From contig JAJRQB010000122.1 in the NCBI GenBank assembly GCA_024280485.1, forward strand, positions 1 through 42,595: a stretch of DNA of 42,595 nucleotides. Direction: 5' to 3'. The stretch comes from Deltaproteobacteria bacterium (GTDB taxonomy: Bacteria > Desulfobacterota > Desulfuromonadia > Desulfuromonadales > Geopsychrobacteraceae). The translations under genes were made by a program, and so were the position numbers. The notes below the pieces were generated by a model, which was given only the letters and a program-made list of their open reading frames with translations, searched no databases and was not told the DNA's origin. Below, in pieces: positions 1 through 42,595 of the stretch (position 1 is the first letter of the stretch; every line of letters starts with the position of its first letter).

Positions 1-393
1 CAGGTGGCTGTCGAGGTTGCAGCGGATATGATGGTCGATGCCGACCCCCGCCTGCTTAAAGTAATACTGGAAAACCTGATCGGAAATGCCTGGAAATATT
101 CGGGTTTACAGAAAGACGCTCGTGTCGAAATCGGCGCCATTGAGCAGGTAGAGGAGACGGCCTTCTTCGTCAAGGACAACGGGGCAGGCTTCGATATGAC
201 CTTTGCCGACAAACTGTTTCAGCCCTTCCAGCGGCTGCACCGTGCCGATGAGTTCTCTGGCACGGGGATCGGCTTGGCGACGGTCGAGAGGATAATTCAC
301 CGCCATGGTGGTAAAGTTTGGGCAGAGGCTAGCGTAGGGGAGGGTGCCTGTTTCTATTTTACCCTGGGGGAGAAGGGACGGGATCATGGATAG
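1..393 (+). CDS. Sensor histidine kinase, C-terminal ATPase domain (5' end outside window)
   Basis: The frame is open from the first base, so this is the 3' end of a longer gene. The visible 130 residues are a HATPase_c domain: N box ENLIGNAWK at about residues 24-32, G1 box DNGAGFD at about 59-65, and G2 box GTGIGLATVERI near 86-97. The style matches phytochrome-like (Cph1/bacteriophytochrome) kinases, which phosphorylate small Rcp1-type receivers; such a receiver gene follows and overlaps this one by 8 nt. The sensor and dimerisation domains lie upstream and cannot be judged. The first 48 nt closely resemble a broken kinase fragment at 6877-7119. Confidence 0.93.
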   Translation, partial: QVAVEVAADMMVDADPRLLKVILENLIGNAWKYSGLQKDARVEIGAIEQVEETAFFVKDNGAGFDMTFADKLFQPFQRLHRADEFSGTGIGLATVERIIHRHGGKVWAEASVGEGACFYFTLGEKGRDHG

Positions 394-832
394 TCGGATC
401 ATCCTGCTGGTAGAAGATAATCCCAAGGATGAGATGCTCACCCTGCGCTCTCTGAAGAAATGCCATGTTGCTAACCAGGTTGTGGTGGTACGGGACGGAG
501 CCGAGGCACTCGATTACCTGTTCGCCAGCGGTGACTATGCCGAACGCGATCTGAACGACATGCCCACCGTGATCCTGCTCGATATCAAGTTACCCAAGAT
601 CGATGGCCTTGAGGTCCTGCGCCGACTCCGAGCCGATGAGCGTTATCAACTACTGCCAATCGTGATTCTTACTTCCTCAGACGAGGAGCGGGACATTCTT
701 GCAGGGTATGAGCTTGGAGCCAACAGCTACGTGCGCAAACCGGTGGCCTTCGCCGATTTCAGCCGAGCGGTTGCCGACTTGGGCCGCTACTGGCTGCTGA
801 CCAATGAACCTCCCCCAGTCAGGAAAGGCTGA
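386..832 (+). CDS. Rcp1-like single-domain response regulator
   Basis: A 148-residue stand-alone receiver domain. Acidic pocket VEDNP at residues 9-13, phosphoacceptor Asp66 in LLDIKLP, Thr96 in ILTSS and Lys118 in VRKPV are all present, so it should be phosphorylatable. The longer N-terminal half and inserted loop (about residues 45-60) are typical of Rcp1-type partners of phytochrome kinases. The start is set at the ATG at 386, preceded by a GGGA-rich ribosome-binding site and overlapping the kinase stop; an earlier in-frame ATG at 344 would lie deep in the kinase gene and is less likely. There is no output domain, so it probably relays phosphate or acts by protein contact. Confidence 0.92.
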   Translation: MDSRIILLVEDNPKDEMLTLRSLKKCHVANQVVVVRDGAEALDYLFASGDYAERDLNDMPTVILLDIKLPKIDGLEVLRRLRADERYQLLPIVILTSSDEERDILAGYELGANSYVRKPVAFADFSRAVADLGRYWLLTNEPPPVRKG

Positions 833-837
833 TAATC

Positions 838-1986
838 TTGGGCGACCTCCTGCGTGTACTGATCATCGATGATTCTGCGGCCGATGCTTTGCTGCTGCAA
901 CGGGCTCTACGTAAGGGCGGGCTTGAAATCGAGTCAACGCGTGTTGAAACCGCAAAAGCGATGCGCGAGGCGATGGCGGAGCAGTGCTGGGATGTTGCAA
1001 TTTCCGATTGTCACATGCCCGAGTTTACTCCCGAGTCCGCCCTGGCTATCTGGCAAGAGGATGGACATGATCAACCGCTGATTATCGCCTCCGGGGCCAT
1101 CGGCGAAGAGGAGGCCGTGGCCCTGCTGAAAGCTGGTGCCCAGGATTTTGTCAGGAAAGACAACCTGGCCAGGCTGGTCACCGCCATCGAACGCGAACTG
1201 CGTGAGGCAGAGGTACGCCATGCCCGCAGGGTGGCGGAAGAAGCTCTTCGGGATAGCGAGGAGCGACGATTAAGACTTCGTACTGAATTGGCCTGCGCCG
1301 CCGAGGTTCAACAGCAGTTGCTTCCCGATAACGTTCCTGCCGGCCCCGGCTTTGAATTTGCTGCCCGTTGTATTCCCGCCCATCAGATTGGCGGTGATTT
1401 CTATGACTGGCATGAGATGTCGCCCGGGACTGTGACCCTGACCCTCGGCGATGCCATGGGCAAGGGGATGGCGGCGGCCATGATGATGGCGACCGTCAGG
1501 GCTGCCCTGCGCGCCGTCGACCAAACCAATAGCCCGGCTACTGCGTTGCAATTGACTCAATGTGCCCTGATTCAGGATCTCTCCAGTTCAGAAACCTTTA
1601 TTACCCTCTTTCATGGTCAACTCAATCTGGCTTCTCGAAAACTGACCTATGTCGATTGCGGCCACGGGTTCGTCTTCTTGCGTCGAGCAAATGGCAAGGT
1701 GGAAGAATTGCTGCCACGGGGACTGCCTTTAGGAGTGTTGTCGGATGAGATTTATCAGGAAGGTGACTTCACCTTTGAACAGGGAGATGCTCTGATTCTG
1801 TACAGTGACGGCTTGATCGATGCGGTGCCAGAACAGGCCTTAGATAATGAATCCCTAGGGGTTGTTCTGGATGGAGCAAATAACGCTTCGGAGATGGTTG
1901 AACGTTTGACCGCTCTGGTCCCTGATGAGGACGCAATGCCGGATGATTTGACGGTGGTGGTAGTGCTTTGTACCGGCGAAAATTGA
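838..1986 (+). CDS. Response regulator with SpoIIE/RsbU-type PP2C phosphatase output
   Basis: A 382-residue fusion of receiver, coiled linker and PPM phosphatase. The receiver (about 1-120) has Asp11/Asp12, phosphoacceptor Asp57 in AISDCHMP and Lys near 111 in DFVRKDN. A charged helical linker spans about 125-160. The C-terminal SpoIIE/RsbU domain (about 165-380) keeps metal-binding motifs GGDFYDW, LGDAMGKGM, YSDGLIDA and DDLTVVVV. The family dephosphorylates anti-sigma-factor antagonists, so phosphotransfer probably feeds a partner-switching pathway; the target is not in the window. The start is a TTG at 838, nine bases after AGGAAAGG, five bases after the preceding stop. It forms an operon with the two genes before it. 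Confidence 0.9.
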   Translation: MGDLLRVLIIDDSAADALLLQRALRKGGLEIESTRVETAKAMREAMAEQCWDVAISDCHMPEFTPESALAIWQEDGHDQPLIIASGAIGEEEAVALLKAGAQDFVRKDNLARLVTAIERELREAEVRHARRVAEEALRDSEERRLRLRTELACAAEVQQQLLPDNVPAGPGFEFAARCIPAHQIGGDFYDWHEMSPGTVTLTLGDAMGKGMAAAMMMATVRAALRAVDQTNSPATALQLTQCALIQDLSSSETFITLFHGQLNLASRKLTYVDCGHGFVFLRRANGKVEELLPRGLPLGVLSDEIYQEGDFTFEQGDALILYSDGLIDAVPEQALDNESLGVVLDGANNASEMVERLTALVPDEDAMPDDLTVVVVLCTGEN

Positions 1987-2145
1987 ACCTCTTAGATTTT
2001 GGACGATTGAGGCGACGTTCGGAATTGAGGGTTCATTTAAACTTAATGTACATATGGGTGCATATAGGGTGCAATTTGATCATTTAATATGCATCTTTTT
2101 CGTTAAGTTATGTAGTGGTTTCAGCTACTTAGGTATGTGTGAAAG

Positions 2146-2164
2146 AATCTCCCCTTCGGCACCA
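2146..2164 (+). repeat. tRNA-Leu 3'-end fragment (att-site-like direct repeat, copy 1)
   Basis: AATCTCCCCTTCGGCACCA reads as the end of a T-loop, the 3' T-stem strand CTCCC, acceptor 3' strand CTTCGGC, discriminator A and encoded CCA. That acceptor strand pairs with GCCGAAG, the usual 5' end of bacterial tRNA-Leu. No 5' half of a tRNA is present in the preceding 100 bases, so this is a remnant and not a gene. An identical copy in the same orientation is at 8107-8125. Such 3' ends are common recombination sites for integrative elements. Confidence 0.75.
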
Positions 2165-2174
2165 AATGATGATA

Positions 2175-2216
2175 AAGGCCAGCAAACTCAAGAGTTTGCT
2201 GGCCTTCTGTTTTTTT
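2175..2216 (+). terminator. Rho-independent terminator
   Basis: Perfect 15-bp arms AAGGCCAGCAAACTC (2175-2189) and GAGTTTGCTGGCCTT (2192-2206), followed within two bases by a T tract. It sits 10 bases after the tRNA-Leu 3' remnant, as the terminator of an intact tRNA gene would. It may also end the signalling operon upstream. Confidence 0.85.
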
Positions 2217-2449
2217 AGGTTGCGTCTTGGTTGCGCCCCGTAGCATCGAGCACTCCGGTTCGTTCATTTGGCTGTGTTGTAATAAGCAATCAGTTGGCGA
2301 ATCTCTGGACACCGGGTTTCCACGGGGGTGTCTATCTGCCAACAGCTGGGTCGTACCTCGACATCCTGAGTCGCTCAGGCTTGGACGTAGAAAGGATGAA
2401 CAAATTCTTTGGAACTCCAAAATAAATCCGTTCCCTTTTTGTCCCGTCC

Positions 2450-5158
2450 CTACACTCTTTTCACATTAACGGCGATCACCTTAAACTCAGGCGTCATGGT
2501 ATCCTGATCCCCAACACAGCCGGTAATATGATTGATGGCAACCTGTGGGAAGTGAAAAGTCGTGTATAGCACCCCGGGTTTGACATCTGTTGTAACCTTG
2601 GCCTTCAAGCAAGTTTTTCCCCTCGGTGAGCTCACCTCAACCAGATCGCCATTTTGTATCTCTTTATTTTTTGCATCCTCCGGGTTGATCATAAGCAGAT
2701 CCTCACTAACTAACTCGACATTTGGCGTTCTTCGGGTCATGGATCCGCAGTTATAGTGTTCAAGGATTCTTCCGGTGGTCAGGATGAATGGAAATTTGTC
2801 AAGATGCAGTAATTCTGGGGATGGCAAGTAGTTGAAGGAAAAAAACCTACCAAGCCCTCTCTTGAATTCGACATCGTGGAGAATAAGGGTTTCATTGCCT
2901 TGTTCATCCACCGGCCATTGTTTACCCATATCGCCAAGATTTTCCCAGGTAATCCCCTGATACGGGGCGACGACGCGGGTCACCTCTTCGAGCACGGTCT
3001 TTCCAGAATAGGGTGGCTGTTTGTAGCCCATAACGTTCATGAACTCAGCGATGATCTGACCGTCAGGCTTGGTGCCGCTCAAGGGTTCGATGACTTTGTT
3101 GACCCGCTGCACGCGCCTTTCGCCATTGGTGAACGTACCGTCTTTTTCGTAAAAACAGGAGGCTGGCAGAATCACCTGGGCGCGCTTTGCCGTTTCAGTC
3201 ATGAACAGTTCCTGAACCACGAGAAACTCCAGGCTCTCAAGTCCGTTCCGGATATTTTCTGTATCGGGATCGGTCTGCATGATGTCCTCTCCGACAATCC
3301 ACAGGGCCTTCAACTCTTTGGTGATCGCCGCGTAAATCATCTCGGGAATCGTGTAGCCGACCTTGGTGGGTAGGGGGACACCGTACTGCTTTTCATAAAA
3401 GGCCTGATTTTCCTTTTGGGTTACGTCGAGATAGCCCGCACCCTGATGCGGTTGAGCTCCCATGTCGGCAGCGCCCTGCACGTTGTTTTGCCCCCTGAGG
3501 GGGTTCACGCCTACTCCTCGTCGCCCGATATGCCCCGTCATCATGGCGATGCAGGAGAGCAACATCACCGACCGAGACCCCTGGTAATGCTCCGTCACCC
3601 CCAACCCATGCACGCTCATGGCACGATCGGTAGAGGCATAGAGGATGGCCGCCTGCTCAACCAGCTCTTTTTTGACCGTGGTGATAGCTTCGATTTCATC
3701 TGGATCGATGCTCGCGAGGTAAGTCTCGAATTCGGCGAAACCTTCGGTGCGTTGACTGATGAACTCCTTGTCGATCAGGCCATTTTTGAGGATGTAATAG
3801 GCCAGCAGGCTGAAAAGAGGCAGGTTCGAGCCAGGCCGTAGCTGAAGATGGACATCGGCGTACTGAACCAGCTCGGTCTTGCGCGGGTCGATGACGATCA
3901 GTTTATTGCCCTTGAGGATTTGCTGTTTGATCTGGGCGCCCACGACCGGGTGCGCTTCGGTTGGGTTGGAGCCGACCACCATGATGAGTTCGGCAAAGGG
4001 GATGTCGGAAAAGGAGTTGGTCGCCGCCCCGGTGCCGAAAACCTGTTGCATGCCGAATGCGGAGGGGGCATGGCAGACTCTGGCACAACCATCGATATTG
4101 TTGGTGCCGATCACCGCCCGCATGAATTTCTGCATGAGATAGTTCTCTTCATTGGTCGAGCGGGATGATGATATGCCAGCAATGGCATCTGGACCCTCGG
4201 CCTTTTTGATCCGCTCCAGATTCAGCTTGATGTAGGCATAGGCTTCATCCCAAGTGACTTCTACATGGACGCCATCCTTTTTGATCAGGGGCGAGCGTAA
4301 CCGATCGGGGTGGTTGTAGAATTCAAAGGCGAAGCGCCCCTTCACGCAACTGTGGCCGGGGTTGACCATAGAAGTTTCGGCGGCCTCAACCCCGAGGATG
4401 GTGTTGTTCTTGACCGACACCATCAGGTTGCACCCAACGCCGCAATAGGTACAGGTTGTCCTCACCACCCGGTCGGCCATGGTGGTTTTGGTTGCGTAGC
4501 GGTCAGACAGAGCATTAGTGGGGCAGCTTTGCACACAGGCGCCGCAGGTGACACATTCAGATTCGCTAAATGATTGATCGGTCCCTTTGACGATGCGGTT
4601 ATTAAACCCCCGTCCCTCGACTGAGAAGACGAATTGTCCTTGAACCTCGTCACAGGTCCGTACACAGCGGTAACAGAATATACACTGAGAAAAATCGGAG
4701 CGCAGGTAAGGATGATCGAGGTCCGGGGTGGCATCGGCATGAGTCAGCCGATCAGTGATCCGGCCATAAGGGGTGGTATCAACGCCCTGGTTTTTCAGAA
4801 CCTTTTGAAAGGCTGTCGGTTTACAATCCCGCCCGGCCGCAATGTCCTCCTCGGGATAATCGCTCAGCACCAGCTTCAGCAGGTTTTTTCTGAGCCTCAG
4901 AACCTTTTCGGAGTTGGGGGAGATGAACATCCCTTCTGCCACCGGGGTATGGCACGCGGCCAACAGCCGCGCAGGTGTTTCCTGCATGGTCACCACCTCG
5001 ACCGTACAAAGCCTGCAGGCCCCGCAAGGTTCCAGATTGTCGGCATGGCAAAGGACTGGTATGCACTCGTCCCCGATGGCCCGTCGGACAAAGGTGAGGA
5101 TGGTTTCGCCGGGCAATATCTCGTAGCCCACATCATCGATGAACGTTGTCTTGCTCAT
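2450..5158 (-). CDS. NAD-dependent formate dehydrogenase, catalytic (alpha) subunit, FdsA/FdhA type
   Basis: A 902-residue molybdenum/tungsten enzyme with a NuoG-like N-terminus, expected to oxidise formate to CO2 or run in reverse. In order: a [2Fe-2S] ferredoxin domain (Cys37, 48, 51, 69), two [4Fe-4S] sites (Cys159/162/165/169 and Cys202/205/208/212), a further [4Fe-4S] site at Cys236/239/243/271, and the molybdopterin oxidoreductase and dinucleotide-binding domains to the end. The active-site motif RVCHAPSAFG places a cysteine (TGC) at residue 362, so this is a Cys and not a selenocysteine enzyme; the later SMTRRT motif is typical of formate dehydrogenases. There is no Tat signal, so it is cytoplasmic. 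Its ATG overlaps the stop of the upstream partner as ATGA, implying translational coupling. No fdhD or molybdenum-cofactor genes are in the window. Confidence 0.93.
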   Translation of the reverse strand: MSKTTFIDDVGYEILPGETILTFVRRAIGDECIPVLCHADNLEPCGACRLCTVEVVTMQETPARLLAACHTPVAEGMFISPNSEKVLRLRKNLLKLVLSDYPEEDIAAGRDCKPTAFQKVLKNQGVDTTPYGRITDRLTHADATPDLDHPYLRSDFSQCIFCYRCVRTCDEVQGQFVFSVEGRGFNNRIVKGTDQSFSESECVTCGACVQSCPTNALSDRYATKTTMADRVVRTTCTYCGVGCNLMVSVKNNTILGVEAAETSMVNPGHSCVKGRFAFEFYNHPDRLRSPLIKKDGVHVEVTWDEAYAYIKLNLERIKKAEGPDAIAGISSSRSTNEENYLMQKFMRAVIGTNNIDGCARVCHAPSAFGMQQVFGTGAATNSFSDIPFAELIMVVGSNPTEAHPVVGAQIKQQILKGNKLIVIDPRKTELVQYADVHLQLRPGSNLPLFSLLAYYILKNGLIDKEFISQRTEGFAEFETYLASIDPDEIEAITTVKKELVEQAAILYASTDRAMSVHGLGVTEHYQGSRSVMLLSCIAMMTGHIGRRGVGVNPLRGQNNVQGAADMGAQPHQGAGYLDVTQKENQAFYEKQYGVPLPTKVGYTIPEMIYAAITKELKALWIVGEDIMQTDPDTENIRNGLESLEFLVVQELFMTETAKRAQVILPASCFYEKDGTFTNGERRVQRVNKVIEPLSGTKPDGQIIAEFMNVMGYKQPPYSGKTVLEEVTRVVAPYQGITWENLGDMGKQWPVDEQGNETLILHDVEFKRGLGRFFSFNYLPSPELLHLDKFPFILTTGRILEHYNCGSMTRRTPNVELVSEDLLMINPEDAKNKEIQNGDLVEVSSPRGKTCLKAKVTTDVKPGVLYTTFHFPQVAINHITGCVGDQDTMTPEFKVIAVNVKRV

Positions 5159-6720
5159 GGCCGATCCTCTGGATAAGCAATGTAGGAAGAAAGCTCCTGG
5201 CTGAAAAAGGTCAGGGCGTTGTTGAGGGGGAGAGAAAGCCCACCGCCAAGGGCGCAGAGAGACCCCTGCTCGAGGGTCCAGAGAAGTTCAGTCAGCAACT
5301 CGTGAGGCACTTTTTCGTGGTTCTCGATGGCATTGCGAACCATCTCATAGGCACGTTGAGTGCCGATGCGGCAAGGATAGCATTTGCCACATGACTCATC
5401 CCGGGCAAATTTAAGCAGATGGCGCATAAAGCGGATCATCTCAAAATCTTCCGGAATCCCTACAACACTGGCGTGCCCCATCATGAAGCCCTGCTCCTCA
5501 AAGGATTCGAAATCGAGGGTCATTGTCTCGATTTTGCCAAGTGGAATAATGCCTCCCAAGGGGCCGCCGATCTGCAGGGCCTTGACGGGTTGTCTGAACC
5601 CGCCGCCCAGATCGGTAAAGATCCGTGCCAGCGGTGTCCCAAGCTCAACCTCGTACACCCCCGGCCGGTTGAAGCATGAGTCGAGGCAGACCAGTTTGTT
5701 GCCGGTGGAGTTGTCGCTGCCGTACCGGGCATACGCGGAACCGCCATGTACCAGGATCCAGTAGAGGTTGGCAAAGGTTTCGACATTACTCAAGAAAGTG
5801 GGTTTTCCATATAAACCGTCAACGGTAGGATAGGGTGGCCGCACCCTGACTTCGGGTCGCTGGCCTTCAATGGAATTGATCAGGGCGGTTTCTTCGCCGC
5901 ACACATAGGCGCCCTTACCCTTGACAATGCGCATGGGGAAATTGGCATAGGTCTGGAGTTCATCGATAGCGGCCTGGACCCTGATCATCGCTTCGGGGTA
6001 TTCGTGACGAACGTACAGAATCCCTTCGTCGGCACCATGGGCGAGCCCGCAAACGAGCATGCCGAACAGAACCAGATGGGGCTGGCGTTCCAACAGGTAG
6101 CGATCGGAAAAAGCTCCAGGGTCCCCTTCATCGGCGTTACAGACCACAAATTTTGGCGTGCCAGTAGCGGCGGCAAAGGATTCGAGCTTGAGATGAAGGG
6201 GGAAACCGGCACCGCCCCGACCCCTGAGCCGAGAGGCTTTCAATTCTTCGACCAACCTTTGCGGTCTGTTGGTGAATGTCAGGGCCAGTCTGTACATCGC
6301 TTCCAGATCAAGGGTTGCGGAGGTGAGCATAGTCTCTCTCACCATGCTGGCGATCTGGTAGTCATCGACGGGTGTATCTGCCTTCCCCGTGATGATCTCG
6401 GCAATGTTCTCGATGGCGTGGCCCGAATAGTTTCTGCCTTGGTACATAAAGCTGCTGTTTTCGTGGCACCGCCCCAGACAACAAACCTGGCCGATCTCAT
6501 CCGCCGCGAAATGTCCGGTGAGACGAGTGTGGACCTCTTCTTGGGTGCCGGCTACCATACAGGCCGTTCCGCAGCAGACATGCACCTGCTGTTTCTGGTT
6601 TTCTTGCCGGGTGAAATCGTAGAACGATTGGGCGCCCGCGTCCACGGCTGGCATGAGGGATGTTTCGGTCAATGGCGAAAGGTGCTTTTTGAAAGACAAG
6701 CAGCTCAGATTCTTTGACAT
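5155..6720 (-). CDS. NAD-dependent formate dehydrogenase, NuoEF-like diaphorase subunit (FdsB type)
   Basis: A 521-residue fusion of a NuoE-like thioredoxin-fold [2Fe-2S] domain and NuoF. The N-terminus has CCGTAC (49-54) and CCLGRC (80-85), giving the four cluster ligands. The NuoF part has the glycine-rich NADH/FMN motif LRGRGGAGFP, then CNADEGDPGAF, and the C-terminal [4Fe-4S] ligands in ESCGKCYPCRIG plus a Cys in LCALGGG. It passes electrons between NAD(H) and the catalytic subunit, with which it overlaps by 4 nt. The start is well supported: AGGAGA lies five bases before the ATG. A separate FdsG (24-kDa) gene is absent; the fused N-terminus may take its place. Confidence 0.92.
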   Translation of the reverse strand: MSKNLSCLSFKKHLSPLTETSLMPAVDAGAQSFYDFTRQENQKQQVHVCCGTACMVAGTQEEVHTRLTGHFAADEIGQVCCLGRCHENSSFMYQGRNYSGHAIENIAEIITGKADTPVDDYQIASMVRETMLTSATLDLEAMYRLALTFTNRPQRLVEELKASRLRGRGGAGFPLHLKLESFAAATGTPKFVVCNADEGDPGAFSDRYLLERQPHLVLFGMLVCGLAHGADEGILYVRHEYPEAMIRVQAAIDELQTYANFPMRIVKGKGAYVCGEETALINSIEGQRPEVRVRPPYPTVDGLYGKPTFLSNVETFANLYWILVHGGSAYARYGSDNSTGNKLVCLDSCFNRPGVYEVELGTPLARIFTDLGGGFRQPVKALQIGGPLGGIIPLGKIETMTLDFESFEEQGFMMGHASVVGIPEDFEMIRFMRHLLKFARDESCGKCYPCRIGTQRAYEMVRNAIENHEKVPHELLTELLWTLEQGSLCALGGGLSLPLNNALTFFSQELSSYIAYPEDRP

Positions 6721-6876
6721 AGATTCTCCTTGGTGTCGCTTGACGGGTCGCCTCTTGCTGACCAGGTTGTCCAGGATGCAGCGCGATCGTCGTCACATCG
6801 CTCTTAAATCGTCATTCCCTGGCAGCTTAAGTGCGTGACAAATGTACATCGTGATAGCGAATAACCGCAACGCATT
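6721..6876 (-). promoter_or_regulatory. Divergent upstream region of the formate dehydrogenase operon
   Basis: A 156-bp spacer that must contain the promoter of the two-gene minus-strand operon. I see the AGGAGA ribosome-binding site next to 6720 but no sigma-54 -24/-12 pair and no clear operator. Confidence 0.4.
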
Positions 6877-7119
6877 ATGAATACTTTCTGTGAGGAAGGG
6901 ATGACTTGCCAGGGTTATCTACAGGATGGCAGCCGCGATATGAATGAAATGATCGAAGGATTGCTGAAGCTCTCGCGATCGACCTGTGGAGAACTGCTCA
7001 GGGAGAGGATCGACCTGGATAACATGGCGAATAACCTGGTTGTTGAACTGTGTAAGTCTGAATCGGAGCGGCAGGTGGATGTCAAGGTGGCGGCCGATAT
7101 GCGTGTCGCTGCCGACCCC
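6877..7119 (+). pseudogene. Truncated histidine kinase fragment
   Basis: The first 80 or so codons match the second half of a phytochrome-type kinase dimerisation domain (MNEMIEGLLKLSR, then a PVDL-like linker) and run into the start of the ATPase domain at VAADMRVAADP. At that point homology stops abruptly; the remaining frame to 7242 is unrelated. The H-box and sensor are missing upstream, where a TAA precedes the ATG. Its last 48 nt (to 7118) align with the first 48 nt of the window with 9 mismatches, so it is a broken paralogue of the kinase at 1-393. It is unlikely to make a working protein. Confidence 0.75.
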
Positions 7120-7145
7120 GATCACGAAAGTGGTGGGCCTTTTGT
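7117..7145 (+). terminator. Terminator-like hairpin at the kinase-fragment breakpoint
   Basis: CCGATCAC-GAAA-GTGGTGGG followed by CCTTTTGTG forms an imperfect hairpin with a GNRA-like loop. It closely resembles the terminator at 8136-8167 (shared TCACGAAAGTG and TTTTGTGTT), suggesting that both derive from the same tRNA-downstream sequence. Confidence 0.45.
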
Positions 7146-7294
7146 GTTTATACCAAAGAGATCCGCTTCCCATTGCGCTTCGCATGGAATAGCTTTAGTC
7201 TGTCTGCTTGTTTTGTTGAGTGAATTGTCCCTGCACCAATAGTCCAAATAATTAAATGAAATGTATTTATAAACCAAAGAAAGGCAGGTTGTTG

Positions 7295-8041
7295 ATGTCG
7301 GCACAAATTGTTGTCACTCGTGAGAAGTCCTCACTCTGTATTCAGATTCATCGCCCGGAGAAAAAGAATGCCCTGACCCAGGAGATGTACGCGGCTATTT
7401 CCGATGCCATCAGAGCAGGGGATGCCGATGATAGCGTCCGGGCCATCATCCTGCACGGTATTGAGGGTTGTTTTACCAGCGGTAACGATCTGGAAAATTT
7501 TCGTAATGGCCCCTCGCCTGATCGTGTCTATCCGCACAACCTCTATATCGATGCACTCAGTCATGCGCAAAAACCGGTCATCGCGGCGGTCAGCGGCATT
7601 TGTCTGGGGATTGGCACGATCATGCTGTTCCACTGCGATTTTGTCTATGCCACGGCCGACACCCGATTTTCACTTCCTTTTGTCAATCTGGGGCTCTCTC
7701 CAGAAGGGGGGACAAGTTACATCCTGCCGCATCTGATCGGCTATCAGAAGGCTGCGGAATTGATTCTTCTCGGCGAGCAGTTTGATAGTCAGGTCGCCGA
7801 GCGGATCGGCCTGGTTAACGAGATCGTTCCCGACGAAACCTTGCTGGCCAAGGCACTTGATACATCCGAAAGACTCGCGCAGAAATCACCTGAAGCGATC
7901 CGTGCTGCCAAGGCCCTGCTCAAACGCGGCATGAAAGATGCCGTGACCACCGCTATGTCGCGCGAACTGGACCTGTTTAACGAACGGTTGGCGTCACCTG
8001 AAGCTGGGGCGGCTATCGAACAATTTTTTACCAAGCGATAA
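7295..8041 (+). CDS. Enoyl-CoA hydratase/isomerase family protein
   Basis: A 248-residue crotonase-fold protein. The oxyanion-hole regions are visible as TSGNDLENF and SGICLGIGTIM, and the catalytic region as LGLSPEGGTSYILP, with a Glu in the position used by enoyl-CoA isomerases and hydratases. The sequence is closest in style to delta3-delta2-enoyl-CoA isomerase/PaaG-like members, but the substrate cannot be told. The ATG at 7295 is chosen because AAAGGCAGG lies just upstream; an in-frame ATG at 7256 lacks a ribosome-binding site. It stands alone between the kinase fragment and a terminator, with no beta-oxidation neighbours. Confidence 0.9.
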   Translation: MSAQIVVTREKSSLCIQIHRPEKKNALTQEMYAAISDAIRAGDADDSVRAIILHGIEGCFTSGNDLENFRNGPSPDRVYPHNLYIDALSHAQKPVIAAVSGICLGIGTIMLFHCDFVYATADTRFSLPFVNLGLSPEGGTSYILPHLIGYQKAAELILLGEQFDSQVAERIGLVNEIVPDETLLAKALDTSERLAQKSPEAIRAAKALLKRGMKDAVTTAMSRELDLFNERLASPEAGAAIEQFFTKR

Positions 8042-8106
8042 CATGTTCGGAAAACGTTTTGTCTCTGTCGAACTTATTGAAAATATAGAAGAAAGAATTA
8101 AGGTGT

Positions 8107-8125
8107 AATCTCCCCTTCGGCACCA
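8107..8125 (+). repeat. tRNA-Leu 3'-end fragment (att-site-like direct repeat, copy 2)
   Basis: Identical over 19 nt (20 with the next A) to 2146-2164 and in the same orientation. Again no 5' half of a tRNA is upstream, and again a terminator follows within about 11 bases. The two copies bracket 5,961 bp. Confidence 0.75.
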
Positions 8126-8135
8126 ACCAAAATCA

Positions 8136-8167
8136 AATCCCGGTCACGAAAGTGATCGGGATTTTTT
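8136..8167 (+). terminator. Rho-independent terminator
   Basis: Arms AATCCCGGTCAC (8136-8147) and GTGATCGGGATT (8152-8163) around a GAAA loop, one G-T wobble, running into a T tract. It ends the enoyl-CoA hydratase transcript and follows the tRNA remnant. Confidence 0.85.
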
Positions 8168-8357
8168 GTGTTCGGAGTACGTGAATATAATGGGTGGTGG
8201 TAGATTTGGCAAGTTGTCGAAGGGGAGAGAGTTTAATCAGGCAGAGAGAATTTTGGGAACAAAACTGAGAAGTGTCAAAGACTCTGGAGGGTTCAAGAGA
8301 AGGATCAGCATGGGAGCATTTTTTTGATTATTTTTCTAGAGGGGACTCGTGGCTGTC

Positions 8358-8375
8358 TACGAGTGACTAGACGTA
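8358..8375. promoter_or_regulatory. Operator candidate, imperfect copy
   Basis: TACGAGTGACTAGACGTA matches the perfect palindrome at 8538-8555 at 14 of 18 positions, including both TACGA/CGTA ends. It lies 230 bp upstream of the regulator start. Confidence 0.45.
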
Positions 8376-8412
8376 TTCTTTATGTTCAGTATTGCGAATA
8401 TTTTTCGAAGGA

Positions 8413-8422
8413 GGGGGGGGGG
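8413..8422. repeat. 10-G homopolymer tract
   Basis: Ten consecutive G residues inside a GGAGG context between the two operator candidates. No convincing open frame spans it. Tracts of this length can change by slippage and alter promoter spacing. Confidence 0.6.
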
Positions 8423-8537
8423 AGGTAAATAAGAAAATCCAATTCCATGCATCTTAAGTTACTGTTAATTGGGCAAAATTCATATTTTTTTGGGGCCTGA
8501 CGGCTTGACTATTGGAGAAGTTAAGGCATTAATTTAT

Positions 8538-8555
8538 TACGACTAAATAGTCGTA
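8538..8555. promoter_or_regulatory. Perfect 18-bp palindrome, operator candidate
   Basis: TACGACTAAATAGTCGTA: 8-bp arms TACGACTA and TAGTCGTA around AA, 50 bp before the regulator ATG. The same half-site recurs in the promoter regions at 9341-9457 and 33621-33645, so it is a candidate binding site of the adjacent LuxR-type regulator (autoregulation). Confidence 0.6.
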
Positions 8556-8604
8556 GTTTATTCTGAGAGAGTTTTGAGGTTGGCAGCTTTGGTTTGGAGG
8601 CATC

Positions 8605-9255
8605 ATGAATCCAGAAAGAGGGGTAGTATTCGTTGCCAAGCAGCACAGTCTGCAAAATGATTTGCTGGTCTGCCATATTGATGAAGTTATTGGGTTGAAA
8701 TGCGTCAGTATTGATGGCTTGGACAATTTTCGTTCTGCCGAGGCGGCCTGTTCTGATCACCTGAAATTAGTTCTTCTTGATTGTCTTGGATTGCAGGATT
8801 CGACGATATTGGAATCTGTCCAGTTCCTCGCTCCAAATGAACCCGGTTCCACGACCTTGGCTTTGATGAATCTAAATGCTGAGACTGCTGTTGAGAAGAG
8901 AGCTCTTGGACTTGGGATACATGGCTTTTTCTATGAGCATGATTCGATAGAGCTTCTCCTTAAGGGGATTAACGCAATTATGTCAGGCGAAGTGTGGATT
9001 ACACGTAAAAAGATGCTTGATTGTTTGACGCGTGAAAAATCGAATTCGCAGTTCATTGTAAGGAAGCAGTCGATACTTACCCGTAGAGAAGAAGAGATTC
9101 TCCGTCTTCTATCTCGTGGTGGCACAAATGATTCGATCGCAGAAGAGCTCTGTATCAGTCCACATACTGTACGAACCCACAATTACAATATTTTCAAGAA
9201 AATTGATGTTCCAAATCGCTTGCAAGCCTCTCTTTGGGCTGCAAAGTATCTTTGA
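8605..9255 (+). CDS. VpsT/CsgD-like LuxR-family transcriptional regulator
   Basis: A 216-residue regulator with an atypical receiver domain (about 5-125) and a LuxR helix-turn-helix (about 152-214: LTRREEEILRLLS, then IAEELCISPHTVRTH and a CsgD-like NIFKKIDVPNR). The receiver lacks the usual acidic pair after beta-1, so phosphorylation is doubtful. Residues 131-134 are WITR, fitting the W-[FLM]-[TS]-R c-di-GMP-binding motif of VpsT with Ile at the variable second position, and at the same numbering as in VpsT. That family switches on matrix polysaccharide genes, which is what follows. The start has TGGAGG four bases upstream. It is probably transcribed separately from the locus it is inferred to control. 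Confidence 0.88.
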   Translation: MNPERGVVFVAKQHSLQNDLLVCHIDEVIGLKCVSIDGLDNFRSAEAACSDHLKLVLLDCLGLQDSTILESVQFLAPNEPGSTTLALMNLNAETAVEKRALGLGIHGFFYEHDSIELLLKGINAIMSGEVWITRKKMLDCLTREKSNSQFIVRKQSILTRREEEILRLLSRGGTNDSIAEELCISPHTVRTHNYNIFKKIDVPNRLQASLWAAKYL

Positions 9256-9340
9256 TTTAACCTCTTGAAACTAAGCATTCATCCCCAACGCTCATCTGTG
9301 GTGTTGTGGCTTGTCCTTTTTTTGCTCAGAAACCCAACTA

Positions 9341-9457
9341 TACGATTAAAGTAGTACATACCTTCCTGCCAAAACCTGTCTCATTAGTACGACTCTTCTG
9401 GCCGTTAAAAATCAAAAAATACGAATAAAAATAAGATTTCCATCTAATTTACGAAGT
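9341..9457 (+). promoter_or_regulatory. Cluster of TACGA half-sites before the polysaccharide operon
   Basis: Four same-strand TACGA motifs in 285 bp: TACGATTAAAGTAGTA at 9341, TACGACTC at 9388, TACGAATAAA at 9420 and TACGAAGT at 9450. The first resembles the whole palindrome at 8538-8555 (TACGAyTAAA...TAGT). Very AT-rich sequence around them would suit a promoter for the operon starting at 9541. No exact -35/-10 pair can be assigned. Confidence 0.45.
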
Positions 9458-9540
9458 GCCTTCCATAAGGTTCATTAAAAGCAAGGCAGTCAACCAAGTT
9501 TTCTAACAGATATAGATACCGCTATTTTTTAGGAGGTGAG

Positions 9541-9900
9541 ATGGCTGGGCAGGAGAACAGACGGTTGATGCGGTTTGATTTAGAAATACCTGTTCGTGTT
9601 GATCATATTTGTCAGATTGGGACAGAGGAAGATGACTTCCTGTTATCCCGTGATTTATCCGGCGATGGCGCTTTTGTTTTCACGAAGAATCCGTTGCCAG
9701 TGAATGCCATGGTCAGGCTGAATCTGATTATGGATATTAAATCATTGGGTGACCCAGCACAGAGGCAGTATTCGCTGATTAAAGTTCAAGGCACTGTCAA
9801 TAGGTCCGAGTCCGCAGGAATGGCTATATGTTTTGGAAATGAATTTAAAATTTCACCAATCGAAGGAAGTATTAAGAAAAAAGGAGATACGAATATTTAA
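9541..9900 (+). CDS. PilZ-domain c-di-GMP-binding protein
   Basis: A 119-residue single PilZ domain. Both c-di-GMP-binding motifs are present: RxxxR as RRLMR near residues 7-11 and (D/N)xSxxG as DLSGDG near 39-44, followed by a beta-barrel pattern. Such proteins change the activity of partner enzymes when c-di-GMP rises. AGGAGG sits five bases before the ATG. It is the first gene of the polysaccharide locus, 56 bp before the priming transferase start, so that transferase or the chain-length machinery are likely targets. Confidence 0.9.
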   Translation: MAGQENRRLMRFDLEIPVRVDHICQIGTEEDDFLLSRDLSGDGAFVFTKNPLPVNAMVRLNLIMDIKSLGDPAQRQYSLIKVQGTVNRSESAGMAICFGNEFKISPIEGSIKKKGDTNI

Positions 9901-9956
9901 ACCGTGATGTTTTGAGGCAGTTGCCTGGCAGGTACGGAATGTTAGAAGGGGGTCTT

Positions 9957-11318
9957 ATGAGTAAAGTTTTAATGCTATTGATCAGTGGTGATTTTTTTAG
10001 CGCTGCATTAATTCACTACCTTGGGCTTCGTTTTCACTACTTATCATCCCTTCATCCTGAAGAGACCCCATCGTTTATTTTATTGCGGATTGCTGTTTTT
10101 GCCTTCGTACTTGTTCTTGTTACATCTCTGGTTGAGCTTTATAATTCACAACGTTCAAAGGATAAGAAGTTTGTTCCTATCCGCATCCTCATTTCTTTAG
10201 CGCTCTCATTTTGTACACTTTCGGTTATCTACTCTCAGTTGCCACAACTTAAGTTGACTCTTGGTGTGATGCTTATTGTGCTCGCAACCTTTGGGTGCTT
10301 GCAGTTGCTGTGGCATCTGTACTGTCCGTTATTGATGAAATTATCTGGAATGACAAAAAGAGTTCTTATTCTGGGTGTCGGACCAATGGCTCAAAAATTA
10401 GAACAATCGATGTCAATGACCGACAATAACTATGTTCTTGCTGGCTATGTTCAGCCTGATGGCGAGGTGGCAGCCGTGCCGGCAATGCAAATACTGACCT
10501 CCTTGGATGGCATGTTGGATACTGCTGTTCGAGAGAATGTGAAAAAAATAGTTATTTCTCTGAGTGAGCGTCGTGGAGTTTTACCCGTAAAGGAATTGCT
10601 ACAGGCGCGATTTAGCGGCATTGAGGTTGTTGATGCGGCTTCATTTCACGAAGAATTGACAGGCACCCTGCTGGTAAAGAATGTCAACCCGGGTTGGTTC
10701 ATCTATTCCGGGGGGTTTTGTCTGAATGACTTTAAACGATCAGTAAAAAGGCTGAATGACATTGTCTTGTCATCAATCGGGATTTTGCTGATTTCACCAT
10801 TACTACCCTTGATCGCATTGGCCATTAAATTAGGTTCGCCCGGCAAGGTACTTTTCCGCCAAGTGCGCTTAGGCGTAAATGAACGCGAGTTTTGTATCTA
10901 CAAGTTTCGAACCATGCGTCAGGACGCCGAGAGAGATACGGGAGCCGTATGGTCGCAGGAGAATGATCCGAGAATTACCGGAGTAGGTAAGTTTTTACGT
11001 AAATCTCGGTTAGATGAAATACCTCAACTTTTCAATGTACTCAAGGGGGATATGGCATTGGTTGGACCGAGGCCGGAGCGGCCTGAATTTGTATCGAAAT
11101 TAAAGGAAGAAATTCCCTATTATTCCAAGCGTCATACCATGAAACCGGGAGTCACCGGTTGGGCCCAGGTCAAATACCCTTATGGCGCGTCCATCGAGGA
11201 TGCACATGAAAAACTCAAATACGATCTGTACTACATCAAACACTACTCTTTATCGCATGATTTTCTGATCGCTCTGGAGACGGTCAAGGTTGTTCTGTTT
11301 GGTAGGGGAGGAAGATAG
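9957..11318 (+). CDS. Priming sugar-phosphate transferase (EpsB-like, exosortase-A-associated type)
   Basis: A 453-residue polyisoprenyl-phosphate hexose-1-phosphate transferase that starts repeat-unit assembly at the inner membrane. Several hydrophobic segments in the first 130 residues lead to a Rossmann-like middle part (ILGVGPMAQKLE) and a C-terminal bacterial sugar transferase domain. Typical motifs are seen: KRLNDI before the membrane re-entrant helix, KFRTMRQDAE, PRITGVGKFLRKSRLDEIP, ALVGPRPERPE and PGVTGWAQVKY. The ATG at 9957 with AGAAGGGGG upstream is preferred over a TTG at 9912 or ATG at 9939. The export gene follows after three bases. Confidence 0.92.
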   Translation: MSKVLMLLISGDFFSAALIHYLGLRFHYLSSLHPEETPSFILLRIAVFAFVLVLVTSLVELYNSQRSKDKKFVPIRILISLALSFCTLSVIYSQLPQLKLTLGVMLIVLATFGCLQLLWHLYCPLLMKLSGMTKRVLILGVGPMAQKLEQSMSMTDNNYVLAGYVQPDGEVAAVPAMQILTSLDGMLDTAVRENVKKIVISLSERRGVLPVKELLQARFSGIEVVDAASFHEELTGTLLVKNVNPGWFIYSGGFCLNDFKRSVKRLNDIVLSSIGILLISPLLPLIALAIKLGSPGKVLFRQVRLGVNEREFCIYKFRTMRQDAERDTGAVWSQENDPRITGVGKFLRKSRLDEIPQLFNVLKGDMALVGPRPERPEFVSKLKEEIPYYSKRHTMKPGVTGWAQVKYPYGASIEDAHEKLKYDLYYIKHYSLSHDFLIALETVKVVLFGRGGR

Positions 11319-11321
11319 AAA

Positions 11322-12125
11322 ATGAAACTCTTTGTTGCGGCTATTTCTGTACTGTTGAGCTTTTGTTACCCAGTCCTTGCTGGCGATTACATCATTGGTG
11401 ACGGTGATGTTCTTCAGGTTTCAGTCTGGGGCGTACCTGAGTTAAGCGTCCAGGTCGTTGTCAGGCCTGACGGGAAAATCACGCTGCCAGCATCAGGGGA
11501 TGTTGTTGCGACGGGAATGACTCCCGAAATACTAGGCCAGCAGATCAAAACTCTTCTCGGGAAATTTGTTAAGGAACCAGTTGTAACCTTAACCGTTGTT
11601 GAGGTGACGAATAACAAAGTTTATGTGGCAGGTGGGGGGGTGCCTTCGCGAGTTGTCAATCTGGCTGGGCGGACCACGCTCTTTCGGTTCCTTTGTAATA
11701 TTGAAAATTTTGAAAATGCAGATTTGTTTGAATCTTATTTACTACGTAAGGGGAAGCGGATGTTTGCTAACTTTTATGCGCTTCTGATCAAGGGAGACAT
11801 GTCTAAGGACTTGAACCTTGAACCAGAGGATATCTTGTATATCCCTAGTAACGAAACCAAAAAAATATATGTAGTCGGTGCGGTTAAGGAACCAATGTCC
11901 ATCCCCTATCGCGAAGAGATGAAGGTGCTCGATGCGATCCTCTCTGCGGGTGGATTTGATGAGTATGCAAAGGAAAATGATGTGTCGATTGTTCGAAAAA
12001 ACGAGAAGAAAATCAGAGTAAAAATTAATGATTTGATTGAGGGTAAAGATTTCAACCAAAACATTGAGTTGTTGCCAGGTGATTATGTAGTTATATCGGA
12101 AAGTTTTTTTGATGGGCAATTATAA
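11322..12125 (+). CDS. Polysaccharide export protein (Wza/BexD-like, TIGR03027 type)
   Basis: A 267-residue periplasmic/outer-membrane export protein. The signal peptide ends near CYPVLA-GD; no lipobox is apparent. A Poly_export domain (about 22-100: YIIGDGDVLQVSVWG, VRPDGKITLP) is followed by two SLBB-like units (about 100-165 and 184-260: IYVVGAVKEPMSIP, AGGFDEYA, LLPGDYVVI). The short length and VVISESFF ending resemble the version found in exosortase-A gene clusters. It lies between the priming transferase and the Wzz-like protein, with which it would form the secretion channel. Confidence 0.9.
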   Translation: MKLFVAAISVLLSFCYPVLAGDYIIGDGDVLQVSVWGVPELSVQVVVRPDGKITLPASGDVVATGMTPEILGQQIKTLLGKFVKEPVVTLTVVEVTNNKVYVAGGGVPSRVVNLAGRTTLFRFLCNIENFENADLFESYLLRKGKRMFANFYALLIKGDMSKDLNLEPEDILYIPSNETKKIYVVGAVKEPMSIPYREEMKVLDAILSAGGFDEYAKENDVSIVRKNEKKIRVKINDLIEGKDFNQNIELLPGDYVVISESFFDGQL

Positions 12126-12143
12126 TTTATTTTAGGACTTCAT

Positions 12144-13655
12144 ATGTATAAAAAACAAAATGAATTATTTAAATATATCAATATCATTTTCAGAAGAAGA
12201 TACGTATTTATATCTGTGTCACTTATTGTCATGACTTTAATGACTATTTATGCGTACCGTATGCCTAAAATGTACAGAGCAGATAGTACTGTATTAATTG
12301 AAAAAAGTATAATCGATAATCTAGTCAAGGGCATTGCTGTAAAAGTTGATATTAATGATAGAGTTAAGGTTATGAAGTATGCACTTTTAAGCAGGGAATT
12401 AATATCAAAAGTTCTTGAAAATATTAAACATAAAGTATTAAAAGATAAAGAAATTAAAATACAGAAATACGTCAATGAACTGCAGACTCGAACAAAGATT
12501 GATATTAATAGAGGGGACTTGTTCATAGTCTCTATTGAGGATAACGATCCAGCTTTTGCTCAGAAATATATAAATACTCTTGTTAGAACTTATGTCGAAG
12601 AAAATATTTCCTCAAAGAGAGAAAATACTTACGGAGCAAGTAGATTTTTAGAAGGGCAATTACAGATTTTTAAATCAAAATTGGACAAAGCAGAAAATGC
12701 GATTATCGATTTCCGTCGGAAACAGGGTGTTTATTTTTCAACGGACGAAGCCGTCGACCTTAAAGAAATCAAGGATTTCATGCGTGAAATTGAGGAGATT
12801 GAGCTTAATATTAATTCCATCGAAGCGCGTAGGGAACGTTTGCAGACTCAGTTAGCATCCCTTTCTCCAACGGTGGATATTTTAAGTAACGCCTTAGGAG
12901 TCAACAGCCTTGTAGCGCTTGAAAAGCGTCTGAGTATCCTCCGGTTAAGCTATACAGAAAATTACCCAGAAGTCGTCAGGCTTAGCTCCGAACTGCAAAA
13001 TTTGAAGTATCAGGCGATTAACGAGAACCGTGATGTCGATGCCCAGACGACAATGCTGACCTCCGTCAATCCTCTATATCAGGAGTTACAGCAGCAGGTG
13101 TTCGAAGTAGAAGCTGAACTGAGCTCTCTGGGTGCCAAAAAACAAAATCTCGAAAGAAGGGTGATCCAGAGGGAAACCGAACTACGAGATGTCCCTGAGA
13201 ATAAAAAAGAATTAGGCATTCTTGTTCAGGAGCGTGATTCTTACCGCCAGATCTATCAGGAACTGTTAGGTCGTATGGGCCAGTCTGAGGTTTCCAATCA
13301 GGTTGAGATAGCTGATAAGGCGGATACCTTTCGTATTGTTGACCCCGCGATTTTTCCAAAGACACCCATTTCTCCCAATATGGTCAGGATGATTCTTGTG
13401 GCTATTGCAGCAGGGCTCGGCTGTGGTTTGGGGATGGTTCTTCTTTTAGACAATTTTGATTTAAAAATCAAGGATTCCGGACATCTAGAGGCGCTGGGTG
13501 TCGAAGTTTTGGCAGTTATCCCCAGCATCGCCAGTTTACAAAAAACGGATGCGGGCAGGCGTCTAGATTACGTCATTTATAGTGTCAGCGGGGTCTATTG
13601 TTCAGGGTTTTTCGGCTTGTTATTTTACGAATATATGAACCATTTTCAGAGGTAA
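12144..13655 (+). CDS. Chain-length determinant protein, Wzz/GumC type (exosortase-A-associated)
   Basis: A 503-residue inner-membrane co-polymerase. An N-terminal membrane segment (about 23-42) is followed by the Wzz domain, a long periplasmic coiled coil (about 170-385) and a second membrane segment (about 413-435: MILVAIAAGLGCGLGMVLLL). A GNVR-like stretch (RDSYRQIYQELLGRM) precedes the last segment. There is no fused kinase; a separate tyrosine kinase follows. A third hydrophobic segment near the C-terminus (about 478-495) is unusual for simple Wzz proteins but known in this subfamily. The first 600 bp are notably AT-rich. Confidence 0.9.
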   Translation: MYKKQNELFKYINIIFRRRYVFISVSLIVMTLMTIYAYRMPKMYRADSTVLIEKSIIDNLVKGIAVKVDINDRVKVMKYALLSRELISKVLENIKHKVLKDKEIKIQKYVNELQTRTKIDINRGDLFIVSIEDNDPAFAQKYINTLVRTYVEENISSKRENTYGASRFLEGQLQIFKSKLDKAENAIIDFRRKQGVYFSTDEAVDLKEIKDFMREIEEIELNINSIEARRERLQTQLASLSPTVDILSNALGVNSLVALEKRLSILRLSYTENYPEVVRLSSELQNLKYQAINENRDVDAQTTMLTSVNPLYQELQQQVFEVEAELSSLGAKKQNLERRVIQRETELRDVPENKKELGILVQERDSYRQIYQELLGRMGQSEVSNQVEIADKADTFRIVDPAIFPKTPISPNMVRMILVAIAAGLGCGLGMVLLLDNFDLKIKDSGHLEALGVEVLAVIPSIASLQKTDAGRRLDYVIYSVSGVYCSGFFGLLFYEYMNHFQR

Positions 13656-13695
13656 CTTTTGTGCGAAAGATGAGTCTATCACATAGGGGAGACAC

Positions 13696-14490
13696 ATGAG
13701 TCGTATCGAGAAAGCCCTTGAGAGAGCAGCACAGTTAAAAATGGTAGAGGGTTCTGGCAAGTCCGTTCTTCCTGATGTCACCGGGACAGGGCTGGAGTGT
13801 TTGCTCGAAGTTGAACCTCTTGAGGTCAACAACCCGATGTTGCTCTCATCTGGAGAGACCAGTGCTGCTGTCAATGAGGAATACAACCGGCTCCGTTCCC
13901 TCATCGTCAAGTTATCCAAGGGGGATGCCTTCCGCAATGCCCTGCTGGTCACCAGCACGGTCAGCGATGAAGGCAAGACTTTGACGGCTCTTAACCTGTC
14001 TATTGCCTTAGCTCGTGAATATGACCATACGGTTTTGCTGGTTGATAGTGACCTACGGCGGCCTTCGGTTCACAGATACCTTGGTATTCAGCCCGAGGTT
14101 GGTCTGATTCAATGCCTTAGGGGGGAAGCCTCCTTGAGTAGCGCGTTGATAAAAACAGGAATAGGGAAGTTGGTGGTATTGCCTGCAGGTGGAACGGTCA
14201 ATGACCCTGTTGACATTCTTTCCTCTAATCGAATGAAGGAAATTGTTCACGAATTGAAAAATCGTTACCCTGACAGGTTCGTCATCTTTGATTCCCCTCC
14301 GGCACTGAGTTTTGCTGATGCACAGGTTCTCGCAAATATCGTCGACGGAACCATATTTGTGGTCAGGGAAGGGGTGGTCAATGGAAAACAGCTCCAGAAA
14401 ACTCTTGATTATTTTAATAATAATAACTTGTTAGGAGTTGTCTTTAATGACGCTGATATCCCTGCGTCAGAAATGTATTCCTATTATTAG
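13696..14490 (+). CDS. Tyrosine autokinase (CpsD/BY-kinase type, exosortase-A-associated)
   Basis: A 264-residue cytoplasmic BY-kinase. It starts with MSRIEKALERA, a signature of the exosortase-associated subfamily, and has Walker A in TSTVSDEGKTLT, Walker A' in LLVDSDLRRP and Walker B in FVIFDSPPAL. The C-terminus EMYSYY is a short tyrosine cluster for autophosphorylation. It would regulate polymerisation together with the Wzz-like protein just upstream. AGGGGAG lies before the ATG. Confidence 0.92.
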   Translation: MSRIEKALERAAQLKMVEGSGKSVLPDVTGTGLECLLEVEPLEVNNPMLLSSGETSAAVNEEYNRLRSLIVKLSKGDAFRNALLVTSTVSDEGKTLTALNLSIALAREYDHTVLLVDSDLRRPSVHRYLGIQPEVGLIQCLRGEASLSSALIKTGIGKLVVLPAGGTVNDPVDILSSNRMKEIVHELKNRYPDRFVIFDSPPALSFADAQVLANIVDGTIFVVREGVVNGKQLQKTLDYFNNNNLLGVVFNDADIPASEMYSYY

Positions 14491-14512
14491 ATATTTTGGA
14501 GTCACCTATTAT

Positions 14513-15847
14513 ATGAAATATTATGCATTAGTTTTTGGAATAGTTCTATTACTTGTTACTGGCAATTATGCTTTTTCTAAAACCACAATTGAACCTCTAA
14601 TAACTATTAGTGAGGCCTATAATGACAACATTTATTTAAGTGAAAAAGATGTTGATAGCGATTGGGTTACGACTGTATCCCCAGAATTTGTTCTTTATTA
14701 TGATTCGCGAGAGCTCAAAGTCGACCTCGATTATTCTCTTTTATTCAAATATTATGGAAATCATTCAGAGGAGAACGAAAGTAGTTTGCGTGAGGTTCAA
14801 AGGGGGCTGGTGGATGCTTTGTTTTTCCCCAAAAGGGACTTTACCTTGGGCCTACGTGAGGAGATCAGTCGAGTCGTTATTGATGACCGTGTGCAGTCCG
14901 TTACTGAAAATGATTTGGTCAATAAGACAACTCTCTATCATTTTTCTGCCAACCCCCAATACCAGTGGCGTGTTTTATCCACCTTCAGTCTGCTTTTTGG
15001 TTACCAATATGACAATTACGATTATGTCTTGTCCGATGGAGATGACGCAGAATCGCACCTTTACCGTTTGAGCCTTGCCAAAAAGTTTGTAACCGAGACA
15101 GAAGTTAAGATCAATGGCTTTTACGAAGATTATCAAACAGAGACACAGAGTGATTATCAGTTGCAACAGGTATCCGGTGGTCTGATTCAGCGGTTTGGTC
15201 CCAGGTGGCGATTCGACGCTGAAGGAGGGTTTGTTTGGGTAGATTTTGATACTGGTCAGAAGCTCGAAGATTCGATCTGGGCTGCGAATATTACGGGGCG
15301 CGTCGCAAAGAATCTAAAAATTATTCTAGCCACAGATCGCGCGTTTTTTGTTTCTGTAGATGCTGGACTTATAAAACGTACCCAAACCTCAGTCGCACTT
15401 CGCTTCCAAGATGTTTTCAATGTCGAATTGAAGACCGATATCGAGAAAAAGGCCGATATCGTGCTAAGGACCGATAATGAGGAGATTGACGATAATGAGA
15501 AAAAGACTGAAGTCGAGCCGAGGAGCTATCTTGAGCTCAAATCTTATTGGAAGGAAGACCAGTATCTGACAGAAGACAGGATCGATCGATCCTTTGGCGG
15601 CCAGTTGGAGAGCGGAGTCTATCTGTCTCAGAATTCTATTCTGAGCGTAGAAGGGGATATCGGTCAATACAAATTTCTACCCGAAGATGAAGGGGTTTTA
15701 CGCTTTGGTGCTGGTGTTTCACTCGAGTACAGGGGCAAGCGAAAAAGCCTTTCGCTGGCTTACACTTTCAGGAAAAGTAATTCAGATATTGATGAGAACG
15801 ATTATGTCAACAATATCACTACACTAACAGTCAGCCTGAGGTTTTGA
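14513..15847 (+). CDS. Outer-membrane beta-barrel protein (TIGR03016-like, polysaccharide locus)
   Basis: A 444-residue protein with a signal peptide (cleavage near NYAFS-KT), many alternating amphipathic strands, and a C-terminal aromatic ending VSLRF typical of outer-membrane barrels. Position between the tyrosine kinase and the ATPase matches the exosortase-A-associated beta-barrel family. It may provide the outer-membrane exit for the polysaccharide. A charged insertion around residues 305-345 is rich in Asp, Glu and Lys. The ATG at 14513 is chosen because it begins the signal peptide; an upstream ATG at 14438 overlaps the kinase gene. Confidence 0.8.
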   Translation: MKYYALVFGIVLLLVTGNYAFSKTTIEPLITISEAYNDNIYLSEKDVDSDWVTTVSPEFVLYYDSRELKVDLDYSLLFKYYGNHSEENESSLREVQRGLVDALFFPKRDFTLGLREEISRVVIDDRVQSVTENDLVNKTTLYHFSANPQYQWRVLSTFSLLFGYQYDNYDYVLSDGDDAESHLYRLSLAKKFVTETEVKINGFYEDYQTETQSDYQLQQVSGGLIQRFGPRWRFDAEGGFVWVDFDTGQKLEDSIWAANITGRVAKNLKIILATDRAFFVSVDAGLIKRTQTSVALRFQDVFNVELKTDIEKKADIVLRTDNEEIDDNEKKTEVEPRSYLELKSYWKEDQYLTEDRIDRSFGGQLESGVYLSQNSILSVEGDIGQYKFLPEDEGVLRFGAGVSLEYRGKRKSLSLAYTFRKSNSDIDENDYVNNITTLTVSLRF

Positions 15848-15849
15848 AT

Positions 15850-16968
15850 ATGTACACAGAGTTTTTTGGATTTACCGCTAAGCCATTTGAGTTGTTACCC
15901 GACCCCAAGTTTCTGTATCTCAGCGCGGGACATCGGAAGGCACTCAGTTATCTGCGTTACAGCATTCAGGATCGGGTTGGATTCACCCTGCTGACCGGGG
16001 AGATCGGTTCTGGCAAAACAACGCTATTGCGTAACACTATCAAGGAGATTAACGCCAGTACTCCTTTAGCTATGATAACCAACACCTGTGTCGATGCTGT
16101 TCAACTTCTGGCGATGATCAATGAGGACTTCGGTCTGGAGATTTCCGGAAAAGACAAGGTCGCACTGTTGAGAGAATTGAATGATTTTCTGCTCGCTCAA
16201 AGTGGTGCGGGTCTGCTCCCGGTTCTGATTATTGATGAAGCACAAAACCTCTCAGCAGAGGCCCTTGAAGAGGTGAGACTTCTATCTAATCTGGAGGCAG
16301 ACTGTTTCAGACTGCTACAGATTATTCTGGTGGGACAACCCGAGTTGAAAGATGTCATCGCTCATCCCTGTTTACGGCAATTACGTCAGAGGATAAGTGT
16401 TGCCTGTCATCTTGGTCCTCTCAGCCGGGAAGAGATAGAGGATTATGTCTTCCATCGGCTGGATAAGGCAGGCAACCGTGATGGAATCATTTTTGAGGAG
16501 GGAACCTTTGACCTGATTTACGGTTTCAGCGGGGGAATACCGAGACTCGCCAACGTGATCTGTGATTTTTTGTTGCTCTCGGCTTTTGTAGATGAAAAAA
16601 AACACATAAATATGGATTTGGTGCGTGAGGCAGTAACAGAGCTGACTTTGGAGCCTGCTTCTAAAACAAAAATGAAACCTCAAGACACTCAAATCCAGAG
16701 CGTTGCAGTGACTCACTCGCAGTTGGAAGAGCGACTGACCAGGATGGAGAATGAACAAGCCCAGTTCAATTCTTTCCGGTCTGAACGCGCAGCGTTTCAG
16801 GAAAGATTGTCTAGCCAGGGCCGTCTCCTGGAATATCTTATCAATATTCAGCAGAGCCAATTTCGTGAGGTTGGGGAACGTCTGAAGGCGATCACAGCAA
16901 AGTTCGAGAAGGTGTTGCCTAGTCCTTCGGGAGAAATTATCAATTTTGAGGCTCGTAGAAAACCTTGA
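15850..16968 (+). CDS. ExeA-like AAA ATPase (XrtA-associated, TIGR03015 type)
   Basis: A 372-residue ATPase starting MYTEFFGFTAKPFELLPDP, the hallmark of the exosortase-associated family. Walker A is TGEIGSGKTT near residues 50-59 and Walker B LIIDEAQNL near 126-134; a sensor arginine region follows. Residues 290-355 form a helical, probably coiled-coil tail without a peptidoglycan-binding domain. It may energise or organise the envelope export complex. The start is an ATG two bases after the preceding stop. Confidence 0.9.
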   Translation: MYTEFFGFTAKPFELLPDPKFLYLSAGHRKALSYLRYSIQDRVGFTLLTGEIGSGKTTLLRNTIKEINASTPLAMITNTCVDAVQLLAMINEDFGLEISGKDKVALLRELNDFLLAQSGAGLLPVLIIDEAQNLSAEALEEVRLLSNLEADCFRLLQIILVGQPELKDVIAHPCLRQLRQRISVACHLGPLSREEIEDYVFHRLDKAGNRDGIIFEEGTFDLIYGFSGGIPRLANVICDFLLLSAFVDEKKHINMDLVREAVTELTLEPASKTKMKPQDTQIQSVAVTHSQLEERLTRMENEQAQFNSFRSERAAFQERLSSQGRLLEYLINIQQSQFREVGERLKAITAKFEKVLPSPSGEIINFEARRKP

Positions 16969-17095
16969 ACAGAGAAAGTATTTGAGGGTGTGGTTTTGTC
17001 CAAAATTGACAGAGCGTAACAGGCGGATCAGGTTGTTAATTGAGTGCTTAAACGGTGTGGATCTAGGGGCCATTTAACGTCAGGGGGCAGCGTAT

Positions 17096-17980
17096 ATGTC
17101 GATAAAAAACTATCTGAGTATTGATGTCGAAGATTATTTCCAGGTTTCTGCTTTTGAAAATGTTTCGCCTCCTGAAACTTGGACCAGTCGGGTCAGTCGT
17201 GTCGTATATAATACCGAACTTATCCTCGCCTTATTGGCAGAGCGTGATGTGAAAGCGACCTTCTTTATATTGGGGTGGGTCGCAGAACACTATCCCGAAA
17301 TACCACGTAACATTGCTGCTCAGGGGCATGAGATTGCCAGTCATGGTTATGGGCATCAGCGCGTATGCAATCTCGAACGTAAAAAATTTCGTGAGGATGT
17401 CCGTTCAAGTAAGGCACTTCTGGAAGATCTGACCGGGAAACCAGTTTATGGTTATCGGGCTCCGAGTTATTCAATTTCCAATGAGACAGAATGGGCGTTT
17501 GATGAACTGTTGGAGGCCGGTTACCAGTACGATTCCAGTATCTTCCCGATTAAGCATGATTTCTATGGAATGTCTGATTGGTCGAGATTCTCTAGCTATG
17601 CAGTTAAGTCGGAGGACGGGACATGGAACTCTGCTGAAACGGCACTGTCTGAATGTCTGAATATCAGGGAATTACCAATTACGACAGTTGAGATCTTTGG
17701 CCACAATCTGCCGATAGCAGGTGGCGGATATTTCCGTCTATTGCCATACCCACTGACCAAGTGGGGTCTCAGGCGCATCAATCTGCAGGATCAGAAGCCC
17801 TTTGTGTTCTACCTTCACCCCTGGGAGTTTGACCCACAGCAACCGCGCATGGAGAACATCAATTTTAAGAGTAGATTTCGTCATTATCTTAATCTGCATA
17901 AAACGAAAAAACGATTTATGGACCTGCTCGCTGATTTTGAGTTTACCCCGATATATCAGGGCCTTTTTGCCTCTCAATAG
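17096..17980 (+). CDS. Polysaccharide deacetylase, DUF3473 type (XrtA-associated)
   Basis: A 294-residue NodB-fold enzyme. The metal site is visible: Asp pair in LSIDVEDYF, His-x3-His in SHGYGHQ; the GYRAPSYS motif follows. The C-terminal DUF3473-like part (HPWEFDP) is typical of the exosortase-linked family. It probably removes N-acetyl groups from the growing polysaccharide; there is no signal peptide, so it may act in the cytoplasm. A GGGGGCAG ribosome-binding site precedes the ATG after a 127-bp gap that could hold a promoter. Confidence 0.92.
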   Translation: MSIKNYLSIDVEDYFQVSAFENVSPPETWTSRVSRVVYNTELILALLAERDVKATFFILGWVAEHYPEIPRNIAAQGHEIASHGYGHQRVCNLERKKFREDVRSSKALLEDLTGKPVYGYRAPSYSISNETEWAFDELLEAGYQYDSSIFPIKHDFYGMSDWSRFSSYAVKSEDGTWNSAETALSECLNIRELPITTVEIFGHNLPIAGGGYFRLLPYPLTKWGLRRINLQDQKPFVFYLHPWEFDPQQPRMENINFKSRFRHYLNLHKTKKRFMDLLADFEFTPIYQGLFASQ

Positions 17981-17994
17981 GAGGTAGTTATTCT

Positions 17995-19035
17995 ATGAAT
18001 ATTCGTTTGGCCACAGAGCTTGATCAGACCGCCTGGGACGCATACGTACTTAGACATGAGAATGGTCTTGCTTATCATCAGTACGCCTGGTGTAGGGCCG
18101 TATACGCCGCTTACCATTTATCCGCCCGCTATCTTTTGGCTGAGCAGACAGGGAGGATTTGCGGAGTTCTGCCGCTCATAGATTTTAAAAAACCCTTTGT
18201 TGGCCATAGTTTCGTCTCTTTGCCATATTGTGATCAGGGCGGCTGTCTGGCTGATGACCCACTCACTGCGTCAGCACTTTTGGCGAGAGCTATAGCCATG
18301 TCTGGGGAGGACAAAGTCGACTCGATCGAGTTGCGACAATTAGGCCGTCAGAATGCTATCTCCTGTCAGGGGCAAACGTGCAGAAAAGTCAGAATGGTCC
18401 TTGATCTTCCTGCCTCATCAGACGTTCTGCTAAGCGGGTTGAAGTCTAAATTACGCAGTCAGATTGGCAAGCCGATGCGTGATGGTTTGACAGCCAAGCT
18501 GGGCGGATTGGAACTGGTTTCCGACTTTTATCAAATCTATTGCGAAAATATGCACAATCTCGGCTCGCCTGTTCACAGTCGCAAATGGTTAGAGTCAGTC
18601 GTACACCACTATGGCCGTAATGCAAGAGTTGGGCTTGTCTTAACTCCTAAAGGGGAGCCAGCGGCAGGTGGGATCATTCTTTTGCATGGGAAAACGGTCT
18701 CTATCCCTTGGGCTTCTTCTTTACGTAAATTCAACACAATGAACCCTAATATGCTGCTTTATTGGACTTTTTTGGCTTTTTCCTCTGAACATGGATTTAG
18801 TCGTTTTGATTTCGGACGTTCGACGCCAGGGGAGGGGACGTACCGTTTTAAAGAGCAGTGGGGTGCTTATCCGGTTGCTCTTAATTGGCAACATATCAAT
18901 TTGAACGGACAGAGAAACTCTGTTGATTCTCAGCTTTCAGGCGTAAGGCCGAATCTGGAAAAAATTTGGATGCGCATGCCTATTGGTCTCTGCAACAGCT
19001 GTGGCCCGTTGGTAAGGCGTTATGTCAGTTTGTGA
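17995..19035 (+). CDS. FemAB-like acyltransferase (XrtA/PEP-CTERM-associated type)
   Basis: A 346-residue protein with two GNAT-like halves, as in FemABX aminoacyl transferases. The C-terminal half has the typical RFDFGRSTPGEGTYRFKEQWG stretch, seen here as FDFGRSTPGEGTY then FKEQWGA. The exosortase-linked FemAB family occurs right after a DUF3473 deacetylase, as here, so it may acylate amino groups freed by that enzyme (inference). AGGAGG precedes the ATG, 14 bp after the deacetylase stop. Confidence 0.88.
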   Translation: MNIRLATELDQTAWDAYVLRHENGLAYHQYAWCRAVYAAYHLSARYLLAEQTGRICGVLPLIDFKKPFVGHSFVSLPYCDQGGCLADDPLTASALLARAIAMSGEDKVDSIELRQLGRQNAISCQGQTCRKVRMVLDLPASSDVLLSGLKSKLRSQIGKPMRDGLTAKLGGLELVSDFYQIYCENMHNLGSPVHSRKWLESVVHHYGRNARVGLVLTPKGEPAAGGIILLHGKTVSIPWASSLRKFNTMNPNMLLYWTFLAFSSEHGFSRFDFGRSTPGEGTYRFKEQWGAYPVALNWQHINLNGQRNSVDSQLSGVRPNLEKIWMRMPIGLCNSCGPLVRRYVSL

Positions 19036-19065
19036 ATCTGGATCCTTAGAGCAAAGAAGGGCACT

Positions 19066-20364
19066 ATGAGAATTGGAAGAACGCTCACTCCGGCAGCTGC
19101 TCCCCTCTCTTTCGCGAATATTTTTTCGGGGATAAAGGCAGCTCTAAACGGTGACTGCGCTCAAGAGCGATTCAGGGAGGAGCTGCAGGGGTATTTTCAG
19201 GCTAAATACTGCTTCCTCGTCTCATCTGGCAAAGCTGCACTCGCGGTGATATTGGAAGCCATGAAAAACCTGCATCCAGAGCGGGATGAAGTCCTTATCC
19301 CTGCTTTAAACTGTTTTTCTGTCCCCTCCGCTATCGTACGTGCCGGGCTTAAAGTCACCCTGTGCGATATTGATGAGGAAACTCTTGATTTCGATTATGT
19401 CCAGTTGCGTGCCAAGCTCAATAATCCTCGATTACTATGTGTAATTCCCACTCATCTGTTCGGTCGACCGGCGGATATTTATCGTTTGAAAGTGATGCTT
19501 GCCGGTTCCGAGGTCATGATCATTGAGGACACGGCTCAGGCATTTGGCGGAGAATGCGCCGGACACAAACTCGGTACAATTGGTGATGTCAGTCTCTTCA
19601 GCCTAGGGCGTGGTAAGGCGCTGTCGACTGTTGAGGGTGGGATTATCCTGACCAACCAGGCAGACCTTGCCAGTCGGATTGAGAAGGTTCACGCACGCCT
19701 GCCATCCGGTAACAGGCTGCGCACTCTGAAGTTGGCCATTTATGCTCTTGCCATCACCATCCTGCAGCATCCAATCTTATTCTGGCTGCCGAACTCTCTA
19801 TCATTTCTTAAGTTGGGGCAAACAATCTACGCTCCAAGTTTCGCAATACTGAAATTCACAGCTTTTCAAGCTGGACTTGCCTACGGATGGCAACAAAAAC
19901 TCGCGCAGTTTAAAGATATCCGAAAGCGGAATGTCGCTGATCTGACTGTAATTCTTGACGATCTCAGGCAGGTTCATTATGGCCGCAATCAGGGAGAAGC
20001 CCTTAACCTGATCCGCCTGCCCTGGCATATAAAATCTCAAAGCTTGCGCTTGAAAATTCTAGAAAAAAGCAGACAATTCGGGCTGGGAATTGCCGCGATA
20101 TACCCGTTTCCGATATCTCAAATTCCCAGCCTGAAGAAGGATTTTCAACCGGAGGCCTATCCGGTCGCAGAATCCTGTACCAGAACTCTGGTCACCTTAC
20201 CGGTTCACCCGTTCGTAACTCTCAGGGATATAGCCCGGATTCAACAGTTTTTACGGAATCTGCACAAAGATAAAGAGGTAAGGAGATTGTGGCAGACGGA
20301 AGAGGATGATATCCCGGCGGATATGACTTCTCCTAAGTATTCGTTGGAAAAGGAGACCTGTTAA
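19066..20364 (+). CDS. DegT/DnrJ/EryC1-family PLP aminotransferase
   Basis: A 432-residue PLP enzyme. Motifs are VSSGKAALAVIL near the phosphate-binding site, IEDTAQAFGGE with the PLP Asp, and SLGRGKALSTVEGG with the Schiff-base lysine. The family makes amino sugars from keto-sugar nucleotides, but the extended C-terminus and unusual GRGK motif set it apart from classic sugar aminotransferases, so the substrate could instead be another small molecule. It is in tight operon with the next gene, whose ATG starts directly after this stop. Confidence 0.88.
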   Translation: MRIGRTLTPAAAPLSFANIFSGIKAALNGDCAQERFREELQGYFQAKYCFLVSSGKAALAVILEAMKNLHPERDEVLIPALNCFSVPSAIVRAGLKVTLCDIDEETLDFDYVQLRAKLNNPRLLCVIPTHLFGRPADIYRLKVMLAGSEVMIIEDTAQAFGGECAGHKLGTIGDVSLFSLGRGKALSTVEGGIILTNQADLASRIEKVHARLPSGNRLRTLKLAIYALAITILQHPILFWLPNSLSFLKLGQTIYAPSFAILKFTAFQAGLAYGWQQKLAQFKDIRKRNVADLTVILDDLRQVHYGRNQGEALNLIRLPWHIKSQSLRLKILEKSRQFGLGIAAIYPFPISQIPSLKKDFQPEAYPVAESCTRTLVTLPVHPFVTLRDIARIQQFLRNLHKDKEVRRLWQTEEDDIPADMTSPKYSLEKETC

Positions 20365-21069
20365 ATGGAAAACCATCTAGCGATCCAGCTTAAGAGAATT
20401 TTAAAAGCTGTCAAATTCGACAGGCTCTATTTTTACCTACGCGCAAATTCTTACGTTAACAAAGTTACCGTTCCGGTTGAAAAAGATCTTTCTACACTAA
20501 GGCCGCTGCAGGACGAACTGGATCAGGCCGGGGTGGAAATAGTAAAGATCACTATGACACCCGGAGCGTTAATTCAAAATTACGAAACACGGCAGTCGCT
20601 TATCTTCCCTGATGCAGAGAGGCAGGAGACCGCCATAAACTATCTAGAAAAAGGATACCATGGGATTGCGTTGGTTCGGGGGAATCATGTGAGTGGAGAC
20701 ATCTGGTACACCAGCGCAGATCCTCACAAAGAAGGGGCGGTACATCCCGATCTTAAATGGCTCAAGATCGCGTGTGGGCCTAAGGATGCATATGCTTTTG
20801 ATATGTATTTGCACCCCGACAGGCGAGGTAGGAATTCAGCGAATATGCTGCAGAATGGAATCCTGCACGAGATAGGGAAGCATGGATATACCAGAGCACT
20901 GGGTTATTTTTGGGCCGAGAATATACCCGCACTTTGGGTACATCGGACACTCCAATGGAGCGAACTGAAAAGGGTGAAAGTTACCCGGTTACTCTGTTTT
21001 CATCATTCCCATGTGAGTATTGTCGGTAAACGCAAAGAACGCTCTCGCTGGTTATATTTTAGGAACTGA
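20365..21069 (+). CDS. GNAT-family acyltransferase-like protein
   Basis: A 234-residue protein whose C-terminal half has a GNAT acetyl-CoA motif: LHPDRRGRNSANML (about residues 152-165), then an Asn-rich strand FWAENIPALWVHRTLQW typical of the end of the fold. The N-terminal part is not recognised. It is directly adjacent to the aminotransferase gene, so it may acylate that enzyme's amino product (inference). Confidence 0.7.
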   Translation: MENHLAIQLKRILKAVKFDRLYFYLRANSYVNKVTVPVEKDLSTLRPLQDELDQAGVEIVKITMTPGALIQNYETRQSLIFPDAERQETAINYLEKGYHGIALVRGNHVSGDIWYTSADPHKEGAVHPDLKWLKIACGPKDAYAFDMYLHPDRRGRNSANMLQNGILHEIGKHGYTRALGYFWAENIPALWVHRTLQWSELKRVKVTRLLCFHHSHVSIVGKRKERSRWLYFRN

Positions 21070-21114
21070 GAGAAGAAAGTTCGAAGGTGATAGCTCAACA
21101 ATTTGAGGAATTGA

Positions 21115-22203
21115 ATGTCCGAGATATCAACAGGTTGTGTATCCAGTATGGACGATTGGCTTTCCATCTCCAGCGACTGGACCAAGCTTTTAGCTAAGTC
21201 GAACGCTGCTACATATTTTCTTTCGTGGGAGTGGTTGTTCTCATGGGCTGAAATCTGTATGAGCGCAGATCGTCAGCTACACATATTGGTCTTCTATGAA
21301 AAGGGTTCGTTGATTGGAATTGCTCCATTTTACATCTTGAAACGTAAGTTCGGAATGTTCCTTGTCCGAGAGATCCGTTTTCTTGGTACGCCTGAATCAG
21401 GATCTGATTTTCTAGATGTGATAACGCAGAAAGGGCGTGAAAAAGAAATTTCAAATGGTCTTTATGATTATTTGCACGGAGAGGGACGTTCTTGCTGGGA
21501 TCAGTTGAATTTGTCAGACATGCGATCCGACAGCCTGTTTTTTCTTCACTTTAAGAATCGTCTTGATGCTGAAGGACGATATGCGGAATTAAGTCGAAGT
21601 GCATATTGTCCAGTAATGAAACTTCCGAGTACCGAGAGTGATTTATACGTAATGTTATCACCCGGATGGCGAAAGAAGTTCAAGCAGGATATGCGCGTTT
21701 CAAATCGTGATCATGATGTGTCACATGTTGTTCATAACGGATCTGAAGTTGAAAGGAAATTAGATTGCTTTTTCAAGATGTACGAAGAGAAAGGTGGTTG
21801 GCCAGGTGCTCAGCTATGTTCGATTCTGAAAAAACTTTCGCAGAAATATGCTGACCATATGCCATTTCAACTCGATTATTTATACATAGATGGCAAGCCG
21901 AAGGCTGCTCTTTTCCATTTTAAATTTAAGGGAATCATGTCCATGTATTTAATGGCAGTGGACAAACAACACAACCCAAAGATCAGCCTTGGCAACCTCC
22001 TGGTCGGCTATAGCGTCAAACGTGCAATTTTGGATGGCTATAAATATTACGATTTTCTCAAAGGGGATGAGCGTTATAAGTTCCACTGGTCCAACAGCGG
22101 TCATTGCACCCTGCAATTGAATGTTTGGCAGAAACGCCCTGTCGGGTATGGCCTGGCACTGGCGAAAATGGTGCGGCAGTCTGGAAAAATACTGTTGAGG
22201 TGA
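21115..22203 (+). CDS. CelD/BcsL-like GNAT acyltransferase
   Basis: A 362-residue protein of the CelD/BcsL acetyltransferase type (two GNAT-like lobes). Seen: an N-terminal SWEWLFSWAE stretch, a middle GWRKKFKQDMR, and a C-terminal KAALFHFKFKG, then YDFLKGDERYKFHW near the end, all typical of this family. These proteins are common in exopolysaccharide loci, where they are thought to acylate sugars. It precedes the carrier-protein cassette by 99 bp, which would fit use of a carrier-bound acyl donor. Confidence 0.8.
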   Translation: MSEISTGCVSSMDDWLSISSDWTKLLAKSNAATYFLSWEWLFSWAEICMSADRQLHILVFYEKGSLIGIAPFYILKRKFGMFLVREIRFLGTPESGSDFLDVITQKGREKEISNGLYDYLHGEGRSCWDQLNLSDMRSDSLFFLHFKNRLDAEGRYAELSRSAYCPVMKLPSTESDLYVMLSPGWRKKFKQDMRVSNRDHDVSHVVHNGSEVERKLDCFFKMYEEKGGWPGAQLCSILKKLSQKYADHMPFQLDYLYIDGKPKAALFHFKFKGIMSMYLMAVDKQHNPKISLGNLLVGYSVKRAILDGYKYYDFLKGDERYKFHWSNSGHCTLQLNVWQKRPVGYGLALAKMVRQSGKILLR

Positions 22204-22302
22204 CACTGGCTGCTGAATTGTCTATTGGCCGTACGGTTTTAAATACAGGAAGTTTGAACATATAGCATCGCTACCGAGGACTGTGAGGAAAGGGGAGACG
22301 AG

Positions 22303-22548
22303 ATGCCGACGCGAGAAAAAATCAGGCAATTTATTATGAATGAATTGGTTGCCGATGGCAGTGGGAGCGAGTTGTCCGATACGGTTCTACTCATCGATTC
22401 CGGGGTCATCGATTCCCTCGGGATCATGTCGCTGTTGGGTTTTTTGGAGGAGAATTTTTCAATTCAGATATCCGGTGAAGATCTGGTACCGGATAATTTC
22501 GCCACAATTTCGACCATCAGCGATTTTGTTGCTCAGAAAAGCCTATAG
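22303..22548 (+). CDS. Acyl/peptidyl carrier protein
   Basis: An 81-residue four-helix carrier protein. Ser38 in VIDSLG is the phosphopantetheine attachment site. It is followed after 15 bp by an acyl-CoA dehydrogenase and then an adenylation enzyme, so its cargo is probably loaded and oxidised while tethered. GGAAAGGGGAG precedes the ATG. This is not a fatty-acid-synthesis acpP by context. Confidence 0.92.
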   Translation: MPTREKIRQFIMNELVADGSGSELSDTVLLIDSGVIDSLGIMSLLGFLEENFSIQISGEDLVPDNFATISTISDFVAQKSL

Positions 22549-22563
22549 CAGTCGGGGGGGATT

Positions 22564-23709
22564 GTGGACTTTGAATTGACGGATGAGCAGAAGGTCTGGA
22601 AGGAGACGATCATCAAGTTTTCCCGGCAGGAACTGGCCTACGACATCGCGGCGGTAGAGAAGAGTGGCGAGTTCCCATGGGATGCATGGCGAAAATGTGC
22701 TGAGATGCAGATTTTGGCCATGCCCTTTGCAGAGGAGTATGGCGGCTGTGGGGTCGATTTTTTGACTACTGTTCATTCCCTGAACTCCCTTGGTTACGCA
22801 TGTAAGGATGCCGGTCTTGTTCATGCACTAACGACTCAAATCCTTTGTGGCTTGCAGATCGCTCTCTTCGGCAATGAGGCATTGAAGTTAAGGTACTTAC
22901 CCTCGCTTTGTCGTGGGGAAAAGGTTTTTGCCCAGGCGATAACCGAACCAGGCTCCGGATCCGATGCCCTGTCAATGCGTACGAAGGCTGAAAAACAGGG
23001 GGAAGCATTTATTCTCAATGGCAGTAAGACTTTCATCACCAACGGACCGATGGCCGATGTTGTTATCGTTTTTGCGGTGACTGCTCCTGAGAAAAAGACC
23101 CTTGGGGGGATATCCTGTCTCGTTGTCGAAGATGGCATGGAGGGATTCAGTAAGGGGAAGCCCCTGGAAAAGATGGGATTGACCACGCTTCAGAACGGTG
23201 AACTCTTTTTTGATAATTGTGAAGTCTCTTGCGACAGGCTCTTGGGCAAAGAAGGCCAGGGGGCCATTATCTTCAATGAATCGATGGAATGGGAACGAAG
23301 TCTTCTTCCTGCAGTGCACCTGGGAACGATGGAGAGAATCCTGGAGATTTCAGTTAAGTATGCAAAAGAGCGTAGCGCCTTCGGAAAGGCCATCGGGAAC
23401 TATCAGGCCGTCGCCAACAAGATCTCCAGAATGAAGATGAATATAGAGCTTGGAAAAGGAATCCTCTATCGCTGTGCGAGTTTAAAGGGCCGAAACAAGA
23501 GAGCGCCCCTGGACGCCTCCATATGCAAATTATTCATCAGTGAGAGTTTGAAACAGGCATGTCTTGATGCCGTGCAGATACATGGTGGCTATGGATTCAT
23601 GTGCGAATACGAGATCGAAAGGGATCTGCGTGACAGCATCGCCTCAACCATCTATTCCGGAACATCGGAGCTTCAGCATAATATCATCGCACGATTTATG
23701 GGGTTGTGA
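22564..23709 (+). CDS. Acyl-CoA dehydrogenase-family flavoprotein acting on a carrier-bound substrate
   Basis: A 381-residue FAD enzyme with all family motifs: AITEPGSGSDALS near residue 125, a GSKTFITNG strand near 153, RSAFGKAIGNYQAV near 270-283 and HGGYGFMCEYEIERDLRDS near 340-358. The usual catalytic Glu position (IYEGTS in MCAD) is Ser365 (IYSGTSE), while Glu244 in MEWERS sits where isovaleryl-CoA dehydrogenase carries its base. Both features recall PltE/RedW-type prolyl-carrier-protein dehydrogenases. Start is a GTG after GGGGGG. Flanked by a carrier protein and an adenylation gene, so it probably oxidises a tethered aminoacyl or acyl group. Confidence 0.9.
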   Translation: MDFELTDEQKVWKETIIKFSRQELAYDIAAVEKSGEFPWDAWRKCAEMQILAMPFAEEYGGCGVDFLTTVHSLNSLGYACKDAGLVHALTTQILCGLQIALFGNEALKLRYLPSLCRGEKVFAQAITEPGSGSDALSMRTKAEKQGEAFILNGSKTFITNGPMADVVIVFAVTAPEKKTLGGISCLVVEDGMEGFSKGKPLEKMGLTTLQNGELFFDNCEVSCDRLLGKEGQGAIIFNESMEWERSLLPAVHLGTMERILEISVKYAKERSAFGKAIGNYQAVANKISRMKMNIELGKGILYRCASLKGRNKRAPLDASICKLFISESLKQACLDAVQIHGGYGFMCEYEIERDLRDSIASTIYSGTSELQHNIIARFMGL

Positions 23710-23711
23710 AA

Positions 23712-25301
23712 ATGGCGGATGTCGTTCTGCTACAGCAATATCTGGATGGGGCGGTTTTTGAAACCCCGGAAAAAATCGCCGTGACCGACGGGAACAATTC
23801 CCTCTGTTTCCGTGAGCTGTCGGTTTTATCCAGTAAAATGGCTCATGGCTTGAAGGCTAGGGGAGTAACGAGACAGGACCGAGTGGTGATCTGCCTGCAG
23901 CGCTCAGTCAGCTTTCTGCCCTCGGTCCTGGGGATTCTCAAGGCGGACGCTATTTATGTTCCCCTTGATCACAAGACCCCGGCAGAGCGATGGGCATACA
24001 TTCTCGAAGATGCCGCGCCCAAAGTGCTCATTTGTGATAGCAAGACGATTCCCGTGGCGAAGGATGCCATGGCCCGGATCGGGGTAGAAATTCCGCTCAT
24101 GGTCGTCTGTAGTCAAGGTGAAATTCAAGCGGAGTTTGCGGGGGAGGTCATGGGGCTTGAGGCAACCGGTTGTTGCGACGGAAGTGTTCCGAGCTATTTA
24201 AACCATGAAAACGACCTCGCATATATCTTGTACACATCCGGGTCAACAGGCCGGCCCAAAGGAGTGATGATTTCACATGCGAACGTTAAGGCATATATAG
24301 ATTGGGCCACCGACTTTTTCAATATAGGTTCATAAGATAAGCTGCTTGGGACAGCGCCATTTCATTTCGACATGTCAACCTTTGATATTTATTGCTCGCT
24401 TAAGTCCGGAGCGACCTTTTGTATTGCAGGTGAGATTCAGTCTCTTTTCCCGGGAAAGCTGGTTGAATTTATTGAGCAGCAGCAGGTGACCCTGTGGAAA
24501 GGTGTTTCCTCACTCCTCATGTATATGTCGAGATCTGGAGTTCTCAAGCAAGGGTCGATGCCAACATTGAGACAGGTGCTTTTTGCGGGGGAGACTCTCC
24601 CGACTAAATATTTGATCGATTGGATGTCCGTATTTCCGGAAAAAACTTTCTACAATGCTTATGGACCAACTGAGACGACCGGTGTTTCTACCTGTTATCT
24701 GGTTAATAGTTTACCCGAAGGTCCCCATGTGCGGATACCGATCGGTGTACCCCGTCAGGGGACCAGGGTTTTTATTCTCACTGATGAGCATGTCGAGGTG
24801 CCCGTGGGGGAAGTCGGAGAATTATGTATCGCGGGTCACGGTTTGGCCAACGGTTATCTGAACGATCCTGAAAAAACCGCCAGGGCCTTTGTTTCAAGCT
24901 CGCTGGATGGCCCAGGCGAGCGTATCTATAAAACCGGAGATAGGGCCCGCCTGTTGCCGGATGGCAATCTGGAATATCTCGGCCGGAAAGACCGGCAGCT
25001 CAAGTTCATGGGATACCGGATTGAGGCAGGGGAGGTTGAACACGCACTTTTGTCGATCCCACAGGTCAAGGATACGGCCGTAGATTTGGTTGAATCGAGG
25101 CTCAACGAGGGGGTTCTTGAGTTGGCGGCCTTTCTGGAATCTGATGAAGACATTGATATCGCGCTGATTTTTTCCGAGATGAAAAAGAGGCTGCCGAACT
25201 ACATGATCCCAAAACGTTTCATACGGGTTGCAAAGTTGCCGCGTTGTGAGCGTGGCAAGATAAAACGGGGTGCCCTTATGGAGCATCATTCGGCCATATG
25301 A
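23712..25301 (+). pseudogene. AMP-forming adenylation enzyme (amino acid/acyl ligase) interrupted by in-frame TAA
   Basis: Read through, this is a 529-residue ANL-superfamily enzyme. Motifs include YILYTSGSTGRPKG (171-184), GTAPFHFDMSTFD (213-225), YNAYGPTETTG, YKTGDRARLLPDG, GRKDRQLKFMGYRIE and the C-terminal catalytic Lys in RGKIKRG. A TAA at 24333-24335 (codon 208) splits it, with both halves in one frame and no other lesion; a restart at the ATG at 24372 would give a C-terminal piece lacking the P-loop. Asp220 of FDMS is at the position that binds the amino group in amino-acid-activating domains. It would load the carrier protein at 22303. It resembles the exosortase-A-associated ligase family. 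The stop may be a real mutation or a sequence error. Confidence 0.85.
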
Positions 25302-26430
25302 GCGGGGGCAGGATGGACAAGATTGCAGTACAAAGGATCATAGATCTGCTGAAAGAGATAAAGGGAATCAATACCTTTTACGATCTACATGTGCATCCCT
25401 TTGAAGTGATGTATGCCCCCTTACGGTACCACGCTTCGCCGGAGACCAAAGGGTTGTTCAGTGCCGGGACCTCAGAGTATCTATCGCCCGTAATCAACGA
25501 TCTGGACTTACGAAAGAGGACGGTCAGGGCAGAAAATATCACTCATAAAGGTTGCTGGCGAAATTTGCCCTTCTGAATTCAAGGCGTGTGTACGCTCATA
25601 CCGGTCCGAGGGTTATGGGTGACCAGATGGGATTGAGCGCAATCGACAAAATTCTCTTGCTCCCCATTATGGGCATCGAGGGTGCCGGTGACGGGCAATT
25701 GAGGTCGATGAAGGAGATGTTTGGCTCCGATGATCGTTTCTTATTTGGTTATTGCCTGCCTAACGACATTCCTGACGATAAGGTTGCAGATGACGTCAAA
25801 CGAGCCATGGATAGTTACGATATCCAGGTCTTGAAAATTCACCCTGCGGTAACAGGCATAGATCTCTCCACTCAAAAGGGAATAGCGCGGGTCGAATCAA
25901 TCCTTGATGCCTCCCGACAGACCAGGCTGAAAGTGGTCATTCACGGTGGCAGGAGTCCTGATTGCGAAAACGTCGAGACCATGTCCTACGGAACCGTCAA
26001 TGACCTGCAGCATGTCGATTGGTCGATCACTTCTGAAACGATCATTATTGCTCACAGCGGGTGCTTTGGTCATACCTTCGGGGAGGTGCAGGGCGAGGTG
26101 CTTCCCATGTTAAATCGTCTTCTCCGGCGGCATTCAAATCTGGCGGTAGATACGTCCGGGGTCGGGTTTGAGGTCCTTTGCCAGATCTTGAAGACTATCG
26201 ATCCGCAAAGAATCGTGTTTGGGTCTGATTCACTCTATGAAGTGCAATGGTCGGTAATGGTCAAACTCTGGTGCGCCTTGGAGCAAACTGTGTCGAGGCC
26301 AGAAGATACTTTGCTCCGTATTGCCAGTCGCAATCCCGCCAATTTGATCAGCATGGCGAAGAGCTATGCACAGCAAGAAAATCGTCGGGTTGGCGGTGTC
26401 TGCCAAAGCGCAGGCGGTCTTGGGCTTTAG
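25298..26430 (+). pseudogene. Amidohydrolase (PF04909-like) split by a frameshift
   Basis: Two overlapping frames together make one TIM-barrel amidohydrolase of about 375 residues. The first (25298-25576) has the metal motif FYDLHVHPFE with His31 and His33; the second (25552-26430) continues with VVIHGGRS, IIAHSGCFGH and a late FGSDSLYE Asp. The frame change must lie within about 25547-25576, near CATAAAGGTTG, and equals a one-base error. The start overlaps the adenylation gene stop as ATGA, so it belongs to the same cassette. Its reaction is unknown; the family contains decarboxylases and hydrolases. Confidence 0.8.
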
Positions 26431-26453
26431 CCCGACCCTGGAACGATGGATAA

Positions 26454-27119
26454 ATGTTTTGGAGATCAAAAGGATTGAAGAAAGCCAATTTCTTAGTCAT
26501 GCCAGCGCTGTTGCTGATCTTTGCGGCACTGCTTTTAGCGGATAATAGAATGGGTCACTATTCTCGAATGATCTTAAGGGAAGCGATTGAAAATGATCTG
26601 GTGAATATCGACAAGTGGCCGGAATCTAGAACTTTTGATGCTATGTATATTCTTGGTGGCCACCATAGGTCACAGAAGTACAAGTTCGAAACTGCTTCGA
26701 GGATTCATAAACAAAAGATCTGCCGAAATATTATTTTTTTGAGTGTTGAAGATACCACTGCATTTGACCAAAATTTATCAAGAAACTTTACCAATGATGA
26801 ATGGTCATTGTTGAAAATGAAAAATATGGGTATTCCCGCATCTGATGTTATGGCATTGACCATGGAAGAGGGGATGCTAGGGACAATGAATGAAGCTGAA
26901 AATGTAGCTAAGTTGGTCATGCGGAGGGGGTATGCAAGTTTATTAATAGTTGCAGCTCCTTATCATTCACAACGAGTGAGGATAAGTTATGAACATTTTC
27001 TTAAAAATTCTAATATTGATCTCGTTATTTTAGGTTCTGGTGAACAGGTATATTTGAAAAGTTTAGTTTTGGAGTGGATAAAGTTGAAACTGTACAAAAT
27101 ATTTCTGTTAATTGTTTAG
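26454..27119 (+). CDS. DUF218/YdcF-like (SanA/ElyC) membrane-anchored protein
   Basis: A 221-residue protein with one N-terminal membrane helix (about 12-30) and a DUF218 domain: MYILGGHH near 60, a GTMNEAENV stretch near 145 and VAAPYHSQRVRISYEHF near 165-182. Such proteins act at the envelope in carbohydrate-polymer or lipid-carrier metabolism, but their reaction is not settled. The sequence is AT-richer than its neighbours, suggesting separate origin. The ATG at 26454 has a weak ribosome-binding site; TTG at 26475 after AAAAGGA is an alternative. Confidence 0.72.
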   Translation: MFWRSKGLKKANFLVMPALLLIFAALLLADNRMGHYSRMILREAIENDLVNIDKWPESRTFDAMYILGGHHRSQKYKFETASRIHKQKICRNIIFLSVEDTTAFDQNLSRNFTNDEWSLLKMKNMGIPASDVMALTMEEGMLGTMNEAENVAKLVMRRGYASLLIVAAPYHSQRVRISYEHFLKNSNIDLVILGSGEQVYLKSLVLEWIKLKLYKIFLLIV

Positions 27120-27198
27120 CCGATATTGGTGAAATAAACCATGTTCTGGCAGTGAGTTGAGCGCTTCGTTACACGTCTACAGAATTTAAGAGGTGGCA

Positions 27199-28152
27199 GT
27201 GAAACTACTCATTACTATCGATACCGAAGAAGATAATTGGTCGCGCTATCGAACAATTGAGAACCCTGTCGAGAATATTGAGCGTATCGAAAAACTTCAA
27301 ACCCTTTTCGATCGCTATGGGGTTAAGCCAACTTACCTTCTTTCCTATCCGGTAGCCACGAACCCGAGGTCGGTTGCTATTCTCAATTCGATTCAGGTGG
27401 AAGGGCACTGCGAAATAGGGTCTCACTGCCACCCTTGGAACACGCCACCCTTCGACGAAGAAATCAATGAACAGAACAGTATGCTGTGTAATTTGCCGGA
27501 GGAGTTACAGTACGAAAAGCTCAAATCCCTGCATGAGGTGATTTGCCATAATTTTGGAACTCCCCCCGTCTCTTTTCGTGCCGGAAGATGGGGCTTCAAC
27601 ACCGAGGTTGCCCGCTCCCTTACGCGCCTCGGATATCGGACTGAATCTTCAGTGACCCCCTACTGTGACTGGGGCGAATATAGGGGGCCAGACTTCTCGA
27701 CTCACGACCCTCAACCTTTTCGGTTCAATCCCGAGAGCCTGTCCCCGCAAGCCGGTGGCTCTTTATTGCAAATACCTGCCTCGATCGGTTTTTTGCAGCA
27801 AAATTTTCAATTTTGTCATCGTCTGTCGCAACAATTTGAAACCAGTTTTTACAATAAAATGCACATAAAGGGGATCCTTCGTCGCCTGGGATTGTTGAAT
27901 AAAGTGTGGCTTTCACCGGAACACGCCGATGCCGCTACGATGATAAAATTTGCACAGCGGATGATGAAAAAGAACTACCCCTGTTTAAATATGACCTTTC
28001 ATTCCACAAGTTTACTGGCGGGGTTGAGCCCTTTTGTTACAACTGAGCAGGACGAAATACGTTTTCTGCAAAGGATTGAACGCTTCCTCAAATTCGCATC
28101 TGCAGTTGGTTTGGAGTCAATGACTTTGGCTCAGTATGAGTCCTGCGCATGA
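27199..28152 (+). CDS. Polysaccharide deacetylase-family protein
   Basis: A 317-residue NodB-fold-like protein. The catalytic/metal Asp region is LLITIDTEEDNW, a His-rich metal motif is GSHCHPWN, and SFRAGRWGFN matches the RxPxG-type motif of the fold. The C-terminal part (NMTFHSTSLLAG) carries a late His. It is distant from the DUF3473 enzyme at 17096. A GTG at 27199 after AAGAGGTGG is preferred; GTG at 27193 is also possible. It follows the DUF218 gene and precedes the flippase gene. Confidence 0.82.
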   Translation: MKLLITIDTEEDNWSRYRTIENPVENIERIEKLQTLFDRYGVKPTYLLSYPVATNPRSVAILNSIQVEGHCEIGSHCHPWNTPPFDEEINEQNSMLCNLPEELQYEKLKSLHEVICHNFGTPPVSFRAGRWGFNTEVARSLTRLGYRTESSVTPYCDWGEYRGPDFSTHDPQPFRFNPESLSPQAGGSLLQIPASIGFLQQNFQFCHRLSQQFETSFYNKMHIKGILRRLGLLNKVWLSPEHADAATMIKFAQRMMKKNYPCLNMTFHSTSLLAGLSPFVTTEQDEIRFLQRIERFLKFASAVGLESMTLAQYESCA

Positions 28153-28219
28153 TCAGGACATATTTTGAATCTGGCCTCGCTGGTCGTGATGTGTTTTGCA
28201 TCCTTTTAGGTGGCATAAG

Positions 28220-29656
28220 ATGAATTTAAAAAATCGGGTCATGTCTGGATTGCGCTGGACGGCAGGGATGCGCTTCTTGTCGAAGATATTTACCTGGGCA
28301 GTGACTATTTTTGTTATCCGGTTACTCTCACCTGCAGATTACGGATTGATGGAACTCGCCGGTGTGTTTGTGGCATTTCTTGTCATGATAGGTGAGTTGG
28401 GACTTGGCGCTGCGATCGTGCATCGAAAAGACCTCGATACTGATAGTTTGAAATCGCTATTCAGTCTCATTTTGTTGGTAAGTTTTCTGTTTGCTCTGCT
28501 GCTCTATGTCAGTGCTCCTGCGATCGCCAGCTATTATAATGAGTCGAAACTTGTGTCTATGCTGCGCTGGTTGGTTTTGGCGTTCCCTGTTTTAGGCTTG
28601 GCTGTCGTCCCTCAATCTCTTTTGTTGCGGGAGTTGAAATACCGCAAGATTGCCATTATTGATTTTTTGTCTGCAATTGTTGGCGCAGGAGCAACACTTA
28701 TCTGTGCTCTTAACGGGTTAGGGGTTTGGTCCTTAATTGTAGGTTATTTATCGATCAGAATTACGAAGACAGTCGCTCTACAAATAGCACAGCCATTTCT
28801 TTATTTACCTAGATTGACCTTCAAGGGGATGGGCTCAGTCTATTTGTATAGTGGCAATGTAACCCTGTCGAGAGTTCTTTGGTACTTCTATTCAAGCGCA
28901 GTGGCGTCCTTGCTGATAGGCAAGTTTCTGGGTTCCGATCTCCTCGGGGTTTACGCTGTGGGTCTTTATCTGGCATGCATGCCTATGGAAAAGGTTGGAG
29001 GTATCATTAATCGCGTGGCCTTCCCTGCATTTTCCAGTATTCAAGATGATCCGAGGTTGGCTGGTGCGTATTTTCTCAAGGCGGTCAGAGTCCTAAGTCT
29101 TATCGCAATCCCGATTTTTTGGGGAATGTCTAGTATCGCTCCTGAAATAATTGGTGTTTTTCTGGGCGAGAAATGGAGTTCAGCCGCTGTGCCGCTTCAG
29201 ATAATTGCGCTTGTGGTTCCTCTGCGGATGATCAGAAACCTGATGACGCCAGCGATGCTCGGCCTTGGACGCTCAGATATCAATCTATTAAATGAAGTTG
29301 TTGCGGTGTTGCTCATGTCGATTTCATTTTACCTAGGCACTTATTGGGGGGTTCTTGGTGTGAGTCTTGTTTGGCTCTTTATATTCCCTGTCGTGTTTAC
29401 CGTTAATTTGTCAACAATAGTAAAGACTCTCAATATCGAATCATTGGATGTTCTGCGGGCCATACAAAAACCAGTTTTATCAGGACTCATCATGTGTCTT
29501 GGCGTGAACATGATGAGACATACCCCTTGTAATGATTTTCCTTTAACGCTGAAAATGATCGTTTTTATTGTTGCAGGTTCTATTGTTTATAGTCTAGCAA
29601 CTATTACTATTAACCGAATTGGCTTGAAAGAAATAAGAGGCCTTATTGTAAAATGA
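28220..29656 (+). CDS. Lipid-linked oligosaccharide flippase (Wzx, WzxC-like)
   Basis: A 478-residue polytopic membrane protein of the polysaccharide-transporter family with about 12-14 hydrophobic helices. N-terminal GLRWTAGMRFLSKIFTW and RLLSPADYGLMELA are characteristic of WzxC-type flippases. It would move undecaprenyl-linked repeat units across the inner membrane. AGGTGG precedes the ATG at 28220; a TTG at 28196 is less likely. Confidence 0.92.
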   Translation: MNLKNRVMSGLRWTAGMRFLSKIFTWAVTIFVIRLLSPADYGLMELAGVFVAFLVMIGELGLGAAIVHRKDLDTDSLKSLFSLILLVSFLFALLLYVSAPAIASYYNESKLVSMLRWLVLAFPVLGLAVVPQSLLLRELKYRKIAIIDFLSAIVGAGATLICALNGLGVWSLIVGYLSIRITKTVALQIAQPFLYLPRLTFKGMGSVYLYSGNVTLSRVLWYFYSSAVASLLIGKFLGSDLLGVYAVGLYLACMPMEKVGGIINRVAFPAFSSIQDDPRLAGAYFLKAVRVLSLIAIPIFWGMSSIAPEIIGVFLGEKWSSAAVPLQIIALVVPLRMIRNLMTPAMLGLGRSDINLLNEVVAVLLMSISFYLGTYWGVLGVSLVWLFIFPVVFTVNLSTIVKTLNIESLDVLRAIQKPVLSGLIMCLGVNMMRHTPCNDFPLTLKMIVFIVAGSIVYSLATITINRIGLKEIRGLIVK

Positions 29657-29685
29657 ACTAACGATCTGATGACACAGGAGACATG

Positions 29686-30282
29686 ATGAGTAAAATATCT
29701 TCATTTTTTTTGTCGTTGAAAAGTAAAGGGATCGCCCCCACGTTGAACACAATATATAACGGCTATTTTTTGGTTAATAAATTTATTGTTTTTTACCGAG
29801 ACTTGAGTCGTGAGCTACATGACACAGAAAATGATCCCTCGATCGTCTTAAAGCAGGTCACGCTGGAAGACCTTCAACACTTACGTGAAAAATGTATCGA
29901 TCTGCCCCCCGATTTTTATTGCGACTTATCCCACAATTTTAAAACCCCATGTGTGGCTCTGGTTGAGGGTGAGTTGGCCGCGATTCTTTGGATCGTCTCG
30001 CCCGAGGAACAGAGCCGTTTCCTTGAGTTAAGGGATGGTGACGTTGAGTACAACTATTCGTTTGTTTTGCCCCGGTTCCGAGGGATGCGACTGGCTGGTC
30101 ACTTGATTTCATTCATGATCAGATTTTGTCAGCAGAAAAATTCACAACGGATGTTTGCTGTTGTCAGTGCGACCAATGTCCCGCAGTTCAAGCAGATGCT
30201 TGATATGGGATTTGTCCCGGTAGAGGCGTTAACCCATTTTGGCTTGAAGCGACCGAAGGCGACCTTGAAATATGTGAAATGA
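29686..30282 (+). CDS. GNAT-fold acyltransferase-like protein
   Basis: A 198-residue protein. The region LPRFRGMRLAGHLISFMI (about 125-142) resembles GNAT motif A, followed by SATNVPQFKQMLDMGFVPV, the usual end of the fold. The N-terminal 60 residues are not recognised. ATG at 29686 has AGGAG at five-base spacing; the adjacent ATG at 29683 would be too close. The next gene follows within 14 bp and its upstream ATG overlaps this stop. Confidence 0.65.
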   Translation: MSKISSFFLSLKSKGIAPTLNTIYNGYFLVNKFIVFYRDLSRELHDTENDPSIVLKQVTLEDLQHLREKCIDLPPDFYCDLSHNFKTPCVALVEGELAAILWIVSPEEQSRFLELRDGDVEYNYSFVLPRFRGMRLAGHLISFMIRFCQQKNSQRMFAVVSATNVPQFKQMLDMGFVPVEALTHFGLKRPKATLKYVK

Positions 30283-30296
30283 CAGGAGCCCAAACG

Positions 30297-31235
30297 ATGA
30301 CAGCATTTACCTTTACCATTGTCGTCCTGACTCACAACAGACGCGATGTCCTGTGTGAACTCTTGGCTGAATTGAGTACCCTGCAACTCTTCAATCCTGA
30401 GATTATCGTGGTTGATAATGGTTCGGTTGACGGGACCTCTGCCATGGTCAGGGAGAGGTTCCCGACCTTTGCGGTTGTCGAAACCGGAGTCAATCTGGGC
30501 GCTGTCGGTCGCAATGAAGGGATGAAGATTGCGAGGGGGCAATACATTATCACCATAGATGACGATATTCTGGGATTGAACGATGACAGCCTGGCTTGCC
30601 TGCGTACTTTTTTTGAACAGCACGCCTCGACCGGTGCCATCTGTTTCAAGGTCCTTGATTACTATCAAGGTTCGATATGTAACTGGTGTCACCCTTGCAA
30701 GCCGGAAGAGGGGGCGGACCTCATCTTGGAAACGACAGAAATCTCAGAAGGAGCCGTCGCATTCCGTAAGGAGTTGTTGGATGTTACAGGGCTGTACACA
30801 ACGGAATTGTTTATCAGTCATGAAGGAGCCGATCTGGCCGCTCGAATACTCGACAACGGGTACTCCATTCATTACCTCCCTCAAGTGAGCGTCACACACA
30901 AACACGCCAAGGCCGCACGCTCCAGCTGGCGAAGATATTATTTTGATACACGCAACGATTTCTGGCTTGTTGTCAGGAATTATCGACTGAGGTTCCTGCT
31001 GCTCCATCTTGCCCGTCGTTTGCCGACCACCTTTATCTATTCCCTGCGTGATGGCTTTCTCGTTTATTGGTTCAAGGCCGTCTGGAATGCTTTGCTTGAG
31101 TTTCCAGAAATGTTACGTCAGCGAAAACCGATATCCAGGCAGACTCATAAGAAGATGAGTCAGATCAATAAAAAACGTCCGGGCTTTTTCTACCTGTTCA
31201 AACGCCGATTTTTCAAGCGGGATATAAAGATATGA
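30297..31235 (+). CDS. Family 2 glycosyltransferase
   Basis: A 312-residue GT-A enzyme. VVLTHNRRDVL begins the fold, VVDNGSVDGT binds the nucleotide and TIDDDILG carries the DxD-type metal site; GAVAFRKELL and EGADLAARIL follow. It would transfer a sugar from a nucleotide donor to the lipid-linked repeat unit. The ATG at 30297 has CAGGAG at eight-base spacing; the earlier ATG at 30279 overlaps the previous stop but lacks a ribosome-binding site. Confidence 0.92.
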   Translation: MTAFTFTIVVLTHNRRDVLCELLAELSTLQLFNPEIIVVDNGSVDGTSAMVRERFPTFAVVETGVNLGAVGRNEGMKIARGQYIITIDDDILGLNDDSLACLRTFFEQHASTGAICFKVLDYYQGSICNWCHPCKPEEGADLILETTEISEGAVAFRKELLDVTGLYTTELFISHEGADLAARILDNGYSIHYLPQVSVTHKHAKAARSSWRRYYFDTRNDFWLVVRNYRLRFLLLHLARRLPTTFIYSLRDGFLVYWFKAVWNALLEFPEMLRQRKPISRQTHKKMSQINKKRPGFFYLFKRRFFKRDIKI

Positions 31236-32377
31236 GCGCGGGCCCAGGGCGGGAGCTGATTCCGGTTCTCTTTGTTTTGCCCTGTCTGGGGACCGGTGGC
31301 TCGGAGCGGGTGGTGATGAACCTCTGCCTCGAAATGCAGGATGAATTTCTGCCGGTTGTTGTGGCCTTCAGGGATGGAGAGTTGGCGGCACAACTCCGAG
31401 GTTCCGGCGTGGTGGTGCATGTGCTGAATCGGCGCGGTGGCATTGACCTTAGGTTGACGTTTTCTTTGTTGAAATTGATTCGAAAATATCAAATAAGGGT
31501 CATCAATACCCATCATTTTGTCTCTTTGTTCTATGCCTTCTGGGCAAGTCGGTTTGCCGGGGTTCCGATCGTTCATACCGAACATTCCCGCTGGGAAATG
31601 GAAAATCTCTCCAGGTTCTGGAAATTGTGGTTCAGGTTGTTTTTGAGCCGGCTGGAAATGGTGACGGCCGTGTCGCGTGGTGCTTTTGAATATTTGATCG
31701 ATCATTTGTCGTCCGATAAGAAAAGAACGACGCTTGTTTTGAATGGCATCGATGTCGAGCTGTTTAAGAAGGGCGCGGAGCAACCTGTCCTCAGGCACGA
31801 ACTTGGCCTGGCTGATGACGATCTCGTCGTCGGCTGTGTCGGTAATCTGCGGGTTGAGAAGAATCAGGAGCTTCTGATTCGAGCATTGGCCCTGTTGCAA
31901 GGACAAGACCGGAACGTGAAAGTCCTGCTGATTGGGGATGGACCCAGTCGAAGTTTTCTGGAAAATCTTACCCAGGAGCTTGGTGTCGAAGATAAGGTTC
32001 TTTTTTTGGGGATTCGGCATGACGTGCCCAGGCTTTATGGTGTGATGGATGTCTATTGTTTGCCCTCACGTTATGAAGGGCTGCCACTGACGCTGTTGGA
32101 AGCAATGGCGGCCGGAACACCGATAGTTGGCACGGATGTTCTCGGAATCAGTGAGGTGATTCAGCATCGGCAGAATGGCCTGTTGGTTGCCGATAACGAT
32201 CCTGAGAAGTTGAAGGACGCTCTGATAACTCTCGAGCAGAACCTGGCGCTACGCACGGCATTGGCAGAGTCCGGGAGAACGCGGGTTGATGCTGCGTACA
32301 GCTTCGCGGCCTTTGTCTCCGGCTACAAATTACTTTTTATGCAGATGACTCAAGGTTGTTCTGACGCAGAGAATTGA
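31232..32377 (+). CDS. Family 4 glycosyltransferase
   Basis: A 381-residue GT-B enzyme. The N-terminal LPCLGTGGSERVVMNL loop and the C-terminal EGLPLTLLEAMAAGTPIVG motif (E-x7-E) are classic for GT4 retaining transferases. The ATG overlaps the preceding stop as ATGA, so both glycosyltransferases are translated together. Confidence 0.93.
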   Translation: MSAGPGRELIPVLFVLPCLGTGGSERVVMNLCLEMQDEFLPVVVAFRDGELAAQLRGSGVVVHVLNRRGGIDLRLTFSLLKLIRKYQIRVINTHHFVSLFYAFWASRFAGVPIVHTEHSRWEMENLSRFWKLWFRLFLSRLEMVTAVSRGAFEYLIDHLSSDKKRTTLVLNGIDVELFKKGAEQPVLRHELGLADDDLVVGCVGNLRVEKNQELLIRALALLQGQDRNVKVLLIGDGPSRSFLENLTQELGVEDKVLFLGIRHDVPRLYGVMDVYCLPSRYEGLPLTLLEAMAAGTPIVGTDVLGISEVIQHRQNGLLVADNDPEKLKDALITLEQNLALRTALAESGRTRVDAAYSFAAFVSGYKLLFMQMTQGCSDAEN

Positions 32378-32403
32378 TTCTCGAGCAGATTGGATGTGGG
32401 CTT

Positions 32404-33552
32404 ATGCTGTTTTTTGTCGTGGTTTTCTGGTGGTTTATGTTTCTGCTCTTTTTTGCTTACCTTGGTTATCCGATGTTTATTTACGCGGCCGCCACATTTC
32501 TTCACAAACCAGTCAAGGCTGGAAGCTCCCTGCCGAAATTGACGATATTGATTCCTGCCTATAATGAAGGAGATGTGCTCAGGCAAAAACTCGAAAACAC
32601 ACTGGCACTTGATTACCCTCAAGACCTCTTGCAGATCATTGTTATCTCAGATGCCTCAACGGACGGCACGAATTCGATTGCTGAATCCTACGCAAAACAA
32701 GGGGTGCAGTTAATACTTAATCAACAGCAAAGGGGGAAGACGTTCGGTTTGAATCGCGCAGTAAAGATAGCTCAAGGTGAGATCCTGATTTTCACGGATG
32801 CCGATGCTTTTTTTGATAAAGACTCTATACGTTTGCTGGTCAAAGGCTTTAACGATGAATCGGTAGGTCTGATTACCGGGAGTACCCGATATTTTTCACA
32901 AATAGAGGATGGTTCTGTTGTTTTGAGCATGGGAATTTACACGCGTCTGGAGAGGTGGTTGAAAACATATGAAAGCAAAATCGGTTCCTGTGTCGGTGCC
33001 GATGGCGCTATATTCGCTCTGCGGAAATCCCTATACCGCCCGTTAGGTAACACGGATATCAATGATCTTGTTATCCCATTAAATACTGTCAGGCAAGGGT
33101 ACAGGGTGATTTTTGACCCAATGGTGTTTTGTCGGGAAGGGCATTCGACCAGTCTTGCCGATGAGTTCAACCGCCAGATCAGGATATCAAATCGCACAGT
33201 CAAGGCTTTGTTAAATAATCGAGACCTGTTGAGTCCTATGCGGTGCGGACATTTTTCCTGGATGCTGTTTTTCCATAAATGGCTTAGATTTTTGTTCCCG
33301 ATTATCCTGATGTTAACCATCATCCTGAACCTGGTTCTGGTCTTTGTTTTTTCTGAGTGGGCCTACCTGATGCCGCTTGTATCGATCGCACTATTGCTGA
33401 TGCTTCCCTTTCTTGCTAAGTCTGCAGAGGGCATGCTTATTGCGGTCCTTCGCTCGTTTGTCATGACGAATATAGCGATTTTGATCGGTTGGAAAAAAGC
33501 GCTGCGGAATGAAGTAATCGTTACCTGGGGAGACACGGAACGCTCTGGATAA
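32404..33552 (+). CDS. Membrane-bound family 2 glycosyltransferase
   Basis: A 382-residue GT2 with an N-terminal hydrophobic segment, LTILIPAYNEGDVL, VISDASTDGT, FTDADAFFD (metal site), a late RQIRISNR motif in the QxxRW position, and three membrane segments at the C-terminus (about 285-365). The layout is that of processive or membrane-attached transferases. The ATG at 32404 is used; a TTG at 32374 overlapping the preceding stop would add ten residues. No strong ribosome-binding site supports either. A GC-rich hairpin overlaps the stop codon. Confidence 0.87.
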   Translation: MLFFVVVFWWFMFLLFFAYLGYPMFIYAAATFLHKPVKAGSSLPKLTILIPAYNEGDVLRQKLENTLALDYPQDLLQIIVISDASTDGTNSIAESYAKQGVQLILNQQQRGKTFGLNRAVKIAQGEILIFTDADAFFDKDSIRLLVKGFNDESVGLITGSTRYFSQIEDGSVVLSMGIYTRLERWLKTYESKIGSCVGADGAIFALRKSLYRPLGNTDINDLVIPLNTVRQGYRVIFDPMVFCREGHSTSLADEFNRQIRISNRTVKALLNNRDLLSPMRCGHFSWMLFFHKWLRFLFPIILMLTIILNLVLVFVFSEWAYLMPLVSIALLLMLPFLAKSAEGMLIAVLRSFVMTNIAILIGWKKALRNEVIVTWGDTERSG

Positions 33553-33824
33553 TCCGGGGCCGGCAGCCGGATCTGCAGTTGGTTCAAGGATCGTTCGACA
33601 GTCTGCTGAGCATAAAGTATTAGTCGCACAATATTTCTACGACTATCATCTTAATTGCAAAAATCGATAAATAAGTATCAGATTAGTATGTCCGTCTCAT
33701 TTAAAAAACTGTCAACAGTGGTTTAGTTATAGTGGCGTTTAGGCAGGTAGTCCCAACGTTTCTGCCGCCAGGTGCCAATGTTCGGAACTGTAGCTGACCT
33801 CAGGATGAGGTTTGAGGGGACCAG
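33553..33824 (+). promoter_or_regulatory. Long intergenic gap with operator-like inverted repeat
   Basis: The longest gap inside the polysaccharide locus (272 bp) and AT-rich, so likely a second promoter. It holds TAGTCGCA (33621-33628) and TACGACTA (33638-33645), arms of an inverted repeat with one mismatch around a 9-nt spacer. The half-site equals that of the palindrome at 8538-8555. Confidence 0.5.
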
Positions 33825-34823
33825 ATGAGCGAACAGCTGATCCTGACCAATCATGCCGGTGCCGACCGAAGCCGTACCTGGGAAAGAACTTCGTTCCGGC
33901 CGCAATTCGAGAGGTTCTCTGCCGTCGAGATCATCGACAATTGCTACAAGGCATTCCAGCTCTTTCGTCTCCGCAAGGAGTATCAGGTCGTGGTCCTTGG
34001 TGGAGGGGCACAGTACGACCTGTTTTATCTGATTCTGCAGCGGTTATGGCCGTTGCATGTCCGACCGGTGGTTAAGATTGATTGCCTCTGGTATCGGGCA
34101 TCCCCACTGAGGCATTTCTGCAAGAAAATGCTTTTTCGATGTCTGGACAGAGTTGTCGCGCGTTATGTGGTCTGGTGCCAACGTGAAATCGATGATTACT
34201 CACAGGCCTTCGATCTACCAGAAAGCAAATTCATCTTTATCCCTTATCACACAACCATTGATGACATCTTTGAAATCAAGGACCGCGGTTATCTCTTTAG
34301 TGGCGGTAACTTTGCCCGTGATTATCAGACCCTGGTTGAGGCTGTCCGAGGACTTGCATTGCAAGTAATTATCGCCTGTACGAACAGCAGGGCCGTTGAA
34401 CAGCTTGATCTTCCAGACAATGTCACGGTTGTCGGTGTCAGCGATCTGGAATTCAGGAAGCTGATGGCCGAGTCCGGGATCAATGTGCTTGCACTGGATT
34501 CGTCATTATTGCATTCGGGCGGTCAGCAGACGTTTTTAAATGCCATGGCCATGGGAAAGCCGGTCATCGTCACTGATCCTGAGGCTGGACGCGGATATAT
34601 CGAGAATGGTGTCGACGGTATTCTTGTGCCGGGTGGAGATCACCGCAGTTTACGGGTGGCCTTGTTGTCTTTGATTGATGATCCAGAGTATGCCGCTCGG
34701 CTTGGAACTCGCGCCAGGGAAAAAGCGCAGCAGATGGATACCGAAAGTCATCTCGCGGCAATTTCCGATCTTGCCCTGGGTGCCTCGATTCAAACCGTAA
34801 ATAGCCTCAATCCTGCGGTTTAA
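33825..34823 (+). CDS. GT-B glycosyltransferase (family 4-like)
   Basis: A 332-residue protein with a GT-B C-terminal half: LFSGGNFARDYQTLVEA, HSGGQQTFLNAMAMGKPVI and NGVDGILVPGGD. The N-terminal half is short and divergent (QVVVLGGGAQYDLFYLIL), so donor and acceptor are unknown. It starts after the 272-bp gap with GAGGGGACC upstream; its stop overlaps the next start as TAATG. Confidence 0.83.
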   Translation: MSEQLILTNHAGADRSRTWERTSFRPQFERFSAVEIIDNCYKAFQLFRLRKEYQVVVLGGGAQYDLFYLILQRLWPLHVRPVVKIDCLWYRASPLRHFCKKMLFRCLDRVVARYVVWCQREIDDYSQAFDLPESKFIFIPYHTTIDDIFEIKDRGYLFSGGNFARDYQTLVEAVRGLALQVIIACTNSRAVEQLDLPDNVTVVGVSDLEFRKLMAESGINVLALDSSLLHSGGQQTFLNAMAMGKPVIVTDPEAGRGYIENGVDGILVPGGDHRSLRVALLSLIDDPEYAARLGTRAREKAQQMDTESHLAAISDLALGASIQTVNSLNPAV

Positions 34824-35902
34824 TGCCGATGGATAACTCGACTCAAGAGATGTGCGGACGTATTGCTGAGGGCATAAGCCAGAACTGGATTCCCGCTGGA
34901 AATGAGATCAACCCTGATTTCGGCAAATTTTCGGTCAAGCAACTTCTGGGACAGGGTGCAACATCCCTCAGTTATCAGATTCAGTTTGCTGCTGAGGAGG
35001 GTGCCGGTCGGAGTTTCTTTATCAAGAAATATACTGATGAGACAAGGACGGGTCTGAGCCAGTTAGAGAGAGATTATAAGGCTGGAAACTGGCTGTCAGC
35101 CGAAATCGGCAGTCAATCTGCTCTCAGCATTGATGCTCCAGTGTTGATGATTCTGGAAGACCGGGTTTTGGTGACACCTTATGTGTCTGGCCAGAATTTA
35201 AGCCCATATTTTTTCAAGAAACTGCGTTGGCATTTTATTTCAAAAGGTGATTTGTCTGAACTAAAGGGTATTGCCGGTGACATCGGCAGAGGGCTGGCGG
35301 ATTTGCAAAATCTTCCCATAGAGACTTCCGGCCTGCTGTTCGACAAGAGCGATCCGCAACTCATGTTCTCCCGGCTTAAGGTTGAACTCGAAAATTTCCG
35401 GGTCTTCTATTCAGTCCGGAATATTTGTCAGGGCCTGGTCGAAAAAGTCATAAGTCGTATGGAAGCTTGTTTGGAGGAATACCTCTTAGGTGAGCCAACC
35501 TGTTGCTTTCAGCACTGTGACTATATTTTGCAGAATTTCATTTGGGGGGATAACGGCAAGCTCCATTTGTTCGATTTCGCAAATTCAAGAGTCGGCACCC
35601 CTTACTTTGATATTGCGCATTTGATCAATTCTTTCGAGGATCTGACTTATTTGAAAACGGTTTCAGGTTCGATTGTCGATCAATTCATACGTGCTTTTTT
35701 ACAACCTTTTTTGGAAAAAGACTCGTTCAAGACAAAGTTGCTCTGTGTGACAAGGGCTTATTTTCAATTACATTCCGGCAGAATTGTTTTAGCTGGGAAA
35801 GGCGTAGCGAGGAAGAGGTCATGGCGTAATACTGTCATGGTCGATCCAGAGAAAAGGCTCAAGGAAAAACTATTGGTGTTTCTAGAAGAACTTGAAAGCT
35901 GA
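34823..35902 (+). CDS. Aminoglycoside-phosphotransferase-like kinase
   Basis: A 359-residue protein-kinase-fold enzyme. An N-lobe loop LLGQGATSLSYQI and Lys in FFIKKYT match the nucleotide-binding part; FQHCDYILQNFIWGD is the catalytic loop and LFDFANSRVGTPYFDIAHLI the metal-binding loop, as in APH/choline kinases. In a polysaccharide locus it may phosphorylate a sugar, lipid carrier or polymer end rather than an antibiotic (inference). It overlaps the preceding stop by one base and could also start at the next codon pair, ATG at 34829. Confidence 0.78.
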   Translation: MPMDNSTQEMCGRIAEGISQNWIPAGNEINPDFGKFSVKQLLGQGATSLSYQIQFAAEEGAGRSFFIKKYTDETRTGLSQLERDYKAGNWLSAEIGSQSALSIDAPVLMILEDRVLVTPYVSGQNLSPYFFKKLRWHFISKGDLSELKGIAGDIGRGLADLQNLPIETSGLLFDKSDPQLMFSRLKVELENFRVFYSVRNICQGLVEKVISRMEACLEEYLLGEPTCCFQHCDYILQNFIWGDNGKLHLFDFANSRVGTPYFDIAHLINSFEDLTYLKTVSGSIVDQFIRAFLQPFLEKDSFKTKLLCVTRAYFQLHSGRIVLAGKGVARKRSWRNTVMVDPEKRLKEKLLVFLEELES

Positions 35903-35918
35903 TAGGGGTACTTAGTTC

Positions 35919-37142
35919 ATGGATAATAATAAATTTCAAAAATTTGCGGTTTTTGGTCTTCTCTATGTGAACCTGGGCAGGCCTCAGGACGTGCTTCCTT
36001 TTGTCAAGTCGATTCATCCGGGTATGATCTTTGGGTTATTGGTCATCTGTACACTTTTTCAATCCAGAAAAAGCAGCGATTCCGTTAGCGATGAGTTTTC
36101 CCATGAAAAAAAATGGTTTTTGGCTCTCGGGATCATGATAATCCTGTCTACATTTTTTTCGATATATTTTCGTGTAAGCGTTGAATTTATAATTGAATAT
36201 TCAAAGGTGATCGTTCTTTTACTGGGACTTGTGAGGGTACTTGAGGATGAGCGAGATTTCACCCTGTTGGCGACCGTGTTTTTATTCTCGGTACTGACCC
36301 TGTGTTCGCCGATTGTTCTAGGCGGACTGAGCACGGATCGAGTCTCCATTGGTACTTTTTATGATCCTAATGATTTAGCCATGTTCGTCGGTTGTTCTAT
36401 CCCTTTTCTGTTGTACCTGTTCCACACCCAAGGTTTTAAAGTTAAATCAATCACCCTCGTAACCATTGCTATTGCCGTTATCACTGTCATTGCGACTCAA
36501 TCGAGAATGGGTTTCATTGCCTTGGTTCTGAATGGACTCTTTTATTTGCTCTTTAACCTCTCTTCTCAGCGCAATTCGTTTCGTAAATTAATTATTTGTT
36601 TTGGAGTCGTTTTTGTTTTTATGACCTTTGCCGGGGACATATATTGGAATAGGGTCAAAACAACCATTGAACAAGGGCAAACCGGTTCCGGACGAACACT
36701 CCTCTGGAAAAGAGGTTTGCAGATGGTCATAGCAAACCCGGTATCGGGTTCTGGACCAGGAACCTATACCTCCGCTTATGGACGCATGCTGAGGGATGGA
36801 TACTTTGAGCCTGTTGGGAATGAATATGACAGAGCATGGAAAACGGCCCACAACAGCTACCTTATCGTTGCTGCAGAGCTCGGAGTCGCGGGATTTGTTT
36901 TTTTTATGATGATTATATGGAATTCACTGACTCGGTTGAATCAAGTCCGGAAACTCTGCGCCGAAGAAAAGGATAAAATCCATATCCAAGTTCTGGCAAA
37001 TGTGTCGATTTCCAGTTTTTTTATTTTTATTTTTTGTTCTTTATTTCTGTCGCAGGCCTATTCGTCATTATTTATCACGCTTATTGCTTGTTCAGTTCTT
37101 GTTAGGAAAATTTATAATAGCGAAAGAGTTGCTGTTGCCTGA
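35919..37142 (+). CDS. O-antigen ligase/polymerase family protein (Wzy-like, TIGR03097-like)
   Basis: A 407-residue membrane protein with about ten hydrophobic helices and a large periplasmic loop (about 240-310). NLGRPQDVLPF near the N-terminus and YDPNDLAMFVG near 145 are typical of the exosortase-A-associated O-ligase family, and IATQSRMGFIAL matches the Wzy_C domain start. It probably polymerises repeat units or ligates the polymer. The ribosome-binding site is weak. Confidence 0.87.
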   Translation: MDNNKFQKFAVFGLLYVNLGRPQDVLPFVKSIHPGMIFGLLVICTLFQSRKSSDSVSDEFSHEKKWFLALGIMIILSTFFSIYFRVSVEFIIEYSKVIVLLLGLVRVLEDERDFTLLATVFLFSVLTLCSPIVLGGLSTDRVSIGTFYDPNDLAMFVGCSIPFLLYLFHTQGFKVKSITLVTIAIAVITVIATQSRMGFIALVLNGLFYLLFNLSSQRNSFRKLIICFGVVFVFMTFAGDIYWNRVKTTIEQGQTGSGRTLLWKRGLQMVIANPVSGSGPGTYTSAYGRMLRDGYFEPVGNEYDRAWKTAHNSYLIVAAELGVAGFVFFMMIIWNSLTRLNQVRKLCAEEKDKIHIQVLANVSISSFFIFIFCSLFLSQAYSSLFITLIACSVLVRKIYNSERVAVA

Positions 37143-37158
37143 TGCGAGATATTTTAAA

Positions 37159-37950
37159 ATGAATTCTATTCCAAATATAACTGAAAGCAGGGCGTTGAAA
37201 GCTTTTTTAGGCCTGTTGTCTCCCCGCTTTAAAGTCCTGGCTTATCATTCTATTTATCCTCAGAGCAGAGATCCGTTTGAGGTTAGTGCCGAAATGTTTC
37301 GGAAGCAAATGGAAATTCTGGTTGAAGAGAAATGCCGTATTATCTCACTAGAGCAAAGTTTGGATGAACTGCGGTCTGGACGAATTACGAATAAAACGAT
37401 TGTCATCACTTTTGATGATGGCTTCAGAAGTTTGCGGGATCATGCCTTCCCGCTCCTCGAACAGTATCAGTTCCCGGCTACGGTGTTCGTGCCGTTTGAT
37501 TTCATCGGCGGAATCGACAGTTTTTCATATGAGAAACCACGACAGAATTACAAACTTTTATCTCAGGCTGAAATAGAATTTTCGATGGGAAAAGGATTTT
37601 CATATGGGTCACACACCATGTCCCATTCAGATTTAACCCGCTTGTCAGATGAAAGACTCAGCTATGAATTGAATGCGTCTAAAAGATACCTGAATGAAAG
37701 ATTAGGCACAAAATTCTCGACCCTGGCTTATCCTTTCGGGATGTTCGATGAACGTGTTAAGCGGGCTGCAATGAACGCCGGTTACGCGTGTTGCGTCTGT
37801 TTTGGCAACATCCTAAGTAACAGCAAATACACATCCTTGTCAGAAATGAAAAGGGAGAAAATTCTTGCTTCGACAAGCCTTGATGAGTTTAGGGCCCTTA
37901 TCAATATAAAAAATGATCTACCGCGTAAAATTCGCCATCACCTGAAGTGA
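37159..37950 (+). CDS. Polysaccharide deacetylase (NodB family)
   Basis: A 263-residue NodB-domain enzyme with VLAYHSI, VITFDDGFRSL (Asp-Asp metal/catalytic pair), YGSHTMSHSDL (His-x3-His) and LAYPFGMFDE. It is the third deacetylase-type gene of the locus. No signal peptide is evident from the ATG at 37159; upstream in-frame codons overlap the polymerase gene and the true start could be a TTG close to 37133-37136 after AAAGAG. Confidence 0.88.
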   Translation: MNSIPNITESRALKAFLGLLSPRFKVLAYHSIYPQSRDPFEVSAEMFRKQMEILVEEKCRIISLEQSLDELRSGRITNKTIVITFDDGFRSLRDHAFPLLEQYQFPATVFVPFDFIGGIDSFSYEKPRQNYKLLSQAEIEFSMGKGFSYGSHTMSHSDLTRLSDERLSYELNASKRYLNERLGTKFSTLAYPFGMFDERVKRAAMNAGYACCVCFGNILSNSKYTSLSEMKREKILASTSLDEFRALINIKNDLPRKIRHHLK

Positions 37951-37985
37951 GATATTCGAAGCAGTCTGCCGGTACGGGGTATGCG

Positions 37986-39152
37986 ATGAAGCTAACACAG
38001 TCCATGATTACTAATGGTTCTGCCAAGGGGCCAAAGAGATTTAAGGTTTTACACTTGATCGCTTCGCCTAAAATCGGCGGCGCAGAAAAACTTCTGTTGA
38101 CAGTTGCTGACAATATTGATGCTGAGCGTTTTGATGTTTCTATCGCCGTATTCATCGATTCTAGAAAAAAACATAATGCTTTTTTTGATGAGGCCAAAGG
38201 CTGCAAAGTCCGGCTCTATCCTGTTGATATCAAAGGCCCTTATGACGTCAGGCAGTTGATTCAAATTTATAGAATTATCGCCACTTTTAAGCCGGATGTG
38301 ATTCACACCCATGGGTATAAGACGAATATTCTCGGTTTTCTGATGGCGCGTTGTTTTATGATACCCATCATCGCAACCGTGCATGGCTGGTTGCATTCAA
38401 CGAGAAGGACCACGCAGTTGTACAACCGCGTCAACCTCTTCCTGTTGAGGCGGTTTGATCAGGTGATTGCGGTTTCATGTCAAATTGAGACGGTTTTGCT
38501 GCAGCTAAACGTCTCCACTTCACGCCTTATCACTCTGCGGAATGTTCCCGCTGCCCCTAAACGCTTTGAGATTAATACGGCTGCGCTGGTAGAGAGATTT
38601 TCTCTTGATCCAAAGGCTAGATATGTCGGGTTTGTCGGCAGACTTGAGCCGGTAAAGGGTGGGGAGTTCTTAATCTCTGCTGCGGTAAAGGTTCTCGAGC
38701 GTTACCCTAATGTTCAATTTCTGATCGCTGGAGAGGGCTCTGAGCTAAGCAGGTTGGAAGCGATGGTGGCGGAGGTTGGGCTTTCTCGTCGGGTCAGGTT
38801 TTTAGGTTTTTTGGCGAGACCGGGAGATATTTTCCAGTTGCTGGATCTTTATGTACTGCCATCACTCGACGAAGGGATCCCCTTGTCTTTGTTGGAGGCC
38901 ATGGCGGCAGAGGTTCCTGTTGTGGCAAGTTCTGTCGGTGGTGTCCCTGAAGTCATTGAGGATGGCATTAACGGTCTTCTGGTTCCTCCAGGGGAAACTG
39001 AATTGCTGGCTGAGGCTATATGTCATGCGCTCAATGATCGAGCTGGAGGAGTGCAAAGAATAGAGGCAGCCAGAAAAACCATAGACGAAAAGTTCAATAT
39101 CCTCAGTTGGATTGAAAGTCTGCAGGCCCTTTACGTTAATTTGAAAACCTGA
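37986..39152 (+). CDS. Family 4 glycosyltransferase
   Basis: A 388-residue GT-B enzyme. [14 protein letters not shown] marks the N-terminal donor loop, [15 protein letters not shown] starts the second half and [19 protein letters not shown] is the E-x7-E motif. The ATG at 37986 follows ACGGGGT; a GTG at 37947 overlapping the preceding stop is the alternative. It is the last gene of the plus-strand polysaccharide locus. Confidence 0.92.
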
Positions 39153-39180
39153 GTCCATTGAATGTTTAAAGAAGGCCGAA

Positions 39181-39215
39181 CAACAGGGGGGACTCAACTT
39201 GAGTCCCCCCTGTTG
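39181..39215. terminator. Perfect 17-bp-arm palindrome between convergent genes
   Basis: CAACAGGGGGGACTCAA and its exact inverse complement flank a single central C. It lies 28 bp after the last glycosyltransferase stop and 20 bp after the end of the convergent minus-strand gene, so it is well placed as a bidirectional terminator. Neither side has a strong T tract. Confidence 0.7.
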
Positions 39216-39234
39216 TCGATATGCAGGGCCCTGC

Positions 39235-41253
39235 TTAGAGAATACGCAGGCCGGTAGGTGCAGATGGTGCCGTTGCCGAGGTGCTGTTGATGAGTAGATC
39301 ATCGATCCAGAATTTCTGCGCCTTGGGGGTTCCGTTATGGAAGTAGGGGGCAATCATGATCTGGTTCCATTTCAGATTCGCGTTCGCGCCAGTGCGGATC
39401 ATGACGTCGTGCAGGGACATCTTAAGCTGACCATCCAGCCAGTATTCCATCACCCCGTCAGCGACTCCAACCCCGTTTACGATTGAGTTCATCTTGAAGT
39501 GGACCTTAACCTGGTACCAGCGATTGTTTTGAACCGGAAGCATGTCAACGTCCCAGAGTTTGCCATTGATTTTTGCGCCAGTGTTGCCCCAGCAGATGCC
39601 ATCCGCGTATGTGTCGGATGTCCCATTACAACCAAATACGCCGCGATTTTCACTGAGGTTAGCCAGGTTGCTGCCGATATTTGTTTGGTCGATATTCAAC
39701 GCATCCTGAAAGCCGAGACGCTGCCATCCTTGGTGCATTTCGATGTAAGTTGTTCCATGGGATTCTGCAGGACCTTTAAATGCATGATCCAGGTTTGTCA
39801 TCAGGTAAAACTCATGCGGGCCGGAATCACCGGCTATCCAGCTCCAGCCTGATTGATATTTGACGTTGTAGGAGAGGGTGACCTCGTCGGACTCCGTAAA
39901 CTGGTGCCGCAAGGCACCGGTGGTTGGCGTACTTGCACCGCTTGCATAGGCATATTCGAGGACCTTGCCTTTTTGGGCGTCGGTTACAATGAGCGGAGAT
40001 GTTGAGCCTGCGTCATACCAGCCTCTGGTCGCAGTTGATGCATTATCAAAGGATTCCTGCAACAACACCTCAGCTGATGGACTACTGCCACCGTCCCCCG
40101 TATCTCCAGCCGTGATTGAGGCGATGAGGTTGTCGGTAGTCTGAGCACCATTATTATCGGTGACGATCAGGGTGATCGTATGGGTCCCGACGGCAAGGTT
40201 GAGGGTGGCTATCGGAGAATTTGACAGAATGACTGAACCCTCTCGCCATTGGTGAGAAACGATTGTGCCATCAGGGTCGCTAGAGCCACTTCCGTCGAGC
40301 TGGATTTGCTCGAATCCGCTGCCATCGGTGTCCGTTAAGGTCAAATCGCTGCCCGCAATAGCAACTGGTTGAGAGTTCGTCGGTGTTGGATCGGGTGCTG
40401 GGACAGCTGCTCCTGAAAGCCCTAGGAAGTCGATGACTTCGGCCTCTGTTGAGGCAAGAATAATGTCATCGAACCAACTGATATTATTCGTCCAGCCGAC
40501 CCGTGATTGATAACCCCAGTACCAGAAATCTGCATCGAAGGTTGAGCTGTTCCAGCCATTGACGTTCAGGTTGTCATTATCCCATGTCAATTCATTCCCA
40601 TCCCGCCAAACGCGCAGGTCTTTATCTGCCGCAGAGACAAAAATGACATAGTAGTGCCAGGAGGTATCATTCTCGTATGCCGACGAACTGTAGTCGGGGT
40701 AGGGGTTCGCCCCTGAGTCGGCGCAGAGCGAATAGGAACTGCCGTCAAAAAAACAGAGTGAATTCCCGTAGTGAGACAGCATGGTGCGATTGCCGCCGAC
40801 TTCGGGAAAGTAGATAAACTTGTCCTGTTCGACCATTACGTAATCAGCGTTGTGCCGCCACCAGAAGCCTGTCCAGAATGAGCCGACCGCTGGTGAGGTC
40901 CGATATTGGGCACCAAGTTCTATAATCTTGCCCGGCCAGTTAATCTGGAAAGATTTTCCGGTTGAGCCATGAGCGTCACCGGAATCACCATTTATCCCTA
41001 TCCGGTTACACTCCGCCTCGTTGCTCCAACTGTAACTCGACCAGGGAGCGGGCGGGTCTATACAGCCGTCATAGTCGGCCTGAGAGTCAAAATGGTCACC
41101 GATATAAACCTTTGCCTGCGCGGATAAGGGCAGGCCCATGAATAACAGGACTAAAACTATGGCAAGGAGTAACCCTTTATTGATGCGATTGAGCTGGGTG
41201 ACGATGCCTTTACCCGCATTCTCAGTTAAGTCACTGAAAGTATTCTTCTTCAT
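39235..41253 (-). CDS. Secreted PKD-domain protein with lectin-like modules
   Basis: A 672-residue exported protein. A long basic N-terminus precedes the signal helix, with cleavage near LSAQA-KV. The first module (about 50-270) and the last (about 400-655) look like beta-sandwich, laminin-G/concanavalin-like domains rich in Trp, Tyr and Asp (WIDDLLINS, FDDIILAS). Between them is a PKD-like domain (about 290-375: LDGSGSSDPDG). It ends in APSAPTGLRIL, which resembles the first strand of a fibronectin-III domain. It may bind or cleave extracellular polysaccharide. The ATG at 41253 with AAGGGG upstream is preferred to an ATG at 41334. It has no PEP-CTERM tail. Confidence 0.78.
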   Translation of the reverse strand: MKKNTFSDLTENAGKGIVTQLNRINKGLLLAIVLVLLFMGLPLSAQAKVYIGDHFDSQADYDGCIDPPAPWSSYSWSNEAECNRIGINGDSGDAHGSTGKSFQINWPGKIIELGAQYRTSPAVGSFWTGFWWRHNADYVMVEQDKFIYFPEVGGNRTMLSHYGNSLCFFDGSSYSLCADSGANPYPDYSSSAYENDTSWHYYVIFVSAADKDLRVWRDGNELTWDNDNLNVNGWNSSTFDADFWYWGYQSRVGWTNNISWFDDIILASTEAEVIDFLGLSGAAVPAPDPTPTNSQPVAIAGSDLTLTDTDGSGFEQIQLDGSGSSDPDGTIVSHQWREGSVILSNSPIATLNLAVGTHTITLIVTDNNGAQTTDNLIASITAGDTGDGGSSPSAEVLLQESFDNASTATRGWYDAGSTSPLIVTDAQKGKVLEYAYASGASTPTTGALRHQFTESDEVTLSYNVKYQSGWSWIAGDSGPHEFYLMTNLDHAFKGPAESHGTTYIEMHQGWQRLGFQDALNIDQTNIGSNLANLSENRGVFGCNGTSDTYADGICWGNTGAKINGKLWDVDMLPVQNNRWYQVKVHFKMNSIVNGVGVADGVMEYWLDGQLKMSLHDVMIRTGANANLKWNQIMIAPYFHNGTPKAQKFWIDDLLINSTSATAPSAPTGLRIL

Positions 41254-41384
41254 ATATAACCCCTTATTCTTGCAAGATGACAAGATCCTGCTGTTTAACA
41301 AAAAAAGCTTCTTTTTTAGTGGGTTAACCATCAACTTACCATAATTTTAATCTGTGGCAAGGTCGAAAATTCAACCCCGAAACC

Positions 41385-41408
41385 TGGGGAAATGAAGACA
41401 TTTCCCCA
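41385..41408 (-). terminator. Hairpin downstream of the CBM/MopE-repeat gene
   Basis: Arms TGGGGAAATG (41385-41394) and CATTTCCCCA (41399-41408) around AAGA form a 10-bp stem starting 22 bases past the stop of the minus-strand gene ending at 41431. The T tract on the minus strand is weak. Confidence 0.5.
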
Positions 41409-41430
41409 AGTCAAAGATCTGTTTTTGGGA

Positions 41431-42595
41431 CTACTCCTTTATAACCATGAAGTTGTCCAGCCTTGCATTTTTCTCCCTGCCTCTGAAGCTTATGCTGTGG
41501 GCCCCTGCTTCAAGCTGAATGCTGAAGGGATCGAACTGTGGGTTGTTGTAGGAGCCAGATCCGCGGTTGGTGATCTCATCGTTGCGCCAAACGTTGAACT
41601 CGGCGGAGTTCCCACTTGGATTCAGGTCCCAGATGAATTCAGATCCGTTGTCGATACTGACATAGAAGGAATCTGATCCATTGTTGTTCGCAAAAACCCT
41701 GGCAACAATTTTGTAGGACCCCTGTGTCCCGATATTGAACTGAAAACTTGCAGTCCCACTGTTATTGCTGGTGGACTGGATATATGAACCGTTCTGCGCT
41801 GACGGATCGACCAGCTTCTGCATTGCCCCACTCAATGTTCCGTTCTCCGCTTCGACTGTGCCTGTCGGTTCAGGGACGACAGGATTTCCTGCAACCTTTA
41901 CCAGCGCGAAATGGTCGAGTCTGGCATTCTTCTCTCTGGCGCGAAAACTGACACTGTGCTTGCCGGCCTGTAGTTCAACAGTATATGGATCGAATTGAGG
42001 GGCGTTAAATGAACCATTGCCGCGACTGGTTACCTCATCGTCACGCCAGGCATTATATTGACTGGCAGTGCCGGTTGGGTTGAGATCCCATGTCACTTCA
42101 CCCTGACCGTCAATCGCGACGAAGAAGGAGTCGGAGCTGTTGTTAGGCGCATAAACCCTGGCGACAATCTTATATGTCCCGCTAACAGGGACGTTGACGC
42201 TAAAGCTTGCACTCCCTTTGTTGTTTTTTGTGGATTGGATGTAGGAGCCATTAGATGTCGACGGTTCGCTGACAACCTGCATCGGGCTTGTGAGCGCTCC
42301 GCTTTCCGCTTCAATATGACCTGCAGGCGAAGGTGGTATTGCGTCATCGGCCATGCCGTTGCAGTTTTCATCTATCCCGTTGCCGACAATTTCTGTTGCT
42401 ACCGGGTTGATCTTCGGGTTGTTGTCGTTGCAATCAACAGCCTCGGTCCAGAGTCCGTAACCGTCCAGGTCGAGATCGTCATCGTCACTCAGACCGTTAC
42501 AGTTTTCATCGATGCCGTTGTAGGGGATTTCAGTCGCACCCGGGTTGATCGCCGGGTTGTTGTCATCATGATCGGTCACAATGCCGTAACCGTCC
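41431..42595 (-). CDS. Secreted protein with MopE-like metal-binding repeats and two carbohydrate-binding modules (N-terminus outside window)
   Basis: The frame stays open to the window end, so at least 387 residues of a longer protein are present. First come two Asp/Asn-rich repeats of the putative metal-binding (MopE) type, each ending NGIDENCNG followed by Asp-rich linkers. Then two related modules of about 140 residues follow (42299-41880 and 41857-41434), both with EAE/ESG starts, [15 protein letters not shown], DSFxVxID, WDLNP and [11 protein letters not shown], a CBM6/CBM35-like pattern. It ends without a sorting or PEP-CTERM signal. A role in binding the matrix polysaccharide made next door is plausible. 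Confidence 0.83.

What the first reader, a model, noticed from the sequence alone, without database searches (positions are those of the whole stretch)
22303..26430. Carrier-protein acyl-modification cassette embedded in a polysaccharide locus
ACP, an acyl-CoA dehydrogenase with PltE-like features, an amino-acid-type adenylation enzyme and an amidohydrolase are consecutive. The ACP/dehydrogenase/adenylation trio is what makes pyrrole-2-carboxyl-carrier protein from proline in pyoluteorin and prodiginine pathways. Flanking acyltransferase-fold genes could move the product onto sugar. A polysaccharide decorated with a dehydrogenated aminoacyl (possibly pyrrole-type) group would be new to me.
Basis: partly seen in the sequence, partly recalled or inferred. 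Interest (0 to 1): 0.8.

Follow-up and report, generated by a model that had tools for sequence, protein, structure and literature searches.

The report
Aminoacyl-ACP dehydrogenase cassette in polysaccharide locus
A set of genes that loads an amino acid onto a small carrier protein, removes hydrogen from it and probably hands it to a sugar sits inside a bacterial surface-polysaccharide locus; the set is real and recurs in relatives, but its loading enzyme does not look proline-specific, so the proposed pyrrole group is unlikely here.

Summary
The adenylation gene carries an in-frame stop and the amidohydrolase changes frame; intact copies exist in relatives. Homologues occur in 19 of 136 searched genomes of the order. 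An amidohydrolase family (15 genomes) and a GNAT acyltransferase family (17 genomes) were found in that order only in those 19. In 11 of 19 an electron-transfer flavoprotein gene lies beside the cassette. The adenylation pocket, DMFK-LAA, departs from the stand-alone proline code DL(L/F)Y-LAL-VC at four or five of eight variable positions, with lysine at 278 as in an aspartate-type domain. Two other pocket classes exist: DLFN, and a proline-type class in loci outside the order. Best reading: a thiotemplated aminoacyl-dehydrogenation and sugar-acylation module for a non-proline, perhaps acidic, amino acid. Pyrrole is unlikely for this window but open for the proline-type sister loci. No product is known.

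The parts
19066..20364 (+). DegT/DnrJ/EryC1 aminotransferase, candidate maker of the amino sugar acceptor
   Evidence: PF01041 157 bits; DegT-type ORF cluster found in 12 of 22 regions compared
20365..21069 (+). GNAT-like acyltransferase, candidate enzyme that moves the acyl group to sugar
   Evidence: no Pfam or NCBIfam match; weak GNAT matches in PDB by profile, best E 0.0035, and GNAT chains by predicted fold, model pLDDT 69.8; family found in 17 of 136 order genomes, all of them dehydrogenase-positive
21115..22203 (+). FemAB/CelD-like Acetyltransf_6 protein; role uncertain
   Evidence: PF13480; its ORF cluster appears in 3 of 22 regions: window, G048, G052
22303..22548 (+). acyl/peptidyl carrier protein
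   Evidence: PF00550; the 7 PDB matches are carrier proteins, two rows of them PltL and one PigG; Ser38 invariant in 17 of 17
22564..23709 (+). aminoacyl-carrier-protein dehydrogenase, open reading frame
   Evidence: closest solved relative prolyl-ACP dehydrogenase 4irn, 361 bits against 270 for the next; clade with AnaB, PltE and 6cxt_B 100/100; Glu244 in SMEWER, YSGT for YEGT
23706..25301 (+). amino-acid adenylation enzyme, interrupted by an in-frame TAA at 24333-24335
   Evidence: pocket DMFKLAA
25298..25576 (+). amidohydrolase, N-terminal piece with the HxH metal motif, in another frame from the rest
   Evidence: aligned to homologues
25552..26430 (+). amidohydrolase, C-terminal piece (KIHP, IHGG, IAHSG, GSD motifs)
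   Evidence: PF04909 38.6 bits; family found in 15 of 136 order genomes, all dehydrogenase-positive

Best explanation
This is a thiotemplated amino-acid modification and transfer module of a surface-polysaccharide locus. Shown by sequence: a carrier protein, an amino-acid adenylation enzyme, a dehydrogenase of the carrier-bound prolyl dehydrogenase lineage, a PF04909 amidohydrolase and a GNAT-like protein that occur together in relatives. Inferred: the adenylation enzyme loads an amino acid that is not proline, perhaps an acidic one, onto the carrier. The dehydrogenase takes the alpha proton with Glu244 and passes hydride to FAD, giving a 2,3-dehydroaminoacyl thioester; electrons leave through ETF, for which many relatives keep a gene beside the cassette. 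The amidohydrolase, whose fold relatives include lactonases, hydratases and decarboxylases of carboxylated substrates, then changes the acyl group. The GNAT-like protein transfers it to an amino sugar made by the DegT aminotransferase. In the window's own strain the pathway is either decayed or the draft sequence is wrong there, since two of its genes are broken.
For: Dehydrogenase clade with AnaB/PltE/6cxt_B and Glu244 in 22 of 22 cassette-type rows. Amino-acid type adenylation with D235. Carrier, dehydrogenase and adenylation genes together in relatives. Amidohydrolase family in 15 and GNAT family in 17 of 136 order genomes, all inside the 19 dehydrogenase-positive genomes; 8 of the 15 and 11 of the 17 are genomes whose own sequence was not in the profile. 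ETF genes beside the cassette in 11 of 19 order genomes (Pfam). Amidohydrolase present in 13 of 13 order genomes with a readable lysine pocket and 0 of 4 with the asparagine pocket. Polysaccharide genes around it. Transfer of a carrier-bound oxidised amino acid to a sugar has a precedent in clorobiocin (PMC11218499 passage).
Against: Two of the genes are broken in this window, and the next adenylation match in the genome scores 213 bits against 789. No GNAT-family match in G054 or G127 (G127's locus is a contig of about 4.3 kb), so transfer by that protein is not universal. The GNAT model is of low confidence. An acidic substrate rests mainly on one pocket lysine. The glutamate position alone is no proof: 8 ordinary rows (7 different) of another dehydrogenase type also have Glu there and lack the YEGT glutamate. 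The tree program warned that its longest inner joins, that of the cassette clade to 8 ordinary rows among them, may be false. Presence and absence in related genomes are not independent events, since the lysine-pocket dehydrogenases form one clade. No ETF gene was found in the window or beside the cassette in its three nearest relatives, G048, G052 and G054.
Confidence: 0.62

Rival explanations
1. Pyrrole reading of the first reader: L-proline is loaded, oxidised by four electrons to pyrrole-2-carboxyl-carrier protein and moved to a sugar.
For: Dehydrogenase lineage; carrier relatives include PltL and PigG; sister loci with an exact proline-type pocket exist, G276, G435, G415 and L047, and G276's lies among polysaccharide-gene homologues.
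Against: Pocket of this clade differs from the proline code at four or five of eight variable positions, with Lys at 278 in every member read (code from PMC3874040 passages). Extra amidohydrolase in this clade.
Confidence: 0.07
2. Small secondary metabolite: the cassette makes a free or lipid-linked amino-acid-derived compound and only happens to sit in polysaccharide loci.
For: The characterised relatives named here act in small-molecule pathways; Verrucomicrobia relatives sit beside long adenylation-type proteins (L048-L050).
Against: In the order's loci no ORF longer than about 600 aa clustered with the adenylation enzymes (PKS genes were not searched for). Sugar transferase, DegT, export or glycosyltransferase homologues are in the flanks of 16 of 19 order loci.
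Confidence: 0.2
3. Reverse direction: with its ETF the flavoenzyme reduces a dehydroaminoacyl-carrier protein.
For: The ETF alpha of L045 carries a ferredoxin domain and its best model is acryloyl-CoA reductase ETF, 366 bits against a cut-off of 600.
Against: I see nothing in the cassette that would make the double bond first; the one other ETF alpha scanned (L043) shows no ferredoxin domain and lies next to a CCG-type Fe-S protein.
Confidence: 0.08
4. Dead cassette or sequence error, with no function in this strain.
For: In-frame stop and frame change in two neighbouring genes; with G054 as outgroup the window has more own changes than G048 in adenylation (59 to 31), amidohydrolase (48 to 21) and carrier (11 to 2), less so in dehydrogenase (26 to 18).
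Against: Against G052 the adenylation counts are 41 to 46 and the dehydrogenase 19 to 29, amidohydrolase 41 to 29, carrier 8 to 3; carrier, dehydrogenase and GNAT genes are open. This bears on the strain, not on the family, and does not exclude the best explanation.
Confidence: 0.4

Closest known systems
Thiotemplated prolyl-carrier-protein dehydrogenation (AnaB, PltE, RedW, PigA, Bmp3 pathways)
   Same: Carrier protein, stand-alone adenylation enzyme and a dehydrogenase that groups with AnaB, PltE and 6cxt_B and has the same catalytic glutamate.
   Different: Adenylation pocket not proline-type; amidohydrolase and GNAT-like partner; ETF genes beside it in many relatives; polysaccharide locus.
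Clorobiocin CloN3/CloN4/CloN5 with acyltransferase CloN7 (PMC11218499 passage)
   Same: A carrier-bound oxidised amino acid is moved to a deoxysugar.
   Different: One antibiotic sugar and a proline substrate; here a polysaccharide locus and another pocket. No sequence comparison with Clo proteins was made.
Exosortase A-associated acyl-CoA ligase TIGR03098 set
   Same: An adenylate-forming enzyme in XrtA loci; proline-type sister loci G435 and G415 hold relatives of the associated hydrolases TIGR03100/03101 below cut-off.
   Different: The window enzyme scores 240 bits against a cut-off of 592 for TIGR03098.
DltA/DltC D-alanylation of teichoic acids
   Same: Stand-alone adenylation enzyme and carrier protein for an envelope polymer (recalled).
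   Different: DltA model 300 bits against a cut-off of 560; dehydrogenase and GNAT-like protein; DltB/DltD were not searched for.

Membership tests
Carrier-bound aminoacyl (prolyl-type) dehydrogenases | groups with AnaB/PltE/6cxt_B apart from CoA enzymes | tested here: met
   25-row side at 100/100 against 30 ordinary rows (26 different) plus 5lnx; the program warns of long branches
Carrier-bound aminoacyl (prolyl-type) dehydrogenases | catalytic Glu at the AnaB/PltE position and no YEGT glutamate | tested here: met
   Glu244 in 22 of 22 and YSGT or YAGT in 22 of 22; 6af6 differs from 5zw0 at this glutamate. Not exclusive: 8 ordinary rows also have Glu there and GAGT
Pyrrole-2-carboxyl-carrier-protein pathway | adenylation enzyme with stand-alone proline code DL(L/F)YLALVCK | tested here: not met
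   DMFKLAA, then TTGVS; L047, G276, G435, G415 read exactly and L072 at six of eight in the same alignments
Pyrrole-2-carboxyl-carrier-protein pathway | four-electron oxidation to pyrrole | not testable with these tools
   needs enzyme assay
NCBIfam PigA / RedW equivalogs | score over curated cut-off | tested here: not met
   358 against 500 and 317 against 650 bits; the RedW model also gives 298 bits to an ordinary enzyme of the same genome
TIGR03098 exosortase A-associated ligase | score over curated cut-off | tested here: not met
   240 against 592 bits
XrtA/PEP-CTERM polysaccharide locus | XrtA-type markers above cut-off | tested here: met
   TIGR03013, 03027, 03007, 03016, 03006, 03019 above; TIGR03018, 03088, 03097 below. 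The exosortase gene itself was not sought
GNAT superfamily (20365-21069) | GNAT fold | tested here: inconclusive
   GNAT chains head Foldseek, best E 5.7e-6, from a model of pLDDT 69.8
PF04909 amidohydrolases | score over gathering cut-off and TIM-barrel fold | tested here: met
   38.6 bits window piece, 61.3 bits L039 homologue; L039 model pLDDT 82.8, VIA-align Z 23.0, rmsd 2.9, 255 aligned to 4dlf

The most novel reading that the evidence does not exclude
A previously undescribed kind of polysaccharide decoration: anaerobic Desulfuromonadales attach carrier-protein-made, dehydrogenated amino acids to amino sugars. The chemistry is set by adenylation pocket classes (lysine, asparagine and proline-type). 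The lysine class uses an acidic amino acid that a dedicated amidohydrolase further hydrates, decarboxylates or cyclises, and electrons flow to the quinone pool through a cassette-encoded ETF and Fe-S protein. The proline-type sister loci may make pyrrole-decorated polysaccharide.
Probability: 0.35. Interest if true: 0.8.

Novelty: new variant of a known kind. Interest (0 to 1): 0.62.

Why it matters
If true, NRPS-like carrier chemistry is used to tailor bacterial surface polysaccharides, in several amino-acid versions that can be told apart by pocket residues. It would give a gene handle for finding polysaccharides with unusual aminoacyl groups in anaerobes, and a dehydrogenase family that works with its own ETF instead of oxygen.

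Tried and rejected
Ordinary acyl-CoA dehydrogenase: not favoured by the tree and the PDB ranking. Fatty-acid or CoA ligase: the amino-acid adenylation model passes its cut-off and the amino-group aspartate is present. NCBIfam PigA and RedW scores as proof: dropped, both are below cut-off and the RedW model does not separate ordinary enzymes; the matching control scan for PigA did not run. Recoding at the stop: the residue at that place varies among relatives, so I see no case for it. Repeats over 21000-27000: one overlapping inverted pair only. Second copy in the genome: no further adenylation match above 213 bits. Literature on such a polysaccharide: searches listed no paper and search 70 one unrelated paper; these are narrow term searches of an open-licence library. 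PDB profile search with the amidohydrolase: best E 0.38. Plasmid relatives: of five stretches fetched two had no annotation, one Streptomyces stretch showed carrier, condensation and AMP-binding genes, and two made up a Pseudoalteromonas prodigiosin-type cluster that served as the proline-side control. Phylum surveys scored at most four and five candidates per genome, so their counts may be low.
Full report
What is there. The window is contig C137 of a 4.14 Mb draft genome in 178 contigs. Upstream lie a DegT aminotransferase, a small GNAT-like protein and an Acetyltransf_6 protein. The locus is of XrtA/PEP-CTERM polysaccharide type. The adenylation gene has an in-frame TAA and the amidohydrolase changes frame; open copies exist in relatives.

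The dehydrogenase. Its nearest solved relative is prolyl-ACP dehydrogenase 4irn, 361 bits, then 270 for a CoA enzyme; PltE is eighth with 232. With a profile of 22 homologues the first four chains are 4irn, PltE 5zw0, its variant 6af6 and 6cxt_B, before the CoA enzymes. I take 6cxt_B to be Bmp3 from the title of a cited paper seen in PMC10849742 passages; the PDB label itself says butyryl-CoA dehydrogenase. In a tree of 56 rows (52 different) the 22 cassette-type rows and these three references form one side at 100/100, with 30 ordinary rows (26 different) and 5lnx on the other. Four long rows inside the clade have unsure inner places, and the program warns that joins of long branches may be false. 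Glu244 lies where PltE carries the residue changed in 6af6 and where, as far as passages say, a catalytic glutamate is known for AnaB and Bmp3 (PMC10849742). The glutamate alone does not separate: 8 ordinary rows also have it.

Spread and company. At E 1e-90 the dehydrogenase is found in 19 of 136 genomes of the order; in the window's genus it is found in 1 of 9, the window's own. A phylum sample of 395 gave 23 matches, with at most four candidates scored per genome. Six of the 23 (G000, G418, G198, G276, G435, G415) show the YSGT motif; of the other 17, 14 have a second dehydrogenase next to them and 3 do not (from 1.5 kb flanks). In the order a carrier-protein gene was seen on the same stretch in 18 of 19 genomes and an adenylation gene in 19 of 19, two of them cut by the contig end; in G113 the contig begins 1 kb before the dehydrogenase. 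The amidohydrolase profile finds 15 of 136 order genomes at E 1e-30, and 1 of 395 phylum genomes, the window's own (the latter with at most five candidates per genome). The GNAT profile finds 17 of 136 at E 1e-15. All 15 and all 17 are among the 19; 8 of the 15 and 11 of the 17 are genomes not used to build the profiles. Fisher tests give 1e-16 and 9e-20, but the genomes are related and these are not independent draws. In G070 the GNAT gene is about 15 kb away, and in G124 and G128 amidohydrolase and GNAT are on another contig than the dehydrogenase. Homologues of the window's polysaccharide genes lie in the fetched flanks of 16 of 19 order loci; the exceptions are G057 (9.7 kb contig), G127 (4.3 kb contig) and G124, where one ORF clusters with glycosyltransferases.

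Electron acceptor. ETF alpha or beta genes lie beside the cassette in 11 of the 19 order genomes (G037, G057, G059, G045, G070, G124, G133, G116, G127 as a fragment, G110, G111) and a CCG-domain Fe-S protein in six of them (G037, G057, G133, G045, G110, G111) (domains of examples). That the latter is membrane-bound and quinone-linked is inferred from weak family matches. No such gene was found in the window or in the stretches of G048, G052, G054, G051, G074, G128 or G113, some of which are short. This fits a dehydrogenase in anaerobes that hands electrons to quinone; the direction is inferred.

Which amino acid. In one alignment with a prodigiosin-cluster enzyme (L072) and LgrA, the pocket of the window reads D235 M236 F239 K278 L299 A301 A322, followed by YGPTETTGVS. 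Numbering is that of PheA, whose sequence was not in the alignment; code positions are listed in PMC11253843 (passage). Positions 330 and 331 read G, V by length, or V, S by the alignment columns, which put a gap in the proline-type rows. Stand-alone proline enzymes have L(L/F)YLALVC at the variable positions (PMC3874040 passages). Three classes appear. Lysine class, DMFK: the window and every member of its clade that could be read. Asparagine class, DLFN(L/I/H)S(L/V/I): G045, G110, G111, G113, G418. Proline-type class, DL(L/F)YLAL then VC: L047, G276, G435, G415. L048-L050 read DIFY and fit none. Lysine at 278 is seen in an aspartate domain (DLTKVGHI, PMC3207962 table passage). The amidohydrolase is present in 13 of 13 order genomes with a readable lysine pocket and 0 of 4 with the asparagine pocket; G124 and G128 have it but their pockets could not be read. 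So the amidohydrolase most likely acts on the acyl group. Its fold relatives are lactonases, decarboxylases, a hydratase and plain hydrolases, which does not settle the reaction.

Sister loci. The proline-type trio in G276 lies with homologues of a sugar transferase, glucose-1-phosphate cytidylyltransferase and sugar dehydrogenase, each below its curated cut-off; those of G435 and G415 lie near relatives of exosortase A-associated hydrolases, also below cut-off.

Verdict. I file it as a new variant of thiotemplated aminoacyl dehydrogenation, tied to polysaccharide loci.

Noticed in passing
window 24333-24335 and 25298-26430: In-frame stop in the adenylation gene and a frame change in the amidohydrolase, two adjacent lesions; decay or draft-sequence error cannot be told apart.
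   Followed up: partly
L110 9938-12959; L111 9632-13255; L112 4046-7564: Proline-type (DLFYLAL..VC) carrier/dehydrogenase/adenylation trios in G276, G435, G415 beside polysaccharide- or exosortase-type gene homologues: candidate pyrrole-decorated polysaccharides.
   Followed up: partly
L105 7603-16123; L106 7290-15934: Asparagine-pocket cassettes with GNAT, CCG Fe-S protein and ETF but no amidohydrolase; the pocket resembles a cysteine code that I recall, untested.
   Followed up: partly
L043 3649-5950; L045 4822-7098: Pair of PLP decarboxylase-family and PylC-like ATP-grasp genes near the cassette in four regions (G037, G045, L043, L045).
   Followed up: no
L037 1-4928: A record titled Ignavibacteria carries a Desulfuromonadales-like cassette with ETF and CCG Fe-S genes: transfer or misbinning.
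   Followed up: no
L048, L049, L050: Verrucomicrobiota loci with a related dehydrogenase and adenylation enzymes next to long adenylation-type proteins, pocket DIFY(L/K)GV: unknown small-molecule clusters.
   Followed up: no
window 34823-35899: APH-type phosphotransferase-family protein (PF01636) inside the polysaccharide locus; by its place more likely a sugar or lipid kinase than a resistance gene (inference).
   Followed up: no
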